From Centipeda felix (lineage in GTDB: Bacteria > Bacillota > Negativicutes > Selenomonadales > Selenomonadaceae): a stretch of 64,000 nucleotides of DNA. Both the position numbers and the translations under genes were made by a program. Positions 1-64,000 of the stretch are shown one piece after another. Location: positions 48,564-112,563 of the forward strand of contig NZ_LT891956.1 in NCBI RefSeq assembly GCF_900186465.1, read 5' to 3'. Under the pieces are notes generated by a model. That model saw only the letters and a list, made by a program, of their open reading frames with translations, had not been told where the DNA came from and ran no database searches. Every line of letters begins with the position of its first letter. Position 1 is the stretch's first letter.

Positions 1-135
1 AACCCGCCCCCTCCGCCACGCCGCGCATGACCCCTCCCCGCTGCGGCAGGGGAGGCTTTGGTCTGCCGCAAATTGCCGCTATGCGTGCTGCGAATGAACC
101 ATCCGCGCGAGCCCCACAGCCGCCTGCCCGTAGGC
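1..135 (-). repeat. Second, divergent copy of the hypF 3' end and its downstream flank
   Basis: These bases match 2313-2447 at a constant offset of 2312, with scattered differences (for example near 3-4, 16, 22, 32-34 and 113). On the minus strand, 79-135 encodes the last residues of HypF (AYGQAAVGLARMVHSQHA, stop at 79-81). The match ends exactly where the Tn5-mosaic-end-like 12-mer begins at 136. The differences mean it is not a simple copy of the same read; it could come from a second strain or a true duplicate locus. Best read as a chimeric join. Confidence 0.8.
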
Positions 136-147
136 CTGTCTCTTATA
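136..147 (+). other. Tn5/Nextera mosaic-end-like 12-mer at a chimeric junction
   Basis: CTGTCTCTTATA at 136-147 (C148 extends the match to 13) equals the start of the 19-bp Tn5 mosaic end used in tagmentation libraries. It sits exactly between the duplicated hypF tail (up to 135) and truncated hypE (from 148). In a tagmented fragment the mosaic end directly abuts genomic insert in this orientation, as it does here. Probably residual adapter carried into an assembly. Confidence 0.75.
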
Positions 148-722
148 CCCTTCTGCGGCAGGGTGAGACCGTGGCGCGCCGCCATCACGGTCGCCGCATG
201 GTCGCCGAGCGTGCCCGAGACGATGATGTCCATGCCCGCCGTGATGTTCGTCGGCGCGATATCCGCCCCCGCGAGCATCGTCCCGACACCTGCCGTATTG
301 ATGTAGATGCCATCGCCGCAGCCACGCGGCACGACCTTCGTATCGCCCGTCACGATGGAGACACCCGCCTCCTCTGCCGCCGCCGCAATGTCCGCGACGA
401 TGCGGCGCAGCGCGGCGATGGGAAAGCCCTCCTCAAGGATGACGGCGAGCGAGAGATATGCGGGCGCCGCCCCCGTCATGGAGAGATCGTTGACCGTCCC
501 GCAGACGGCGAGCCGCCCGATGCTCCCTCCGGGGAAGAAATGCGGCTGTACAACATAGGAGTCCGTCGTAAACGCCGTGCGGCCCGTGAGCGGCAGTACC
601 GCACCGTCGTGCAGAACGTTCAGCAGCGTGTTGCCGAGCGCGGGCAGAACGACCTCCTCCATGAGCGCATGGGAGAGCTGTCCGCCCGCCCCATGTGCCA
701 TGGTAATCACATCATGCTCCAT
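148..722 (-). CDS. hypE: HypE, carbamoyl dehydratase for hydrogenase maturation (3' end lost)
   Basis: Begins MEHDVITMAHGAGGQ, typical of HypE, which dehydrates the HypF-delivered C-terminal thiocarboxamide to the thiocyanate that supplies CN ligands to the [NiFe] site. The visible 191 residues include the PurM-like N-terminal domain (TDSYVVQPHFFPGGSIG, NDLSMTGA, GDTKVVPRG, GTLGDHAATVMAARHGL). The family is about 330-340 residues, so the C-terminal ATP-binding half and the terminal cysteine are missing. The frame stays open to the window edge, but only through the mosaic-end 12-mer and unrelated hypF sequence. The start overlaps the hypD stop by 11 nt, with GGAGG upstream. Confidence 0.85.
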
Positions 723-1815
723 AGTGGAACCTCCCTCCGCCGTACTTGTACCACGCGGCGCACGTCCCCTCGACCGACACCATGCAGGGGCCGACAGCGT
801 GCTCCGGCACACATGCCCGACCAAAGAGCGCACATTCCTTCGGCAGGATCGCCCCGCGCAGCACCTCGCCGCAGCGGCAGCCGCGCCGCCCCTCGATGCG
901 CGTCTCGATCGTGAGCGGGCGCACAGCGGCAAAGTCATAGGCACAGTACGCCTCGCGCATCGCAAGGCCCGAGGCTGGGATCATGCCGAGTCCGCGCCAT
1001 GCCGTCTCCGCCGGCTCATAGACGCGCTCCATCGCCGCGCGCGCTGCCGGATTCCCCGCAGGCTGCACGACGGACGGGTAGGCGTTCTCGATGCGCGCCG
1101 CCCCCGCTGCGATCTGGCGGACGAGCATCTGCAGGGCGGTGAGAATCTCCAGCGGCGCAAAGCCGCCGACCACACCGGGCACATGGTAGTCCTCCGCGAG
1201 GAAGGAAAATGCCTCCGTCCCCGTCACGACGGCGACGTGCCCCGGCAGGAGAAAGCCGTCCACGTGCGTCTCACCGCCGTCGAGCAGGGCGCGCATGACG
1301 GGCGGCACAAGTTTCTGCGCCGAGAGCAGGAAGAAGTTCCTGCGCCCCTGCTGCTCTGCCGCGAGCACCGCAGCCGCCTCCGTCGGCGCAGTGGTTTCAA
1401 ATCCGACGGCGAGGAAGATCACCTTTTTCTCAGGATGCTCTGCCGCAATGGGGAGCGCGTCGAGCGGCGAGTAGACGATGCGCACGTCCGCCCCCGCCGC
1501 CTGCGCCTCGGCGAGACTTGAGCGCGTCCCCGGAACTTTCAGCATATCGCCGAACGTCGTGATGATGACATCCTCCATCCCTGCATACGCAATCGCCGCG
1601 TCGATGTAGCTGTCGGGGGTCACGCAGACGGGACAGCCCGGCCCTGAGACCAGCTCGACCTCGGGCGGAAGGATCTGGCGCAGCCCCGCGCGAAAGATCG
1701 CGACGGTATGCGTCCCGCAGACCTCCATGATGCGGATATGCCGCCCCGCGAGCAGACAACGCATCTCATCGAGGATCGCCCGACTCTCCGCCTGCATCTC
1801 CTGTGTGCGGGTCAT
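712..1815 (-). CDS. hypD: HypD, hydrogenase Fe(CN)2CO assembly protein
   Basis: 367 residues, full length for HypD, the [4Fe-4S] scaffold that with HypC assembles the Fe(CN)2CO group of [NiFe] hydrogenases. Visible family motifs are CGTH near residues 33-36, GPGCPVC near 58-64 and GFETT near 138, with a cysteine-rich C-terminal third (RRGCRCGEVLRG, CALFGRACVPEHAVGPCMVS). It overlaps hypC by 4 nt (ATGA) and hypE by 11 nt, so translational coupling is likely. It lies in the minus-strand hydrogenase maturation operon. Confidence 0.97.
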   Translation of the reverse strand: MTRTQEMQAESRAILDEMRCLLAGRHIRIMEVCGTHTVAIFRAGLRQILPPEVELVSGPGCPVCVTPDSYIDAAIAYAGMEDVIITTFGDMLKVPGTRSSLAEAQAAGADVRIVYSPLDALPIAAEHPEKKVIFLAVGFETTAPTEAAAVLAAEQQGRRNFFLLSAQKLVPPVMRALLDGGETHVDGFLLPGHVAVVTGTEAFSFLAEDYHVPGVVGGFAPLEILTALQMLVRQIAAGAARIENAYPSVVQPAGNPAARAAMERVYEPAETAWRGLGMIPASGLAMREAYCAYDFAAVRPLTIETRIEGRRGCRCGEVLRGAILPKECALFGRACVPEHAVGPCMVSVEGTCAAWYKYGGGRFHYGA

Positions 1816-2075
1816 GCCATGTGCTCCATGCGCGGCGTATCGATGTGCGTCACCGTGCGCGGCGCACCGTTCATCTCCGCGCGCAGTGCCTCAATGCGCT
1901 CCATCTCCGCGGGATCGACGATCTGCATCGCAAAGCCCGCATGGACGAGCACGAAGTCTCCCACCTTCGCCTCGGGCAGGAGCATGAGGCTCGCCGCACG
2001 GCGCACCCCCTGCACCTCCACCGAGGCGAGCTGATCCTCTATTTCAACGACTTTCGCCGGAACTGCTAAACACAT
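1812..2075 (-). CDS. hypC: HypC, hydrogenase maturation chaperone
   Basis: 87 residues beginning MCLAVPAKVVEI, the HypC/HybG signature in which Cys2 (after Met removal) coordinates the iron precursor. HypC partners HypD and delivers the Fe(CN)2CO unit to the hydrogenase large-subunit precursor. The core HAGFAMQIVD is also family-typical. A GGAAGG-like site precedes the start. The gene overlaps hypD by 4 nt and is separated from hypF by about 315 bp filled with GC-rich dispersed repeats, so it may need readthrough of that region. Confidence 0.95.
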   Translation of the reverse strand: MCLAVPAKVVEIEDQLASVEVQGVRRAASLMLLPEAKVGDFVLVHAGFAMQIVDPAEMERIEALRAEMNGAPRTVTHIDTPRMEHMA

Positions 2076-2139
2076 GTTGTTTCCTTCCCTATATGATGAA
2101 AATTTTATCTACAAGGACATCGCATCTAAAGCGTCCAAG

Positions 2140-2366
2140 GTGCCCCCTCCGTCACGCTGCGCGTGCCACCTCCCCCGCTGTGGCAGGGGAGGCTTTCGGT
2201 TTACGGCATGCAGCTTCCCCCGTCCAAGACGGGGGAAGTGCCGAGCAGCGTGAGGCGATAGGGGCGCTCGTTGCTCATACACATTTCTCACGATAGAACA
2301 CCGATAGCGTTCAAAGCGCCCCCTCCGTCACGCTGCGCATGACACTTCCCCGCTGCGGCAGGGGAG
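2140..2366. repeat. GC-rich dispersed palindromic repeats between hypC and hypF
   Basis: Two units of a repeat seen throughout the window, recognisable by GCCCCCTCCGTCACGCTGCG followed by CCTCCCCGCTG-GGCAGGGGAGG. The unit at about 2140-2262 forms a long imperfect palindrome whose outer arm reads back as GCAGCGTGAGGCGATAGGGG. A second half-unit is at 2317-2366. Related units lie near 8-57, 5311-5432, 27800-27850, 36641-36750 and 61826-61870. No coding potential is seen. Confidence 0.8.
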
Positions 2367-2390
2367 GCTTTGGTCTGCCGCAAATTGCCG

Positions 2391-3457
2391 CTATGCGTGC
2401 TGCGAATGAACCATCCGCGCGAGCGCCACAGCCGCCTGCCCGTAGGCAATGCCGCCGTCGTTCGGCGGAACGCGGTGCGGCAGGAGCACATGATAGCCGC
2501 CGATGCGCGGCAGAAGCTCCTCCAGGAGAAGCGCGTTCTGGAACACGCCGCCCGCGAGGGCGACCGTGCGCAGCCCCGTCCGCACCGAAAGGATGCCAAG
2601 CACCTCGGCGACCGCCGCCGCCATCGTCACGTGAAAGTCCAGCGCGCGTCCCGCACGCTCCTCCACGGTCAGCGCCTCCGCCCCATCCCAGAGCTAGTTG
2701 GTTTTTTTCTTTTAACATACCGCCACCCCCTAAGTACCCCCCTTTTCCCCTCCCCGCCACTTTTCCAATTTTCTGCTGAATAGCCCGCGCCCTTTCTCTT
2801 ATCCCCATCTCCGCCCGCCTGCACCCCGCCGTTGACGAGGAGGCGATAGGCGGGGCCGCACGCGGCGCACGCATTCGGCTGCGCGTGAAAGCGGCGGTCG
2901 CGCGGATCGTCGTACTCACGCTGACAGGCGGGACACATCGGAAACACCGCCATCGAAGTCAGCGGACGATCGTACGGAACGCCGCGGATGATCGAGTAGC
3001 GCGGGCCGCAGTTCGTGCAGTTCGTAAAGGCATAGCCATACCGCCGATCCGCTGCCGACAGGATCTCGCGCCGACAGTCCGCACAGACCGCAAGATCAGG
3101 CGATACAAGCGTCGCTGCCCGCGTCCCCGCGGGGCTCGGCAGGATGCGGAACGTCCGCTCCCCGCATGGCATGACCGCCTGCCACGTCACCGCCGTTACC
3201 ACTGCCGCACGCGGCGCATCGTCTGCGAGAGCGACGGCAAAGGCGTCGAGTGCCGCCGCCGTCCCTTCCGCCTCGATGCCGACTCCCGCGCTGTCGTTCA
3301 GCACCCAGCCGCTGAGTGCATACTCCTCCGCGAGACGATAGACAAAGGGACGATAGCCCACCCCCTGCACAATCCCCGAGACACGAAAGGCGCGCCGCTC
3401 GGCGGCGCCCCCCTCCGTATGTACTGCGGTATGTGCCGCGCCCGTCATCTTAGGCAT
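2391..3457 (-). pseudogene. hypF: HypF carbamoyltransferase, middle missing
   Basis: HypF (about 750 residues) makes the carbamoyl group for the hydrogenase CN ligands. The N-terminal piece (about 3457 to 2831) has the acylphosphatase motif RVSGIVQGVGYRPFVYRLAEE and two zinc fingers (CADC...CTNC; CPAC...CAAC). The C-terminal piece (about 2696 to 2391) has the Kae1-like end ALAGGVFQNALLLEELL...PPNDGGIAYGQAA and a normal stop. About 440 central residues, including the YrdC-like domain and most of the Kae1 domain, are absent. They are replaced by ~134 bp of unrelated low-complexity sequence, and the pieces are in different frames. A functional operon would need intact HypF, so misassembly is at least as likely as real decay. 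Possible starts are 3457 or 3448; neither has a clear ribosome site. Confidence 0.85.
2697..2830. other. Unrelated ~134-bp filler inside hypF
   Basis: Homopolymer-rich sequence (runs of T, C and A) unlike the flanking hypF codons. It contains CTTTCTCTTATC at 2792-2803, which matches 10 of the 12 bases of the Tn5-mosaic-end-like string found at 136. It replaces the missing central part of hypF. No gene is recognisable in it. Confidence 0.6.
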
Positions 3458-3968
3458 ACGGTACGGCACGCGGCGCGAGCCGAACGCCCCACGCGCGCAG
3501 CTCCTCGGCCGCACGCTGCGCGAACGCGGGCAGGGCCGCCTCCATCGCAGGGCTCATCGTCAGCCCCGCCGACAGATCGTAGGGCTGCATCCCGAGCACG
3601 ACCACGTTCGGGATCGCCCGATCCGTCACCGTCAGCCACGCGAGCACATCCTGTATGCCGATCTCGTGCGATGAGACCTTTTCCTGAAAATGCGCCATGA
3701 TCGCATCATCCTCAAAGCGGTACGCCGTCCCCGGAGCACCGTCACCCGAGACCGCGTCGAGAATCAGCAGATGCTGTGTCCCCGTGACGAAGTGCAGCAG
3801 CTCGGGTCCGAGCGTCCCGCCGTCGAGCAGGCGCACCTCATCCTCGGAGAACGCCCAGTGCTGCTCCAGATACTCCATCGCGCGCACGCCGAACCCCTCG
3901 TCGCGCAGAATGATATTGCCGATGCCGAGTACGGTCACAGGCGCAACGGGTACAATCGACTCCTCCAT
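3450..3968 (-). CDS. hyaD: [NiFe]-hydrogenase maturation protease (HyaD/HybD type)
   Basis: 172 residues from MEESIVPVAPVTVLGIGN. This M52-family endopeptidase removes the C-terminal tail of the large subunit after nickel insertion. Ni-sensing acidic and histidine residues are visible in GNIILRDEGFG, LLDGGTLG and SSHEIGIQD. The start at 3968 overlaps the hypB stop by one base (TGATG), with GGAGGT seven bases upstream, which favours it over a longer start at 4019. Its probable substrate is the large subunit encoded at 6172-8085 in the same operon. Confidence 0.93.
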   Translation of the reverse strand: MEESIVPVAPVTVLGIGNIILRDEGFGVRAMEYLEQHWAFSEDEVRLLDGGTLGPELLHFVTGTQHLLILDAVSGDGAPGTAYRFEDDAIMAHFQEKVSSHEIGIQDVLAWLTVTDRAIPNVVVLGMQPYDLSAGLTMSPAMEAALPAFAQRAAEELRAWGVRLAPRAVPYA

Positions 3969-4639
3969 CAGCGCACCTCCTTCCCCGCCTTCTTTGCCGC
4001 CACCTGCGCACGCAGCCACGCATACCAGTCCGCGAGACCCTCGCCCGTCTGACAGGAGACAGGAAAGATCGCGATCCCGGGATGCAGGGCTGTGATGTCC
4101 GCACGCGCCGACGCCATATCGAAATTCGTATACGGGAGAATATCCACCTTGCTGAGGACAGCCGCCGCCGACTCCTTGAAGATCAGCGGGTACTTCAGCG
4201 GCTTGTCGTCCCCCTCCGTGATGCTCAGAACGACCGCCTTCTCATCCTCGCCGAGCGCGAACTCGGCAGGGCAGACGAGATTTCCGACGTTCTCGATCAC
4301 GAGGAGATCGAGCGCGTCGAGATCGAGGCGGTCGAGTGCCGCCGCGACCATCGCCGCGTCGAGATGACAGCCGCCGCTCGTATTGATCTGCACGACAGGC
4401 GCGCCGCAGCGCTCGATGCGTGCCGCATCCTTCGTCGTAAAGAGATCCCCCTCCACAACTGCCACGCGCAGATCACCCGCGAGCTCCTGCAGCGTCTGCT
4501 CGAGCAGCGACGTCTTGCCCGCGCCCGGCGAGCCGAGCAGATTCAGCGCATAGATCCCATGCTGCGCAAAGAGCGCCGCGTTCTCCGCCGCCGCCGCATC
4601 GTTGCGCCCTAGAATGTCTGCTTTTACAACTACTTTCAT
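3968..4639 (-). CDS. hypB: HypB, GTPase for nickel insertion
   Basis: 223 residues with P-loop GSPGAGKTS near residues 36-44, ENVGNLVCPAEF in the metal-binding GTPase region and SKVDILPY for guanine recognition. HypB works with HypA to load nickel into the hydrogenase large subunit. It lacks both a histidine-rich N-terminus and the N-terminal CxxCGC nickel motif of E. coli HypB. That motif instead appears on the separate small protein two genes upstream (4984-5226). Four bases separate it from hypA. Confidence 0.96.
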   Translation of the reverse strand: MKVVVKADILGRNDAAAAENAALFAQHGIYALNLLGSPGAGKTSLLEQTLQELAGDLRVAVVEGDLFTTKDAARIERCGAPVVQINTSGGCHLDAAMVAAALDRLDLDALDLLVIENVGNLVCPAEFALGEDEKAVVLSITEGDDKPLKYPLIFKESAAAVLSKVDILPYTNFDMASARADITALHPGIAIFPVSCQTGEGLADWYAWLRAQVAAKKAGKEVR

Positions 4640-4643
4640 CGCT

Positions 4644-4982
4644 CTATTCCATCTCTATAAAATCCACGCGCATCTCGCGGCCGCCGATGATCTCCATTCC
4701 GCCGCCGCAATGGGGGCAGAGGTAGTCCTGCGGTCGGATGTGCTGCTCCCTGCCGCAGTCGTGACAGCGCCCCGTGAGGGGGACGCGCTCCCAGGTGAGC
4801 ACGGCATCTGCCGCGATCGTGTCCGCCGTAAGGGAGGAAAAACACAGCGAAAGCGCATCGGTCTCCACGCCCGACAATTCGCCGAGCAGGAGGCCGATGC
4901 GCTCGATGCGCGCTGCGCCATTTTTCTGTGCATAGTCCAGGGCAATATCCAAAATGCCCTCGGCAATCGCCATTTCGTGCAT
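4644..4982 (-). CDS. hypA: HypA, hydrogenase nickel metallochaperone
   Basis: 112 residues starting MHEMAIAEGILDIAL, where His2 is the conserved nickel ligand. The zinc-ribbon cysteines are CHDC and CPHC near residues 73-76 and 87-90. HypA receives nickel and passes it with HypB to the apo-large subunit. The start at 4982 is one base after the stop of the upstream small protein (TAAGATG), so a longer in-frame start at 5015 is unlikely. Confidence 0.96.
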   Translation of the reverse strand: MHEMAIAEGILDIALDYAQKNGAARIERIGLLLGELSGVETDALSLCFSSLTADTIAADAVLTWERVPLTGRCHDCGREQHIRPQDYLCPHCGGGMEIIGGREMRVDFIEME

Positions 4983-4983
4983 C

Positions 4984-5226
4984 TTAGAGCTCCGCCGAAA
5001 GCCCATGTGCGGCAAAGGTACTGATGAGCTCCGTCATCTTCGTCTTTGCCGGGTCATAGTCCACGGTCGTCTCCCCGTCGTGCGTGTGGATGTGCACGTA
5101 GAGGACGCCGGGCAGCCCCAGGAGCGCCTTCTCCACAGCGGCGGCATTCTCCTCGGTGTAGCCCTTCACAAAAAACTGTAGATGCGTCGTGCTCTCTGCG
5201 AGCCCGCAGCCGCATTCTTTACACAT
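4984..5226 (-). CDS. Small CxxCGCG + heavy-metal-associated-fold protein
   Basis: 80 residues. The N-terminus MCKECGCGLAE has the CxxCGC motif that binds nickel at the N-terminus of many HypB proteins. The rest (HLQFFVKGYTEENAAAVEKAL, PGVLYVHIHTHDGETTVDYDP) has the beta-alpha-beta pattern of an HMA ferredoxin-like metal chaperone, but without the usual internal CxxC. It directly precedes hypA and is one base from it. Because HypB here lacks the CxxCGC element, I infer a detached nickel-delivery module. Family membership beyond HMA-like is not certain. Confidence 0.75.
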   Translation of the reverse strand: MCKECGCGLAESTTHLQFFVKGYTEENAAAVEKALLGLPGVLYVHIHTHDGETTVDYDPAKTKMTELISTFAAHGLSAEL

Positions 5227-5310
5227 AGAAAACTCCTTTATCTCCTAACAAAAGCATATTGCTTGCGTAACAGAAACACTCATCGGTGCAAGGGTGCCTG
5301 ATTGATCAAA

Positions 5311-5432
5311 GCGCCCCCACCGACGCGCAAGCGCGCCACCTCCCCCGTAGCGACGGGGGAGGCGAATCCACCGTTCATCGAGTGCCTCCCCTGTCACAGC
5401 GGGGGAGGGGGACCGCGAAGCGGTGGAAGGGG
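5311..5432. repeat. GC-rich imperfect palindrome between hydrogenase and hyp genes
   Basis: GCGCCCCCACC...GGTGGAAGGGGCGC forms the outer arms and CCTCCCCCGT...ACGGGGGAGG an inner hairpin. It belongs to the same dispersed family as the units near 2140 and 36641. It separates the structural genes from the hyp genes and could act as an mRNA stabiliser or partial terminator. Confidence 0.75.
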
Positions 5433-5442
5433 CGCCTGTTAC

Positions 5443-5474
5443 TTGCACAACGAGGTGCCTGCACGCACACTGCT
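5443..5474 (+). repeat. Remnant of the 27.9/51.0-kb structured element (3' half)
   Basis: TACTTGCACAACGAGGTG and the following CACGCACAC resemble the 3' half of the element at 50934-51100 (CACTTGCGCAACGAGGTG then GCGCGCAC). The 5' half is absent. Short match, so tentative. Confidence 0.4.
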
Positions 5475-6158
5475 TTACTCCACGTCGTTGACATCCGCCG
5501 GGGTATGGCGCAGGAGCTTCGAGCCTGCGAACATGCTCGAGACCTCTGCCTCGCCCTCCATGAACTCAGCGCGGATGACCATGTAGAAATGGCCGATGGC
5601 AAAGAGAATGATCGCCCATGCCGCATAGTGATGCACATAGTGCGAGATCATCTCGCCGCCGAGCACGCGGTTCACCCAGCCGAAGAGCGTCCCGCCGATC
5701 GCAGACGGCTCCGTCATGTAGTACATGGCAAAGCCCGTCAGCACCTCGATTGCCACGAGCACGTAGAGCCCTGCGTACGATCCGCGTGCGAGCGGGTTGC
5801 GCAGAAACGGCTTGTGCGTCGCCTTGATCAGCATATAGTGCTGCGCCACTTCCATCGTGTCCGTGTAGTACTGCTTCTCCCAGAAATGCGGGAAAAGGCG
5901 GTCGCCGCGGTTGATGATAAAGCCGTAAACGCGGCCGATGAAGCCCGCGCAGAAGGCAAACGCCGCGATGAAGTGGACGTTGCGCGTCACATTCATCAGG
6001 AGCGGCGACGCATCCGGCTCCGCATACAGCATCGCAGGTGGCTTCGTGATGAGGAAGCCCGTGATGAAGAGCACGATGATCGCAATGACCATCAGCCAAT
6101 GGAAGATGCGCAGAAAGGGACTAAAGAGATAGTACTCCTTGCGTACTTCTTGTTTCAT
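5475..6158 (-). CDS. hyaC: [NiFe]-hydrogenase b-type cytochrome subunit
   Basis: 227 residues with about four membrane spans (roughly 15-40, 60-82, 127-150 and 180-200). Candidate heme-b histidines are in RIFHWLMV, NVHFIAAF, HYVHHYAAW and GHFYMVI. HyaC/HybB-like cytochromes anchor the exported hydrogenase and pass electrons from H2 to the quinone pool. It follows the large subunit by 13 bp, as usual for group 1 uptake hydrogenases. Confidence 0.93.
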   Translation of the reverse strand: MKQEVRKEYYLFSPFLRIFHWLMVIAIIVLFITGFLITKPPAMLYAEPDASPLLMNVTRNVHFIAAFAFCAGFIGRVYGFIINRGDRLFPHFWEKQYYTDTMEVAQHYMLIKATHKPFLRNPLARGSYAGLYVLVAIEVLTGFAMYYMTEPSAIGGTLFGWVNRVLGGEMISHYVHHYAAWAIILFAIGHFYMVIRAEFMEGEAEVSSMFAGSKLLRHTPADVNDVE

Positions 6159-6171
6159 GCGGTTCGCCCCC

Positions 6172-8085
6172 TTATTTATCGACGCTGACGCCCGCGTATG
6201 GATCGGTCGTCACAACGCGGATCTTCTCCCCCTTCGCGTTGAAGAGGTGGGTCGAGCACGCCATGCACGGGTCAAACGAGCGGACCGCCTTGACGATCTC
6301 GAGCGGCTTGTCTGCGACCTTGACGGGCGTATCCATCATCGCGAGCTCGTATGCGCCGTGTCCCTCGGCATCGTCGCGCGGGCAGGCATTCCACGTCGTC
6401 GGGACGACCGCCTGATAGTTCGCGATCTTGCCGTCCTTGATGACCGCCCAGTGGCTGAGTGCGCCGCGCGGTGCCTCGTAGAGACCGACGCCCTTTGCCT
6501 CCTTCGGCCAGGTCGAGGGATCCCACTTGTCGTTGTTCACCACGCGCGTATCGCCGCTCTTGATGTTTGCGACGAGCTTGTCGAAGAAATACTTGCTGAT
6601 CTCCGCCTGCAGCTGTGCATCGAGCGCACGCGCCGCCGTGCGTCCGACCGTGGAGGGCAGCCATGCCTCGACGGGGACGTTCAGCACCTTCGTCACGGCA
6701 TCGATCTGATCGACGATCATCTGCTCTGCCCACGTCAGGTCACCGAGGAGGCCCTGCTTTGCCTTCGTGTAGAGGACGATGTAGCGTGCCAGGGGGCCGA
6801 CCTCGCAGAGCTTGCCGCGCCATTTCGGCGTCTTGAGCCAGGAGTACTTGCCCTGCTCGTTGAGCGCCTTCCACTCGGTCTTCGTGCCTTCCTTCGGCTC
6901 CGTGTAGTGCGGGGTCGTCTCGCCCTCCCACGGATGGAGTGCCTTGTCGTCGCCGCCCTTGTACTCGTACCAGCCGTGCTCGACGCTCTCTGCGACGCCG
7001 TCGGCATCCGTCAGATCCTTCTCCGTAAAGTCATAGACCTTCGCATTCATGACGCCCGAAGCAAAGTCCTCGACGACGCCGTTGCAGCGCACGAGGAGGT
7101 TCTTGAAGAAGTCGCCGTTCGTCGCACCCGAGAACGGCTCCTCGGAGAACATGCCGAAGGCGAGCACGCGCTTTTTCGCGAGGCCGCCGCCCGAGGTGTA
7201 GCCCTTCTGGACGTAGAGATGTCCGATGGCGAGCACGTCGGGGAGATAGTAGTCGTTCATCATGTGGCGTGCCTGATTGATCGAGCGGTCAACGATCGCG
7301 AGGCGCGCTGCATTGATCGGCGCGTTGCCGTCCTCCATCGAGATGGAGCATGGCATGCCGCCAAGCACATAGTGCGGATGCGGGTTCTTTCCGCCGAAGA
7401 CGACGTGCGGGACGACGAGATCCTTCTGCTTGTCGAGCATCTCGAGGTAGTGCGAGATCGCCATGAGATGCACCTCGGGCGGGAGGAGCTGATAGTCCGG
7501 ATGATCCCACCACTGCGCGGAGAAGATGCCGAGCTGACCGCTGTCGACGATCTTCTGCACCTTTGCCTTGATCGCGGCGTAATAGGTGGGCGATGCGATC
7601 GGGAAGTCGTGCGGGTAGGCATCCGTGTCGAATGCCGCAGGCCCGCGGAAGGGGAGGCGATAGGTCTGGAGCACCGTGTTCTGGAGCGCCGCCGTCGCCG
7701 CCGGATCCGCCTTCAGCGCCTCGAGCGGGCTGACCCAGTCGAGCGCGTGGAGGTGGTAGAAATGGATGATGTGATCCTGATGCCCGAGGCACGCCGCAAT
7801 GATGTTGCGGATGTAGTGCGCGTTCTTTGGGATCGTGATGCCGAATGCGTCCTCGACGGCACGCAGACAGCCGAGTGCATGAGAGGATGTGCAGACGCCG
7901 CAGATGCGCTGAATGTATGCCCATGCATCGCGCGGATCGCGGTCGTTCATGACGAGCTCAAGGCCGCGCCATGCCGTGCCAGAGGAGATGGCATCGGTGA
8001 CCTTGCCCGATGCCTCGTCCACCTGCAGCTCAACGCGCAGATGTCCCTCAATACGGGTGATTGGGTCGACAACGACGTGTTTCAT
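6172..8085 (-). CDS. hyaB: [NiFe]-hydrogenase large subunit (group 1 uptake type)
   Basis: 637 residues. The proximal Ni-Fe ligand motif is RICGVCTSSHALGCLRAVEDAF near residues 60-80, and the distal motif is DPCMACSTH near the C-terminus. After that His a tail of 24 residues remains, the peptide expected to be removed by the maturation protease at 3450-3968. It starts MKHVVVDPITRIEGHLRVE with no signal peptide, so it should be exported piggyback with the Tat-signalled small subunit. The 4-nt overlap with that gene suggests translational coupling. Confidence 0.97.
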   Translation of the reverse strand: MKHVVVDPITRIEGHLRVELQVDEASGKVTDAISSGTAWRGLELVMNDRDPRDAWAYIQRICGVCTSSHALGCLRAVEDAFGITIPKNAHYIRNIIAACLGHQDHIIHFYHLHALDWVSPLEALKADPAATAALQNTVLQTYRLPFRGPAAFDTDAYPHDFPIASPTYYAAIKAKVQKIVDSGQLGIFSAQWWDHPDYQLLPPEVHLMAISHYLEMLDKQKDLVVPHVVFGGKNPHPHYVLGGMPCSISMEDGNAPINAARLAIVDRSINQARHMMNDYYLPDVLAIGHLYVQKGYTSGGGLAKKRVLAFGMFSEEPFSGATNGDFFKNLLVRCNGVVEDFASGVMNAKVYDFTEKDLTDADGVAESVEHGWYEYKGGDDKALHPWEGETTPHYTEPKEGTKTEWKALNEQGKYSWLKTPKWRGKLCEVGPLARYIVLYTKAKQGLLGDLTWAEQMIVDQIDAVTKVLNVPVEAWLPSTVGRTAARALDAQLQAEISKYFFDKLVANIKSGDTRVVNNDKWDPSTWPKEAKGVGLYEAPRGALSHWAVIKDGKIANYQAVVPTTWNACPRDDAEGHGAYELAMMDTPVKVADKPLEIVKAVRSFDPCMACSTHLFNAKGEKIRVVTTDPYAGVSVDK

Positions 8086-9170
8086 TCATGCACCTGCTTT
8101 CCCTCTTTTTCGAGCTGCTTCTCATGGCATCTCTTCTGTACAAGGCTCGCGCCCGCGTGCGCCGCAACACCGACTGCCGTTGCGACGGCAAGGCCTGCGC
8201 CGACCATGTCGACATCGATGCCGTTGTACTCCGGCAGACGCTTCGAGAACGGCGCCTGATCCCAGAAGTTCGCGTTGCTGCAGCCAATACAGGGTGCGCC
8301 CGACTGGATGGGGTACGAGAGTCCCTGATACCAGCGCAGATTGCCGCAGGAGTTGTACGTCTCGGGGCCGCGGCAGCCGAGCTTGTAGAGGCACCAGCCC
8401 CCCTTTGCACCCGCGTCGTCAAAGCGCTCGGCAAACATGCCTGCGTCGAAGAACGGACGGCGGTAGCAGGTGTCGTGAATGCGGTTGCCGTAGAACTGAC
8501 GCGGACGTCCCTCGCCGTCAAGCGGCGGCAGTGTGCCGAAGAGCGCAACGTGCATAACGACGCCTGTCATAACCTCGGGAATCGGCGGACAGCCGGGCAC
8601 AGCAATATAGGGCTTCGCGCCGATGAGGGAACGGATCCCCCTGGACTCCGTCGGATTCGGTGCAGCCGCCTGGATGCCGCCCGCCGTCGCGCACGTGCCG
8701 TAGGCGATGACCGCCTTTGCTCCCTCCGCGGCGTGCTTCAGCGTATGCTCGAAGGAGTGACCGCCCGACATGCAGGTGTAGGCGTGCTCCCCGATGGGAA
8801 CCGCGCCCTCGACGGCAAGGATGTACTCGCCATGATACTTCTTGATCGTCTCCTCGAGATGTGCCTCGAACGCCTCACCCTCGCCGGCGCAGAGGAGATG
8901 GCTGTATTCGAGCGCAATCTCGTTCAGCACGAGATCCGATGCGAGTGGTGCGCCCGAGCGGATGAACGACTCATCGCAGCCCGTACACTCATGCCCGTGC
9001 AGCCAGATCACAACCGGCAGCGGCTTCGCCTCGGCGGCCTCGACGACCTTCGTGAGGTTGTCTGTGCTCAGCCCCATGAGCGACGTGAGGGTCACGCAGC
9101 CCTTGAGGAAATTCCGCCGGCTGAAGCCTTTTGCGAGATATGCCTCCCACAAGCTCTCCCTTTTGTTCAC
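8082..9170 (-). CDS. hyaA: [NiFe]-hydrogenase small subunit with Tat signal
   Basis: 362 residues from a GTG at 9170 preceded by AGGAGG. The first ATG nearby (ATGTGA) is out of frame, and longer starts lack a ribosome site. The Tat signal is SRRNFLKG near residues 18-25. Iron-sulfur ligands include CTGCDES, GTCATAGG, PGCPPIPE and the C-terminal cluster cysteines (DTCYRR, GWCLYKLGCRG, APCIGCSN). A C-terminal hydrophobic span (MVGAGLAVATAVGVAAHAG) anchors it. It oxidises H2 at the cytoplasmic membrane with the large subunit and cytochrome b. Confidence 0.95.
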   Translation of the reverse strand: MNKRESLWEAYLAKGFSRRNFLKGCVTLTSLMGLSTDNLTKVVEAAEAKPLPVVIWLHGHECTGCDESFIRSGAPLASDLVLNEIALEYSHLLCAGEGEAFEAHLEETIKKYHGEYILAVEGAVPIGEHAYTCMSGGHSFEHTLKHAAEGAKAVIAYGTCATAGGIQAAAPNPTESRGIRSLIGAKPYIAVPGCPPIPEVMTGVVMHVALFGTLPPLDGEGRPRQFYGNRIHDTCYRRPFFDAGMFAERFDDAGAKGGWCLYKLGCRGPETYNSCGNLRWYQGLSYPIQSGAPCIGCSNANFWDQAPFSKRLPEYNGIDVDMVGAGLAVATAVGVAAHAGASLVQKRCHEKQLEKEGKQVHE

Positions 9171-9674
9171 ATTATGCCTCCTGTCCCTATGGAAGACTGC
9201 CGTCATGCCAAACACCCGCATCCATCCCGCCGCGATCGGCACACAGACACCTTTGCGAGCAGAACGACAGGGCGATTGACAACAGAAACTCGCGTCAATA
9301 CTTCCCACACATCAGATATATAAAACCAATCCCGCGAAAGCCAGGGCCCTTCCGTACAAAATAATAAAGGAGGAGCCGTCCGACGCACCCGAGGGCACGA
9401 CAAACAGTCCCTCGTAGCAGACGAATCCAAGGGATATTTTGCATCAAAATATCCCCTCCTCGCCCTTGCGCGGCAATGTTGTCGTTTCCTTTTCAAGGGA
9501 GCGTGGTTTTCTGCAGGAAACCGCGTTCGGAAGGGAGGCTCCGGCATTTCTGCCGAACCCCTGTGCACTGCAGGGATCACTCCCTGCGGCGCAGGCGCAG
9601 CATCATAGGCATCGCCCTTAGATGCTTTTGCTCGGAAACCGAGAGGTACAATGTACCTCTATACCTATGTAATT
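9171..9674 (-). promoter_or_regulatory. Long structured 5' leader of the hydrogenase operon
   Basis: About 500 nt lie between the promoter and the small-subunit start. On the minus strand there are successive hairpins: GAGGTAC/GTACCTC (about 9643-9659), AGCATC/GATGCT (about 9598-9625), CAGGGA-type and CGGCA/TGCCG stems (9541-9590), GGTTTTC/GAAAACC (about 9500-9530), a perfect 11-bp stem GGGATATTTTG/CAAAATATCCC (9430-9454) and CGAGGG/CCCTCG near 9390-9412 followed by a U-rich stretch. Such a leader suggests RNA-level control, for example a riboswitch or attenuator. I could not match it to a known class from memory. Confidence 0.55.
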
Positions 9675-9680
9675 AATAAC

Positions 9681-9709
9681 AGTTTAACAGAGTGAAAACA
9701 GCCTGTCAA
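9681..9709 (-). promoter_or_regulatory. Sigma-A-type promoter for the hydrogenase operon
   Basis: On the minus strand TTGACA (9709-9704), 17-bp spacer, TAAACT (9686-9681). Transcription should start near 9674 and give the long leader. Confidence 0.75.
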
Positions 9710-9710
9710 T

Positions 9711-9729
9711 ATGCGAAAATTATTCTCAT
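9711..9729. promoter_or_regulatory. Fur/PerR-like operator candidate
   Basis: ATGAGAATAATTTTCGCAT (minus strand) is an imperfect palindrome. The core TGAGAATAATTTTCG agrees at most positions with the 7-1-7 Fur-family box TGATAATNATTATCA. It lies directly upstream of the -35, a position suited to metal-dependent control of a metalloenzyme operon. Which Fur-family member would bind is unknown. Confidence 0.45.
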
Positions 9730-9804
9730 CACATGTTTGAGTTATACTTGTTTATTATAGTTATAGAGTGATCCATTCGTGGTGTATGGATGCTGTATCT
9801 GCAG

Positions 9805-9880
9805 TTAAGGAAGCACTGATAAATTCGGCACAGCCATCTTAGGGAAGTACCGAGAGACTGTTTTATCAGCGATTCCTTAA
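9805..9880. repeat. Short internally deleted copy of the 167-bp MITE-like element
   Basis: Ends TTAAGGAAGCACTGATAAAT and TTTATCAGCGATTCCTTAA are the terminal inverted repeats of the element at 15386-15553. The internal ~90 bp are missing. Confidence 0.7.
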
Positions 9881-9886
9881 TTCGAT

Positions 9887-9944
9887 CAAAAAAGGGGCGC
9901 ATCCCTCTGGCATCGGTGATGATGCACATGGGGAGATGCGTCCC
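9887..9944 (-). terminator. Rho-independent terminator after the 9951-10946 gene
   Basis: Minus-strand arms GGGACGCATCTCCCC and GGGATGCGCCCC are followed by TTTTTTG. Confidence 0.75.
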
Positions 9945-9950
9945 TCGCTG

Positions 9951-10946
9951 TTATTTCTTTCGGCGCAGTTCCTGCCGTACGGCGTCGCGCTCTTTCTCTG
10001 TCATGGTGTTTGCGCGGATCACGGCGCGGTGCCCCTCGCGGCTGCTCTCCGTGATGAGTGCGCTATTCCCGTCGTAGGCGAGGATCTCGTAGGTGCTGAT
10101 GGCGTCCTTCTTCGGGCTGAGCACGCGCCGCTGCATGGTGTAGCCGAGGTGCTCGTAGTCCGCATTCTTCATCGCCTCAGCGAACTGCGCCCGACCGAGG
10201 TTGTTGTAGAGAATGAGCTGCCAGTAGGAGACGGAGCCGTCGGCATTGCGCTTCATGCGGCTGCGGTCAAAGAACCAGCCGCGCCGCTCGTCGCCCTCGA
10301 TGAAGACCCAGTCGCCGTCCTTCAGCGTGACGGGCTCGATCGCCGTCTCTTTGCCGTATGCCTCGCGCTTTGCTGCATCAGCAGCGGCAGCGGCATGCTT
10401 TTTCTCAGCTTTTTTATCCGCGGCATCTGTCTTCTTTGCAGGCTCTGCGGACACGGCGGAATGCCCTGCGCCGTCCGTCGCTGCGGCGGCCGGCTCCTTT
10501 TCCTTCGCGGGTTCTTTGACAAGAACGGCTTCGGCCGTCCCTTCCCCATCAGCCGTTTCTTCTGCCGTCTTCGTCTTCGTCTTTGCCTCCGCATCTCTCG
10601 CCGAGGCGGCATTGGTCTGCGGTGTCTGCTCTGCTGGAGGGTTCTCTGTGCCGAGCTCATCCATCTCCGCATCGAAGGCATCTTCCTGCGTGCACTGTTC
10701 CGATGCCGCACGGTCCTTTGCCGCGGGCTCCGCCGTGGTCTGCGCCCTGTCTGTCGTCTTTTCCGTATCCACTGTCTCCTGTGCATCCTTTGCGGCAGAT
10801 GCGGTGCGCTGTTCTGACGCGGCAGCTTCTCCATGAGACTCCTCTGCCGCCATGACGGCATGGATCTCCGTCTCCTTCTCGGCGGCCGTCCCGCTGACGG
10901 GGAGGAGGAGGATTCCTGCGGCGAGCAGGCAGGTGATGGATTGCAT
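9951..10946 (-). CDS. Exported Ala/Glu/Lys-rich protein with a C-terminal SLA-E-like domain
   Basis: 331 residues. The signal peptide is MQSITCLLAAGILLLPVSGTAA. Residues of about 23-200 are low complexity (A, E, K, T), probably an extended linker. The C-terminal ~130 residues (KDGDWVFIEGDERRGWFFD, SVSYWQLILYNN, YEHLGYTMQRRVLS, STYEILAYDGN) resemble surface-adhesin-E-like domains that are common in Negativicutes. It starts 15 bp after the M23 peptidase gene, so the two may be cotranscribed and act in the envelope. The exact role is not known. Confidence 0.75.
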   Translation of the reverse strand: MQSITCLLAAGILLLPVSGTAAEKETEIHAVMAAEESHGEAAASEQRTASAAKDAQETVDTEKTTDRAQTTAEPAAKDRAASEQCTQEDAFDAEMDELGTENPPAEQTPQTNAASARDAEAKTKTKTAEETADGEGTAEAVLVKEPAKEKEPAAAATDGAGHSAVSAEPAKKTDAADKKAEKKHAAAAADAAKREAYGKETAIEPVTLKDGDWVFIEGDERRGWFFDRSRMKRNADGSVSYWQLILYNNLGRAQFAEAMKNADYEHLGYTMQRRVLSPKKDAISTYEILAYDGNSALITESSREGHRAVIRANTMTEKERDAVRQELRRKK

Positions 10947-10960
10947 AGTGTCTCCTTTGC

Positions 10961-11914
10961 TTACAAATACGAGGCCGGGTTGACGGGCTGTCCGCTGAGG
11001 CGCACCTCGTAGTGCAGATGCGGTCCTGTGGAGTGCCCCGTCGAGCCGACATAGGCGATGATCTGTCCGCGCCGCACGCGCTGTCCTGCGGTCACCACGA
11101 CCGCCGAGGCATGTCCGTAGCGTGTCGAGACGCCGCTCCCGTGATCGATGTCGACCATGTTGCCATAGCCGCCCGCGTTCCAGCCCGCGATGGTCACGAC
11201 GCCGTCCGCCGTCGCGACGATGGGTGTTCCCATCTCGGCGGCGATGTCGATGCCCTGATGGAACTCTGCGCCATTCCAGCGCAGTCCATACCCTGAACTG
11301 ATGAAGCCGTCCGTCGGCCAGCCTGTCGGGGTGGTGACGGGTGTATCGTCACCCAGGAAGGAGGATGCCCCCGGCACATCCTTCTGCATCATGACGGCAA
11401 GCTGTCCGATGGAGGTGCGGCGCACTGCGGTGCGTTCCTCTAGCATCGTGAGTGCCTCGCTGACCTCATCCGTCGTGAGTGCGTGCGGTGCGCCGCCCGT
11501 CGGTGCCGGTGCGGCATCTCCTTCCTGTACCGCGCTGTCCGTCTCCGCCGGCGGTGCGCCGACGAGTGCGCGCAGCCCGTCCTCCGTACGCTGGATGGCA
11601 TCGACCTCCTGCCCAAGCGCGGAGGCCTTTTTCGCGATCTGGCGGATCTGCTCCTGCTGGATGCGGTTCGCCTCGCGCAGCTGTGCAGCTTCTGCCTCAT
11701 GCAGATAGGAATGCGTAAGGGTGTAGATGGAGAAAATGGAAGCGGCGGCAACGATCCCGACAACGGCTCCTGCCCCCACGGCAAGCAGGCGCAGTCCTCT
11801 CCGTGAGAGCCGTACCGTGCGTGTCGTATCGGTCACACGATCAACCAGCTGGAGTTTATAGCGCGCATCTTGTTCTTCGTTCAATGTATGTACCTCTTCC
11901 CCTATCACAGTCAC
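10961..11914 (-). CDS. Membrane-anchored M23 peptidase (LytM-type)
   Basis: 317 residues. A cytoplasmic N-terminus is followed by one membrane span (about 41-65) and a coiled coil (about 72-115). The C-terminal M23 domain has zinc ligands in FHQGIDIA and TGPHLHYEV. The architecture matches cell-wall endopeptidases or EnvC/NlpD-like amidase activators. All M23 ligands look intact, so hydrolase activity is plausible. An alternative is a degenerate activator, which the motifs argue against. Confidence 0.9.
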   Translation of the reverse strand: MTVIGEEVHTLNEEQDARYKLQLVDRVTDTTRTVRLSRRGLRLLAVGAGAVVGIVAAASIFSIYTLTHSYLHEAEAAQLREANRIQQEQIRQIAKKASALGQEVDAIQRTEDGLRALVGAPPAETDSAVQEGDAAPAPTGGAPHALTTDEVSEALTMLEERTAVRRTSIGQLAVMMQKDVPGASSFLGDDTPVTTPTGWPTDGFISSGYGLRWNGAEFHQGIDIAAEMGTPIVATADGVVTIAGWNAGGYGNMVDIDHGSGVSTRYGHASAVVVTAGQRVRRGQIIAYVGSTGHSTGPHLHYEVRLSGQPVNPASYL

Positions 11915-11939
11915 ATCCTTATCCTAGCCAAAGAACATG

Positions 11940-11968
11940 AAAACCTGCTGTGACACAGCAGGTTCTGC
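11940..11968 (-). terminator. Terminator between DUF4446 and M23 genes
   Basis: Minus-strand AACCTGCTGTG/CAGCAGGTT stem with a three-base loop, then TTCATGTTCTT. Confidence 0.6.
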
Positions 11969-11982
11969 AAGAATATATTTCC

Positions 11983-12504
11983 TCAGTAGCGAATCGGCAG
12001 CGGTTTTGCCATGGCTTCCTTCAGTACGTCCTTTTCCTCGTCGCTCAGCGGATACTCCGACGATCCGTTCTTAATTGGCTTAATGTAGCTGCGTGAGTCC
12101 TCACGGGCAAAGATACTGGAAAAAATGACGCCGTCGTTGTTTGCATCGAGCAGAGCAACCGCATAGCTGAGATCGCCGCCCATGTCCTCGAAGGCACGGA
12201 ACCGTACGGAGGCAACGCGCACGAGCGACTGGCGGATGAACTGTCGGATTAGTTCGTTCTCCTCGAGGATGCGTGCGTTCGTTGCCGCGACCTCCTCCAC
12301 CGTGCGCACGTGCTGGATCAGCATCCCCTCGAGATCGTCCTTGCTCGAGCCGCGCATCATCGCGCGGTAGCGGCTGCTCATCGTCGAGAGCCGTACCATG
12401 ACGTAGATGACGAGGATGAGCAGGACGAAGATCAGGAGCAGCGCGGTGAGCAGGAGGGCTGCATCATGTGCTTCGATCGACTTCACTAGATTACTAAAAA
12501 ACAA
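11983..12504 (-). CDS. DUF4446 family membrane protein
   Basis: 173 residues from a TTG start at 12504 (MFFSNLVKSIEAHDAA) with AAGAAGGGAAGAG upstream; the longer reading to 12585 has no site. One N-terminal membrane span (about 16-40), then a coiled coil (SKDDLEGMLIQHVRTVEEVAATNARILEEN) and a conserved C-terminal domain (FRAFEDMGGDLSYAVALLDANNDGVIFSSIFARE). DUF4446 genes commonly sit beside parAB in Firmicutes, as here. The molecular function is unknown. Confidence 0.8.
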   Translation of the reverse strand: MFFSNLVKSIEAHDAALLLTALLLIFVLLILVIYVMVRLSTMSSRYRAMMRGSSKDDLEGMLIQHVRTVEEVAATNARILEENELIRQFIRQSLVRVASVRFRAFEDMGGDLSYAVALLDANNDGVIFSSIFAREDSRSYIKPIKNGSSEYPLSDEEKDVLKEAMAKPLPIRY

Positions 12505-12588
12505 GTTCTCTCTTCCCTTCTTTCCTCCGTCCCCCATGGGGCGGAGGCGGATGTGCCCCAGAGGGCGGCAGACGGCACGCCGCACATC

Positions 12589-13587
12589 CTATACGGTGAA
12601 TTTCTGCGTGGAGAATGCGCGCAGTGCCGCACGCTTGTCCTCTTTTGCCACGCCGTCTGCCGATACGGTCAGGAGCGACAGCAGTCGCTCCAGATCCTCG
12701 GCGGAGAAGTAGCTGATTTCGAGCCGCCCCTTCCCCTCCTCGCGTCCCGTCTGGATGCGTACCTTCGTGCCGAGGCTGCGCGTCAGGCGCTCCTCTGCCT
12801 CACGGACGAAGAGGTCTGGCTTTTTCTCTGGCTTTGGCGGCGCTGATTTTTTCAGTGCGTTCGGATCCTTCGCCAGGCGTTTGACGAGCGCCTCGACGCC
12901 GCGCGCCGAGAGCTCGTGCTCCTGGATGTACTCTGCCGCCTCACGCTGCAGCGCGGCGGTCTCGAGCGCGAGGAGCGGACGTGCCTGCCCCATGGTGAGA
13001 ACGCCGTTCGCGATGAATGCCTGCACCTCTTTCGCGAGGCGCAGGAGGCGGACGCTGTTCGCGATTGCCGAGCGGCTGCGTGCGACGCGGCGCGCGAGCT
13101 GTTCCTGTGAGAGTTTGAACTCGGTGAGGAGCCGCTGATAGGCGTGTGCCTCCTCGATTGGGTTGAGATCCTCACGCTGGAGGTTCTCGATGAGTGCCAT
13201 CTCTGCCATCTCCGCGTCGTTCGCCGTGCGGAAAAATGCAGGAACGGTCGTAAGCCCTGCCATCTTGGCGGCGCGCAGACGCCGCTCGCCCGCGATGAGC
13301 TCGTACTTGCCCGCGCCAATGTCGCGGACGGTGACGGGCTGGAGGATGCCGTGCTGTGCAATGGACTCGCGCAGCTCCTCGAGTGCCGCCTCGTCGAACT
13401 CGCGGCGCGGCTGAAAGCGGTTGGGCTGGATCACGTCAATGGAGAGCTCCGCCGGGACGCCCGCGGAGGCTGCAGCGGTTTCTGTCTTTTCCTCCGGCGG
13501 CGGGTCGGTCGGCAGGGTGAGCGCGTCTTTTCCGAGTCCGAGTGCGCCGAGCCCACGCCCGAGGCCGCCTGTTTTAGCCTTCTTCAC
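12589..13587 (-). CDS. parB: ParB/Spo0J chromosome-partition protein
   Basis: 332 residues from a GTG at 13587 with GGAGG upstream. The start overlaps the end of parA by 14 nt. The N-terminal ParB/CTPase region has FQPRREFDEAALEELRESI and GERRLRAAK, and the central HTH is LTEFKLSQEQLARRVARSRSAIANSVRLL. ParB loads at parS and spreads, recruiting SMC and ParA. Four perfect parS sites are present at 15627, 17670, 17760 and 17832. Confidence 0.96.
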   Translation of the reverse strand: MKKAKTGGLGRGLGALGLGKDALTLPTDPPPEEKTETAAASAGVPAELSIDVIQPNRFQPRREFDEAALEELRESIAQHGILQPVTVRDIGAGKYELIAGERRLRAAKMAGLTTVPAFFRTANDAEMAEMALIENLQREDLNPIEEAHAYQRLLTEFKLSQEQLARRVARSRSAIANSVRLLRLAKEVQAFIANGVLTMGQARPLLALETAALQREAAEYIQEHELSARGVEALVKRLAKDPNALKKSAPPKPEKKPDLFVREAEERLTRSLGTKVRIQTGREEGKGRLEISYFSAEDLERLLSLLTVSADGVAKEDKRAALRAFSTQKFTV

Positions 13588-14338
13588 GCCGTATGACCTC
13601 CCTTGCGAGTGCAATATACATCTCCGCCCCGCGCGATGTGATGTCGTACGAGGTGATCGGCTGCCCGAAGGAGGGTGCCTCCGAGAGTCGGACGTTGCGC
13701 GGAATCATCGTCTGATAGAGCGCGTCGCCAAAGACGTCGCGCACCTCGTCGACGACCTGCCCCGCGATGCGCGTCCGCGAGTCGTACATCGTCATCACGA
13801 TGCCCTGGACACGCAGTTTCGGATTGGCGCGCTCCTTGACAAGGCTGATGGTTTTCATCAGCTGTGCCACGCCCTCGAGGGCAAAGAACTCACACTGGAT
13901 GGGGATGAGGACGGCGTGTGCCGCCGTCAGTGCATTCAATGTCAGAAAGCCGAGGGAGGGCGGGCAGTCGATAAAGATGTAGTCGTAGTCGGTCAGCACC
14001 TCGGCGATCGCCTTGTGCAGGCGTGTCTCACGATGTTCCAGCGACGCCAGTTCCACCTCGGCGCCCGCAAGCTCCACATTGGCGGGAACGACGTCGACGA
14101 GGTAGTCCGACTCGATGATGACCTCGCGCATGTGCTTTCCGTCGATCAGGACGCGATAGGTCGTCGCGGGGAGGGTGCTCTTGTCGATGCCAAAGGCACT
14201 GGTCGCATTTCCCTGCGGGTCGATGTCGATGAGCAGAACGCGCCGTTTCGCACGCGCGACGGCGGCGGCGAGATTGACTGCCGTCGTCGTTTTGCCGACG
14301 CCGCCCTTTTGACTGGCAACCGCAATGATCTTTGCCAC
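13574..14338 (-). CDS. parA: ParA/Soj chromosome-partition ATPase
   Basis: 254 residues with the deviant Walker A KGGVGKTTTAVNLAAA near residues 11-20, Walker A' DIDPQGNATSAFG and Walker B IFIDCPPSLGFL. The short N-terminus is of the Soj type with no extra DNA-binding domain. It works with ParB in origin segregation and can influence DnaA. The pair is on the leading strand if the origin lies to the right. Confidence 0.96.
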   Translation of the reverse strand: MAKIIAVASQKGGVGKTTTAVNLAAAVARAKRRVLLIDIDPQGNATSAFGIDKSTLPATTYRVLIDGKHMREVIIESDYLVDVVPANVELAGAEVELASLEHRETRLHKAIAEVLTDYDYIFIDCPPSLGFLTLNALTAAHAVLIPIQCEFFALEGVAQLMKTISLVKERANPKLRVQGIVMTMYDSRTRIAGQVVDEVRDVFGDALYQTMIPRNVRLSEAPSFGQPITSYDITSRGAEMYIALAREVIRREEG

Positions 14339-14374
14339 GGGATCATCCTTTCTACGGGTGCTGTGGTGGATGTT

Positions 14375-15337
14375 CTAGAAAAGTACCTTTGCGAGGTGCA
14401 GGTACTCGGGATCGAGTTTTTTCTTGTTGTTGACGGCGTCGTAGAGGTTGACGGAGACGACGTGTCCCTTGTGGTAGCCGAACACAATGCCCGAGAGCCC
14501 CGAGATGAGTGCGAGTGCAGCCTGCTCGCCGAGCTGGCTGGCGCGTACGCGGTCGATAACTGTCGGCGAGCCGCCGCGCTGGATATGGCCGAGCACCGAG
14601 ACGCGCGTCTCGATGTCCGTATGCTTTGCGATGTAGTCGCAGACGTCCTGCCCCTTGGCCGCGCCCTCGGCGACGACGATGAGGATGTAGCGTTTGCCGT
14701 GCTCGTATGCGTTGGTGAGGTCGTTGACGATCTCCGCGAGGTCAAATTTCTCCTCGGGGACGAGGATGTACTCCGCACCGCCCGAGATGCCCGAGACGAG
14801 AGCGAGCCAGCCCGAACCGCGTCCCATGACCTCGAGCACGATGATGCGCCGATGCGCCGATGCTGTGTCGCGCAGCTTGTTGATCGCGTCGATGATCGTA
14901 TTCGCCGCCGTGTCGCAGCCGATCGTATAGTCCATGCCCCAGACATCGTTGTCAATCGTGCCCGGCAGGCCGACGATGGGGAAGCCGAACTCCTCGGCGA
15001 GCAGCTGTGCGCCGCGCAGCGAACCGTCGCCGCCGATCACGCAGAGCCCCTCGATGCCGCGCTCGATGAGGTTCTCATGTCCGCGGCGGCGTCCCTCGGG
15101 CGTCGTCCACTCCTTGCAGCGCGCCGTCCCGAGGAAGGTGCCGCCGCGCTGGATGATGTCGCCCACATCCTTGGACTCAAGCTCCCACATATCCTCATCG
15201 AGGAGTCCCTGATAGCCATCGTTGATGCCCCACACACGGACGCCTTCATAGAGGGCTGTGCGCGCAACGGCACGCGCCGCCGCGTTCATTCCGGGGCTGT
15301 CTCCCCCGCTCGTCATGACTGCAATACTCTTTAACAC
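14375..15337 (-). CDS. pfkA: ATP-dependent 6-phosphofructokinase
   Basis: 320 residues, bacterial PfkA length. Motifs are MTSGGDSPGMNAAAR at the N-terminus, GGDGSLRGAQ (a Gly where PPi-dependent enzymes carry Asp), PGTIDNDVWG with the catalytic Asp, MGRGSGWLA and HIQRGGSP. It phosphorylates fructose-6-phosphate in glycolysis. A MITE-like element lies 49 bp upstream of its start. Confidence 0.96.
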   Translation of the reverse strand: MLKSIAVMTSGGDSPGMNAAARAVARTALYEGVRVWGINDGYQGLLDEDMWELESKDVGDIIQRGGTFLGTARCKEWTTPEGRRRGHENLIERGIEGLCVIGGDGSLRGAQLLAEEFGFPIVGLPGTIDNDVWGMDYTIGCDTAANTIIDAINKLRDTASAHRRIIVLEVMGRGSGWLALVSGISGGAEYILVPEEKFDLAEIVNDLTNAYEHGKRYILIVVAEGAAKGQDVCDYIAKHTDIETRVSVLGHIQRGGSPTVIDRVRASQLGEQAALALISGLSGIVFGYHKGHVVSVNLYDAVNNKKKLDPEYLHLAKVLF

Positions 15338-15385
15338 AACGCATCCTCCCCCTGCCCATCATTTCCATACGCTCAGTGCGCGGTC

Positions 15386-15553
15386 TTAGGGAATCGCTGA
15401 TAAAATAAAGTCTGCCAGATTGGCGTAGATTTTTTGTCCGAACAAGGTGGAAAACCGGACGCATAGCAAAAGCTATGTGGAGGATTTTCCGCCGAAGTGC
15501 GGGCGAAAAAGATGCGTCAAGATGGTAGTGCTGAATTTATCAGTGCTTCCTTA
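15386..15553. repeat. MITE-like 167-bp foldback element, copy 1
   Basis: Begins TTAGGGAATCGCTGATAAAA and ends TTTATCAGTGCTTCCTTA, imperfect terminal inverted repeats. Inside, GGCGTAGATTTTTTG... is echoed in inverted form by ...AAAAAAGATGCGTC, so the whole element folds back on itself. There is no coding capacity beyond short spurious frames. Near-identical copies are at 24734, 26863, 33821, 38066 (inverted), 58643 and 62847. Confidence 0.9.
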
Positions 15554-15586
15554 GCTTTTTCTACCCTTTTATCATAGCACAAACGG

Positions 15587-15616
15587 CAAAAAAAATCCCC
15601 TCTTTTTTTGAGGGGA
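15587..15616 (-). terminator. Terminator after dnaB
   Basis: Minus-strand CCCCTC, A7 loop, GAGGGG, then ATTTTTTTTG. Confidence 0.8.
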
Positions 15617-15626
15617 ATGAGAAAAA

Positions 15627-15642
15627 TGTTTCACGTGAAACA
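15627..15642. promoter_or_regulatory. parS site 1
   Basis: TGTTTCACGTGAAACA is a perfect match to the bacterial parS consensus TGTTNCACGTGAAACA, the loading site for ParB. It lies 2 bp downstream of the dnaB stop codon. Confidence 0.95.
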
Positions 15643-15644
15643 AT

Positions 15645-16964
15645 CTACTCATGCGCGAGATCGCGGAAGCGCGTGTATTCCTTCTGAAAATACATGCGCA
15701 CGGTATCCGTCGCTCCGTTGCGGTGCTTGGCAATGCTCAGTTCCGTGATGTTTGCATTCTCTGTATCCTGATTGTAATAATCCTCGCGATACAGGAACAT
15801 GACAATGTCCGCATCCTGCTCGATCGAGCCAGACTCGCGCAGATCGGAGAGCATGGGGCGTTTGTCCGAGCGCCCCTCGGTCGCGCGGGAGAGCTGCGAG
15901 AGAACGATGATGGGGACGTTCAACTCACGGGCAAGCACCTTCAGTGAGCGCGTCATCTCTGCCACAGCGAGGGTGCGGTTCTCCGCGCGCCCCGGCGCCT
16001 GGATGAGCTGAAGGTAGTCGATGGCGATGAGATCGAGTCCATGTTCCGCCTTGAGGCGGCGGGCACGCGTGCGGATATCGAGCACTGTCGTACTGCTCGT
16101 ATCATCGAAGTAGAGTTTTGTCTTCATGATGCGGTCAGCGACCTTGACAAGCCGCTCCCACTCCTCATCATCGAGCTCGCCGCGGGCAAGGCGCGTCGCG
16201 TCGATCTGTCCCTCAGCGCAGAAGATACGATGCATCAGCTGCTCGCGCGGCATCTCCAGAGAGAAGAAAGCGACGGTCCCACCCTGCAGGGCGACGTGCG
16301 TGGCGACATTCAGGACGAACGCCGTCTTACCCATGGCAGGGCGTGCCGCAACGATGATGAGATCTGAGGGTTGGAGACCGCGCGTCACACTGTCGAGTGT
16401 TGCGAGCCCCGTCGAGAGCCCCGTGATACCCCCCTTTGCCTTGGCGAGTTCACTTACGCGATCCACGGCGTCAAAGACGACCTCCTTCGCAGAGATAAAC
16501 GCCCCCGTCGTCTGTCCTCCTGCGATCGCAAGGATCTTGCGCTCTGCATCGTCGAGCTGCTCGGCGATATCCTCGCTCGCCTCATACGCTGCCCCCGCAA
16601 TCTCCGTGCTCGCGTCAATCAGTGCGCGCAGGACAGCCTTCTCCTTGACGATCTTTGCATAGTGTGCGAGGTTCGCCGTGCTCGGCACGGTGTTCGTCAG
16701 ATTGGCGAGGAACGAGATTCCTCCCACCTGTTCGAGCAGTCCCGACTTTTTCAGCGACTCGGTCACGGTCACGATATCTATAGGCTCACCGTTGCGCAGA
16801 AGCAGCTCCATCGCCTCAAAGACGGCACGATGTGCCTGACGATAGAAGTCCTCTGCATGGAGCAGCTCCACAGCCTGCGACACCGCCGCAGGTTTCAGCA
16901 TCATCGAGCCGAGCACCGAAAGTTCCGCCTCGATGCTCTGCGGCGGCACACGTCCTTCCGGCAT
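15645..16964 (-). CDS. dnaB: Replicative DNA helicase DnaB (DnaC in Bacillus)
   Basis: 439 residues. The N-terminal DnaB domain begins PPQSIEAELSVLGSMM. The RecA-like domain has Walker A ARPAMGKTAF, LFSLEMP-type AFFSLEMPREQL, DLIAIDYLQLI and LSQLSRATEGRSDKRPMLSDLRESGSIEQDAD. It unwinds DNA at the replication fork. Its neighbours (Lon-type protease, rplI, gdpP, yybS) form the conserved origin-proximal set of Firmicutes. Confidence 0.97.
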   Translation of the reverse strand: MPEGRVPPQSIEAELSVLGSMMLKPAAVSQAVELLHAEDFYRQAHRAVFEAMELLLRNGEPIDIVTVTESLKKSGLLEQVGGISFLANLTNTVPSTANLAHYAKIVKEKAVLRALIDASTEIAGAAYEASEDIAEQLDDAERKILAIAGGQTTGAFISAKEVVFDAVDRVSELAKAKGGITGLSTGLATLDSVTRGLQPSDLIIVAARPAMGKTAFVLNVATHVALQGGTVAFFSLEMPREQLMHRIFCAEGQIDATRLARGELDDEEWERLVKVADRIMKTKLYFDDTSSTTVLDIRTRARRLKAEHGLDLIAIDYLQLIQAPGRAENRTLAVAEMTRSLKVLARELNVPIIVLSQLSRATEGRSDKRPMLSDLRESGSIEQDADIVMFLYREDYYNQDTENANITELSIAKHRNGATDTVRMYFQKEYTRFRDLAHE

Positions 16965-17006
16965 ATTATACTCCTTTTCGTATCATCATCCACATGAGGG
17001 AGGGAT

Positions 17007-19163
17007 TCAACGCGACCCTCCGTCATGCTCTGCATTCTCTTTCCACTTCTCATCGGCGAACAGCACGCCAAAGGCTTCCTCAGCACTCTTGAGGCGGTAG
17101 ATCTTCAGCCTCAGATGATCCTCGGGGATGTCCTTCTTGTTCTCCCATGGGATGATGAGAGTTGAGATCCCCGCCTGTCGTGCGCCGTATGCCTTTTCAA
17201 AGACGCCGCCCACCGGGCGGATCTCCCCCTGCAGAGAGATTTCCCCCGTGACTGCCACATTCTGCCGGACTGCCGCACCGGTCACAGCACTGACAATCGC
17301 CGTCAGGATGGCCGCGCCCGCACTCGGACCGTCGATATTGCCGCCGCCAATGATGTTGACGTGGAGGTCATAGTCATGTAGGTCACGTCCCGTCAGGCGA
17401 CGCATGACTGACGCCGCATTGAACACAGAGTCCTTTGCCATGCTGCCTGCTGTCTCGTTGAAGCGCACAGTTCCTTTCCCCTTTTCTGCCGCAGGGAAAG
17501 CGACGGCCTCAATCTCGATGATCGAGCCGAGGAAGCCCGCCACACCGAGGCCGAACACCCTACCCACGGCAGGTGTATTCGAGGCCTTCTTTTTCCCAAA
17601 GGGATAGAGGCGGCTCACCTGAACGACCTCGTAGATGTCTTCCTTTGTCACAGGGATACACGGAGGATCTGTTTCACGTGAAACATTTTCCACTTTCTTC
17701 CCATCGTCTTGTGTGGAGGAAGGCTCCATGCCGAGGAGTTCTTTTTCTTCCGCGATGGATGTTTCACGTGAAACATCTACATTCGCATCTTCCTGCGTCT
17801 CATGTTGTTCCACAGAGGATGTTGGCTCGATTGTTTCACGTGAAACAATGCGCTCCACCTCTGCGTCATCCATGCGGTTCAGTGCGAGGCTATAGGCATC
17901 GGCGAGGATGTTAATCGCCTTGCGCCCCTCAATCGTGTATGTGCTGATGAGCTCCGCTGTGCGGGGGGCGAGCGCGACGTGGAGGCGCTGCGCCGCATTC
18001 TCTACAATCGTGCGGATATGCGCCGGTGTCAGCGGCTCAAAGTAGATCTCCGCACAGCGCGAGCGCAAGGCAGGGTTGATGTGATCCGGCTCGCGTGTCG
18101 TTGCCCCAATAAGTACGAAGTCTGCCGGCGCGCCCTCCTCAAAAAGTTTGCGGATGTACGGAGGGACACGCTTGTCATCGGGGTCGTAGTATGCCGATTC
18201 AAAGTAGGCGCGTTTGTCCTCGAGTACCTTGAGCAGCTTGTTCTGGAGCATCTCATCCATCTCACCGATCTCGTCGATAAAGAGGATACCACCGTGTGCA
18301 TCGGTCACCAGCCCTGGTTTTGGCTCGGGAACGCCACTGTCGGCAAGGTTCTTCTGCGCGCCCTGGTAGATGGGGTCATGCACCGAGCCGAGCAGAGGAT
18401 TCGTCATGTCGCGCGGGTCCCAACGCAGCGTTGTGCCGTCTGTCTCAACAAAGGGCGCAGTCTCTGCAAAAGGCGATACCGCACGTTTCTTCGCCGCCTC
18501 GAGAACAAGGCGTGCCGCTGTCGTCTTGCCGACGCCGGGCGGTCCGTAGAGCAGGAGATGCTGGGGGTAGGGTGAGGAGAGCTTTGCCATAAGGGAGCGC
18601 ACGGCACGCTCCTGCCCGACGATCTCATCGAACGTCTTTGGGCGCAGGAGCTCCATCACCGACTGTGTGAGATGCACCTTTTCCAGCGCCTCAAGTGCCT
18701 CACGCTTTTTCTTGTCATGCGGAGACTCTGCGCCGGGGCTCTCCTCCGAGATTACCTGACGGCGGATGTCGTCCACATACTCCTCATGATCCTTTTCGAG
18801 CTTTTCATTCACCTTGCGCTCGATGCGATCCTCCAGATCGCGCCGTGCGAGGATGCCCGCGACCTGCTCCGTCATGCGCGAAAGGATCTCGGGCAGCTCT
18901 GTCTCCGCGGGCGGGGGAGAGAGCAGCGGATCCTCCTCAAGAATGCGCATGAGTGCGAGGACGCGCTCACGGCGATCCTCCGAGCGCATGAGTGCCATTG
19001 CATTCATCTTGCCCGCTTGGATGACTAGGCGCTCCGTTCCCATTGTATCGGCGAGCATGCGAAAGATCGTCGCGATCTCCTCGTCGATCTGCGCGTCCCG
19101 TGAGAGCTTCGGATGCTCCTTCCCCGCGTCCTTGCCGCCGAATAAATCCTTAAAAAAAGACAT
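17007..19163 (-). CDS. lonC: ATP-dependent protease of the LonB/LonC type with parS-bearing linker
   Basis: 718 residues from ATG 19163 (MSFFKDLFGG) with GGGAGG upstream. The N-terminal helical region is followed by an AAA+ domain with Walker A GPPGVGKTTAARL, Walker B ILFIDEIGEM and sensor GATTREPDHINPALRSRC. The C-terminal Lon protease domain has catalytic Ser in NIDGPSAGAAI and Lys in RPVGGVFEKAYGA. Between the two lies a variable, acidic linker carrying VSRET three times; each is the translation of a perfect parS site. The domain order resembles LonC of anaerobic Firmicutes rather than classical Lon, which has an N-terminal PUA-like domain. Confidence 0.9.
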   Translation of the reverse strand: MSFFKDLFGGKDAGKEHPKLSRDAQIDEEIATIFRMLADTMGTERLVIQAGKMNAMALMRSEDRRERVLALMRILEEDPLLSPPPAETELPEILSRMTEQVAGILARRDLEDRIERKVNEKLEKDHEEYVDDIRRQVISEESPGAESPHDKKKREALEALEKVHLTQSVMELLRPKTFDEIVGQERAVRSLMAKLSSPYPQHLLLYGPPGVGKTTAARLVLEAAKKRAVSPFAETAPFVETDGTTLRWDPRDMTNPLLGSVHDPIYQGAQKNLADSGVPEPKPGLVTDAHGGILFIDEIGEMDEMLQNKLLKVLEDKRAYFESAYYDPDDKRVPPYIRKLFEEGAPADFVLIGATTREPDHINPALRSRCAEIYFEPLTPAHIRTIVENAAQRLHVALAPRTAELISTYTIEGRKAINILADAYSLALNRMDDAEVERIVSRETIEPTSSVEQHETQEDANVDVSRETSIAEEKELLGMEPSSTQDDGKKVENVSRETDPPCIPVTKEDIYEVVQVSRLYPFGKKKASNTPAVGRVFGLGVAGFLGSIIEIEAVAFPAAEKGKGTVRFNETAGSMAKDSVFNAASVMRRLTGRDLHDYDLHVNIIGGGNIDGPSAGAAILTAIVSAVTGAAVRQNVAVTGEISLQGEIRPVGGVFEKAYGARQAGISTLIIPWENKKDIPEDHLRLKIYRLKSAEEAFGVLFADEKWKENAEHDGGSR
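17670..17685. promoter_or_regulatory. parS site 2, inside the Lon-type protease gene
   Basis: TGTTTCACGTGAAACA, a perfect parS. On the coding strand it reads through as part of NVSRETD in the interdomain linker. Confidence 0.93.
17760..17775. promoter_or_regulatory. parS site 3, inside the Lon-type protease gene
   Basis: TGTTTCACGTGAAACA, a perfect parS 74 bp beyond site 2. It is translated within DVSRETS. Confidence 0.93.
17832..17847. promoter_or_regulatory. parS site 4, inside the Lon-type protease gene
   Basis: TGTTTCACGTGAAACA, a perfect parS 56 bp beyond site 3. It is translated within IVSRETI. Confidence 0.93.
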
Positions 19164-19272
19164 AGTCCTCCCTTTTGAGAAGGGCTGATGAGACATGCTC
19201 ATCAGCCCGCTGTATTGTATTCAATCAATATGAGTGCATCGTTCATCAATATTTGCGCAGAGCACGCAGCGA

Positions 19273-19716
19273 TTACTCTTTGCGCACGTGAATCTTGATC
19301 GTGGTGGCAATGTTCGGATGCACCTTGACGACGGCCTCATAGATCCCCTCGCCCGTCACCTCTCCATTGATCGAGATCTTGCGGCGATCCACGTCGATGT
19401 TCTGCTTCTTCAGCGCCTCCGCGACATCCTTGCCCGTCACAGCACCAAAGAGCCGTCCGTTCTCGCCGATGCGTACGGGGATCTCCACCGTAACCTTTTC
19501 GAGCTGTGCGGCCATGAGCTTTGCCTCATCGACCTCCATTGCGTTCTTGCGCGCCTTTGCACCCGCCTGTGCCTTTGCCACGTTCACGTTCGACGTGTTT
19601 GCGGGCAGCGCAAGCTTCCTCGGCAGGAGGAAATTACGGCCGTAGCCGTCCGCCACCTCCACGATCTCGCCCTTTTTTCCGATATTCTTTACATCAGCCT
19701 GCAGTATGACTTTCAC
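19273..19716 (-). CDS. rplI: 50S ribosomal protein L9
   Basis: 147 residues from a GTG at 19716, giving MKVILQADVKNIGKKGEIVEVADGYGRNFLLPRKLA, the standard L9 N-terminus. AGGAGAG lies about nine bases upstream, while the in-frame GTG at 19725 sits on top of it. The C-terminal RNA-binding domain (GKDVAEALKKQNIDVDRRKISI) is intact. It overlaps the end of gdpP by 23 nt, and the gdpP-rplI order is typical for Firmicutes. Confidence 0.95.
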   Translation of the reverse strand: MKVILQADVKNIGKKGEIVEVADGYGRNFLLPRKLALPANTSNVNVAKAQAGAKARKNAMEVDEAKLMAAQLEKVTVEIPVRIGENGRLFGAVTGKDVAEALKKQNIDVDRRKISINGEVTGEGIYEAVVKVHPNIATTIKIHVRKE

Positions 19717-21697
19717 GTTGGTCACTCTCCTCTATATATGCCTTTGCTTTTTCTACCACCTGTGCGCGCACCTCATCCAGCGGGACGCCCTTGACCTGCG
19801 CGCCTGCGACATTGGCGTGTCCGCCGCCGCCGAACGCCTCCATGATGACCTGCACATTCATCTCTCCCGACGAGCGTGCACTGATGCCCACCACGTCGCT
19901 CGCGAGCGGGAACACATAGATGCTCATGCGCACGCCATCGACGCGGAGCATGCCGTCCGCCGCCTGTGCGGCGATGATCTGCCCGTTTGGCAGGAGATCG
20001 GGGAGGCTCCCCACGATCAGCCCGCCCGGGTAGTAGACAGCGTTTGCCTTCGCCCGTGCGAGCGATACCGTCGTCTCGTAGTCGCTCTGGAAGAGCGTGC
20101 GGACGAGTACGGGATCCGCGCCGGCGCGACGCAGGTATGCCGCCGCATCAAAGGTGCGCACGCCCGCACCGACGCTGAAATTCTTCGTATCCACCACGAC
20201 ACCCGAGTAGAGCGCCGTTGCATCGAGGCGCGTCGGGCGGACGTTGTCGCCGAAGTACATGAGCAGCTCCGTCACGAGCTCGCTCGCCGAGCTGGACGCC
20301 GTCTCGATGTAGACGAGCAGCGGGTTCTTGACGAAATGCTCGCTGCGGCGGTGATGGTCGATGACGACGACCTTCGGAATGCGTTCGAGCAGGGCAGGGT
20401 CGGCGAGGATATGCGGGATATGCGCGTCCACCACGACGAGCAGGGAGGACAGTGACGGCGGCTCCGTGATATCGCCGGGACGGAGGAAGAGTCCCTCGTA
20501 GGCCTCATCCTTGCGCACGAGATCCACGATGCGGTCAATGCCCTCATTCATCTCGCTGAGGACGATGTGTACCTTCTTCCCGAGAGAGCGTGCCATGCAC
20601 GCGACGCCCATCGCCGCACCGAACGCATCGTAGTCCTCGTTGTGGTGTCCCATGACGTACACCTCGTCCGAGTTCTCCATAATATCGCGCAGTGCGTGCG
20701 CCACGACGCGTGCCTTGACGCGCGTATGCTTCTCGACTGCCTTTGCCTTGCCGCCGAAGAACTGCGTCTTGCCACTGATGTCGAGCGCCACCTGATCGCC
20801 GCCACGCCCGAGGGCAAGGTCGAGCTTTGCCTCCGCTTCCTCACCGAGCTCGCGCAGGGTCTGCTCGGCGGCGAGGGAAAGGCCGATGGAGAGCGTCACA
20901 GGCATGCCCTTCGTGTTGATGATCTTGCGTACCTGATCGAGGATGTCGAACTTCTCCGCGATGGCGTGGTCGAGTGACCTGCGGTCCAGCAGCGCCACGT
21001 ACTCACCGTCGGAGATGCTGCGCAGGAAGCCACCGAGCCCGCCGACCCAGCCATCGATCTTTTCGCGGACGGCGAGGAGGAGCATGGACTTTTCCGTCTC
21101 GCTCTGTCCCTGCATGATCTCATCATAGTTGTCGATCTGGATGTAGAGGAGGGCGGTACGGCTCCCGTAGTAGCGCTTCTCGAGCGCCGCATACTCCGTC
21201 TCGTCCTCGACGTAGAGCGCAATCAGCGGCTCACTATGGTACGATTCCGCGATCATGCGGTGATAGACGCGATAGGAGTGTCCCGCGTGGGAGAAGCGGT
21301 GCTCTCCCTCCGTCCCCCAGATGGACTCAAGGTTAAAATGCGGCCAGAAATCCGCGACCGCCGTACCGGGCTCGGGCATCTCGCCAAGCGCATCACCGAG
21401 CTGGTGATTGCACCACTCCAGATGCCCCTCCTGATTGACGAGGAGGATCGCCTGCGGGAGACGATCCACGGCGTAGTTCATAACGTCGTTCACATTACGG
21501 ATGATGCCCATGCAGTAGCGTTCAAATCGCCGCTCCCTGTCACGACATCGTTCCCACGCAAACGCGGCCAGCACCGCCCATAGGAGGAGGGCCGCCGCAC
21601 CGACAAACGTGCTGTAGCAGAACGTCACGAGCGCAAGCGCAAGCATGACGATCAGATGGATCGTCAGATCGACCCACGCGGATAAGTTCCGCGGCAT
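19694..21697 (-). CDS. gdpP: GdpP, membrane c-di-AMP phosphodiesterase
   Basis: 667 residues. Two N-terminal membrane spans (about 10-50) are followed by a PAS-like region (INQEGHLEWCN-type, near 85-130) and a degenerate GGDEF domain (SISDGEYVALLD in place of GGDEF). The DHH/DHHA1 phosphodiesterase has GHHNEDYDAFGAAMG, VVDAHIPH, VIDHHRRSEHF and the C-terminal GGGGHANVAGAQ. GdpP hydrolyses c-di-AMP to pApA and so tunes potassium and wall homeostasis. It lies between yybS and rplI. Confidence 0.95.
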   Translation of the reverse strand: MPRNLSAWVDLTIHLIVMLALALVTFCYSTFVGAAALLLWAVLAAFAWERCRDRERRFERYCMGIIRNVNDVMNYAVDRLPQAILLVNQEGHLEWCNHQLGDALGEMPEPGTAVADFWPHFNLESIWGTEGEHRFSHAGHSYRVYHRMIAESYHSEPLIALYVEDETEYAALEKRYYGSRTALLYIQIDNYDEIMQGQSETEKSMLLLAVREKIDGWVGGLGGFLRSISDGEYVALLDRRSLDHAIAEKFDILDQVRKIINTKGMPVTLSIGLSLAAEQTLRELGEEAEAKLDLALGRGGDQVALDISGKTQFFGGKAKAVEKHTRVKARVVAHALRDIMENSDEVYVMGHHNEDYDAFGAAMGVACMARSLGKKVHIVLSEMNEGIDRIVDLVRKDEAYEGLFLRPGDITEPPSLSSLLVVVDAHIPHILADPALLERIPKVVVIDHHRRSEHFVKNPLLVYIETASSSASELVTELLMYFGDNVRPTRLDATALYSGVVVDTKNFSVGAGVRTFDAAAYLRRAGADPVLVRTLFQSDYETTVSLARAKANAVYYPGGLIVGSLPDLLPNGQIIAAQAADGMLRVDGVRMSIYVFPLASDVVGISARSSGEMNVQVIMEAFGGGGHANVAGAQVKGVPLDEVRAQVVEKAKAYIEESDQRESHTAG

Positions 21698-21777
21698 AGT
21701 ACCACCTTCTTTACGTTATTTTATCTATATCGAATATGTATTTTCATCGCATATACAGTATATATAAGCCATTAGTA

Positions 21778-22734
21778 TTATTGCTGTTCACGAATGCGTC
21801 GGCGATAGTCGTAGACCATATCGAAAAGCCCCGTCCACGAGATGATCTGTGTCATCACGCCGTTGACGAGAATGAACACGTAGATGAGCGCACGCACAAA
21901 GGGCGAGACACGGAAGCGCAGGAGCAAGAAATGCAGGAGTGCAAGGCCCTGCACGAGCCCTGCGAGAAACGCAATCACATAGCCGTTGAGCGCCACCTGA
22001 TAGAGCAGCACGATCTCGCGCGTCGAGCCCCAGTAGATACCGATCAGAGAGAAGGCAAAGAGATAGGGGAACACGACGGGCAGATGCCACGCGGCAAACG
22101 GCGGAAGCGCCGTAACGGCGACACCCATGCGGCGCAGCACCTTGCGCATGACAGCATAGCAGACGCCCACCTCGATCAGCGCACTGCCCACGAAGAGCGC
22201 AGGCAGCATCAGGAGAAAGAGCTCCAGCACCTCGCTCGCCGCCGCGCGCGTCTCCTCGATCTGTACCTCGGTCATGCCGAGCGAGCGGTAGATCCCGAGC
22301 GTCTCATCCATCGCCTGCTGCATGACGGCAGGATCCATCGCAAACGGATTGATGCCGAAGAGCAGGAGGATGAGCAGGCCTGCCGCCGCCTTTCCGAGGA
22401 GCGAGGCGAGCGTGCCGCCCACGAGTGCACGCAGGGTGCTGCCCTGACGGCGCAGGAGCAGCCCGAGGGCAAGCCCTGTCGGCGCAAAGGAGAGGACAAA
22501 CGTCGCCCCCGCCACGGGGGTGGCAAAGAGCATCGTGAGGAGGAGTGCCGCCACTGCCGCGAGCGCGCCGAACCGCCCCCCCGCGCGCACCGTCACGAGC
22601 GCGATAAACACGGGCCAGAGCATTCCCATCATCATGGTCAACATGGGCAGATAGATCGCCGCGAGCGCATAGACCACGGCGGCGGCAGTCATGACCCCTG
22701 CCGTGGCAGTGGGGCGTGCAGCATGCTCGTTCAT
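21778..22734 (-). CDS. yybS: YybS-like DUF2232 membrane protein
   Basis: 318 residues from ATG 22734 (MNEHAARPTATAGVMTAA) with AAAGGAT upstream. It has about eight hydrophobic spans and the DUF2232 pattern (LPMLTMMMGMLWPVFIALVTVR near 36-58; a C-terminal span pair around LAGLVQGLALLHFLLLRF). The position directly before gdpP and rplI matches yybS in Firmicutes. Function is unknown; S-component-like transport roles have been suggested for the family. Confidence 0.85.
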   Translation of the reverse strand: MNEHAARPTATAGVMTAAAVVYALAAIYLPMLTMMMGMLWPVFIALVTVRAGGRFGALAAVAALLLTMLFATPVAGATFVLSFAPTGLALGLLLRRQGSTLRALVGGTLASLLGKAAAGLLILLLFGINPFAMDPAVMQQAMDETLGIYRSLGMTEVQIEETRAAASEVLELFLLMLPALFVGSALIEVGVCYAVMRKVLRRMGVAVTALPPFAAWHLPVVFPYLFAFSLIGIYWGSTREIVLLYQVALNGYVIAFLAGLVQGLALLHFLLLRFRVSPFVRALIYVFILVNGVMTQIISWTGLFDMVYDYRRRIREQQ

Positions 22735-22774
22735 TCTGTATCCTTTCAGCGGAGGGATCCCCCGCACTGCCATT

Positions 22775-22833
22775 CAGGAAGCACGGATAAATGCAGCGCC
22801 AATCCGAGGGCTGTTTTATCAGCGATTCCTTTA
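22775..22833. repeat. MITE-like element remnant
   Basis: Ends AGGAAGCACGGATAAAT and TTTATCAGCGATTCCTTTA match the terminal inverted repeats of the 167-bp family. Only ~20 bp of interior remain. Confidence 0.65.
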
Positions 22834-22920
22834 TTCTCTTATCGCAGGAAAGTATTCCCCATTATAACAGATTTCCGCCGCGCTGTCACCGTGTCCGCAA
22901 AGCCAAGGGAAATCTTCGCC

Positions 22921-24691
22921 TCACTCCCCCATAATGCCCGCCATGCGCAGGAGATACTGCGCGTTCGTCGTGTGGCAGCGCCCCGCGCGCATTTTGAAGT
23001 CAAAGAGGATCTTATCCCCCTCGTAGTGCTCCTCAAAATGCGCATTCGTCACGGGGATGCCCTCGCGCCCGAGATCGCAGAGCTCAAAGTCGTGCGTCGT
23101 CACCACCGTAATCGCGTGCGGCAGTGTCAGGCGACGGATCGCCTCGCGCGCACCGACAATGCGGTCGGCAGAGTTCGTCCCGCGGAAAATCTCATCAATC
23201 AAGATCAGCATCGGCTTGCCGCGCTTGCTGTAGACCATCATCTTCTTGATGCGCAGCAGCTCCGCATAGAACGTCGAAATCCCGCCCGCGAGATCGTCGC
23301 TGATCTGAATCGACGTATAGACCGCCATCGGCGTGAGCGTAAAGGAGCGCGCACATACCGGCGCACCCGCATACGCGAGGACAGCATTCGCGCCGAGGCA
23401 GCGCATATAGGTCGTCTTGCCGGACATATTCGACCCCGTGATGACGAGCGTCCCCGCCGTGAGCTGCGCGTCGTTCGGCGTCGCCGTCTCCTCCGTCAGG
23501 AGCAGCAGCGTCGCGTCCTCCGCCATGAGCTGCGGCGCGCCCTCCTCCGCAAAGCGCGGAAACGCGTGCACCTCGCGCGTATGCCCGACGCGTGCGAGCG
23601 AGAGCAGCACCTCCGTCTCCGCCCACACCTTCAGCCAGTCGGCAGCCGCCGCACCGTAGCCCTTGCGCCAGTGGGAAAAATACGCCATGCAGTGAAAATC
23701 CCAGAGCAGAATCCCATTTGCCAGAATAAAGAAAAAGAAATTGCGCCGCATCGCCGCGCAGTCGGCGAGAATCGTCAGGCGGCTCAGCCCGATGGTCGCG
23801 CGCACGGGCGCAAAGAGCGGCGACAGAATCGCGTGGAACGCAGCACTGCGCAGCGGGGCGCGCTCGAGCGCACGAAAGATCCGCCCATAGAGCCGCAGCG
23901 CACTCGCCATGTGGCCGAGCGGTGCGAGCTCGCGCTGCGTCCGCGAGAAAAAAGCCATCGCCATCGTGAGATTGAACGTAAAGAGCGCAATCGGAATCGC
24001 CCAGCTGCCGCCAAAGAAAATCGCCCAAAACAGCGACCAGACGCAGGCATTGGCAAGAACGATGCCGATGCAGGAAATGAGCTTCAGCGACCCCTTGAGC
24101 GGCTGCGCGAGCTCCTTGGCAAGCACACGCGTATCATGCGCATCGGGCAGGAGTGCACCGCGCGCCTCCAGCTCCAGAGCGAGGAGCGGATGGGCGAGCA
24201 GCTCCGTCACCGCCGCCTGCCGCCGCCGCATCCTGCGGCGTCGCCGAGAGCGCAGCGGCGAGACGGTCACGCCCCATGCGCGTATGCGCTGCGCAAAGAT
24301 ACTGATAGAGCGACGCCGCGCCGAAAATGTGCAGATCCCGATCGGGCGGACATTTCTCGCGCAGATAGGCAGCGCCGTCCACGGGCGACTTCTTCCAGCT
24401 CCCATCAAAGCGCGCGAGATACTCCCCCACCACGCCGAGATACGCCTGCGTAAAGATGCGGCGCCGCTCAAGCCGCCGATGCCGCAGCACGAGCACCGCA
24501 AAGAGCAGCAGGAAAAACCCGCCGAGCATCAGCTCCTCCACCGAGCCGCGGTCATAGCCGTGAACGAGGGCGACAAGCATCAGCGGAAACACCGCCGTGC
24601 GCGCGAGAATGAACCGCGTCCGCCACGTATCCTGCGTATGCGCATGGGCGAGAGCATGCTCGCGTACATTTTCATAAAAGTCCTTCTTCAT
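22921..24691 (-). pseudogene. Membrane MutS-like ATPase, frameshifted
   Basis: The first part starts MKKDFYENVREHALAHAH at 24691 with AAGGAG upstream. It has a predicted two-span hairpin (FPLMLVALVHG, LMLGGFFLLLFAVLVL) and runs to LAAALSATPQDA near 24230. The gene continues in another frame from RRQAAVTELLAHPLLALELEARG, through more spans, to a MutS-family ATPase: Walker A TGSNMSGKTTYMR, Walker B LILIDEIFRGTN and VTTHDFELCDLG. A one-base gain in a GCGGCGGCGG run near 24211-24231 explains the break. The whole would be ~590 residues, like YshD-related membrane MutS homologues. It may be a real frameshift or a sequencing error. Confidence 0.85.
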
Positions 24692-24733
24692 AAGGAACTC
24701 CTTAAGGGAATCCACAATTCTGGGCAACATTCA

Positions 24734-24900
24734 TAAGGAAACACTGATAAAATGAGGTCTGCCAGATTGGCGTAGATTTTTTCGTCCGAACGAGGTGGAA
24801 AACCGGACGCAGAGTGGTGCTCTGTGGAGGATTTTCCGCCGAAGTGCGGGCAAAAAAGATGCGTCAAGATGGTTGTACCGAATTTATCAGTGCTTCCTTA
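24734..24900. repeat. MITE-like 167-bp foldback element, copy 2
   Basis: Begins TAAGGAAACACTGATAAAATG and ends TTTATCAGTGCTTCCTTA. The interior is almost identical to the copies at 26863, 33821, 58643 and 62847. It lies between the MutS-like gene and the next divergent gene. Confidence 0.9.
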
Positions 24901-24934
24901 ACAGTCATATTATATCATAACGATAATAGGAATG

Positions 24935-24963
24935 TAGACAGTTTCTGCCAAAACTGTTAGAAT
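24935..24963 (+). promoter_or_regulatory. Promoter for the small genes at 24986 and 25235
   Basis: TAGACA (24935-24940), 17-bp spacer, TAGAAT (24958-24963). The predicted start is very close to the first ribosome site. Confidence 0.55.
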
Positions 24964-24985
24964 ACTTATCAAAGGAGGGATGTGC

Positions 24986-25210
24986 ATGGTACAGGACCCA
25001 TCGGACGCCATACGGCGCATCGAGGCGGACATCCGCACCCTCGACGCACGGATGCTCCGCGCATCGGGTGACCTCGACTACGAAACCTGCCGCTGCGAAA
25101 AACGCGCCCTCGAAACTGCCCTCCATGCCCTGCGCAAACAGAGGGAAAGCGGTGCAGATGCAGCATTCAGCCAAAATTCAGCATCATCGGATAGGATAAA
25201 AGGCAAATAG
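24986..25210 (+). CDS. Small hypothetical helical protein
   Basis: 74 residues from ATG 24986. AAAGGAGGG lies just upstream, and an ATG at 24980 is too close to it. The sequence (SDAIRRIEADIRTLDARMLRASGDLDYETCRCEKRALETALHALRKQ) looks like a helical hairpin or coiled coil, with two cysteines in CRC. It is followed after 24 bp by another small gene in the same direction, so the two probably form an operon. No family recognised. Confidence 0.6.
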   Translation: MVQDPSDAIRRIEADIRTLDARMLRASGDLDYETCRCEKRALETALHALRKQRESGADAAFSQNSASSDRIKGK

Positions 25211-25234
25211 TCAAAGCAGAGAAAGGAAAACACT

Positions 25235-25510
25235 ATGTCACAACGTATGACCATGGACGAAGTCCTCAAAGAATACGGCGTCCCCCAGCTGCGTCTCGAC
25301 GTACACGCGACGCGCAGCGACCTCCTGAAGCTCCGCGAAAAGCTCATGGCGATCCGCGACCTCTCCGACGGGCGCGAGCAGGGCTACCTCGACATCAATT
25401 GCAAGCTCTACATCGACGTGGACGACATCGACCGCTACCTCTCAGGCGAGCTCGACACCGTCGGCGAGATCTACGCCTTCCCCGAGGACATCAAGTCCTA
25501 TCAGGAGTAA
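25235..25510 (+). CDS. Small hypothetical acidic protein
   Basis: 91 residues with AGAAAGG before the start. MSQRMTMDEVLKEYGVPQL could be a short helix-turn-helix-like start. The middle is helical and charged (SDLLKLREKLMAIRDLSDG), and the C-terminus is strongly acidic (YIDVDDIDRYLSGELDTVGEIYAFPED). Codon use matches its neighbours. No family recognised. Confidence 0.6.
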   Translation: MSQRMTMDEVLKEYGVPQLRLDVHATRSDLLKLREKLMAIRDLSDGREQGYLDINCKLYIDVDDIDRYLSGELDTVGEIYAFPEDIKSYQE

Positions 25511-25517
25511 GGCATCT

Positions 25518-25585
25518 TCGTGTGCTCCTCGCAGAACACCTCGTTACGCAAGCGGTCGTCAAGGTATAAATCTGCGTTCTTCAAT
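25518..25585 (-). repeat. Degenerate 3' half of the structured element
   Basis: Reverse complement reads CGCTTGCGTAACGAGGTG then TTCTGCGAGGAGC, close to CACTTGCGCAACGAGGTG and TTCGCGTGGAGC in the element at 50934-51100. The 5' half with the pairing partners is not found, so this is a remnant. Confidence 0.5.
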
Positions 25586-25643
25586 CCGGTTACGAATACC
25601 GGGGCTATCCCCGTATCGAATGATATATGAAGGAGAATATGGA

Positions 25644-26378
25644 ATGAAACTAAAGAAACTCATCGCTGCGGCAATGGTCGGCTCGCTGGCCTTTACCGCA
25701 CCCATCATCGTCCCGAACGCCGTGCAGAGTACGCTCGGTGCACAGGCAGAGGCCGCCAAGGGCGGCGCGCGCATCTCACCGAAGGCGACGCCCAAGGCCG
25801 CACCGAAGGCATCCGAGGGACAGAGCAGCAGCGGCAAATCCGTCTCGGGGAACGGCAACAGCTACGCCCCCTCGAAGAACGCGAACCAGCTGGAAAAGAA
25901 TGCCCCCGCGGCAAACAGCAAGGCGAATGCAGCAAACGCCGCGACCCCCGCTAAGAGCAGCACAGGCTGGGGGAATACCCTGCGCAACATCGGCCTCCTC
26001 GCGGGCGGCATGATGCTCGGCGGGCTCCTCGCGAGCCTCCTCGGCGGCATGGGCAGCGGCCTCCTCGCCGACATCCTCGGCGTCCTTGTGAACGTCGCCA
26101 TCGCCGTCGTCGCCTTCATGGTGCTGCGCTGGTTCTGGAACCGCTTCCGCTCCCGCAAGGAGGAGGAGAACGTCTACCAGCGTGCAGAGCAGCCGCGCGC
26201 GGCCGCACCGCAGCCGCCCATCACGGACATCCGTCCGCAGGGCACCGCACCGCAAAACGCCGCGCCGATGGACGTCACACCGCAAAACGCCGCGCCGATG
26301 GACGTCACGCCGCCGACCTCGGCACTCGATGCCGGCGACAGCCCGCGTGCCATCGCCGACCGCTATCGCAGCCGCTGA
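25644..26378 (+). CDS. Exported Ala/Pro-rich membrane protein resembling Tim44-like N-terminal regions
   Basis: 244 residues from ATG 25644 with AAGGAG upstream. The signal peptide is MKLKKLIAAAMVGSLAFTAP. A low-complexity Ala/Ser/Asn region is followed by a Gly/Leu-rich hydrophobic stretch (GLLAGGMMLGGLLASLLGG, then ADILGVLVNVAIAVVAFMVLRWFW). It resembles the membrane part of bacterial Tim44-domain proteins but has no Tim44 domain. Near the C-terminus a 10-residue unit (PQNAAPMDVT) is tandemly repeated, from a 30-bp DNA duplication around 26250-26311. The role is unknown. Confidence 0.65.
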   Translation: MKLKKLIAAAMVGSLAFTAPIIVPNAVQSTLGAQAEAAKGGARISPKATPKAAPKASEGQSSSGKSVSGNGNSYAPSKNANQLEKNAPAANSKANAANAATPAKSSTGWGNTLRNIGLLAGGMMLGGLLASLLGGMGSGLLADILGVLVNVAIAVVAFMVLRWFWNRFRSRKEEENVYQRAEQPRAAAPQPPITDIRPQGTAPQNAAPMDVTPQNAAPMDVTPPTSALDAGDSPRAIADRYRSR

Positions 26379-26395
26379 GATACACAGAGAAACGT

Positions 26396-26440
26396 GGGAC
26401 ACTGCACGAAGCTCCGGCTTCGTACAGTGTCCCTTTTCTT
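26396..26440 (+). terminator. Terminator after the 25644-26378 gene
   Basis: GGGACACTG(CA)CGAAG, GCTCCGG loop region, CTTCGTACAGTGTCCC then TTTTCTT. Confidence 0.85.
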
Positions 26441-26862
26441 ATGCCCATACACTTACTGAAGAATCCCATCAGAGAGATTTCCCACCCTGTAAAAACACAA
26501 AAGCAAATCAGTAAAACAATATAGATAAATTCCATAAAATATCGATAAATAACTATAAATTAAAATCAATAACTTCAAAATGGAGTATTTTACACCTTAA
26601 AAGGCAGGAATGCGTATGGGAAAATCCCTCTAACCCCGCGTCATTCCTTCCTCACAGCGATTTTTTATACGCTGAACGCCCCAGCACGACGACAAAGCCT
26701 ACCGCATCGGACAACCTGCCGCATTTCCCTCCCCTTTCCCTTGAAAAAGGCAGCATTTTCGTCCATAATAGAAGGGAACGGAGCATAAAGGAAGCAGCGT
26801 TTTCTTTATCCGCCCTGCGAATACAATGTACACGGTACATTTCTTCACCCCTCGCGCGCAGA
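26441..26862. other. Gene-free AT-rich spacer
   Basis: About 420 bp, noticeably AT-richer than its surroundings (for example 26510-26600). I find no ribosome site with a credible frame, no tRNA and no clear hairpin. A 73-codon minus-strand frame at 26652-26873 looks accidental. Confidence 0.6.
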
Positions 26863-27029
26863 TAGGGAATCACTGATAAAATGAGGTCTGCCAGATTGGC
26901 GTAGATTTTTTCGTCCGAACGAGGTGGAAAACCGGACGCAGAGTGGTGCTCTGTGGAGGATTTTCCGCCGAAGTGCGGGCAAAAAAGATGCGTTAAGATG
27001 GTTGTGCCGAATTTATCAGTGCTTCCCTA
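26863..27029. repeat. MITE-like 167-bp foldback element, copy 3
   Basis: TAGGGAATCACTGATAAAATG at the left end and TTTATCAGTGCTTCCCTA at the right end. The interior matches the other full copies with one or two changes. Confidence 0.9.
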
Positions 27030-27084
27030 ACTGTCCGCGTGAGGCTCGCATCAATCGTAAAAGAATCACAAAGGAGCAACAACT

Positions 27085-27750
27085 ATGAAATCATCCACCC
27101 TTGCCGCCGTTGACACGCTCATCGCACGCTATCCCGCACTCGAGGCCTGCGGTACAGACATCCGCGCCGCCATCAAGGCACTCTGCACATCCTACCACGC
27201 AGGCGGCAAGCTCATTGTCTGCGGCAACGGCGGCTCTGCGGCAGATGCCGAGCACATCGTCGGTGAGCTGATGAAGGGCTTTCTCCTGCCGCGTCACCTC
27301 GACGAGGACATCCTCGCAAAACTCCACGAAGCGTGCGACGCCGCTGACCCCTTGACCGTCGACTATTTCATGCGGCACCTGCAGGGTGCACTCCCCGCCA
27401 TCTCCCTCCCGTCCCAGCTTGCGATCAGCACAGCGTTCGCGAACGATCAGGCACCCGATCTCACCTTTGCCCAGCAGGTACTCGGACTCGGGCGCGCGGG
27501 CGACGTCCTCCTCGGCATCACCACCTCGGGCAACTCGAAGAACGTCCTCTACGCCTTCCGCATGGCAAAGGCACTCGGGCTGAAGACCATCGCCCTCACA
27601 GGCGCATCGGGCGGCAAATGCGCGTCGGGCTTCGCCGACATCGTCATCAAAGCCCCCGAGGAGGAGACGTACAAGATCCAAGAGTACCACCTCCCCATCT
27701 ACCACACCCTCTGCATCGCCGTCGAGGAGGAATTCTTTGGTGCGGAGTAA
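27085..27750 (+). CDS. gmhA: Sedoheptulose-7-phosphate isomerase
   Basis: 221 residues with AAAGGAGC upstream. SIS-domain features typical of GmhA are CGNGGSAADAEHIVGELMKGF near residues 47-67, the loop AFANDQAPDLTFAQQVLGLG, and TTSGNSKNVLYAF. It converts sedoheptulose-7-phosphate to heptose-7-phosphate, the first step to the heptose of diderm LPS core, consistent with an outer-membrane-bearing Negativicute. The next plus-strand gene is a phosphohexomutase. Confidence 0.93.
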   Translation: MKSSTLAAVDTLIARYPALEACGTDIRAAIKALCTSYHAGGKLIVCGNGGSAADAEHIVGELMKGFLLPRHLDEDILAKLHEACDAADPLTVDYFMRHLQGALPAISLPSQLAISTAFANDQAPDLTFAQQVLGLGRAGDVLLGITTSGNSKNVLYAFRMAKALGLKTIALTGASGGKCASGFADIVIKAPEEETYKIQEYHLPIYHTLCIAVEEEFFGAE

Positions 27751-27794
27751 GGATATGTCGCTCGCGGTGCAGTCCACTATCTATTGATAAAGAA

Positions 27795-27852
27795 GTTACG
27801 CCCCCACCGCCGCTGTCGCGGCACCTCCCCCGCACCGGCGGGGAAGGCTCGG
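27795..27852. repeat. GC-rich dispersed repeat unit
   Basis: CGCCCCCACCGCCGCTGTCG and CCTCCCCCGCACCGGCGGGGAAGG match the family at 2140 and 5311, truncated on one side. Confidence 0.65.
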
Positions 27853-27869
27853 GGCACTCGTGGCGTAGT

Positions 27870-28030
27870 AGTATCCCCAAAGCAAACCCTAGTGGAACAA
27901 GTGAAGATAAGCGCACGTTCTGCCCCCTGCGAATTTCGTCGTTCAAGCGAAGCGCGTTTCGGAATTCGCAGGTATTTAGGCAGATAAGTGCGCGATCACT
28001 TGTGGAACGAGGCGTTTGCGTGGGGATACT
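27870..28030 (+). ncRNA. Candidate structured RNA element, copy A (five nested helices)
   Basis: Helices visible by direct pairing: P1 27870-27879/28021-28030 (AGTATCCCCA/TGGGGATACT); P2 27882-27887/28014-28019 (GCAAAC/GTTTGC); P3 27897-27904/27996-28003 (ACAAGTGA/TCACTTGT); P4 27911-27916/27988-27993 (GCGCAC/GTGCGC); P5 27926-27935/27963-27972 (CCTGCGAATT/AATTCGCAGG). The apical loop contains CAAGCGAAGCGCGTTT. Copy B at 50934-51100 keeps every helix with different bases. The orientation given is that of the shared loop and joining sequences. Whether it is transcribed is not known. Confidence 0.65.
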
Positions 28031-28099
28031 CACGCATAATGTATAATGCATAATATATACCCCCACAAACACACAATCATACGCAAAGGAGGAATCCCC

Positions 28100-29608
28100 A
28101 TGCCCCTGACCCAGGACGACTTCAAAAAACTCGCGAACGGCAGCGACATCCGCGGCGTCGCCGTCCCCGGCGTGCCCGGCGAACCTGTCACCCTCACCCC
28201 CGAGGCAGCAAACCGCATCGCTGCCGGCTTCGTCCGTTTCCTCAGCGAAAAGACGGGCAAAAGCCCCGCAGAGCTGCAGATCGCCGTCGGCCATGACTCG
28301 CGCATCTCCGCGCTCGCCATCAAGGACAGCGTCCTCACGGGACTCACCTACACGGGCGCGCACGGCATCGACTGCGTCCTCGCCTCCACCCCCGCCATGT
28401 TCATGGCGACCATCTTCGAGGACACGGCGGCGGACGGCTCGATCATGATTACCGCGAGCCACCTCCCATACAACCGCAACGGACTGAAATTCTTCACCGC
28501 CGCGGGCGGCGCAGACAAGACGGACATAGAGAAGATCCTCACTTACGCCGCCGAGGCAAAGGAAGAACACGGAACGCTCGAGCACGTCCTGAAGTTCGAC
28601 CTCATCGGGCGCTACAGCGAACACCTCACGAAGAAAATCCGCGACGCGTTCGGCGGCGCAGAACGTCCGCTCGAGGGGATGCACATCGTCGTCGATGCGG
28701 GCAACGGCGCGGGCGGCTTCTTCGCGGGGCGCATCCTCACCCCGCTCGGCGCGGACACGACAGGCAGTCAGTTTCTCGACCCGGACGGGCACTTCCCGAA
28801 CCACATTCCGAACCCCGAGAATGCCGATGCCATGCGCGCCATCAAGGACGCCGTGGTGAAGAACCATGCCGACCTTGGACTCATCTTCGACACCGACGTA
28901 GACCGCATGAGCGCCGTCCTCGCCGACGGCACGGACGTGAGCCGCAACGCCCTCATTGCCATGATGGCCGCCATCCTCGCGCCCGACTACCCCGGCTCCA
29001 CCATCATCACCGACTCCGTCACCTCCGACGGGCTGCACGACTTCCTCGAGGATCACCTCCATCTGAAGCACCTGCGCTACATGCGCGGCTACAAGAACGT
29101 CATCAACGAGTGCATCCGCCGCAACGAGGCGGGCGAAACCTCCCCGCTCGCCATCGAGACCTCAGGGCATGGCGCGCTCAGCGAGAACTACTACCTCGAC
29201 GACGGTGCCTACCTCGCGGTAAAGCTTCTCATCGCAGCGGCAAAGGCACACGCCGAGGGCAAAACCCTCAGCGACCTCATCAAGGATCTGCGCCATCCCG
29301 CCGAGGCACGCGAGATCCGCATCAAGATCACGGGCATGGGCGACGTCAAGGCATACGGACGTGACGTCCTTGCCGCATTCGAGCAGCGCGCCAAAGACAA
29401 GGGGCTCAGGATCGCCGCTCCCTCCTATGAGGGCGTGCGCCTCATCTTCCCGAGCGGCTGGGCGCTGCTGCGCATGTCGCTGCACGATCCGAACATGCCG
29501 GTCAACATCGAGGCGGACGCAGCGGGCGGCGCGGACAGGATCGAGCACGAGGTCAGGGAGCTCCTCGCGGGATTCGACGCGCTCAACCTCTCCGGCTTTC
29601 ACGCATAG
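28100..29608 (+). CDS. Phosphohexomutase (phosphomannomutase/phosphoglucomutase family)
   Basis: 502 residues from ATG 28100 with AAAGGAGG upstream. The phosphoserine loop is ITASHLPYNRNGLKFF near residues 132-147, the metal-binding loop is FDTDVDRMS, the sugar loop is AIETSGHGALSEN and the phosphate-binding end is SYEGVRLIFPSGWALLRMSLHDP. It interconverts hexose-1- and hexose-6-phosphates for nucleotide-sugar synthesis. The TASHLP variant (rather than TASHNP) occurs in a subgroup of these mutases. Substrate preference cannot be assigned from sequence. Confidence 0.9.
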   Translation: MPLTQDDFKKLANGSDIRGVAVPGVPGEPVTLTPEAANRIAAGFVRFLSEKTGKSPAELQIAVGHDSRISALAIKDSVLTGLTYTGAHGIDCVLASTPAMFMATIFEDTAADGSIMITASHLPYNRNGLKFFTAAGGADKTDIEKILTYAAEAKEEHGTLEHVLKFDLIGRYSEHLTKKIRDAFGGAERPLEGMHIVVDAGNGAGGFFAGRILTPLGADTTGSQFLDPDGHFPNHIPNPENADAMRAIKDAVVKNHADLGLIFDTDVDRMSAVLADGTDVSRNALIAMMAAILAPDYPGSTIITDSVTSDGLHDFLEDHLHLKHLRYMRGYKNVINECIRRNEAGETSPLAIETSGHGALSENYYLDDGAYLAVKLLIAAAKAHAEGKTLSDLIKDLRHPAEAREIRIKITGMGDVKAYGRDVLAAFEQRAKDKGLRIAAPSYEGVRLIFPSGWALLRMSLHDPNMPVNIEADAAGGADRIEHEVRELLAGFDALNLSGFHA

Positions 29609-29647
29609 AACACATCCATGTCAGCCGCCCACGTGAGGGAAAGGCAC

Positions 29648-29698
29648 AAGAGACTGTCGTACGAGGTGGACACCTTCATATCGCAGTCTCTTTTCTCT
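29648..29698 (+). terminator. Terminator after the phosphohexomutase
   Basis: AAGAGACTG/CAGTCTCTT outer stem with an inner GAGGTG/CACCTT-type stem, followed by TTCTCTT. Confidence 0.75.
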
Positions 29699-29831
29699 TG
29701 GTAAACGTACGACCTGCTCTTTTCTCATTTTTTCCCACACGCACCCGTATTTTATGATATAATGCAGTGGTATATTGATATTTATTTCATTTATCCCTTA
29801 TTGGAGAACAACGCAGGAGAAATGAACCCCT

Positions 29832-31586
29832 ATGAAGGAAGCCGTACAGCACGCGCTGAAGAATGCCATTGGACTGGCTGCGTTCGCCGCAATCATCGGG
29901 TCCATGGCCTTTGCCTGGCAGCTGCTCAATACCATGCCGTATACTGATCTGGCTCGCTCGTACGCCCTCGTCGGCAAGGATCTCACACATAACGACATCC
30001 TTGGTTTTCACGCGGCGGAGCATGACTGGCAGCCCTATACGTCCCCCGTGCCGCCCCTTTCCGACGATGTGAAGGCGGTCTATCTCTCGTGGGAGATCCC
30101 GCAGGATATACCTCTCTCCATTGATCACATCCTCGCGGCGACGACGAATCAGAACCTCTGCGTCTACCTCGATGACCGTCTGATCTACACCACCGGTCAA
30201 TGGGACGGTTTCCACAACCCCTATGGGCGCACCCTGCACTTCATCGACGCAAAGGAGTCCCTCGCGGGGAAACGCATCACTTTCCTCCTGCATACGGACT
30301 ATGCCCGGTGGCTTGGCAGCGTAGACTATTTCTTCATTGGCAGCGAGCTGGCCCTCTTCCAGAAAATCAGCATCAGCGATGCCATCTACACGGCGAGCCT
30401 TGCCATCGCCGCTGCACTCATCGCCTTCCTCGTCATGGATATCATCTGGCGCGGTTATATCCGACGACGGCATCTGCAGCTTTACCTCATTGCCTTCCTC
30501 CTGAGCATCATCTTTTGGGCGACGGGCACCTCCTCACTCTTCCCCCGACTCTTCGGCACGACGCAGGTCTGGGCGGAGCTCCACTTCATCATGCTCTACC
30601 TCATGCCGATGCTTTTCGTCAAGATCATCGAGCACATCAGTCCGCCGAACTGCAAGCATCCTCTGACCGGCATCTTTGGTCTCTACGGCGCACTCTTCGC
30701 CGTCGCAACAACGGCGGAGGCACTCGGGCTGAACGGCTATATGAATATGCTCTTTGCCTTCTACCCCATCCTCGCCGTCACCTTCCTCTACCCCATCTTC
30801 GTTCTCCTGGGCACCTCATGGGCAAAGCATCCCGCCTGCCGCTACGGAGTGATCGCAGCGGCCTCGCTGATGATCTTTGTCGCGATCGATGCCCTCCATT
30901 TCGAGTATCATCTCTTCACCTCGACACTCTCAGCAACCGTTTTCTCGATCTATGCCATCATCCCATTCGTCTTCTACCTCATCCGCGAGCAGATGATACA
31001 GGAGGCGCAGCTCGTCCGGGAGAACAACGCCCTCGTGCAGGAGCTGCAGGTATCGCAGGACGAGGCAAAGCACGACTTTCTCACGGGCGCATTCAATCGT
31101 TTGCAGCTCGAACCAAGTTATGAGCGGTTCGCCTCATTCGCACACGAGAAGGGCTTCTCCTTCTCCTACGCCATCTTCGACATCGACCACTTCAAGGAGG
31201 TCAACGACACGCGCGGCCACCTCGGCGGCGACGATGCGCTGCGCGGCGTCGCCGAGATCGTACAGGAGAAGATCGACCGCCGCCACATTTTCATCCGCTA
31301 CGGCGGCGACGAGTTCATCCTCCTCGCCCTCCATCACGACCTCACACAGATGGCAGAGTTCTGCGAATCCCTGCGCTGTGCCGTCGCAGAGACCATGGAC
31401 GGCATCACGATAAGCTTCGGTGTATCGGCGTGGCATGGGGCAGGCGATACCATGCACGATCTGATGGAACGTGCTGACCGTGCGCTCTACTGCTCCAAGG
31501 AAAAGGGACGCAACAGCGTCTCCACCGAGAGCGAGGCAGCGTGCTGCGATATCTGTGCGAACGCGAATGCGGAGCACCATCGCTGA
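29832..31586 (+). CDS. Membrane diguanylate cyclase, paralog 1
   Basis: 584 residues. An N-terminal span (about 12-34) and an extracytoplasmic domain of ~150 residues (SWEIPQDIPLSIDHILAATT, NQNLCVYLDDRLIYTTGQW) come first, then about seven spans (190-395) in a 7TMR-DISM-like layout and a short coiled coil. The C-terminal GGDEF domain has FDIDHFKEVNDTRGH and an intact RYGGDEF. The residues before it (DRRHIFIRY) do not give the RxxD inhibitory site. It makes c-di-GMP in response to an envelope signal. The next gene is a close paralog with the same layout. Confidence 0.9.
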   Translation: MKEAVQHALKNAIGLAAFAAIIGSMAFAWQLLNTMPYTDLARSYALVGKDLTHNDILGFHAAEHDWQPYTSPVPPLSDDVKAVYLSWEIPQDIPLSIDHILAATTNQNLCVYLDDRLIYTTGQWDGFHNPYGRTLHFIDAKESLAGKRITFLLHTDYARWLGSVDYFFIGSELALFQKISISDAIYTASLAIAAALIAFLVMDIIWRGYIRRRHLQLYLIAFLLSIIFWATGTSSLFPRLFGTTQVWAELHFIMLYLMPMLFVKIIEHISPPNCKHPLTGIFGLYGALFAVATTAEALGLNGYMNMLFAFYPILAVTFLYPIFVLLGTSWAKHPACRYGVIAAASLMIFVAIDALHFEYHLFTSTLSATVFSIYAIIPFVFYLIREQMIQEAQLVRENNALVQELQVSQDEAKHDFLTGAFNRLQLEPSYERFASFAHEKGFSFSYAIFDIDHFKEVNDTRGHLGGDDALRGVAEIVQEKIDRRHIFIRYGGDEFILLALHHDLTQMAEFCESLRCAVAETMDGITISFGVSAWHGAGDTMHDLMERADRALYCSKEKGRNSVSTESEAACCDICANANAEHHR

Positions 31587-31597
31587 CGAGTAATATA

Positions 31598-31656
31598 AAG
31601 GCAGCGCTGATAAAATAAGGTCTGCCGGATTGACGCAGATTTGTCCGAACGCGGCG
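31598..31656. repeat. MITE-like element, left-end remnant
   Basis: AAGGCAGCGCTGATAAAATA then GGTCTGCCGGATTGACGCAG match the left half of the 167-bp element; the right half is lost. Confidence 0.6.
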
Positions 31657-31685
31657 AACGCCGATGATACCAGCGCATCAGAGGA

Positions 31686-31727
31686 CTGCTGTGCGAAGCG
31701 CAAAACTTCGCGCAGCGCCTTTTTTGT
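31686..31727 (+). terminator. Terminator after diguanylate cyclase 1
   Basis: CTGCTGTGCGAAG/CTTCGCGCAGCG stem then CCTTTTTTG. Confidence 0.8.
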
Positions 31728-31873
31728 ATCCCTTCCACTGTATACTTAGATCACTGATGCTGCGGGAATCGTCTTTTCTATTGTTTCATCGCACCTAAAT
31801 ATGCTATAATGTTAGAAAATCCACACAAATTCCTACGAAAGTCCTTCTCTCCCCCAGAAGGAAGGTGCTCCCC

Positions 31874-33592
31874 ATGATGAAACTCCGCACATTCCTGCAG
31901 GACAATGCCGCTGCTCTCCTCTGCACGGTAGCGCTCGCCGCCATTTGCATCATTTCATGGCGTCTCCTCGCAGCGCCCCCCGACCGTCAGCTCCCCCCCA
32001 CGTATGCCCTCGCGGACACGACCTCCCCGATGCTCCGCGATTTTCGCGCTGACGCGCTCGACTGGCAGTCCTATGACTACCCCGTCCCGCCGCCGCTGCC
32101 AACGGATGCATCGGCGGTCTATCTTTCGTGGGAGATCCCGTATTCCTCGCGATTCATGAACTGCAACCTGCTCTTTACCACGACGAATCAGGATATCGCC
32201 GTCTACCTCGACGACGACTTCCTCTACCGCTACGGTGACTGGTCGGGGCGCACGGAGACGCGCGGCCGCACGATCCACTATATACCGCTCGACAACAAGG
32301 CGGCAGGACGGCGGCTCACGATCCTCCTGCACACGACGGATATGGGGCGGCGTGGGAGCATCGACGACTTTGAGATCGACACGACAATGCAGTTCATGAA
32401 GAACATCTCCTTTGCCGACGCGATCTACATCTCGGCGCTCTCCATCGCCCTCGCGATGATCGCGTTCCTCAGCCTCAACCTCTCGTGGCGCGCCCTGCAG
32501 GACATCCATCGCCGCGCACTCATCTACCTCATCGCCTTCCTCGCTGCATTCGCCCTGTGGACGACGGGCAACACCTCTCTCTTCCCGCGTCTCTTCGGGA
32601 TGCCCGCACTCTGGTGGGAGCTCCATCTCGCGATGATCTATGCGCTGCCGGTCTGCTGGGCACTCGTCGTGCGCGAGATCGTCGCTCCGCAGTACCACGC
32701 GCGCGTAAAGAACATCCTGCACATCTTCGTCGGCATCTTCGCAGCGGCCACCCTCGCCGAACTCATCGGACGAAACGCATACAGCAGCATGCTCCCGTTC
32801 TACAATGTCCTGATCTTTTCGTCAGACCTCATCCTCATCCATGCACTCGTCCGCTCCCACTGGGCATACCACCCCGCGTGCCGCTACGCCGCCTTTGGGC
32901 TGATCGCCTTCGTCGCGCTCTCCATCTTTGACGTACTGCACTGGGAGCACCATCTCTTCACGGGGATTCTCTCCATGGCCGTGTTCTCTGTCTACGCCAT
33001 GGTTCCGCTCATCCTCCACCTCATCCGCATCCAGATGATGGAGGAGGCGACACTCGAGCGCCAGAACGAGCGCCTCTCACAGGAGCTCGCCGCCTCGCAA
33101 GACGCCGCCAAGCGCGACTTCCTTACGGGCTGCTACAACCGCCATCAGCTTGACGTGGGCTTTGCGCAATTCTCTACCCTCGCGCACGAGCGCGGGTTTA
33201 GGTTCTCCCTTGCCCTCTTTGACATTGACCATTTCAAACAGGTCAACGACACGCACGGGCACCTCGCAGGCGATCAGGTGCTCAGAGACATCGCCGCCAT
33301 CATCCACGATGAGATCGACCGCCGCCACATCTTCATCCGCTACGGCGGCGACGAGTTCATCCTCCTCGGCCTGCACTACGACCTCGAGACGATGACCGCG
33401 TTCTGCGAGAGACTGCGCGCCATCCTTGAGGAGCGCATGGGCGGCGTCACGCTCAGCTTTGGCATCTCCACATGGCACGGGGGATGCGACTCCCTCCCCG
33501 GGCTCATCGCGCGCGCCGACCGCGCCCTCTACCGCTCCAAGGAAAAGGGGCGCAACGCCGTCTCCGACGAGAGCGAGATCGATGCGGCTTAG
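31874..33592 (+). CDS. Membrane diguanylate cyclase, paralog 2
   Basis: 572 residues from ATG 31874 with AGAAGGAAGG upstream; an in-frame GTG at 31865 is too close to it. The layout is the same as the upstream paralog: N-terminal span, ~150-residue outer domain (YLSWEIPYSSRFMNCNLLFTT, QDIAVYLDDDFLYRYGDW), seven spans, and GGDEF (FDIDHFKQVNDTHGH; RYGGDEFILLGLHYDLE). The pre-motif DRRHIFIRY again lacks RxxD. Identity is high in the GGDEF part and lower in the outer domain, as expected after duplication and sensor divergence. Confidence 0.9.
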   Translation: MMKLRTFLQDNAAALLCTVALAAICIISWRLLAAPPDRQLPPTYALADTTSPMLRDFRADALDWQSYDYPVPPPLPTDASAVYLSWEIPYSSRFMNCNLLFTTTNQDIAVYLDDDFLYRYGDWSGRTETRGRTIHYIPLDNKAAGRRLTILLHTTDMGRRGSIDDFEIDTTMQFMKNISFADAIYISALSIALAMIAFLSLNLSWRALQDIHRRALIYLIAFLAAFALWTTGNTSLFPRLFGMPALWWELHLAMIYALPVCWALVVREIVAPQYHARVKNILHIFVGIFAAATLAELIGRNAYSSMLPFYNVLIFSSDLILIHALVRSHWAYHPACRYAAFGLIAFVALSIFDVLHWEHHLFTGILSMAVFSVYAMVPLILHLIRIQMMEEATLERQNERLSQELAASQDAAKRDFLTGCYNRHQLDVGFAQFSTLAHERGFRFSLALFDIDHFKQVNDTHGHLAGDQVLRDIAAIIHDEIDRRHIFIRYGGDEFILLGLHYDLETMTAFCERLRAILEERMGGVTLSFGISTWHGGCDSLPGLIARADRALYRSKEKGRNAVSDESEIDAA

Positions 33593-33631
33593 GGGTATGC
33601 GTTCGCCGCCAAGTCAAATGCTGCCGACAAG

Positions 33632-33680
33632 GGGGCTGTTGCACGAAGCTGCAAACTTCGTGCAACAGCCCCTTCTTTGT
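33632..33680 (+). terminator. Strong terminator after diguanylate cyclase 2
   Basis: GGGGCTGTTGCACGAAG/CTTCGTGCAACAGCCCC, a 17-bp perfect stem, then TTCTTT. Confidence 0.9.
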
Positions 33681-33820
33681 GCCCCTTCCACCGCTTGCGC
33701 GGTCCCCCTTCCCCTCCTTTTTTACTCTCTCTTTCTCTTTTAATACTAGGTCATATATTTTTCTTGTGAATCACAGGCAACTATGCTACAATTTCCATAT
33801 ACTTGGGAATCGTTTTCCAT

Positions 33821-33987
33821 TAGGGAATCACTGATAAAATGAGGTCTGCCAGATTGGCGTAGATTTTTTCGTCCGAACGAGGTGGAAAACCGGACGCAGA
33901 GTGGTGCTCTGTGGAGGATTTTCCGCCGAAGTGCGGGCAAAAAAGATGCGTCAAGATGGTTGTACCGAATTTATCAGTGCTTCCTTA
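33821..33987. repeat. MITE-like 167-bp foldback element, copy 4
   Basis: TTAGGGAATCACTGATAAAA...TTTATCAGTGCTTCCTTA, full length. It sits 38 bp upstream of a DUF805 gene start. Confidence 0.9.
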
Positions 33988-34024
33988 GACAGTGATTCCC
34001 TCATCAACGAAAAGGAGAATCATC

Positions 34025-34531
34025 ATGTTCCAAATCGACAACATTCGGGAAATGTTCTTCTCGTGGGAGGGGCGTCTCAACCGCAAGCCCTACATCCTGC
34101 GCTGCCTCGCCCTCGGTCTCATCCTGACGGCGGTCTACATCCTGCTGATGGTGATCGCCTTTACCACGGCGGCGGCACAGGTCGGGAATGGCATCCCCAC
34201 GATGGGCGCATTCAGTGCGACCTATATCCTCTACCTGCCCTTCATCATCTCGGGCTACCTCCTCGCGATCCGCCGTCTGCACGACCTCGACCTCTCGGCA
34301 TTCTTCATCCTGCTGAGCTTTGTCCCCGTCGTCAGCTTCTTCTTCGCGCTCTACCTCATCTTCAAGAAGGGCACAGAGGGACCGAACGCCTACGGCCCGG
34401 ATCCGCTCGGCACGGGGGATGAGATCCCCGTATTCACGGCGCCTGTCGCCCATACGACGAACAGCACAGGAATAGATACTGCACAGACAGACAGTGATAC
34501 ATCGCATGACAGCGGCGTATCGCGCAGCTGA
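34025..34531 (+). CDS. DUF805 membrane protein
   Basis: 168 residues from ATG 34025 with AAAAGGAGAA upstream. It shows the DUF805 pattern: FFSWEGRLNRKPYILRCLALG at the N-terminus, hydrophobic spans near 30-55, 70-88 and 98-118, and the signature RRLHDLDLSAFFILL. The tail is polar (HTTNSTGIDTAQTDSDTSHD). DUF805 proteins are small inner-membrane proteins with no proven function. The next gene, nine bases on, carries two further related domains. Confidence 0.85.
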   Translation: MFQIDNIREMFFSWEGRLNRKPYILRCLALGLILTAVYILLMVIAFTTAAAQVGNGIPTMGAFSATYILYLPFIISGYLLAIRRLHDLDLSAFFILLSFVPVVSFFFALYLIFKKGTEGPNAYGPDPLGTGDEIPVFTAPVAHTTNSTGIDTAQTDSDTSHDSGVSRS

Positions 34532-34540
34532 GGACTGCGT

Positions 34541-35695
34541 ATGAATCACGCACTCTTTTCTCGCACGGGCAGGCTCACGCGGCGCGACTTCGCTCTGACG
34601 CTCGGCGTCATCAGCGGCGGCGTCTTCTTTGCCATGCTCGCGCTCTGCTATCTCCTCTTCCCGCTCACCGCATCCGCTGCGGTGGGCTTTTTCCGTGATT
34701 CGACAGAGGTCTTCTTCACCGTCTACATCGCGGCGTTTCTCGGGCTCAACCTCCTCCTCTACGCACTCATCCCGCCGCTCGCCATCCCCGCCGTCGTACG
34801 GCGTCTGCACGATCTGGGACACGGCGGCGGCTGGGCGGCGCCCATGCTCCTCCTCTGCGTCCCCGTCCTCCTCCTCATGCTCCTGCCCGTATGCATCTTC
34901 ATCGGCATCCTCAACGAGATGATAGGGCCATCTTTTCCCCTCTGGAACGGAACAACGGAGGCATTCGCCTCCGCCGTCGCCGCGAGCATGGGCATCGCGC
35001 TGCTCCTCTTCTTCCTCCTCTTTCTCCCGCTCGCCTGCTGGCTCGGCTGGCTCTTCCTCAAAAAGGGAAAACCCGAGGCGAACCGCTGGGGCGATCCACC
35101 CGTCGAGGAGGTACTGCCGCCCACGCGCACAGCGTATTTCTCCTGTGCGGGGACGGTGACGCGCACGGCGTTCATTCGCCGCAGCCTCCTCCTCCTCCTC
35201 GTGCTGGGGCTTGTCCTCCCGCCGGCGGCACAGCTCATCCTGCAGTCCATGGCCGGCGTGTTCATGATCCTTGTCGCGGCGATTCCGGAGGCAGCGCGGA
35301 TCCTTGCCACAGTCATCATCATTCTCTTTGTCCTCCCCTTCGTACTCTTTCCGCTCCCCCTCCTGCCGCTCGTACGGCAGCGCCTGCGCACGCTGGGACA
35401 TTCCCCCTATGAGGCGTTCCTCCCCTTCGCCGTACTGCTCCCACCCCTCATCACACCGCTGCCGTTTGCCCGACTTTTCTCCTACGAGGTTCTGATGGAG
35501 GGCAGCACTGTCACGGACGGCGCGCTCCAGTCGGCAGTGGACAGCATGATCGGCGTGCCGAGCATCCTCCTCTGGACACTCTGCGGCATCCTCTCGTTCA
35601 TCGGTATTATCCGACTGCTCGCAAATGACGATATATCCTATAGAAGGGAATCATCCGACGAAAGCGAGGTCCATGATGTACTGCCCAAAATGTGA
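34541..35695 (+). CDS. Membrane protein with two DUF805-like domains
   Basis: 384 residues. The first domain has FSRTGRLTRRDFALTLG and VVRRLHDLGHGGGWAAPMLL; the second has FSCAGTVTRTAFIRRSLLLLL and LVRQRLRTLGHSPYEAFL, a diverged form of the same signature. About nine spans in total. It lies in a tight cluster with the DUF805 gene before it and the zinc-ribbon gene that overlaps its last 23 bp. Internal duplication of DUF805 plus an adjacent singlet suggests local gene expansion. Confidence 0.8.
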   Translation: MNHALFSRTGRLTRRDFALTLGVISGGVFFAMLALCYLLFPLTASAAVGFFRDSTEVFFTVYIAAFLGLNLLLYALIPPLAIPAVVRRLHDLGHGGGWAAPMLLLCVPVLLLMLLPVCIFIGILNEMIGPSFPLWNGTTEAFASAVAASMGIALLLFFLLFLPLACWLGWLFLKKGKPEANRWGDPPVEEVLPPTRTAYFSCAGTVTRTAFIRRSLLLLLVLGLVLPPAAQLILQSMAGVFMILVAAIPEAARILATVIIILFVLPFVLFPLPLLPLVRQRLRTLGHSPYEAFLPFAVLLPPLITPLPFARLFSYEVLMEGSTVTDGALQSAVDSMIGVPSILLWTLCGILSFIGIIRLLANDDISYRRESSDESEVHDVLPKM

Positions 35696-35939
35696 AAAAT
35701 TCGTCCCCTCCACCGCCACTGCCTGCCCGCACTGCGGCATCCCCATCATCTCGGGATTCTCGCCGAACTACGGCGCGGGCTTCTCCCTCGGCGACGATGA
35801 CACAGAGAGCCGCAACGACGCGCCCCCGGCGAAGGTCGTGAACTCCGACCTCTACGACGACGTGCCCGACACGGATGCACCGCCCACAGAGGGCATCGGC
35901 AGCAAGCTAAAGTCGCTCTTCGGATTCGGGAAGAAGTAA
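35673..35939 (+). CDS. Small zinc-ribbon protein
   Basis: 88 residues from ATG 35673 with GCGAGG upstream. It begins MMYCPKCEKFVPSTATACPHCG, a two-knuckle zinc ribbon. The rest is acidic and Pro-rich, ending GSKLKSLFGFGKK, a short amphipathic basic tail that might touch membrane. It overlaps the upstream membrane-protein gene, suggesting coupled translation and a shared complex. No specific function is recognised. Confidence 0.75.
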   Translation: MMYCPKCEKFVPSTATACPHCGIPIISGFSPNYGAGFSLGDDDTESRNDAPPAKVVNSDLYDDVPDTDAPPTEGIGSKLKSLFGFGKK

Positions 35940-35955
35940 CAAGGCCACATACAGA

Positions 35956-35984
35956 AAGCCCCTCGGCATGCAGCCGAGGGGCTT
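35956..35984 (+). terminator. Terminator after the zinc-ribbon gene
   Basis: AAGCCCCTCGGC/GCCGAGGGGCTT perfect stem; T-rich both sides are weak. It may serve both converging genes. Confidence 0.7.
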
Positions 35985-36005
35985 GTCTATTGGATGATAC
36001 GGGCT

Positions 36006-36413
36006 CTACTCTGTCAGATCACGGCGATACACCTCAGGATACACATCATGCCGCAGCGTCAGCTCAAACCCGCCCGCAGAGTACGGGGCAATATCATACG
36101 GATTGTAGAACACATGGAGATCATTGTTCGCATCGAGCATCCAGTCGATATACTTCTGCCAGTCACCGCCATCATGATAGTCATTCAGTGTCTCGTCAAT
36201 ATCATGTGAAAAGAGATCCTGCTCACGTCCCGGATACTGCTTGCGGAAGGCATCCGCCAATGCGAGCAGAAGCACATCACGACTCGTAATCACCGCATCA
36301 ATGGAAACCGGCTCCCCCGTCTCCGTACTCAGCGTCACTCCCGTGACCGCATGCTGAGGGTGGGTACCGCCGTCATAGGTACCGGCCAGTGCCGCCATCA
36401 TAGTCTTTTTCAT
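36006..36413 (-). CDS. DUF3298-type (RsiV-like) domain protein, short form
   Basis: 135 residues with AAGGAG before the ATG at 36413. GTYDGGTHPQHAVTGVTLSTETGEPVSI and HVFYNPYDIAPYSAGGFELTL match the DUF3298 domain found at the C-terminus of RsiV-like anti-sigma factors and related exported proteins. Here there is no signal peptide, membrane span or DUF4163 half, so it is either a cytoplasmic stand-alone domain or a 5'-truncated gene that acquired a new start. It lies just downstream of tRNA-Arg. Confidence 0.65.
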   Translation of the reverse strand: MKKTMMAALAGTYDGGTHPQHAVTGVTLSTETGEPVSIDAVITSRDVLLLALADAFRKQYPGREQDLFSHDIDETLNDYHDGGDWQKYIDWMLDANNDLHVFYNPYDIAPYSAGGFELTLRHDVYPEVYRRDLTE

Positions 36414-36474
36414 CGCATATCACTCCTTATGTATAGAAAAGACTCCTCACGATGAGAAGTCTTGTCTGCTTTCA

Positions 36475-36551
36475 TGGTGCGATTGGCGCGAGTCGAACGC
36501 GCGACCCTCTGCTTAGGAGGCAGATGCTCTATCCATCTGAGCTACAACCGC
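36475..36551 (-). tRNA. tRNA-Arg (anticodon CCU)
   Basis: Minus-strand cloverleaf: acceptor GCGGTTG/CAATCGC with discriminator A and encoded CCA; D arm GCTC...GAGC; anticodon stem TCTGC/GCAGA with loop CTCCTAA giving anticodon CCT; T arm GCGCG-TTCGACT-CGCGC. It reads AGG codons. All stems pair with one G-T in the acceptor. Confidence 0.97.
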
Positions 36552-36640
36552 AGGAACTACTAGAGTTTACCAAAAACACGCGAAAAGTGCAAGCCGTTCC
36601 ACGTCTCAGTTCTTTACCAAAGCGTCACATATCTCGCAGC

Positions 36641-36750
36641 AGGCGCCCCCACCCCCGCTTCGCGGTCCCCCTCCCCCGTGCCGCACGGGGGAGACTTGTG
36701 ACTACAGTACATTAGCTTCCCCCGCCGTGCGGGGGGAAGTGGCGACAGAG
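36641..36750. repeat. GC-rich dispersed palindromic repeat
   Basis: GCGCCCCCACCCCCGCTTCG, CCCCCTCCCCCGTGCCGCACGGGGGAG and the inverted GCTTCCCCCGCCGTGCGGGGGGAAG resemble the units at 2140 and 5311. It lies between the tRNA and a terminator. Confidence 0.75.
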
Positions 36751-36756
36751 CACAAA

Positions 36757-36800
36757 AAGGACACTGGACGAAACATTTCGCTTCGTCCAGTGTCCCTCAT
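36757..36800 (-). terminator. Terminator after the DUF2922 gene
   Basis: Minus-strand GGACACTGGACGAAG...TTCGTCCAGTGTCC then TTTTTGTG, a long near-perfect stem. Confidence 0.85.
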
Positions 36801-36821
36801 CATGTCCTGCCGATGCAGTAC

Positions 36822-37040
36822 TCAGGAAAGCTGAGCGCTGTCTACCGTCTGGACACTGATGTCCTTAATGGAGACAGGGTATGCCTCACCGAGCATGATC
36901 GCCTTCTTTGCGATGACATCCTGCAGGCAGGTCTCCACCGCCGCCTTCGTCAGATCATCCTTCGGATCCATCAGACTGACCGTGTGGTTCTTGCCCGTCG
37001 AGAGTGCCAGCGTCATGCGGAGCTGTTTCTTCGTCGACAT
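36822..37040 (-). CDS. DUF2922 family protein
   Basis: 72 residues with AAAGGAGG before the start. KQLRMTLALSTGKNHTVSLMDPKDDLTKAAVETCLQDVIAKK fits DUF2922, small proteins of Firmicutes that usually pair with DUF1659 proteins, as here. Both genes are on the minus strand with a 47-bp gap and a common terminator. Function of the pair is unknown. Confidence 0.8.
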   Translation of the reverse strand: MSTKKQLRMTLALSTGKNHTVSLMDPKDDLTKAAVETCLQDVIAKKAIMLGEAYPVSIKDISVQTVDSAQLS

Positions 37041-37087
37041 AGTCGTACCTCCTTTCTATGTCCTCACATCATCTGCCGCGCGGGGGC

Positions 37088-37303
37088 TCAGTCCGTCAGG
37101 ACAGCCGTATCCGTGCGCATCACCTGATCGAGCCCGTGCTTCTGCAGATTCGCGAACCCGCGTCCGACCGCGAGCGCATCCGCATCCGTGAGCACAGGCG
37201 CAAGCCCTGCGATCGTGCGGTTCTTATAGAGGTTCTTGCCGTCTGCGCCGACCCCCGTAATCACCTTCAGCGTGAGCTTGCTCGCTGCTTCTTTGCGTGC
37301 CAT
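37088..37303 (-). CDS. DUF1659 family protein
   Basis: 71 residues from ATG 37303 (MARKEAASKLTLKVITGVGADGKNLYKNRTIAGL) with AAAGGAGTG upstream. The ADALAVGRGFANLQKHGLDQV region fits DUF1659. It is the first gene of a two-gene unit with DUF2922 and is divergent from the ComK-like gene. No molecular function is known. Confidence 0.8.
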   Translation of the reverse strand: MARKEAASKLTLKVITGVGADGKNLYKNRTIAGLAPVLTDADALAVGRGFANLQKHGLDQVMRTDTAVLTD

Positions 37304-37402
37304 AGATGTCACTCCTTTCCGTTTTGTTCGTCCGCTGTAAGCTGCTTACACCCAAATACCTGCTGCGGCGAAAAAAAAGAAGAGCCTCCATGCAAAATTT
37401 TC

Positions 37403-37431
37403 TTTACATACGAACATATTTTCTCTATAAT
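37403..37431 (+). promoter_or_regulatory. Promoter for the ComK-like gene
   Basis: TTTACA (37403-37408), 17-bp spacer, TATAAT (37426-37431). The leader to the start codon is about 118 nt. Confidence 0.7.
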
Positions 37432-37555
37432 AGCATTCAGAAAGGAACAGGAGATCCAGAATCGTGTCCCGTGCCTGTGCGCCCCGCCAGCGGCAGGCAG
37501 GAGTCATGGAGTCACAGCATTTTGCCGTGATTCCCCCAAACAAAGGAGATCCACT

Positions 37556-38068
37556 ATGAATCGTACGAAAAGAGAATGCCTGATGCAGCGCCTGCCCGCT
37601 CCGGCGGACATCCTCGCCCTCATTCCGGCACAGGAGGACGCGACGCGCACTGCCGTGATCTGTGCGCACGGGAGGAGCCTGATGCTCGGCGCCACACCGG
37701 AGCACGTGCTCGCCTGTCTCGCCGAGCGCGAGGACAAGGCACTCCGCCTCATCCGACGCAACGCCGCCCGTCTCATGGCACGGCGGCGCAACATTATCCT
37801 CCCCATCCTACATGGCTGCGTCCTCACCCCGATCAAGATGTACAATGCGCGCCGCGGCGGCATCGGCTACATCAACACAGCATACGCCGCCCTCGTCCTG
37901 CAGCGGCGCGGCACGGGGAGCGACATCGCCCTGCAGAACGGTGACATCATCCACAGCCTGTGGGCGTTCGGCACACTGGAGCGCCACGTGCGCGAGGGGC
38001 GCGCCCTCCACTACAAACTTCTCAACGACGTGCGCCGCCAGCTTCGCTTTGCTGAGGACTTGGCTTAG
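37556..38068 (+). CDS. ComK-like regulator candidate
   Basis: 170 residues from ATG 37556 with AAAGGAG upstream. The segment ICAHGRSLMLGATPEHVLACL, then ARLMARRRNIILPILHGCVLTPIKMYNAR, GGIGYINTAYAALVL and IALQNGDIIHSLWAFGTLERHVREG, follows the pattern of ComK-like competence regulators (LPI...PIK...GYIN...L.NG..I...). This assignment rests on pattern memory only. The stop codon TAG is supplied by the end of the MITE-like element at 38066, so the original C-terminus may have been different. Confidence 0.5.
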   Translation: MNRTKRECLMQRLPAPADILALIPAQEDATRTAVICAHGRSLMLGATPEHVLACLAEREDKALRLIRRNAARLMARRRNIILPILHGCVLTPIKMYNARRGGIGYINTAYAALVLQRRGTGSDIALQNGDIIHSLWAFGTLERHVREGRALHYKLLNDVRRQLRFAEDLA

Positions 38069-38232
38069 GGTATCACTGATAAATTCAGCACCATCATCTT
38101 GACGCATCTTTTTTGCCCGTACTTCGGCGGAAAATCCTCCACAGAGCACCACTCTGCGTCCGGTTTTCCACCTTGTTCGGACGAAAAAATCTACGCCAAT
38201 CTGACGGGCTTCATTTTATCAGTGATTCCCTA
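38066..38232. repeat. MITE-like 167-bp foldback element, copy 5 (inverted)
   Basis: Same element as at 33821 but in the opposite orientation: TTAGGGTATCACTGATAAATTC on the left and TTTATCAGTGATTCCCTA on the right. Its first bases provide the stop codon of the upstream gene. Confidence 0.9.
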
Positions 38233-38241
38233 GAAAGCTCC

Positions 38242-38270
38242 TTGCATTTCTCCTCCCTCCATTGTATGAT
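38242..38270 (+). promoter_or_regulatory. Promoter of the Rrf2-family gene
   Basis: TTGCAT (38242-38247), 17-bp spacer, TATGAT (38265-38270), 28 bp before the start codon. Confidence 0.65.
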
Positions 38271-38298
38271 ACGAATATCGAACAACGGAGGGTACAAT

Positions 38299-38736
38299 AT
38301 GCAGATTTCGAGCCGCTTTACCATCGCCGTCCACATCCTCATCTGCGTCGATCTTTTCGGCAAACGAGAGCCCGCGACAAGCGAGTCGCTCTCGGGAAGC
38401 ATCGGCGCACATCCCGTCGTCATCCGCCGCATCCTCGGTCAGCTCCGCCGCGCGGGGCTCATCACCGTCGCGCGCGGGCGCGAGGGCGGCGCACATATCG
38501 CCAAGGAACTCACGGACATCACGCTCGCCGACATCTTCTGTGCCGTGGAGAGCATCAGCGGTCAGTCCCTCTTCAGCTTCCATGAGAATCCGAACCCTGC
38601 CTGCCCCGTCGGCAGCCACATCCACGATGTACTCGACCATCGCCTCGCAGACATCCAGCACGCCATGGAAAAGAAAATGGAGGAGACCACTCTCGCCGAC
38701 ATCATCAAAGAGGCACGAGAAAGAGCAAACACATAG
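38299..38736 (+). CDS. Rrf2-family transcriptional regulator
   Basis: 145 residues with GGAGGG before ATG 38299. The winged-helix start is MQISSRFTIAVHILICVDL, followed by ATSESLSGSIGAHPVVIRRILGQLRRAGLI and the wing VARGREGGAHIAKEL, as in Rrf2/YwnA proteins. Only one cysteine lies in the usual sensing region (NPACPVGSH), so a three-Cys Fe-S cluster of the IscR type is unlikely. The target is unknown; autoregulation at its own promoter is a reasonable guess. Confidence 0.9.
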   Translation: MQISSRFTIAVHILICVDLFGKREPATSESLSGSIGAHPVVIRRILGQLRRAGLITVARGREGGAHIAKELTDITLADIFCAVESISGQSLFSFHENPNPACPVGSHIHDVLDHRLADIQHAMEKKMEETTLADIIKEARERANT

Positions 38737-38820
38737 TTACTTAACGGCTATTGTCTGCACAATATCTATCCGTATAGATTCGATGCCCGTCCCCATTTTC
38801 AGAGGAGGAAATACGCCATC

Positions 38821-39264
38821 ATGACATGGGTATCGCACGCTGCACTCACGGGTACGATTGCCTATGCGGTGAGTGCCGATCCACTCGCGGCGGCGGCGGC
38901 ATGCGTCGGCGCCGTCCTGCCGGACAAGGTGGAGGGCACCCCCGGCAGTGTCGGATGGCGTACATGGCGCAGCCGTCATCGCGGCTGGTCACACTGGCCA
39001 ATGCTCTATCTCGCCCTCATCGGTGCGCTCCTCCACAGCGAGACGTACATTGGGAGCAGGATGTTCCTCACAGTACTCCTATGGATCTTCCTCGGTGCAC
39101 TTCTCCACATTGCAGAGGACGCGGTCTGCGGCAAGGTGCCCGCCGTCCTCCCGACACAGAAAATCGGGATACGCCTCTTTACCGTCGGCTCGCTGAGGGA
39201 ATACCTATTCACAGCCGTATGTATCGGCATTGTCTATGCAGGAAGTTGTTTTCTAGGGAATTAG
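38821..39264 (+). CDS. YdjM/DUF457-like membrane-bound metal-dependent hydrolase
   Basis: 147 residues. Family features are SHAALTGTIAYAV, CVGAVLPDKVEGTPGSVG and SRHRGWSHWPMLYLALIG, with the conserved Asp and HRGxSHW residues, plus three or four spans. The family is thought to be membrane hydrolases with unproven substrates. The last residues (LGN and stop) come from a sequence resembling a MITE terminus (TAGGGAATTAGTGATAA), so the C-terminus may be altered by an insertion. Confidence 0.8.
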   Translation: MTWVSHAALTGTIAYAVSADPLAAAAACVGAVLPDKVEGTPGSVGWRTWRSRHRGWSHWPMLYLALIGALLHSETYIGSRMFLTVLLWIFLGALLHIAEDAVCGKVPAVLPTQKIGIRLFTVGSLREYLFTAVCIGIVYAGSCFLGN

Positions 39265-39272
39265 TGATAATT

Positions 39273-39319
39273 AAAAGACCTGTCCAACGAAATCACAGAC
39301 TTCGTCGGGCAGGTCTTTT
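39273..39319 (+). terminator. Terminator between converging genes
   Basis: AAAAGACCTGTCC...GGGCAGGTCTTTT with an inner ACGAA/TTCGT stem. Confidence 0.8.
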
Positions 39320-39328
39320 GCTGATGGC

Positions 39329-39362
39329 TTAGGGAAATACTGATAAATTCAGCACTTCCCTA
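39329..39362. repeat. MITE-like element reduced to its two ends
   Basis: TTAGGGAAATACTGATAAATTC followed at once by AGCACTTCCCTAG: both termini with no interior. The last bases supply the stop codon of the alcohol dehydrogenase gene. Confidence 0.6.
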
Positions 39363-40544
39363 GTGATTTGCCGCCGTGTAGATGGTGATGGCGTCGGCGC
39401 GTGTGAGCGGATGGAACACGCCGATGCGGATGCGATCCTCCTGCGTCGCATCATCGGCGAGCTGCTCGATCGTCCCCGCCGAGAGGGTGCCGATCCCCAG
39501 CCCGCCGATGCTCGTCGGCATCCCGATGGAGGTGAAGAACTCCTCCATGTGACGGATGCCCGCGCGCGCCCGCTCCTCATCCGTGCCCGCATCAATGCCG
39601 AAGAGGTCGGCAGCGAACTGGGCAAAGCGCGCCGGGTCGTAGGGATAGGCAAACCGCGCCCACGATCCCCAGAGCGCAGTGAGCGCACGCCCGTGTGTGG
39701 CATCATAGCGTGCAGAGAGCGGATGGCTCAGCTTATGTACGGAGAAATCCTTACCGCATCCAAGTCCTGTCAAGTCGCTGTGCGATATACTGCCGCAGTA
39801 CATGAGCTCGCTCATCGCATCGTAGTCCTTGCGCGAGACGAGAAGGCGTCGCACGGATTCCATCACAGTGCGCAGGAGGTCAATCGCGACGCGGTCGGTG
39901 AAGACGTTCGGCTCCTTGACGTCCGTGAAGAACCGCTCCATCGTGTGCATCATGATATCCGATGCCCCCGCGGCGATCTGCTCACGCGGCAGGGTAAAGG
40001 CGAGCGTCGGGTTCATAAAGGCGAAGACAGGGCGGTTGAGCGGCGCGTTCAGCCCAAGCTTCTGCCCCGTATCCTCATTCGTCAATACGGCGGAGTCGCT
40101 CGTCTCGCTTCCTGCGGCAGGGATGGTGAGCACGGACGCAACGGGCATCGTGCGCGTCAGCTCTGCCTTTTTCGTCCAGATATCCCAGATGTCCACGTCA
40201 GGATTTGCAATGCCGTGAGCGACTGCCTTCGCCGAGTCGATCACGCTGCCGCCGCCGATGGCAAGGATGAAGTTCACATCCGCCGCGAGCCCCTCGCGGA
40301 TCGCCTCACGAACGAACGTAACGCGCGGGTTCGGCTGTACACCGCCCATAACGAGGAACGCCAGCCCCGCCGAGGTCAGATTCATCTCGATGCGCGAGAG
40401 CAGCCCCGAGCGCTCCGCACTGCCGCCGCCGTGGAGAATGAGCACGCGGCGCGCCCCCGCCGCACGCAGTTTTGCGGGAACACTATCCTCCGCCCCCCGC
40501 CCGAAGATGATCTCCGTCGGACAATGATAGGTAAAGCTCTGCAT
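39360..40544 (-). CDS. Iron-containing alcohol dehydrogenase (BdhA/YqhD type)
   Basis: 394 residues. The nucleotide-binding motif is AIGGGSVIDSAKAVAHG near residues 95-111. Metal ligands are likely in ASDIMMHTMERFF, KLSHPLSARYDATHGRALT and nearby. The N-terminus FTYHCPTEIIFGRGAEDSV matches the NADPH-dependent butanol dehydrogenase/aldehyde reductase branch. It would reduce aldehydes to alcohols during fermentation. The stop codon lies in a MITE terminal remnant. Confidence 0.92.
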   Translation of the reverse strand: MQSFTYHCPTEIIFGRGAEDSVPAKLRAAGARRVLILHGGGSAERSGLLSRIEMNLTSAGLAFLVMGGVQPNPRVTFVREAIREGLAADVNFILAIGGGSVIDSAKAVAHGIANPDVDIWDIWTKKAELTRTMPVASVLTIPAAGSETSDSAVLTNEDTGQKLGLNAPLNRPVFAFMNPTLAFTLPREQIAAGASDIMMHTMERFFTDVKEPNVFTDRVAIDLLRTVMESVRRLLVSRKDYDAMSELMYCGSISHSDLTGLGCGKDFSVHKLSHPLSARYDATHGRALTALWGSWARFAYPYDPARFAQFAADLFGIDAGTDEERARAGIRHMEEFFTSIGMPTSIGGLGIGTLSAGTIEQLADDATQEDRIRIGVFHPLTRADAITIYTAANH

Positions 40545-40634
40545 GAAACTCCTCCTCTTTTCACAAACTTATTTCATCGTGTTCATTATAACAGAACCGA
40601 GGAAAAAAAGTCATTCCATCGGTTAAGAAAAGTG

Positions 40635-40664
40635 TTGCAAAAAGACTTCAAAATTTCGTATAAT
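40635..40664 (+). promoter_or_regulatory. Promoter of the DASS transporter gene
   Basis: TTGCAA (40635-40640), 18-bp spacer, TATAAT (40659-40664). Confidence 0.65.
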
Positions 40665-40714
40665 AACAATATAAATAATGGGATTATCGATTACCATTGA
40701 AGGAGGCTGAGAAA

Positions 40715-42262
40715 ATGAGCGGAGATCAAAGCAAAGAAGCCCAACAGATTCATGAGGCGGAGCAAAAGTTTGATCGCACACGTCGTCTCGTCGGTCTTTT
40801 CGGTGCGCCAATCCTTGCGATTCTGGTGCTTCTGACGCCGATTGACGGACTGACGCTTGCATCACACAAGCTGCTCGCCATCATGGTTCTGGTGGCACTC
40901 TGGTGGATCACGGAACCCGTACCCATCCCCGTCACGTCCCTCATCGGGCCGACGCTCGCTGTCGTAACAGGCGTGGTCACGGCAAAGGATGCCTATGCGG
41001 CATTCGCCAATCCGATGATCTTCCTCTTCATGGGCGGATTCATCCTCGCCAAGGCGATGATGGATCATGGACTCGACAAGCGTTTTGCCTACTGGCTGCT
41101 CTCGCGCTCGTGGGTCGGCTCGAATCCGCGCCGCATTTTCCTCGCGATCGGTCTTGCCGCAGCACTCTGCTCCGGCTGGGTGAGCAATACGGCGACGGCC
41201 GCGATGATGTTCCCGATCGCCCTCGGCCTGCTGTCTGCCGTCAAGGAAATGATGGCCGCGAACGGCAAGGAGATCGACCTGCACGACTACAAGTACGCGA
41301 CCGGGCTGATGCTCATGACGGCGTATGCCTGCTCGATCGGCGGTGTTCTGACTCCGATCGGCACTCCGCCGAACATCATCATGCTCGGCTTCCTCGATCA
41401 GATGGCAAACATCCACATCTCCTTCTTCGAATGGATGACGTGGGGCGCCATTGCAATGGTGGCCTACTTCATCATCGCCTATGTGGTTCTCATCCGTATG
41501 TTCCCGCCCGATGTCGAGCGCATCGACGGCGCGGAGGAGTTCATCCGCGCGCGTGTCGCCGAGCTCGGCGGCTGGACGCGCGCACAGAAGAACACACTCG
41601 TCTGCTTCCTCGTCGCCGTCTTTCTCTGGGTGTTCCCGGGCATCCTCTCGATGGCGCTCGGCAGCACCTCACCGCTCCTCAAGATGTACAACCACCTCTT
41701 CCCTGAGGCGGTCGCGGCAATGGCAGGCGCGCTGCTCCTCTTCCTCCTGCCGATCAACTTCAAGGAGCGCAAGTTCACGCTCGAGTGGAAATCGGCCGTG
41801 CAGGGCATCGAGTGGGGCACGCTCATCCTCTTCGGCGGCGGCCTCGCGATGGGCGGCATGATGTATAAGACGGGGCTCTCGCAGTGGGTCGGCGACCGCA
41901 TTGTCGGGATGCTCGGCGGTGAGCCGTCCGAGTTCGCCCTCGTCGCGATCTTCTGCGTGATGGCGCTGCTCCTCTCCGAGCTGACCAGTCACACGGCGGC
42001 GACGAACATGATTGGCCCGCTCGCCATTACCGCAGCGGTATCCGCAGGGTTCAGCCCGATCCACGTCGCGATCGGTATTGCCCTCTCTTCGTCGCTTGGC
42101 TTCATGCTTCCTGTGTCTACACCTCCGAATGCAATTGTCTATGCATCGGGCTACATTCCCATCACAAAAATGATCAAGACCGGTGTCTACATCGACTTCA
42201 TCGGCATCTTCTGCGTGACCATCCCGCTCGTGCTCTACTTCGTGGTATGGCTCGTCGGGTAA
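40715..42262 (+). CDS. Divalent anion:sodium symporter (DASS/SLC13 family)
   Basis: 515 residues from ATG 40715 with AAGGAGG upstream. About twelve spans. The two inverted sodium/substrate motifs of the family are present: SNTATAAMM with IGTPPNIIMLG, and SHTAATNM with STPPNAIVYASGYIP. Such proteins import dicarboxylates (succinate, malate, fumarate) or related anions with sodium. A dicarboxylate role would fit the malic enzyme in this window, but the substrate is an inference. Confidence 0.92.
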   Translation: MSGDQSKEAQQIHEAEQKFDRTRRLVGLFGAPILAILVLLTPIDGLTLASHKLLAIMVLVALWWITEPVPIPVTSLIGPTLAVVTGVVTAKDAYAAFANPMIFLFMGGFILAKAMMDHGLDKRFAYWLLSRSWVGSNPRRIFLAIGLAAALCSGWVSNTATAAMMFPIALGLLSAVKEMMAANGKEIDLHDYKYATGLMLMTAYACSIGGVLTPIGTPPNIIMLGFLDQMANIHISFFEWMTWGAIAMVAYFIIAYVVLIRMFPPDVERIDGAEEFIRARVAELGGWTRAQKNTLVCFLVAVFLWVFPGILSMALGSTSPLLKMYNHLFPEAVAAMAGALLLFLLPINFKERKFTLEWKSAVQGIEWGTLILFGGGLAMGGMMYKTGLSQWVGDRIVGMLGGEPSEFALVAIFCVMALLLSELTSHTAATNMIGPLAITAAVSAGFSPIHVAIGIALSSSLGFMLPVSTPPNAIVYASGYIPITKMIKTGVYIDFIGIFCVTIPLVLYFVVWLVG

Positions 42263-42279
42263 CATCGATACAACGGAAC

Positions 42280-42310
42280 AAAAAAGGAGCTGCTGTGCAG
42301 CTCCTTTTCC
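42280..42310 (+). terminator. Terminator after the DASS transporter
   Basis: AAAAGGAGCTG CTGTG CAGCTCCTTTT; near-symmetrical stem with T-run. Confidence 0.85.
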
Positions 42311-42326
42311 ATGCATGTGAGGAAAC

Positions 42327-42836
42327 ATGACCCCCTTTCTCTTCTTTTCCATCATCGCCGCCATCCTCTTCGGCTCGTTCTTTCTTGCCGCCTATCTCTA
42401 CAGTGTAAGACAGCGGCACAAACAAGAGGCACATGATGCATATCTCAGGCAAAAGAAGGAAGAACTGTCCCCCTATGCGTTCTACCGTACGGTGCAGAGT
42501 GCCGACAATCAGATATTTTCCTTCGGACACATACGGGCAGGAGACCGTTTTCGTATCCGACGGGACTTCGTCGACCACGGCGGGCAGACGTTTCATGCGG
42601 GAGAGACGTATGATTTCGCATCAGCCTTCTTCCTCCCCTATGAAGGCGTCTATACCCTCTTTCTCTCAAGTGACGGCAAAGAGATCACCCGCATGTATCT
42701 CCATATCCCCTACGCGAGCATCAAAATCTCCGTCTCTGACCGCAGAGGAGAACTCACACATGAAGAGCTCCCTGCCGAAGAGGACATCTGCTGTCATACG
42801 GAGGAATATTTTGAGCTGCTTCTCCCGAGAGAATGA
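42327..42836 (+). CDS. DUF3601-like protein with N-terminal membrane anchor
   Basis: 169 residues. One N-terminal span (FFSIIAAILFGSFFLAAYLY) is followed by a charged helix and a beta-rich domain: IRAGDRFRIRRDFVDHGGQTFHAGETYDFASAFFLPYEGVYTLFLSS, the pattern of DUF3601. Its function is unknown. It sits 64 bp after the transporter but has a terminator between, so it is probably expressed separately. Confidence 0.65.
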   Translation: MTPFLFFSIIAAILFGSFFLAAYLYSVRQRHKQEAHDAYLRQKKEELSPYAFYRTVQSADNQIFSFGHIRAGDRFRIRRDFVDHGGQTFHAGETYDFASAFFLPYEGVYTLFLSSDGKEITRMYLHIPYASIKISVSDRRGELTHEELPAEEDICCHTEEYFELLLPRE

Positions 42837-42853
42837 CCGCCGCAGCGCCGCAT

Positions 42854-42884
42854 ACAAAAAGAGCCGCCATGCGGCTCTTTTTGT
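42854..42884. terminator. Bidirectional terminator
   Basis: CAAAAAGAGCCGC CAT GCGGCTCTTTTTG; serves both converging genes. Confidence 0.85.
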
Positions 42885-42897
42885 ACAAGGGAACGAC

Positions 42898-43374
42898 TTA
42901 CTCCTCCGGCGTAAAGCGAACCGGCACCTCCGTCAGCTCCGTCTCCATGCGGCGGCAGGTGACATTCGCCGAGGCGAGCATCCGCTTCGATGCCTTCGTA
43001 CTGTCGGCGGCGGCGTACTTGTCCGAGAGATAGATGACCTCACGAATGCCGCTCTGAATGATCGCCTTGCAGCATTCGTTGCACGGGAACAGTGATGTGT
43101 AAATACGGCAGCCTTTCAATGACGTGCTCGCATTGAGGATGGCATTCAGCTCTGCATGCACGACATAGGGGTACTTTTGCTCGGCGAACTCCCCCGTCCG
43201 TCCCCATGGATACTCATGGTCGTCGCAGCCGTTCGGCATCCCGTTGTAGCCGACGCCGACGATATGCTTGTCCTCGTTGACGATGCAGGCGCCGACCTGC
43301 GTATGCGGATCCTTGCTGCGATAGGCGGAAAAGAGCGCCACGCCCATAAAATACTCATCCCACGAGATGATCAT
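42898..43374 (-). CDS. dCMP deaminase (ComEB-like)
   Basis: 158 residues. The zinc-deaminase motifs are HAELNAIL near residue 73 and PCNECCKAII near 99. An extra zinc-type insertion (YNGMPNGCDDHEYPWG) is typical of deoxycytidylate deaminases. It converts dCMP to dUMP for thymidylate synthesis. The gene is divergent from the type I toxin locus, whose promoter starts 18 bp upstream of its start codon. Confidence 0.95.
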   Translation of the reverse strand: MIISWDEYFMGVALFSAYRSKDPHTQVGACIVNEDKHIVGVGYNGMPNGCDDHEYPWGRTGEFAEQKYPYVVHAELNAILNASTSLKGCRIYTSLFPCNECCKAIIQSGIREVIYLSDKYAAADSTKASKRMLASANVTCRRMETELTEVPVRFTPEE

Positions 43375-43391
43375 GACGATTCCTCCCTGTA

Positions 43392-43420
43392 TTGCATGGC
43401 ATACATTTGTTTGCTATAAT
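43392..43420 (+). promoter_or_regulatory. Toxin promoter with extended -10
   Basis: TTGCAT (43392-43397), 17-bp spacer ending TTGC, TATAAT (43415-43420); the TGC before the -10 is the extended form. Transcription should start near 43427. Confidence 0.75.
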
Positions 43421-43455
43421 CATAGCAGGCACTGATAGGCGCAGTGGTAACTCAG

Positions 43456-43470
43456 CCCCCGAAAGGGGGG
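43456..43470 (+). promoter_or_regulatory. Hairpin sequestering the toxin ribosome site
   Basis: CCCCC (43456-43460), GAAA tetraloop (43461-43464), GGGGGG (43465-43470). The G-run is the only plausible Shine-Dalgarno, six bases before the ATG, and is wholly paired in the stem. Confidence 0.7.
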
Positions 43471-43476
43471 ATTGAT

Positions 43477-43545
43477 ATGGAGACCTACGAGTTCTTAACG
43501 TTTCTCGTTGTGTTCACCGTATTAGTTTTATCCGTTAAACGATAA
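43477..43545 (+). CDS. Holin-like type I toxin peptide (22 aa)
   Basis: 22-residue peptide starting METYEFLTFLVV and ending VLVLSVKR: a short polar start, one hydrophobic span and a basic end. This is the pattern of the Firmicutes holin-like toxins (Hol-Tox type, often starting with a short TYE-like segment before a hydrophobic helix). It would insert in the membrane. It has its own extended -10 promoter and a sequestered ribosome site, and an antisense RNA is predicted from its 3' side. It is too short for usual gene callers. Toxicity is inferred, not shown. Confidence 0.7.
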   Translation: METYEFLTFLVVFTVLVLSVKR

Positions 43546-43546
43546 A

Positions 43547-43636
43547 TGAGAAAGCCCCGCCTTGCGTCTCCAAACAACAGGCGGGGTATCTCGCATGTAT
43601 AAGGGGGCAACCGCTGAGCGGCAGTGCCCTTTTCTA
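43547..43636 (-). ncRNA. Predicted antisense antitoxin RNA
   Basis: A minus-strand promoter at 43670-43642 should start a ~90-nt RNA near 43636. It would contain a 5' hairpin (GGGCA...TGCCC around 43606-43631) and end at CCCCGCC/GGCGGGG (43586-43555), followed by CTTTCTC. It is antisense to the 3' UTR of the toxin message, as in 3'-overlapping type I systems such as TxpA/RatA. Confidence 0.6.
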
Positions 43637-43641
43637 TGTCT

Positions 43642-43670
43642 ATTTTACTTCAATCCGCCAATTTCGTCAA
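43642..43670 (-). promoter_or_regulatory. Antitoxin RNA promoter
   Basis: Minus strand TTGACG (43670-43665), 17-bp spacer, TAAAAT (43647-43642). It lies just beyond the mgtC stop codon and faces the toxin gene. Confidence 0.75.
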
Positions 43671-43679
43671 GCACGAAGC

Positions 43680-44363
43680 TCACACCACATCGACGCGCAG
43701 CACGCCGTCCACCTGCCGCAGGGCATCGGCGATGAAGGACGGCTTGATGTTCTCACGGTTGTAGACCTCAAAGGTCAGGTAGATGCGCCGCTCTCCGCCC
43801 GTCTCTGTCTCCGCCTCGTCCTCGTCCGTCCTGACCTTCATCCCGCGTGAGCGCAGATGGAGATCCTCAATGCAGGCACTGACGCGCATGATCTGCCCGG
43901 GCCGATCAATCGTGTGGATGGAGAGGGAGAGCAGGCGTTCATGATCGACCCATGCATCGAGCCGCGAGAGATTCCCGAGGATGAGGAACACAATCGCGGT
44001 CGTCACGCTCGCGCCGAGGTAAAACCCCGCGCCGACCGCAAGCCCGACCCCCGCGACCACCCAGAGCGTCGCCGCCGTCGTCAGTCCTGTGACCGTCAGC
44101 CCCTCCTTCATGATCGCGCCCGCACCGAGAAAACCGATACCTGAGACCACCTGCGCCGCGAGACGCGCGGGGTCGGCATTCGTCTTGCCCTCCACATTGT
44201 CATAGATCGCCTGCGACATAATCATGATAAGACATGAGCCGAGCGCCACGAGCATATTCGTCCGCAGCCCCGCCGACTTGTTCCGCATCTGCCGCTCATA
44301 GCCGATGATCCCGCCCATCACACACGAAAGCACGAGCCGCAGACATACCTCCCACTCCGCCAT
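43680..44363 (-). CDS. MgtC/SapB family membrane protein
   Basis: 227 residues from ATG 44363 with AGGAGG upstream. The MgtC-type core is GGIIGYERQMRNKSAGLRTNMLVALGSCL, VVSGIGFLGAGAIM and TTAATLWVVAGVGLAVGAGFY, with about five spans. A C-terminal ACT-like domain follows (SLSIHTIDRPGQIMRVSACI). MgtC-like proteins influence magnesium and ATP homeostasis. It flanks the DnaA-box cluster on the left. Confidence 0.92.
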   Translation of the reverse strand: MAEWEVCLRLVLSCVMGGIIGYERQMRNKSAGLRTNMLVALGSCLIMIMSQAIYDNVEGKTNADPARLAAQVVSGIGFLGAGAIMKEGLTVTGLTTAATLWVVAGVGLAVGAGFYLGASVTTAIVFLILGNLSRLDAWVDHERLLSLSIHTIDRPGQIMRVSACIEDLHLRSRGMKVRTDEDEAETETGGERRIYLTFEVYNRENIKPSFIADALRQVDGVLRVDVV

Positions 44364-44399
44364 CAAAACTTCCTCCTAAAATAAACAGAATATATCGTA

Positions 44400-44635
44400 T
44401 ACGACCTTTTCCATAAGTTATCCCCAACTGTGTAAAACTCTGTGGATAAAATTGTTCAAAAGCCCCCCAACTGCCTTTATCCACACATCTTTACACAATG
44501 TGCATAATTTTTACGAACGATCCTCCGATTTCTGTGGATAACGTGGATAAATTAGTGGATAACCCCATATATGGGAGTTGATCGGCTGACATTTTCCATA
44601 TTTTGTAGCAGAATCGGAGCTACTTGTCCACAGGG
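44400..44635. other. oriC: Candidate replication origin (DnaA-box cluster)
   Basis: DnaA boxes (TTATNCACA): 44477-44485 TTATCCACA; 44441-44449 and 44533-44541 TGTGGATAA (inverse, perfect); near-matches 44418-44426 TTATCCCCA, 44542-44550 CGTGGATAA, 44554-44562 AGTGGATAA and 44624-44632 TTGTCCACA. An AT-rich stretch lies alongside (44367-44410). The region has no gene for about 250 bp. Nearby parABS and dnaB and the mostly minus-strand genes to the left fit an origin, but dnaA/dnaN are not in the window. Confidence 0.65.
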
Positions 44636-45123
44636 ACACGTGGATATCCGGACTTCTCCTCCGCCGTCCAAGAGTGATAAGGGTGCACAATCAGTGACGA
44701 ATTGTAGTAGCGTTTTTCCCCCGTCACCTCGCGCTTCACCCACGCAGGCAGCGTGACCTCCGCCGTCTCCGACGGCAGCTCCACCTCGGCGACGACGAGA
44801 CCATCGTTCGCCCCATGAAAGACATCGACCTCCCATCGGCGCCCTGCGACATCCACGACATAGCGCGTCTTCTCCACGAGCGGCGGATCGCAGAGCGCGA
44901 GCATCGCCCGCGCATCCGTCGGGGGGATCTCATACTCATACTCCGCGCGCACCATCCCGCGCGTCTCCCCCTTGACCGTCAGATAGCCGCGCCCGCCGGC
45001 GAGACGCACGCGCACCGTCCGCTGCGGATCGCGCGAGAGATAGCCCTGCGCCATCTCCGTCCCCGCACCCTGTGGGCAGAAGTCCGCCCGCACCGTAAAC
45101 TTGCGCTCGATCTCAACGCCCAT
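44620..45123 (-). CDS. CYTH-domain protein
   Basis: 167 residues with GGAGGG before the start. The CYTH signature ExExK appears as GVEIERKFTV at the N-terminus. RTVRVRLAGGRGYLTVKGE, YEYEIP and VVAEVELPSE supply the alternating charged residues that line the tunnel. The family includes inorganic triphosphatases and class IV adenylate cyclases; the short, single-domain form suits a triphosphatase. Its 3' end reaches into the last DnaA-like box. Confidence 0.9.
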   Translation of the reverse strand: MGVEIERKFTVRADFCPQGAGTEMAQGYLSRDPQRTVRVRLAGGRGYLTVKGETRGMVRAEYEYEIPPTDARAMLALCDPPLVEKTRYVVDVAGRRWEVDVFHGANDGLVVAEVELPSETAEVTLPAWVKREVTGEKRYYNSSLIVHPYHSWTAEEKSGYPRVPVDK

Positions 45124-45499
45124 ATTTTCCCTCCTACATTATAGTAGGTTTTCTTTCAAAAATGATGCGGCAAAATAATTTTCTCGGCACGAATCGGCAT
45201 TTCATCCGACCATGGAAAAAGTAGCGCAGGCTGCATGTTTTTTGCGATTAAACCGAATGGAACAATGAATACAGCCCCATCCTGCCGCCTAGCGCCAGCA
45301 AAAACAGCAGATTTCCGCCATTTTCCAAGGAACAATCCCTTGCATATTCGCCGCGTTTGCTATATATTATGTGATACTGAGTAGATATGTACCATCCCTG
45401 TGATTTCTACAGTATAATCCACACGCACGCGAAGCGCAACCGCACGGCGCGGAATACACGCGCCCTCCTGCGATGGGGGAGGAAAGGACAGATTCTGCA
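45124..45499. other. Spacer with promoter for the LCP-family gene
   Basis: About 350 bp without a credible gene. The useful content is a promoter at 45340-45368: TTGCAT, 17-bp spacer, TATATT. It gives a leader of about 125 nt. Confidence 0.6.
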
Positions 45500-46810
45500 T
45501 TGACGACACTACCACCGAAGAGACCAACGGCGAAAAAGAAACGATGGCCCTACATCGTGCTCGGCACGATCCTCATCTTCGTCCTCGCGGCGCTCGCGGG
45601 CGTCTTCTTTGCCCAGAGCAGCCTGCTCGACCGCGCCAAGGAGACGCCGAAGGACGAGCTGCTCACCGCCAAGGACAAGGCAACCATCATGATCATGGGC
45701 GTCGATGAGCGCTCCGACGACGTCGGACGCAGCGACACCCTCATGGTCGCGACCATCGACCCGCAGAAGAACGAGGCCTCGCTCCTCTCCATCCCGCGTG
45801 ACACGCGCGTCGCCATCCCGAAAAACGGCTACGACAAAATCAACGCGGCATACGCCTACGGCGGCGAAAAACTCACCCAGCGCACCGTCGAGGACTTCCT
45901 CGGCATCCGCATGGATCACTACGTCATCATCAACACCCACGCCTTCCAAAAGATCATCGACGCCATCGGCGGCATCGACATCGATGTCGAAAAGCGCATG
46001 TACTACGAGGATCCGTGGGACGACGACGGCGGCCTCGTCATCGACCTGCGCCCGGGACGCCAGCACATGGACGGCAAGACCGCCGTCACCTACGTCCGCT
46101 ACCGCGACGAGGAGGGCGACATCGGCCGCGTCAAACGCCAGCAGAAATTCATGCGCGCGTGCGTTGACGCTGTAACCACCCCCGCCATCCTGCCGCGCCT
46201 GCCGGGCATCATCTCGAGCGTCATCGACAGCGTCAAGACCGACCTCAGCGTCCGCCAGATGCTGGAGTTCATCGGCACACTGAAACAGGCACAGGCAAAG
46301 GGCCTGCGCACCGACATGGTGCCGGGACGCCCGCTCTACATCGAGGGCATCAGCTACTGGATCCCCGACATGGAGCAGCTGCGCCGCAACATGGTCAACA
46401 CCCTCGGCCTCAGCCTGAACGCGAACGAGCGCAGCCGCATGGAGCGCGCCATCCGCGACTACGAGAACTCCATCCCCGCCGGCGCCACCGAGGTGCCCGA
46501 GGGGGACAACAGCATCGGCCGCCGCGTCAGCGGAGACGAGGCACTCGACACACGGAGCCGCAAACACTCCTCCTCCGAGGACAGCAGCAAGACCGAGCGC
46601 AAATCCACCGAGCGAAAGAACAGCGACAAGGGGAGCAAATCCCAGAGCACCGACACATCCCCACCGAAAAAATCGGCCGACACCGACACTGGAAGTGGAA
46701 ACGGGAGCAACAGCCGCCACGCGAGCACGCGCCAGAGCAGCAGTGCCGACAGCGGCGGCGACACCGCAGCACCGCAGCGCAGCGGCGGCAGCCCCGGCAA
46801 GGAAAACTAA
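45500..46810 (+). CDS. LytR-CpsA-Psr family wall-polymer transferase
   Basis: 436 residues from a TTG at 45500. An ATG at 45473 is in frame, but no ribosome site precedes it, whereas GGAGGAAAGGA lies between the two; the choice is uncertain. One membrane span (WPYIVLGTILIFVLAALAGVFF) is followed by the LCP domain: IMGVDERSDDVGRSDTLMVA, LLSIPRDTRVAIP, GYDKINAAYAYGG, GGIDIDVEK and VRYRDEEGDIGRVKRQQ, with the arginines and aspartates that bind polyprenyl pyrophosphate. A Ser/Lys-rich tail of ~100 residues follows. In a diderm its polymer acceptor is unclear. Confidence 0.92.
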   Translation: MTTLPPKRPTAKKKRWPYIVLGTILIFVLAALAGVFFAQSSLLDRAKETPKDELLTAKDKATIMIMGVDERSDDVGRSDTLMVATIDPQKNEASLLSIPRDTRVAIPKNGYDKINAAYAYGGEKLTQRTVEDFLGIRMDHYVIINTHAFQKIIDAIGGIDIDVEKRMYYEDPWDDDGGLVIDLRPGRQHMDGKTAVTYVRYRDEEGDIGRVKRQQKFMRACVDAVTTPAILPRLPGIISSVIDSVKTDLSVRQMLEFIGTLKQAQAKGLRTDMVPGRPLYIEGISYWIPDMEQLRRNMVNTLGLSLNANERSRMERAIRDYENSIPAGATEVPEGDNSIGRRVSGDEALDTRSRKHSSSEDSSKTERKSTERKNSDKGSKSQSTDTSPPKKSADTDTGSGNGSNSRHASTRQSSSADSGGDTAAPQRSGGSPGKEN

Positions 46811-46937
46811 GAAATCGCTGCACCGATCCAATCACAAAGCATAACGCCCTCTTGCCTCCCCGATGGGGAAGGGGCACCCTAGAAACGGCGGCAGAGGACA
46901 TATAGAGAGGACATCCCCAAGGAAAGGAAAATGCACT

Positions 46938-48212
46938 ATGGGAAGCAAATTTGATGCAGAATCACTCGACCTTCATAAGAGCCATCACGGCAAGCTCGGC
47001 GTCACACCGACCGTCCCGCTGAAGACCCGCGACGACCTCAGCCGCGCCTACACGCCCGGCGTCGCCGCACCGTGCCTCGCGATCAAGGCAGAACCCGAGA
47101 AGATCTACGACTACACGAGCAAGGGCAACATGGTCGCCGTCGTCACGAACGGCACCGCCGTCCTCGGTCTCGGCAACATCGGCGCAGGCGCAGGCCTCCC
47201 CGTCATGGAGGGCAAGGCGATCCTCTTTAAGGGCTTTGCGGGCGTCGACTCCGTCCCCGTCTGCGTGAACAGCGAAAAGGTCGAGGACGTCGTCAAGGTC
47301 TGCCAGCTCATCGCACCGACCTACGGCGGCATCAACCTCGAGGACATCAAGGCACCGCAGTGCTTTGACATCGAGAACGAGCTCAAAAAGACCCTCGACA
47401 TCCCCGTTTTCCACGACGACCAGCACGGCACGGCGATCGTCGTCGTCTCCGCCCTCCTCAACGCATACAAGTACCTCGGGCGTGACCTCAAGACGGCAAA
47501 CATCGTCATCAACGGCGCGGGTGCGGCAGGACAGGCGATTGCCCGCCTCCTCTTTGCCTACGGCATCAAGACCGTCGTCCTCTGCGACACGACGGGCGCG
47601 ATCTACGAGGGACGCGAAAAGAACATGAACCCGTACAAGGAGAGCATCGCCAAAGTCTCCAACCATCAGAAGGAGCAGGGCACCCTCGCCGAGGTCATCA
47701 AGGGCAAGGACATCTTCATCGGCGTCTCCGCGCCCGGCAGCCTCACGCCCGAGATGATCAAGAGCATGAGCAAGGACCCCGTCGTCATGGCGATGGCGAA
47801 CCCCGTCCCCGAGATTCTGCCCGACGAGGCAAAGGCGGCAGGCGCACGCATCGTCTGCACGGGACGCTCCGACTTCCCGAACCAGGTCAACAACCTGCTC
47901 GCCTTCCCGGGCATCTTCCGCGGTGCGCTGGACGTACGCGCAAAGGAAATCAACGAGGAGATGAAAATTGCCGCCGCCGGCGCGATTGCCTCCCTCATCC
48001 ACGAGTCCGAGCTGAACGAGACCAACATCATCGCGAGCCCGCTCGACCCGCGCGTCGCACCGACCGTCGCCGCGGCTGTCGCTGAGGCGGCACTCAACAC
48101 GGGCGTCGTCGCTGAGGCGGCACTCAACACGGGCGTCGCACGCCGCACTGACATCACCCCGTCCGCCGTTGCCGCCCACACGCGCGAACTGCTCGGGCAC
48201 ACCGTCAGCTGA
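46938..48212 (+). CDS. Malic enzyme (NAD(P)-dependent, decarboxylating)
   Basis: 424 residues from ATG 46938 with AAGGAAA upstream. Malic-enzyme motifs are [31 protein letters not shown], the metal site [26 protein letters not shown] for nucleotide binding, and [11 protein letters not shown]. It converts malate to pyruvate and CO2. Close to the C-terminus the peptide [10 protein letters not shown] is repeated because of a 30-bp tandem duplication (48078-48107 and 48108-48137). The reading frame survives. Confidence 0.95.
48078..48137 (+). repeat. 30-bp perfect tandem duplication in the malic enzyme gene
   Basis: GTCGCTGAGGCGGCACTCAA plus CACGGGCGTC occurs twice back to back with no difference, adding ten residues. 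Confidence 0.9.
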
Positions 48213-48230
48213 GTAATATAGAAAACGAAA

Positions 48231-48278
48231 GGGACTGCTGCACGAAGCTGCAAACTTCGTACAGCAGTCCCCTATTTT
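48231..48278 (+). terminator. Terminator after malic enzyme
   Basis: GGGACTGCTG(CA)CGAAG...CTTCGTACAGCAGTCCC then TATTTTATTT. Confidence 0.85.
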
Positions 48279-49083
48279 ATTTCCGATGTTCTCTCACGTA
48301 CGCCTTCGCCGCCTTCAGCCGCACCTCAAAATACTGCGCCAGCCGCTCCTCCAGGAGTGCGGCATCCTTCTCCCCCGACGAGTGCCCCGGGTTTGCCTGC
48401 AGCGTCTGCGCCCAGTCCTCTCCCGCCCGCAGATAGAACGTCATGATCGGCACCGCGCGCGCCTGCTCCTCCGTGCCCTCCGGCAAACAGCAGAATGTTA
48501 TCCTGCGCCCATGTGCCTCCGTGAGGAGTGTATCGTCGCCCTGCGGGCGATAGAGCGCGTGCAGCGCACGGCACAGATCCACAGCATCCGCTCCGCGTGC
48601 CTCATGGAGAAAGATAAAATCGCCCTGATCAAAAAGCGGCTCTCCCTCGTGCATCACATGACTCTCGTGCAGCGTTGCCGCCTCCTCGGGGGACGCCGCC
48701 GTGAGATGAACGTCAGCCGCGGCAGCATTCACCGCGGGATAGAGATGGGCGAAATAGCCTTCCGCATACGCCGCAGCGACATCCGTATCGCGGTAAAGGA
48801 AGGGATAGGGGAACTGTGCACGCCGAATCTCCGCCGCAGCGGTAAAGCGGATCCCGTTCCCCGCATCATAGAGCGCATAACGATTCCTCTGAAACGGCTT
48901 TTCCCGCAGCGTCTGCACTCCCTCCGGCACGACCTGCGCCCCATAGGCATGAAATTTTCCATTCACCATCGCGGCGACCTCATCCGCCGTATAGGGATCG
49001 CTGTTTTCCGTGACGAAAAAATCGCAGCCCGACAGCACGGAGCAGAACAGAGCGAGCACCGAAAGACAGAAACGACGCTTCAT
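48277..49083 (-). CDS. Lipoprotein of unknown function
   Basis: 268 residues from ATG 49083 with AGAGGTG upstream. Signal peptide MKRRFCLSVLALFCSVLSGC has an LSGC lipobox, so Cys20 is lipidated. The mature part (YTADEVAAMVNGKFHAYGAQVV, LYRDTDVAAAYAEGYFAHLYPAV, DFIFLHEARGADAVDLCRALHALY) matches no family I recognise. The next gene on the same strand is the OGT-like transferase, whose stop lies 10 bp before this start, so they are likely an operon. Confidence 0.75.
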   Translation of the reverse strand: MKRRFCLSVLALFCSVLSGCDFFVTENSDPYTADEVAAMVNGKFHAYGAQVVPEGVQTLREKPFQRNRYALYDAGNGIRFTAAAEIRRAQFPYPFLYRDTDVAAAYAEGYFAHLYPAVNAAAADVHLTAASPEEAATLHESHVMHEGEPLFDQGDFIFLHEARGADAVDLCRALHALYRPQGDDTLLTEAHGRRITFCCLPEGTEEQARAVPIMTFYLRAGEDWAQTLQANPGHSSGEKDAALLEERLAQYFEVRLKAAKAYVREHRK

Positions 49084-49093
49084 ATCACACCTC

Positions 49094-50818
49094 TCACGTA
49101 CCGTCCGCCGTACGCACAAATCTCGCCCAGATCGATCGATATGCGTCCTCCACATCATGCACATAGCCTGCGGCATCCGTCAGCGGTGCGTGCCGCAGCA
49201 TCGTGCGCAGATTCATCCGCAGAGCACGCAGGGTGGCAGGATCGGAGGCAAGCCCCGCCGCGATCCGCACATAGTCCGCCGGCGTCTGCGCGATGAGCTC
49301 GGGGAGATGTGCATTCGTGAGGAGGCTCGCACCGAACCGTGCGCCGTGACTCTCCCCTGCGAGCGTCACCACGGGTACGCCCATCGAGAGCGCCTCACAG
49401 GTCGTAATGCCGCCCGTATAGGGAAACGGATCGAGTGCGATATCCACATCCCCGTACTCTGCCAGATAACCGCGGCTGAACCCGCGCATCTCAACACGCA
49501 CGGCGGGAATTCCACAGCGCACGAGACGCTCCGCGACTATCGTGCGACCCTCCGCATGATCAAAAATCTTGCCCTTGACCAGGAGACGCGCCCCCGGCAC
49601 CGCATCCAGCACTTGCCGCCAGAGGTACAGCACCTCATCCGTCACCTTATTGAAATTATTAAATGAACCGAACGTCACGTGTCCCCTCTGCTCCATCGGC
49701 GGAGGCATGACAGGGGGCAGATCATCGGGCAGCGTACAGCAGAAATGACTGTGCGGCAGGCGGAGGATCTCCTCCGTCATCGCATCATCTCCCGCCCCCG
49801 GCGGATCGACATACACATCCGAGAGCACATAATCCACCGCAGAGAGCCCCGTCGTGTTAAAGTAGCCGATCCCCGTCACCTGCACGGGCGCTGGGCGGAA
49901 CGCGAGAACGGGCAGAGAATTTCCCTTCGTATGCCCCGCAAGATCGACGAGAATATCCACCTCGTCACGGCGGATGAGCGCCGCCGCCTCTGCCGCAGAG
50001 AGCGCGCGAATATTATGCCACACATCCACAGCGGCACGAAACGTCTCGGAGAGCGCATCCTCTGCGCAGCGCGCGTAGCAATGGACGGCAAATTGAGTGC
50101 GGTCATACTGCGTGAGGAGCGGACGCACGAGCCGCCCGACGGGATGCACGCAGAGATCGGGCGATATATAGCCGATGCGGATGCGCGCATGCCCGCGCAC
50201 GGCGTCCGCCGCCCCCGCCCGCGGCAGGACATCGGCAAAGAGCGGATCATAGACGCGCGCAAGCCCTGCATAGGCGGGGCGCAGATGGGTTGGAAGATAG
50301 TTCACGGCAAAGAGCGCGTTGCTGTACTCCACCGCCCGCTGTGCGCGCTCCGTCTCCAGCTGTGCGGACGCGAGAAACGCCGCGACCGCCTCCTGTGCCT
50401 CCCCCGCCTCCGTCAGTGCCGAACCGAGGAGACTGTACGCACTCGCAAGAAACACCGCATCGTGCGCACGGCGCTCCTCCTCCTCTGCCATGCGCCGTTT
50501 CAGCATATCGATCAGCGCGCGCAGATGTGCGATCTCCGTCGCGAGCCTCCCCTCCGCGCGGTCGATATAGACCTCCTGCCGCGCGGCGCCCGCATGATCG
50601 GGACACACGGCGCGGATGCGTGCGACCTCCGCCCGCGCCGCATCGTACGCCCCCGTCTGCGTCAGCGCGGCGGCTAGAATATAGCGCATCTCCGCATCCT
50701 CGGGCAGAACCGTCAGCAGCTCCTGCGCGACCTCCGCCGCACGCGCATACTCCCTCTTTTCATAGAGATCATTGGCACGCAGGAGAATCTCCTGCCGCAG
50801 TGCCTGCACATCGTCCAT
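49094..50818 (-). CDS. TPR protein with OGT/SPINDLY-like glycosyltransferase domain
   Basis: 574 residues. N-terminal TPR-like helices (about 10-190) precede a GT41-type catalytic region: RIRIGYISPDLCVHPVGRLVRPLL, ILVDLAGHTKGNSLPVLAFRPAPVQVTGIGYFNTTGL, VTFGSFNNFNKVTDEVLYLW and DPFPYTGGITTCEALSMGVPVVTLAGESHGARFGASLL. These match bacterial O-GlcNAc-transferase relatives. Such enzymes glycosylate proteins; in Negativicutes they occur near flagellin or surface-protein loci, but no obvious acceptor is next to this gene. Confidence 0.88.
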   Translation of the reverse strand: MDDVQALRQEILLRANDLYEKREYARAAEVAQELLTVLPEDAEMRYILAAALTQTGAYDAARAEVARIRAVCPDHAGAARQEVYIDRAEGRLATEIAHLRALIDMLKRRMAEEEERRAHDAVFLASAYSLLGSALTEAGEAQEAVAAFLASAQLETERAQRAVEYSNALFAVNYLPTHLRPAYAGLARVYDPLFADVLPRAGAADAVRGHARIRIGYISPDLCVHPVGRLVRPLLTQYDRTQFAVHCYARCAEDALSETFRAAVDVWHNIRALSAAEAAALIRRDEVDILVDLAGHTKGNSLPVLAFRPAPVQVTGIGYFNTTGLSAVDYVLSDVYVDPPGAGDDAMTEEILRLPHSHFCCTLPDDLPPVMPPPMEQRGHVTFGSFNNFNKVTDEVLYLWRQVLDAVPGARLLVKGKIFDHAEGRTIVAERLVRCGIPAVRVEMRGFSRGYLAEYGDVDIALDPFPYTGGITTCEALSMGVPVVTLAGESHGARFGASLLTNAHLPELIAQTPADYVRIAAGLASDPATLRALRMNLRTMLRHAPLTDAAGYVHDVEDAYRSIWARFVRTADGT

Positions 50819-50933
50819 ACCATCCCGCCTTTCGCAATATAACCTCTATTCGACGGGAGGAAGAAGAATCCCTTTTCTCCCCTCTCTCAGCAAAGAGCCC
50901 CTGACTTTTGACAAAATATCGTGAGACGATGCG

Positions 50934-51100
50934 GTGCGCAGCTCCTAAGCGAACCTTAGTGAAGCAAGTGAGTAAAGTATGCGTTTCGCCCCCGGCGCAC
51001 TTCTTTCGTCCAAGCGAAGCGCGTTTAAGAAGTGCGTCGGTATTTAGGCGAATAAGCATACGATCACTTGCGCAACGAGGTGTTCGCGTGGAGCGCGCAC
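50934..51100 (+). ncRNA. Candidate structured RNA element, copy B (five nested helices)
   Basis: P1 50934-50945/51090-51100 (GTGCGC, bulged A, GCTCC / GGAGC GCGCAC); P2 50949-50954/51082-51087 (GCGAAC/GTTCGC); P3 50964-50971/51064-51071 (GCAAGTGA/TCACTTGC); P4 50977-50982/51056-51061 (GTATGC/GCATAC); P5 50994-51005/51027-51038 (GGCGCACTTCTT/AAGAAGTGCGTC). The apical loop CAAGCGAAGCGCGTTT and the joins TATTTAGGC and AACGAGG are shared with copy A. It lies between divergent genes, and the gyrA promoter is downstream of it. Confidence 0.65.
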
Positions 51101-51151
51101 GGAGAATATCTCCGCCTTGTGCAATACGGTGTTACCCCACGCCCCCAAACA

Positions 51152-51180
51152 TAGACTTTTCCCCGCGAAAATGCTATACT
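51152..51180 (+). promoter_or_regulatory. gyrA promoter
   Basis: TAGACT (51152-51157), 17-bp spacer, TATACT (51175-51180), about 35 nt before the ribosome site. Confidence 0.7.
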
Positions 51181-51221
51181 TAGTATGTATTTTTATGAAA
51201 CGAACACGGAGAGGTGACATT

Positions 51222-53669
<2,448 letters not shown>

Positions 53670-53686
53670 GTAAAAACTACATATCA

Positions 53687-53727
53687 AAAAGCATCGCTTC
53701 TTTTCACAGAAAGCGATGCTTTTTTTG
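53687..53727 (+). terminator. gyrA terminator
   Basis: AAAGCATCGCTT...AAGCGATGCTTTTTTT, 11-bp stem with a T7 run. Confidence 0.9.
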
Positions 53728-53740
53728 CAGAATCACCGAT

Positions 53741-53860
53741 ACGTCTCTAAATAATCCTCCCAAACCTCTGCCGGCACGAGCCGCCCGCCCGTCGCCCATG
53801 CGATATGCGCCGCACGATGGAGACGTTCCTCCGTCAGACCATGCGCTGTGCAAATGACGT
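53741..53860 (-). pseudogene. Possible 3' remnant of a minus-strand gene
   Basis: On the minus strand two frames read like one broken gene end: HGLTEERLHRAAHIAWATGG in one frame and RLVPAEVWEDYLETYR plus stop in the next. A single-base change near 53785 would join them. No start or upstream portion is present. I do not recognise the family. Confidence 0.3.
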
Positions 53861-53944
53861 TTTATCTGTATTTTCCTAGGCGAATAAAAGAAATTATGGT
53901 ATGATGAGAATGAGCGCTGCGCTGTTGGTTGGGGAGAAGAGAAA

Positions 53945-54991
53945 ATGAACATCAATTTAATGGATTTTAAATTTAAAAAAAGAAAAATACTTATCGATAA
54001 CAATATCCCCATTGTAACCGCCGGAGAAAAAACGTACATCGTTTATGCAACCGTCGAAATAGGAAGTCCTGCCTGTCATATTCTCATAGGAAAATACTCT
54101 ACTCTTTCCCATCGCCTCCTCTTCGAGATTGCAGTCAACCACGACTACCGTTGTGCAACAATGTATCCCCAACACAAGCTCCTAGACGCGAACGCTCTTC
54201 CCGGAGCAGATGGTGTGACAAACCCGCATTCTGATCCAATCAATTATCATCAGGTCGTTATCGGCAGCGATGTATGGATCGGCTGCGCTGCTATGATCCT
54301 GAATGGTGTCCGCGTTGGCAACGGCGCCATCATCGGTGCGGGTTCCGTTGTGGCAAAGGACGTCCCCCCATACGCCATTGTCGTTGGCAATCCGGCACGT
54401 ATCATCAAGTATCGATTTGATGCGGAGACCATCGCTGCACTGCAGCGCATCAAGTGGTGGAACTGGCCCGAAAAGCAGATCGTGGAGGCAGCCCCCCTTC
54501 TCTACGGAGATATACAGCAATTCATTGACGCATTCGATGTTCCTCAACCGATCGAGGAGCCAGACGAAATCATGGAGACCATCAACGATCTGCGTGAAAA
54601 GAACTATCACATCTCCTACTTCATCCCGGACTTTGAAATCGAACCGAGCGCAGCAGTGTGGCCACGCGTCGTTTATACCTTTCTGAATACCTACCATGCA
54701 GAGGATCGGGCAGCACTCATCATGGCGATCCCGCCACACGATCAATGCGGGGATTGCCTCAATATCATCCTGAATGCCATCGCCGAGCACGGCGAACAGG
54801 CACCGCTCATTCTAACGCACGAAAGGGACGGCGACCTCCCCTTCTCCATCCCGGCCCTCCGCGCATCCAGCGACTACATCACCACACGTGAACATATCTC
54901 CTCCCTTGCCGTGGACTACGCCTCTGACGCCAATGTGCGGATCCGTTACGGCCTCGATCAGGGTACGCTCCTCTTCCCGTCACTGAAATAA
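53945..54991 (+). CDS. CatB-like O-acetyltransferase with extra C-terminal domain
   Basis: 348 residues. The left-handed beta-helix hexapeptide repeats and active-site region are typical of XAT acetyltransferases: [77 protein letters not shown]. About 150 further residues (from near 205) are not part of that fold; [29 protein letters not shown] and [20 protein letters not shown] hint at a glycan-biosynthesis domain. The 5' third is unusually AT-rich for this genome, suggesting transfer. It probably acts in surface polysaccharide decoration. Confidence 0.8.
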
Positions 54992-54994
54992 CAA

Positions 54995-55026
54995 AAGCTC
55001 CGCCTCCACAATGGAGGGGGAGCTTC
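54995..55026 (+). terminator. Terminator after the acetyltransferase
   Basis: AAGCTCC...GGAGCTT with an inner CCTCCA/TGGAGG stem, then CTC. Confidence 0.7.
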
Positions 55027-55048
55027 TCTATGCCTGAATGGACCGTTT

Positions 55049-55891
55049 CTACTCCTTTGTCTCCCGCACGGCTGCCGTTGTTCGGATGCGCTTTTCCATG
55101 GCGCTCGGTGGGAGAATCTTCAGCACCTCGGTGTAGACAAGATCGACGAGGAAGAACTGCGCCGTCTTGGAGGCGATGGAGCCCGTCTCGAGAGGGGTTT
55201 CCGCCGCGATGTAGGTAAGACTCACATCGGAGGCGCTGCGCAGCCGCGAGGGATGATGCTCCGTCAGGGAGATGACCCGCAGGCCGCGTGTGCGGGCGAT
55301 ATCGACCGTTGCAAGGATGTCCGCCGTCTCACCCGAGTGCGAAATGGCGACAATGACATCGTCCGGCTCCATGATGGCGGCGATCATCCGCATCGTGTGA
55401 TTATCGCGCGGCGCGATACAGTTCATGCCAATGCGCAGAAACTTGAAACAGGAGTCCTGCGCAATGATCCCCGAATAGCCCAGTCCGATGAACGCGATCC
55501 GCTGTGCGCCGATGAGAAGACGGGCACAGCGGTCAATCGTCTCATCCGTAATGATGTCCTGCGTCTTTTCGAGGGCGATCACGTTCGCGGAGAGCAGCTT
55601 GCGCGCCGTCTCACGCGGTGTCTCCCCATTCCGGATATTCCCACGATCGAGATAACGTCCCAGCTCTGCTCCCTCCGCAGCAAGTGCTGCCTTGAAATCG
55701 CTGAGACCCGCAAAGCCCATCTTTCGAACGAAGCGTGTGCAGGTCGCCTCTGCCGTGCCGCTCGCATGGGCGATCTCACGGATGGTCATGCGCGGGATTT
55801 CCGTGAGATGAGCACGGATGCAAGCGATAATCTTGCGGTCGCCCTTCGAGACGCGAAAGGGCAGATCATCAAGGCGGCTGAGTATCTTCAT
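55049..55891 (-). CDS. RpiR/MurR-family regulator of the nan cluster
   Basis: 280 residues. The N-terminal HTH_6 domain (RKIIACIRAHLTEIPRMTIREIAHASGTAEATCTRFVRKMGF) is followed by a SIS sugar-phosphate-binding domain (RIAFIGLGYSGIIAQDSCFKFLRIGMN, VAISHSGETADILATVDIARTRG). The family often senses amino-sugar phosphates. At the end of the nan operon it is the likely regulator, with ManNAc-6-P or a related compound as effector by inference. Confidence 0.9.
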   Translation of the reverse strand: MKILSRLDDLPFRVSKGDRKIIACIRAHLTEIPRMTIREIAHASGTAEATCTRFVRKMGFAGLSDFKAALAAEGAELGRYLDRGNIRNGETPRETARKLLSANVIALEKTQDIITDETIDRCARLLIGAQRIAFIGLGYSGIIAQDSCFKFLRIGMNCIAPRDNHTMRMIAAIMEPDDVIVAISHSGETADILATVDIARTRGLRVISLTEHHPSRLRSASDVSLTYIAAETPLETGSIASKTAQFFLVDLVYTEVLKILPPSAMEKRIRTTAAVRETKE

Positions 55892-55945
55892 TGGATCACC
55901 TCATGCAATTCTTGCCTTTCATCATAGCAGATTTTTTTGAAAAAG

Positions 55946-55977
55946 AAAACGCCGTCCACGCAGAGCGGCGTTTTTCC
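55946..55977 (-). terminator. Terminator after the flavoprotein gene
   Basis: Minus-strand AACGCCG...CGGCGTT then TTCTTTTTC. Confidence 0.7.
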
Positions 55978-55991
55978 TGTAGACCCTCATA

Positions 55992-57617
55992 TTATTCATG
56001 CGTGCGTTCTTCGGAACTTTCGTGCCGCGCCGTGATCGCGCCGTTCGTTTCGGTAACGATGATCCTCTTTTCCTCCGATTTCAGTGTGTCGGGGTGATCC
56101 GTGCGGTAGTGTGCCCCCCTGCTTTCCCGTCGGAGCAGAGCTGCTGTCAGAACTGCCGTCGCTGTCCGCAGCTGAGCGGACAGTCGGAGGACTGCGGCGG
56201 CATCCGCTGCAGTGGTCGCGGGGGCATTACGCTCCATTTCCTCCCGTGCGTCCGTGCAGAAGCGAATCGCCCGCGTCAGCCCATCCGCGCTGCGTGCGAT
56301 CATGGCGTTCTCTGTCATCACGCTGCGGAGACGGCTGCGTATGGCGTGTGCATCGGGGATGCTGTGCGCGCGCAGGAGGATCGCATCGTCCGCAGCCATC
56401 GTGCCGCCCGTCTCTGTAGCGGCGGATTTGCCCGCGATCTCTCCGAACACCAGCCCGTTTGCACTGGACAGCCCGCCGATCCGATCCGCCCCGTGCATCC
56501 CGCCGGTCACTTCGCCGCAGGCATAAAGGCCGGGGACATCCGTTGCGGCATCGCTGTCGATCACGATGCCGCCGTTCGCTGCATGGGCGTACATCCCAAT
56601 TCGCACGGGATCGTTCGGGGTCAGCCCCTTTTTCTCGTGCAGCCAGTCGAAATAGGTCGCGATAAACTCGGGCGGATTTTGCTTCATCTCGTCCGAATAG
56701 CTCACATACGCCCCGCCGCTTTTCTCCGCGCGCGCAATGGCGAAGTCGACCGCGCGATCCGCGCCCGCAGCGGTAAACGGCCCGTGCGTGGATCGCTGCG
56801 CCAGCAGTGCGGCGCGGTTCGGCAGATGCGCCAAGATGTCGTTTCCGTCCGCGTCGCGGAAGGTGGCAAAACGAAAGGTCTTTTCATTGAATACGGTCTT
56901 TGGCGCAGGGGAGAGGAAGCCGGGCATCATCTGCATGAACTCCATGTTGATGAGCCGCGCCCCTGCCCGCAGTGCCAAGGCGTGCCCCGTCCCTGTGACA
57001 TCGGCGGTCGTGAGGCAGTTCTGAAACAGCCCGCTGTAGCCGCCCGTGGCGAGGACGACCGCCTTGCTGCGAATGGCGAGGAGGCGGTTCTTCGCCGCGA
57101 ACACTGCGCCGCACACGCGTCCGCTGCGCTGAACGAGTTCCAATGCCTCATGATGGGGGCAGCGCCGCACCCCGTATTCCGACAGCTCCTTTTGGAAGAC
57201 GGCACGCATACGGGCGGCTTCCAGACCATTCCAATTTCGCCGCTTGTGGTCAAAACAGGGGATAAACTCTTTTTCATCGGATTTTTCTGCGGTCCGTAGC
57301 CGGATGCCGCATGCTTTCAGCGCGTTGATCGAGGGATTGATCTTGTGTACGAAGGTTTTGACGAGCGCGGGTGTCGTCATCCCCGCTCCGACCCGCGCAA
57401 TGCTTGCGGCAAGGTCGTCCTCGTCCGCCGCGTCCACAGGACCGATCAGCCCCAGTCCCCATGTCCCCGGGAAAAAGCTGGAGCCGGAAAAGATCTCCGT
57501 ACTGCTCGTGAGCACGACGGCGCAGCCCTCTTTTGCCGCCGCAATCGCCGCACAGATCCCGGCGATGCCCGCGCCGATCACCAGCACGTCACAGTGGTCT
57601 TGGGATGGAACAATCAT
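55992..57617 (-). CDS. FAD-dependent oxidoreductase (fumarate reductase/aspartate oxidase type)
   Basis: 541 residues. The N-terminal dinucleotide motif is CDVLVIGAGIAGICAAIAAAKEG. The C-terminal FAD site is PGLYACGEVTGGMHGADRIGGLSSANGLVFGEIAGKSAA, and the final RESRGAHYRTDHP matches the helical end of SdhA/FrdA/NadB proteins. No signal peptide and no cytochrome domain. Placed between nanM and the RpiR regulator, it may act on a sialic-acid-derived compound or simply be a linked oxidase; the substrate is unknown. Confidence 0.85.
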   Translation of the reverse strand: MIVPSQDHCDVLVIGAGIAGICAAIAAAKEGCAVVLTSSTEIFSGSSFFPGTWGLGLIGPVDAADEDDLAASIARVGAGMTTPALVKTFVHKINPSINALKACGIRLRTAEKSDEKEFIPCFDHKRRNWNGLEAARMRAVFQKELSEYGVRRCPHHEALELVQRSGRVCGAVFAAKNRLLAIRSKAVVLATGGYSGLFQNCLTTADVTGTGHALALRAGARLINMEFMQMMPGFLSPAPKTVFNEKTFRFATFRDADGNDILAHLPNRAALLAQRSTHGPFTAAGADRAVDFAIARAEKSGGAYVSYSDEMKQNPPEFIATYFDWLHEKKGLTPNDPVRIGMYAHAANGGIVIDSDAATDVPGLYACGEVTGGMHGADRIGGLSSANGLVFGEIAGKSAATETGGTMAADDAILLRAHSIPDAHAIRSRLRSVMTENAMIARSADGLTRAIRFCTDAREEMERNAPATTAADAAAVLRLSAQLRTATAVLTAALLRRESRGAHYRTDHPDTLKSEEKRIIVTETNGAITARHESSEERTHE

Positions 57618-57633
57618 GTGGGTTTTCTCCTCA

Positions 57634-58581
57634 TTAGGACAGGTGTTCAGTCAGAGGGACGACACGCCTCCGCGGTTCGGCGTATTTTTCCTCGCCTTGC
57701 AGGGTGCTTAGATTCGATACGGCCCAGTTGTAGATCTCGTGGTTAAAGCCGCCGACGACCAGCATCTCATCCGCATTGAGCCGCACAGAACGCGCACCGA
57801 GAAGCGAGACGGGCGTGCTGTCCACGTTCGGCCCCTTGATCTCTGTCCATGCGCGTGTCTTCGGATCGTAGGCATAGCCGTCCGTGTACGCTACGTTCGC
57901 GCCGCCGCTGAATACATAGAGCCGCCCGCCGAGGAACTCCGCAACGGACTGCTCGCGTGGCTCGCCGGGGAAGTCGAGGAGAGATGACAGCATCCCTGTC
58001 TTGACATCGTAGGTGTAGAACTTCTTGCTGAGTGTGCCGTCCTGCTTGCCGCCGCCGAGGTACACTGTGCCCTTGTCATAGGCGGCGACACCGTTCTGGA
58101 GGGCAAAGGGCAGCGCGGGCAGCGTCTCTGTATGGAGTTTCCCGTTCGGCGCAGTGAGGCGTGTCACTGCACGCGCCCCCGTCTCGTCCGTACTGCCGCC
58201 GAAGTAGAGCACGCCGTCCGGTGTCGTCACAGATACGCCGTAGCCGACGGGGTACGGCATCTGCGCGTGATCCGTCTCGGTGAGCCCTGCTGTCGTGGCA
58301 CGCAGGACGTAGACGTCGGGATAGGTCACCTTTGCCCCGCCCGTGAGCGGCCCACCATCGGGGAAGTTCGCGCCGCCGCCGACGATGATGCAGTCGCCGA
58401 ACGTCCCTTGTACGAGACCCGCAACGCCGATATTCTCCGTCCGCCCCTCTGCGGGTGAGAGCGTTCCCATCGACTGCCATGCGAGTGCAGGACTTCCCAC
58501 GGTGGCGGGAGCAGCCGCAGCAGAGAGCGGCGCAAGTGCAACGAGTGCCGCGAGCGCAGTGCAATGCAATGAGCGTTTCAT
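57634..58581 (-). CDS. nanM: Exported NanM-like N-acetylneuraminate epimerase (short form)
   Basis: 315 residues from ATG 58581. Signal peptide MKRSLHCTALAALVALAPLSAAAA. Kelch-type blades are visible (GDCIIVGGGANFPDGGPLTGG, GVLYFGGSTDETG, GTVYLGGGKQDG, GRLYVFSGGANVAYTDGYAYDP, EMLVVGGFNHEIYN). NanM-type mutarotases convert alpha- to beta-Neu5Ac in the periplasm. Family members are usually ~60 residues longer after the GGFN/GGVN motif, so this protein ends early; it could be truncated or a short subfamily. Confidence 0.8.
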   Translation of the reverse strand: MKRSLHCTALAALVALAPLSAAAAPATVGSPALAWQSMGTLSPAEGRTENIGVAGLVQGTFGDCIIVGGGANFPDGGPLTGGAKVTYPDVYVLRATTAGLTETDHAQMPYPVGYGVSVTTPDGVLYFGGSTDETGARAVTRLTAPNGKLHTETLPALPFALQNGVAAYDKGTVYLGGGKQDGTLSKKFYTYDVKTGMLSSLLDFPGEPREQSVAEFLGGRLYVFSGGANVAYTDGYAYDPKTRAWTEIKGPNVDSTPVSLLGARSVRLNADEMLVVGGFNHEIYNWAVSNLSTLQGEEKYAEPRRRVVPLTEHLS

Positions 58582-58642
58582 ATTGTTTTCTCCTTTGTGT
58601 GCCAATCATCTGCCCACGAAAGCAGCTTGATGACGCCGACTT

Positions 58643-58810
58643 TTAGGGAATCACTGATAAAATGAGGTCTGCCAGATTGGCGCAGATTTTTTCGTCCGAA
58701 CGAGGTGGAAAACCGGACGCAGAGTGGTGCTCTGTGGAGGATTTTCCGCCGAAGTGCGGGCAAAAAAGATGCGTCAAGATGGTTGTACCGAATTTATCAG
58801 TGCTTCCTTA
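58643..58810. repeat. MITE-like 167-bp foldback element, copy 6
   Basis: TTAGGGAATCACTGATAAAATG...TTTATCAGTGCTTCCTTA. It splits the nan operon between nanM and nanK, only 8 bp from the nanK stop. Confidence 0.9.
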
Positions 58811-58818
58811 GGGGCATC

Positions 58819-59718
58819 TTATCCAGGAATCGCTGATTCCTGTTCCTGAAGGAAGTGATAGAGTGCGCCGAGCATGCCGGCGTTATTCTGTGTGGCTGCG
58901 AATGCGATGGTGGTCGCCTCATAGACGATGGGTGGGAGGCGATCGCGCAGTGCCGCCTCAAGGAGCGGCCACAGCACGGCCTCCTGCGCCATGATCCCGC
59001 CGCCGAGCACGATGCGCTCCGGATTCACGACACAGACAACGTTCGTGATGGCATCCGCAAGAGAGTCAATGAGCAGTGCCACCTCCTCCTGCGCCGCATG
59101 ATCGCCCTTGGCGAGGAGGTCAAAGACGGCGTGCCCGTCGATGCTGCCGGCAGGCAGCCCCTTTGTGCGGCAGACGGAGGCGACGAGCTCCGCTGCCGAG
59201 CAGCGCTCATGGAGGCGTCCGCCCGGCACGCGCATATAGGCGATCTCACCTGCACTGCGCGAAACGCCATGCACAACGCGTCCATCCATGATGAGACAGC
59301 CGCCAATACTCGTACCAACGGTCATGGCAAAGAGTGAGGATGCACCGCGCCCTGCCCCCTTCCACAGCTCACCGAGTGCGGCGCAGTTGACGTCGTTTTC
59401 GACAGAGGCCGGGAGATCAAAATTCTCGCGCATGATGGCTTTCCAGTTGACCCCACGATACTGTGGAATAGATTCCTCCAGTGCATAGACAATCTCCCCC
59501 GTCGCGGGATCGACCATCCCTGCCGTAGAGATGGCGACACCACGCACATCGTATACCCCGCATGTCTCACGAACGAGGTCCGAGACCTTGCGCACGATGC
59601 CGAGACCGCCATACGTCTTCGCCTCGGTGGGGAGGGTGCCATGCACAGCGAACTCGCCCGCCACATCCATGACGCCGTATTTGATATCTGTCCCACCGAT
59701 GTCAATGCAGATATACAA
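58819..59718 (-). CDS. nanK: ROK-family N-acetylmannosamine kinase
   Basis: 299 residues. The ATP site is MYICIDIGGTDIKYGVMD, followed by ISTAGMVDPATGEI, PASVENDVNCAALGE (catalytic Asp) and VGTSIGGCLIMDGRVVHG. The usual ROK zinc motif CxCGxxGCxE is replaced by PGGRLHERCSAAELV, so structural zinc binding is probably lost. Gene context (nanA, nanE, nanM) supports ManNAc as substrate over glucose. Confidence 0.88.
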   Translation of the reverse strand: MYICIDIGGTDIKYGVMDVAGEFAVHGTLPTEAKTYGGLGIVRKVSDLVRETCGVYDVRGVAISTAGMVDPATGEIVYALEESIPQYRGVNWKAIMRENFDLPASVENDVNCAALGELWKGAGRGASSLFAMTVGTSIGGCLIMDGRVVHGVSRSAGEIAYMRVPGGRLHERCSAAELVASVCRTKGLPAGSIDGHAVFDLLAKGDHAAQEEVALLIDSLADAITNVVCVVNPERIVLGGGIMAQEAVLWPLLEAALRDRLPPIVYEATTIAFAATQNNAGMLGALYHFLQEQESAIPG

Positions 59719-59736
59719 AGTCTGTTCCTCCCAAGA

Positions 59737-60186
59737 TTACACGCGAACCTTAAAGATCCCCTTTTTGAGCGGCGCCGGTGCATCCACCTTCACCCCTGAG
59801 CGGTGCACATCCTCGGGGAAGCATACGAGGAAATCCCCAGGCCGCATGATGGTGGTCTGTGTGACGGCACCATCGGCGGGCACATAGTCCTTGTCCGCCT
59901 CGTAGGGATGTGTCTCCATCCGCTCGATCAGGCTGACGTCGATCTTCTCCGTCCCCTCAGCAAGGACGTGGATGTCGATGTAGGCGCGGTGCGCCTCCCA
60001 GATCTTTTCGCTGCGCTCCCCCGTCGTATAGTGCGCAATGTTGACATAGACATCCTCGCCGTCGATGTCGTTGCGCCCCTTGGGGAGCGCGCCGAGGTCG
60101 TGCGTGCGGGCAAAGTCGAGTGCCTGCCGAATGCGCGGCGGGAGGAAGGAATAGGTATCTTCATGATGGATGCTGCCGTAGATCAT
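59737..60186 (-). CDS. nanQ: YhcH/YjgK/YiaL family protein (sialic acid cluster, NanQ-like)
   Basis: 149 residues from ATG 60186 with AAAGGAG upstream; an in-frame TTG at 60204 is the alternative. Cupin-like motifs are EAHRAYIDIHVLAEGTEKIDV, PGDFLVCFPEDVHRSGV and the C-terminal KKGIFKVRV. E. coli YhcH (NanQ), in the nan operon, speeds Neu5Ac anomerisation. The conserved His/Glu metal ligands appear intact. Confidence 0.88.
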   Translation of the reverse strand: MIYGSIHHEDTYSFLPPRIRQALDFARTHDLGALPKGRNDIDGEDVYVNIAHYTTGERSEKIWEAHRAYIDIHVLAEGTEKIDVSLIERMETHPYEADKDYVPADGAVTQTTIMRPGDFLVCFPEDVHRSGVKVDAPAPLKKGIFKVRV

Positions 60187-60205
60187 AAAACTCTCCTTTG
60201 ACAAA

Positions 60206-60232
60206 TGCCCGACGCAGCTGCGCCGGGCGTAA
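60206..60232. other. Intergenic hairpin between transporter and YhcH genes
   Basis: GCCCGACGCAG CTGCGCCGGGC forms a compact stem with no T-run; it may stabilise or process the operon mRNA rather than terminate it. Confidence 0.5.
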
Positions 60233-60246
60233 TGAATAGCAACGAA

Positions 60247-61794
60247 TTATTTATGTACGTGACACACTGCCGCAACCTCCTGCCCATCGCAGTGGGACGC
60301 GCCGCGCGTATCATAGACCGTCGTACCCGCAGGTGCCGTATAGCCGGGTGCTGTGAGGCGGCTGACGATCGTACCGACCCCAAGCGTGAGAGCGATGGTG
60401 ATGAGGGTATACGACCAGAACGAAACGGAGGGGACGAAGTACTTCAGGTAGATGACCACTGCCGTCGACACGAGGAATCCTGCGACAGCACCTGCCGCAT
60501 TGGCATGGCGGCTGAATGCACCGAGAACGAAGACGCCTGCGAGTGCACCGAGTGCAAGCCCGATGAAGCTGTTGAACCACTGATACGCCGAGCGGATGTC
60601 GCTGCCTGCCATGATGATCGCAACGACGATGGAGAGGATACCGATGCCGAGCGAGATGAACTGCGCGATGCGCGTCTGCTTTTTCATCGGCATCTCAGGA
60701 TGAAGGACGGACTGGATATCGAGCACCCAGCTTGTCGCCACGGAGTTGATGCCCGTGGAGAGCGTGGACTGCGCGGCGGCAAAGAGCGCGGCCAGCAGGA
60801 TCCCTGTCAGGCCCGTAGGAAGCTCGTATGTGATGTACGCTGCCAGCACGAGATCGCGCCGGTCGGTCATGAGAAGGCCGGGGTTCTGCTGATAGAACAC
60901 GAAGAGTGCGGTACCGACGAGGAAGAACACCGTCGCGGCAAAGATGGAAATGACTCCATTGCCGAGTGTCATCTTGCGCAGCTGGTTCATGTCGGTCGTC
61001 GTGGTGAACCGCTGGACGATGTCCTGACTGGATACATAGGATGCGAACGTGACGAGACCGCCGCCGATAAAGGTAATAAAGACGCTGCTTGATACGATAT
61101 CGGGGCTGAACCAGACCTCGTTTTCGAGCAGGAACTTATGCCCTGTGGTGAGTGTATCCCAGACCGTTCCCCAGCCGCCGTGGATGCTGCCGATCATGAC
61201 AACGAGCGAGAGAGCGATGCCGACAATCAAAACCGTTCCTTGGATAAAATCGGTGTAGAGCACCGCCTTGAGTCCGCCGGAGTAGGAATAAATGATGGCG
61301 ATGACCCCCATGACGACGATCAGCAGGTTGACATCGATCCCCGTAACTTCCGCGAGTGCAACGGACGGCAGATACATGATGATGGACATGCGTCCGAGCT
61401 GAAAGACGATGAACATAAGCGCACCGAGAATACGGAGTTTGCCGCTCTCAAAGCGCTTCTGAAGGTAGTGATACGCCGTATCGATCTCCAGGCGGCTGTA
61501 GATCGGCAGGAAGTAGCGGATCGTCAGCGGGATGGCGAACAGCATACCGAGCTGCGCCCACCAGAAGATCCACGAGCCGTGATACGAGTTGCCCGGGATG
61601 GCGAGGAAGGAAATCGGGCTGAGCAGCGTCGCGAAGATGGAGACGCAGGTAACGTACCAGGGGATGGTGCCGTCGCCCTTGAAGAACTCCTTGCCCTTCA
61701 TTTCCTTTTTTGAATAGTAGAGACCTGCCAGGAGGACGCCGAGCAGGTAGATGATGAGGACTGCCGTATCAATCCAGGTAAATCCTTCATGCAT
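60247..61794 (-). CDS. Sodium:solute symporter, probable sialic acid transporter
   Basis: 515 residues, about 13 spans, SSS family. Motifs include SPISFLAIPGNSYHGSWIFWWAQLG, SYSGGLKAVLYTDFIQG, FASYVSSQDIVQRFTT and AAQSTLSTGINSVATSWVLDI. Its place between nanA and the YhcH gene argues for sodium-coupled Neu5Ac uptake, as in SiaT/NanT-SSS proteins. The other route (TRAP transport) is not in view. Confidence 0.9.
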   Translation of the reverse strand: MHEGFTWIDTAVLIIYLLGVLLAGLYYSKKEMKGKEFFKGDGTIPWYVTCVSIFATLLSPISFLAIPGNSYHGSWIFWWAQLGMLFAIPLTIRYFLPIYSRLEIDTAYHYLQKRFESGKLRILGALMFIVFQLGRMSIIMYLPSVALAEVTGIDVNLLIVVMGVIAIIYSYSGGLKAVLYTDFIQGTVLIVGIALSLVVMIGSIHGGWGTVWDTLTTGHKFLLENEVWFSPDIVSSSVFITFIGGGLVTFASYVSSQDIVQRFTTTTDMNQLRKMTLGNGVISIFAATVFFLVGTALFVFYQQNPGLLMTDRRDLVLAAYITYELPTGLTGILLAALFAAAQSTLSTGINSVATSWVLDIQSVLHPEMPMKKQTRIAQFISLGIGILSIVVAIIMAGSDIRSAYQWFNSFIGLALGALAGVFVLGAFSRHANAAGAVAGFLVSTAVVIYLKYFVPSVSFWSYTLITIALTLGVGTIVSRLTAPGYTAPAGTTVYDTRGASHCDGQEVAAVCHVHK

Positions 61795-61825
61795 GAAAAT
61801 CTCCTCCTATTGTGATGTGAATGGG

Positions 61826-61870
61826 GGAAGCAGCGCGCCCCTCCCCCGACGTGCGGGGAAGGCTTTGGAT
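61826..61870. repeat. GC-rich dispersed repeat fragment
   Basis: GCAGCGCGCCCCTCCCCCGA then CGTGCGGGGAAGGCTTTGG resembles part of the family at 2140; short unit between transporter and nanA. Confidence 0.55.
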
Positions 61871-61895
61871 GCGGCTGCACACGATACCAATCTTC

Positions 61896-62771
61896 TCAGA
61901 AATACTTCTTGTAGATCTCCTTGGCGCGTGCACGCATCTCCGGCGTATACGCCTTCATCGGCTCACGGCAGCAGCCTGCCTCGACGCCCTGCTCCGCGAG
62001 AAGCAGCTTGATCGTGCCATAGAGTCCATTATCGAGGATATCCGTGATGAGATCGTTCGTAATGTGCTGTACCTCGAGTGCTTCGCTGATCTTGTTCGCA
62101 TGGGCGAGGTCATAGATCTGACGGGCGCGCGCCGCGTTGACGTTATAGGTCGAGCCGATCGCACCGTCGATGCCGAGCACCGTCGCGGGGAGAAGCATCT
62201 CGTCGAACCCGGCGAAGATGAGCTTGTCCGGGAACGCCTTGCGCATGCGCTCCAGGAGGTAGAAGTCGCCCTGCGTGAACTTGACGCCGACAATCTTCTT
62301 GTTCGAGAACAGCTTCTCAAACTGCGGAATACTGATGTTGACGCCTGTGAGGAACGGGATGAAGTAGATGATCATACGGTTGTCCACATCCGCGATGATG
62401 CTCTCGTAGTAGTGGCGTACCTCATCAAAGCTGAACTTGTAGTAGAACGGCGTGACCGCACTGAGCGCATCATAGCCGAGATCCGTCACAAACTTCGCAA
62501 GCTCGATGGACTCCTTGAGATTGATCGAACCAACCTGCGCGATGAGGGTGACATCGTCCTTTGCCTCGTCCTTTGCGATCTCAAAAATGCGCTTTTTCTC
62601 ATCGGTCGAGAGCATGAAGTTCTCGCCCGTGCTGCCGCCGACATAGAGCCCATCCATCTTGTTGTGGTCGATGTTGTGGCGGATGATCTGGCGCAGTCCT
62701 TTCTCGTTGAGCGTGCCATCCTCATGGAACGAGCAGAGCAGTGCAGAATACAGTCCCTTAAGATCTTTCAT
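61896..62771 (-). CDS. nanA: N-acetylneuraminate lyase
   Basis: 291 residues from ATG 62771 (MKDLKGLYSALLCSFHEDG) with AAGGAGA upstream. Motifs of the NanA/DapA family are GLYVGGSTGENFMLS, VTPFYYKFSFDEVRHYYE, MIIYFIPFLTGVNIS and the Schiff-base lysine in GVKFTQGDFYLLER. It cleaves Neu5Ac to ManNAc and pyruvate. A MITE-like element separates it from nanE upstream. Confidence 0.95.
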   Translation of the reverse strand: MKDLKGLYSALLCSFHEDGTLNEKGLRQIIRHNIDHNKMDGLYVGGSTGENFMLSTDEKKRIFEIAKDEAKDDVTLIAQVGSINLKESIELAKFVTDLGYDALSAVTPFYYKFSFDEVRHYYESIIADVDNRMIIYFIPFLTGVNISIPQFEKLFSNKKIVGVKFTQGDFYLLERMRKAFPDKLIFAGFDEMLLPATVLGIDGAIGSTYNVNAARARQIYDLAHANKISEALEVQHITNDLITDILDNGLYGTIKLLLAEQGVEAGCCREPMKAYTPEMRARAKEIYKKYF

Positions 62772-62846
62772 GATAATTTCTCCTTTGAATAAAATAATAA
62801 CATCTCTCACTGAGCAATATCACTTGCAAGAGATTGCTCAGTAATT

Positions 62847-63014
62847 TTATGGAATCACTGATAAAATGAGGTCTGCCAGATTGGCGTAGATTTTTTCGTC
62901 CGAACGAGGTGGAAAACCGGACGCAGAGTGGTGCTCTGTGGAGGATTTTCCGCCGAAGTGCGGGCAAAAAAGATGCGTCAAGATGGTTGTACCGAATTTA
63001 TCAGTGCTTCCTTA
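62847..63014. repeat. MITE-like 167-bp foldback element, copy 7
   Basis: TTATGGAATCACTGATAAAATG...TTTATCAGTGCTTCCTTA, full length, between nanE and nanA and 10 bp from the nanE stop. Confidence 0.9.
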
Positions 63015-63024
63015 TCTCTCTATA

Positions 63025-63696
63025 TTATGCAATCGCCTCGGTAAACCGCCGCGCAATCAGCTGGGGACGCGTGATGGCAGAGCCAACAATCGCGCCGAAG
63101 ACGCCCGTCTGCATCACCTGTACCAGTTCCTCCGGCGTGTTGATGCGCCCCTCCGCAAAGACAGGCACGGGCGCATCCTTTGCAAGACGCTGCATCAGCT
63201 CGAAGTCCGGCCCCGCGATCTGCGGGCTGTACGGCGTATAGCCCGACATCGTGGTCGAGACGGCATCCGCGCCGAGCTCCGCTGCCTTCATACCCTCTTC
63301 ATAGGTCGAAATATCGGCGAGCACGAGGCGATGCGCCGCATGAATTCGTGCAATAAGGTCACGCACATCCGTCTCCTGCGGACGCTCACGGTTCGTCATA
63401 TCGAGGGCGATCATCTCACATCCCGTCCCGATCAGTGCCTCTGCCTCGCGCATCGTCGGTGTGATGTAGATCTCCGAGTCCGCATAGGTCTGCTTGATGA
63501 GACCAATCACAGGCAGCTGCGTGACGGCACGGATCTCATCGATGTCCGCCACACTCTGCGCGCGAATGCCGACCGCGCCGCCTTCCTTTGCTGCGCGCGC
63601 CATGCGCCCCATGATGAATGGACTGCAGAGCGGTTCGTCCGCGAGTGCCTGACAGGAAATAATGAGCTTTCCCTTGACCTTGTCAAAGAAATTCAT
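63025..63696 (-). CDS. nanE: N-acetylmannosamine-6-phosphate 2-epimerase
   Basis: 223 residues from ATG 63696 (MNFFDKVKGKLIISCQAL) with GGAGG upstream; a TTG 15 nt earlier overlaps that site. Motifs of NanE are PLCSPFIMGRMARAAKEGGAVGIRAQS, PVIGLIKQTYADSEIYITP, ADISTYEEGMKAAELGADAVSTTMSGYT and PVFAEGRINTPEE. It converts ManNAc-6-P to GlcNAc-6-P, the substrate of the NagA encoded just upstream. Confidence 0.95.
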   Translation of the reverse strand: MNFFDKVKGKLIISCQALADEPLCSPFIMGRMARAAKEGGAVGIRAQSVADIDEIRAVTQLPVIGLIKQTYADSEIYITPTMREAEALIGTGCEMIALDMTNRERPQETDVRDLIARIHAAHRLVLADISTYEEGMKAAELGADAVSTTMSGYTPYSPQIAGPDFELMQRLAKDAPVPVFAEGRINTPEELVQVMQTGVFGAIVGSAITRPQLIARRFTEAIA

Positions 63697-63759
63697 TGAA
63701 ACAGCCTCCAATTTATTTAAATTTATTTCTATTTTTAGTAATTGTTATATATTTATTCT

Positions 63760-64000
63760 TCAAAAACAATCCCGCCCGCCAATCACTGTGTGATGTATCC
63801 GGAACTGCTCATCGAAGATCGCAATATCGGCGTATTTTCCGACCGTGAGCGAGCCGAGACGGTCATAGACACCGAGCTCCTCGGCCGGGGTGCGCGTCGC
63901 CGTCTCCACGACGGCAGGGATGGACGCCCCCGTATTCTCACGAAAAATCGAAAGTCCGTGATTCAGGCAGAGTACACTGCCCGCGATGGTTCCGTCCGCG
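63760..64000 (-). CDS. nagA: N-acetylglucosamine-6-phosphate deacetylase, C-terminal part
   Basis: Only the last ~79 codons are in the window (LNHGLSIFRENTGASIPAVVE, TPAEELGVYDRLGSLTVGKYADIAIFDEQF, stop at 63760-63762). The pattern of the C-terminal helix and the GSLTVGKYADI strand is typical of NagA. It deacetylates GlcNAc-6-P to GlcN-6-P. It precedes nanE by about 63 bp on the same strand; the start lies beyond the window. Confidence 0.85.
   Translation of the reverse strand, partial: ADGTIAGSVLCLNHGLSIFRENTGASIPAVVETATRTPAEELGVYDRLGSLTVGKYADIAIFDEQFRIHHTVIGGRDCF

Follow-up and report, generated by a model that had tools for sequence, protein, structure and literature searches.

A small HMA-fold protein with a HypB-like cysteine tail, encoded beside hydrogenase and nickel-uptake genes in Negativicutes: a candidate nickel carrier

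SlyD, a prolyl isomerase of the FKBP type whose C-terminal domain binds nickel, acts as a nickel donor to HypB. In Escherichia coli HypB, one of the described systems closest to the locus presented here, the Ni(II) ligands are Cys2, Cys5, Cys7 and the N-terminal amine (as excerpted from PMC7055735), and 'type 1' HypB proteins without the N-terminal region are already known (available part of PMC10134865). The accessible portion of PMC11198818 presents SlyD as a provider of nickel for nickel-enzyme biogenesis, and that of PMC6006190 describes CooT, the nickel protein of CODH, as a small protein with seven beta elements, whose Cys2 is implicated in nickel binding.

The gene considered here encodes an 80-residue protein that shares with E. 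coli-type HypB the arrangement Met1-Cys2-x-x-Cys5-Gly6-Cys7 at the extreme N-terminus and a nickel and hydrogenase context, but carries the motif on a separate HMA protein rather than on the GTPase. Its predicted fold is that of the CopZ/CsoZ/Atx1-like chaperones, and distant relatives within the same class also begin with the MCxxCGC head; unlike those chaperones, it lacks a GMxCxxC loop, has an HxHxHDG sequence in the beta2-beta3 loop, and is accompanied by nickel-related neighbours and a promoter element. Like CooT, as portrayed in the accessible part of that source, it is a small protein with Cys2 encoded with a nickel enzyme, although it combines the HMA fold with a three-cysteine tail in place of CooT's seven beta elements. 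The likeness to SlyD is that of a (predicted) accessory nickel binder of unrelated fold. The evidence below indicates that the protein is probably a nickel carrier not previously described, rather than a piece cut from HypB.

The small gene, its operon and its predicted fold

The window, i.e., the whole stretch of DNA analysed (64,000 nucleotides of Centipeda felix contig NZ_LT891956.1), contains a hydrogenase operon in the order hupS-hupL-cytB-[small gene]-hypA-hypB-hyaD-(hypF remnants)-hypC-hypD, with the following features.

712..1815, minus strand: hypD (PF01924)
1812..2075, minus strand: hypC (PF01455)
3450..3968, minus strand: hyaD-type hydrogenase maturation protease (PF01750, TIGR00140/TIGR00072; query from 3971)
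3968..4639, minus strand: hypB, GTPase domain only (TIGR00073, 260.8 bits, 7.9e-78)
4644..4982, minus strand: hypA, starting MHEMAIAEG (PF01155, 5e-29; query from 4979)
4984..5226, minus strand: the small gene, 80 aa, MCxxCGC tail and degenerate HMA domain (open reading frame; HMA, AlphaFold2 and Foldseek matches)
5074..5094, minus strand: codons 45-51, HIHTHDG, conserved His cluster in the beta2-beta3 loop (alignment and predicted strands)
5203..5226, minus strand: codons 1-8, MCKECGCG, with Cys2, Cys5 and Cys7 positioned like the high-affinity nickel site of E. coli HypB
5233..5239, minus strand: AAAGGAG, likely ribosome-binding site of the small gene (from sequence)
5475..6158, minus strand: hydrogenase cytochrome b subunit (TIGR02125, above cut-off)
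6172..8085, minus strand: hydrogenase large subunit hupL (by eye, from sequence and operon position; homologues recur in this order)
8082..9308, minus strand: hydrogenase small subunit hupS (by eye, from sequence and operon position)

The hypF of this operon is internally deleted, a feature missing from the original prediction.

AAAGGAG lies 6 nt upstream of the small-gene ATG and the stop codon is followed, after 1 nt, by the ATG of hypA, so that Cys2 is truly residue 2; the same likely ribosome site and 1-nt gap suggest that the small gene and hypA are translationally coupled. The protein (MCKECGCGLAEST...VLYVHIHTHDGE...) is identical in sequence to one from Selenomonas flueggei ATCC 43531 (L102). 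It has three cysteines, all within the N-terminal MCKECGCG tail, and the internal CxxC of the GMxCxxC metal-binding loop is absent, as had been noticed at the outset; Cys2, Cys5 and Cys7 with a free N-terminus are the residues of the HypB site. A degenerate DNA pattern for the MCxxCGC start has one match in the window's own genome, at the small gene, and 28 matches in 21 genomes versus 0 control matches, with 19 of the 28 coinciding by coordinates with the small-gene family (one being the remnant in G236 discussed below). Judged by these pattern counts, the MCxxCGC start at the small gene is not there by chance.

The original prediction of an HMA-like fold behind the MCKECGCG tail is borne out by structure modelling. 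Pfam PF00403 (HMA) scores 24.1 bits, just under its cut-off of 24.8, and the AlphaFold2 model (mean pLDDT 88, about 49 in the low-confidence tail) is beta-alpha-beta-beta-alpha-beta (E14-21, H25-36, E41-46, E52-57, H64-73, E77-79), with the strands at 41-46 and 52-57 flanking the His-cluster loop. The best PDB matches of this predicted model in Foldseek, which place it in the HMA fold, are CopZ (2qif, E 3e-5, TMt about 0.9), CsoZ and MerP. In the HMA topology, the beta2-beta3 loop presumably shares its end of the domain with the lost CxxC loop, and the tail starts from the opposite end. The conserved HxHxHDG at residues 45-51 had not figured in the original prediction. The NCBIfam CopZ models reach at most 24.5 bits against a cut-off of 91. 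NCBIfam NF053667 (HypB_prefix_1) shows a weak likeness over residues 1-56 (E 0.1, 14 bits versus a cut-off of 30), so the protein is not a member of that family, and, being encoded by a separate gene, it is not part of the HypB GTPase. On its sequence and predicted model, then, the protein has the HMA fold and falls outside the CopZ definition; it carries the HypB tail's residues but is a protein distinct from HypB.

Genomic settings and a common promoter element

A search of genome contigs gave 137 relatives, of which 80 loci were kept (from Selenomonas, Mitsuokella, Megamonas, Propionispira, Quinella, Schwartzia, other Selenomonadaceae/Selenomonadales and a few 'Veillonellaceae' MAGs). The original prediction had tied the gene to hyp genes; 37 loci have hupL, hypA or hypB beside it, and the other 43 of the 80, some of which lie on short contigs, show none of the three. 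A single crcB/pncA context lacking any nickel neighbour accounts for 25 of the 43, which speaks against a nickel carrier (the loose form of the promoter element described below is present in 20 of these 25), and 12 have other neighbours. In the rest of the 43 the small gene lies inside a nik operon (L160), upstream of a nikE-like gene (L177, L180), facing a nik-like operon (L155, L165) or after hypD-hypE (L157). In G258 the order is nikB-nikC-nikA-nikD-[small gene]-nikE, and 2 and 0 nt separate the small gene from its two neighbours. The nikB and nikC of this operon (L250) are above NCBIfam nickel cut-offs, and its nikA, nikD and nikE are not.

Outside the host family, 20 strong loci were found in 17 genomes. 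A nickel-related gene lies within about 5 kb at 13 of the 20 (7 of these in line on the same strand), and the 7 loci with no nickel neighbour count against the nickel-carrier reading. Four are hup-hyp loci (G001, G004, G012, G042). In G059 the small gene follows a run of CODH, a CbiA-type (cooC-like) ATPase, hypC-hypD, one further gene and hypE; in G038 it lies about 2.4 kb before nik-type genes; and in G044 it is downstream of a nik-type operon for whose tested genes nickel models are among the best matches, with none above cut-off. One copy in G074 is found downstream of an [FeFe] hydrogenase, cbiM lying further upstream; no HypB was detected in that genome, again against a nickel carrier. 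Five loci (G054 twice, G079, G087, G091) face larA-like or larC genes (identified by Pfam in L071 and L074 and by BLAST in the others), and as all five are convergent, and thus not co-transcribed with the small gene, they lend weak support only. A divergent member lies directly after hypBCDE in G022. By comparison, 12 CopZ-like control loci contained no nik, hup, hyp, lar or CODH genes, and one of them has cbiM at a distance of about 5.4 kb; in strong and control loci alike, ABC-ATPase matches with 26-35% identity were disregarded. The small gene is thus genetically linked to nickel import and nickel-enzyme maturation. The nickel link with HypA and HypB that the original prediction proposed stands, and the notion of a relay module confined to them gives way to wider links that reach Nik uptake and a CODH operon.

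Upstream of standalone copies of the small gene, CCC-N4-GGGGCTT recurs some 17 bp ahead of a TATAAT-like box. A loose regular expression finds this element upstream of 27 of 38 standalone copies and a strict one upstream of 21, so that 11 of the 38 upstream stretches are without even the loose form, which counts against a nickel carrier. The sequence AACCCTGCGCGGGGCTTGT, allowing up to 2 mismatches, gave 10 matches in 8 genomes versus 0 in the control: 7 at the small gene, one directly before nikD-nikE-like genes, one before a short open reading frame followed by a nikA-like gene, and one at a contig end. An exact gapped pattern (ATCCC-N3..6-GGGGCTT), run on 60 chosen host-family genomes (6 from the window's genus, its own genome included), gave 26 matches in 20 genomes versus 1 control match. 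Of these, 16 precede nikA/nikB/nikD-like genes (L332-L337, L339-L343, L351-L353, L355, L356; with one short open reading frame in between in L336, L339, L341, L343 and L351), and 7 precede the small gene (L338, L344, L345, L346, L348, L349, L354; L344, L346 and L354 by coordinates). One each precedes a cbiM-like gene (L350) and a methyltransferase-like gene (L347) 56% identical to one in the L250 nik operon, and one lies at a contig end with unreadable downstream sequence (L330). Because the pattern was built from small-gene promoters and the first nik matches, not every match is independent; 8 nik matches in 7 genomes (G029, G167 twice, G257, G265, G276, G280, G289) lie beyond the first eight genomes. 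Both settings come together in G224 and G255, where, within hupL-cytB-[small gene]-hypA-hypB, the element stands between cytB and the small gene. Its sequence, AATCCCC-N4-GGGGCTT, forms an imperfect inverted repeat and adjoins a likely -35 box. Two further points count against a nickel carrier: most 'nik' labels were assigned by BLAST similarity to proteins of L250 or L090 (none of four tested L090 nik genes exceeded the NCBIfam nickel cut-offs), and the exact element was found in neither the window's genome nor the 5 genus relatives searched, being lacking from 40 of the 60 genomes. Two loose matches do occur in the window, both far from the small gene.

These settings also bear on whether the protein delivers its metal, and which metal that would be. 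A serious though rather unlikely alternative is that it serves Nik uptake by keeping free nickel low, whether as a buffer, a store or a sensor accessory, and makes no delivery to HypA/HypB, as could be read from the element common to nik-like operons, the placement inside one such operon, the two possible metal sites and the many standalone copies; the recurrent position between cytB and hypA or after hypE, together with the co-occurrence with HypB described below, points instead to maturation. Nik-type transporters can carry cobalt, the element lies upstream of cbiM in L350, and in L076 CbiM is within one gene run with the small gene, but the hydrogenase, hyp and CODH-maturation links all concern nickel enzymes and the two permeases above cut-offs match nickel models, which leaves a cobalt protein improbable.

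Relation to HypB and to copper chaperones

HypB is present in 198 of 300 class genomes and in 54 of 119 genomes drawn from the wider phylum. The window's HypB begins MKVVVKADILG without a Cys-rich head, in agreement with its original description as a GTPase domain only. Among 136 distinct HypB sequences fetched from the class and wider phylum (29 of them open reading frames from the phylum draw), none has CxxCGC; CxxCxC was sought before the P-loop or, where the first regular expression missed the P-loop, within residues 1-60 of the open frame, and a second regular expression, which located no P-loop in 23 of the 136, also returned 0. Since none of the 136 carries the motif, GTPase-only HypB is the rule among the sampled sequences, none of the fetched HypB retains a motif of its own beside the small gene, and these data give no hint of an ancestral HypB with the motif.

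The co-occurrence that the original prediction expected is found in part. At the genome level, 109 of 111 carriers of the small gene also have HypB. The 109 host-family genomes divide into 93 with both, 1 with the small gene only (G258, which has HypA), 3 with HypB only and 12 with neither (two copies from genus g17 being counted as carriers), so that 93 of 94 carriers there have HypB, as do 16 of 17 strong carriers outside the family, versus 102 of 191 genomes. Fisher tests give p = 2e-12 inside and 2e-4 outside the host family, uncorrected for relatedness. The converse does not hold. Three of 96 host-family genomes with HypB lack the small gene (G236, G278, G283), which tells against a nickel carrier, and outside the family 86 of 102 HypB genomes have no strong match to it. 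GTPase-only HypB is thus common without the 80-residue protein, which therefore is no general stand-in for the missing part of HypB.

The first of the three HypB genomes without the gene, G236, belongs to the window's genus. The HMA part is lost there, but the proposed nickel grip survives intact: MCKECGCG is followed in the same reading frame by a 26-residue linker and HypA, the sole full-query, stop-free match among the matches listed (189 host-family genomes, 155 with a match). As HypA's own ribosome site persists, this reading frame may be either a decaying remnant or a working fusion.

Within the class, matches to the small gene at E<=0.01 occur in 160 of 300 genomes (the weaker ones partly CopZ-like), and a profile of 16 aligned rows (A1) matches 147 of 300 at E<=1e-8. 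This profile sets a strong group (E<=1e-16) apart from weaker, mostly CopZ-like relatives. The weaker set also takes in the G022 copy and, at E about 1e-11, two copies from hup operons of genus g17. Invariant among the 16 members are M1, C2, C5, C7, G22, L38, G40, V44, H45, H47, D50, G51 and P59. Most relatives without the copper-type CxxC show the conserved HxHxHDG in the beta2-beta3 loop. Among 142 distinct proteins taken from the loci, a set biased by selection through the 80-residue query, 113 have VHxH without internal CxxC, 21 have CxxC without VHxH (13 with MCxxCGC, 6 being CopA-type ATPases), 8 have neither and none has both. The VHxH proteins shorter than 130 aa (n=112) have HxHxH in 108 cases and the MCxxCGC start in 111. 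Four genus g61 copies keep the tail without the His cluster, counting against the nickel-carrier reading. In a midpoint-rooted tree (56 rows, 81 columns), one starred branch (96/84) separates the CxxC group and three 'other' rows; VHxH as drawn is not one clade (3 changes), the VHxH proteins may have a single origin, and because of the midpoint rooting the tree gives no direction of change. In a search for viral homologues, 35 stretches fitted a pattern and none was confirmed; no fused HMA-HypB proteins were noticed within the fetched loci of this phylum.

The original prediction that the motif had moved from HypB, i.e., that a high-affinity nickel module split off and now supplies HypB's missing head from a protein of its own, was rejected on the absence of the motif from all 136 fetched HypB sequences, and we regard it as very unlikely. 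The M-C-x-x-C-G-C positions equal those of E. coli HypB, the gene adjoins hypA-hypB in hup operons and HypB_prefix_1 matches weakly, but CopZ-like relatives with CxxC are also headed by MCxxCGC, most HypB genomes outside the host family do without a strong match, and in the stretches of L251 and L257 the small gene keeps its place next to hupL-cytB and hypAB is absent. The least probable account is an ordinary copper (CopZ/CsoZ-like) or other soft-metal chaperone in hydrogenase operons by accident, for although the fold and best structural matches are mostly those of copper chaperones and the class has relatives with both GMxCxxC and MCxxCGC, no VHxH member has CxxC, and the element and many neighbours belong to nickel-uptake or nickel-enzyme genes. 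The 80-residue protein is best read as the HypB tail's freestanding counterpart, borne on the scaffold of a copper chaperone, and not as a fragment of HypB.

Proposed function and its meaning

The small gene most likely encodes a cytoplasmic nickel metallochaperone or buffer, with predicted metal binding, that acts between nickel uptake and the maturation of nickel enzymes. In the tail, Ni(II) would be bound by the three cysteines (Cys2, Cys5, Cys7) together with the amine of the N-terminus, the mode described for E. coli HypB, and the His loop may form a second metal site. Nickel that has been taken up would then be either handed on by the protein to HypA/HypB, and in some cases to other nickel enzymes, or retained by it in between. 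A fuller scenario, about which we are evenly divided, is that the family arose from a CopZ-type ancestor in which the CxxC gave way to an HxHxH loop and a pre-existing MCxxCGC tail became a HypB-like Ni(II) grip, that it links Nik uptake to HypA/HypB and other nickel enzymes, and that in part of the Selenomonadaceae it is co-controlled with nik by a sensor reading AATCCCC-N4-GGGGCTT beside the -35 box. No description of the protein or the element was found in the titles and abstract openings of the literature searched, most subscription papers being outside its scope.

The nickel-carrier reading offers a concrete candidate for the route of nickel from the importer to HypA/HypB where HypB lacks its high-affinity head, and the protein would be a case of the HMA fold changing its metal from copper to nickel. 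The common promoter element makes this reading testable by expression alone, and predicts a nickel sensor in rumen and gut Negativicutes.

Internally deleted hypF, and repeats in the window

The hypF gene of the window operon is internally deleted, and only two segments of its 741-position profile are left.

2391-3514 (-), internally deleted hypF, profile positions 2-188 and 654-739 left

No match anywhere in the window's genome reaches the TIGR00143 (hypF) cut-off. At the same position, the related loci L103-L109 each contain a single uninterrupted match (~760 aa, without stops), the match in L240 (genome G236, of the window's genus) contains one stop, and that in Selenomonas flueggei ATCC 43531 (L102) is broken into two. 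The internal deletion may mean that the window strain has lost NiFe cofactor synthesis, or it may be an assembly error at hypF.

Dispersed GC-rich intergenic repeats of the window
5-135
2317-2447
2123-2206
2299-2351
5371-5422

These include a direct pair (131 nt, 96% alike), with other copies of 52-53 nt in both direct and inverted orientation. The cytB-hypA interval of G236 holds a sequence that looks similar.

Tail variants and unusual loci

In G236 (L240:7272-7709), only the MCKECGCG tail of the small gene is kept, in frame with hypA, and the reading frame suggests a possible tail-HypA fusion. The version from genus g17 (L238:6912-7181, L239:3496-3765) carries a His-rich insert directly after MCATCGCG, reading NHEHQHDHE or NHDHHHDHD.

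Elsewhere, a CODH operon encodes a single 417-aa protein in which HypC and HypD are fused (L084:7617-8870). A co-directional run at L076:4880-9430 comprises cbiM, a small membrane protein, an SDR, an [FeFe] hydrogenase, a small Tat-like protein, cytochrome b, and a small-gene copy; CbiM and the hydrogenase were tested with Pfam, and the remaining genes were named by eye.

Genes associated with nik-like operons and the promoter element

A protein judged by eye to be methyltransferase-like is found repeatedly in nik-like operons, and in one case it stands alone behind the element AATCCCC-N4-GGGGCTT.

L250:6290-6997, methyltransferase-like protein
L165:9854-10579, methyltransferase-like protein
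L347:1580-2332, methyltransferase-like protein

Short ORFs (122-165 aa), several of which begin like exported proteins, separate the element from nikA- or nikD-like genes in L336, L339, L341, L343, and L351, and are possible new nickel-uptake components.
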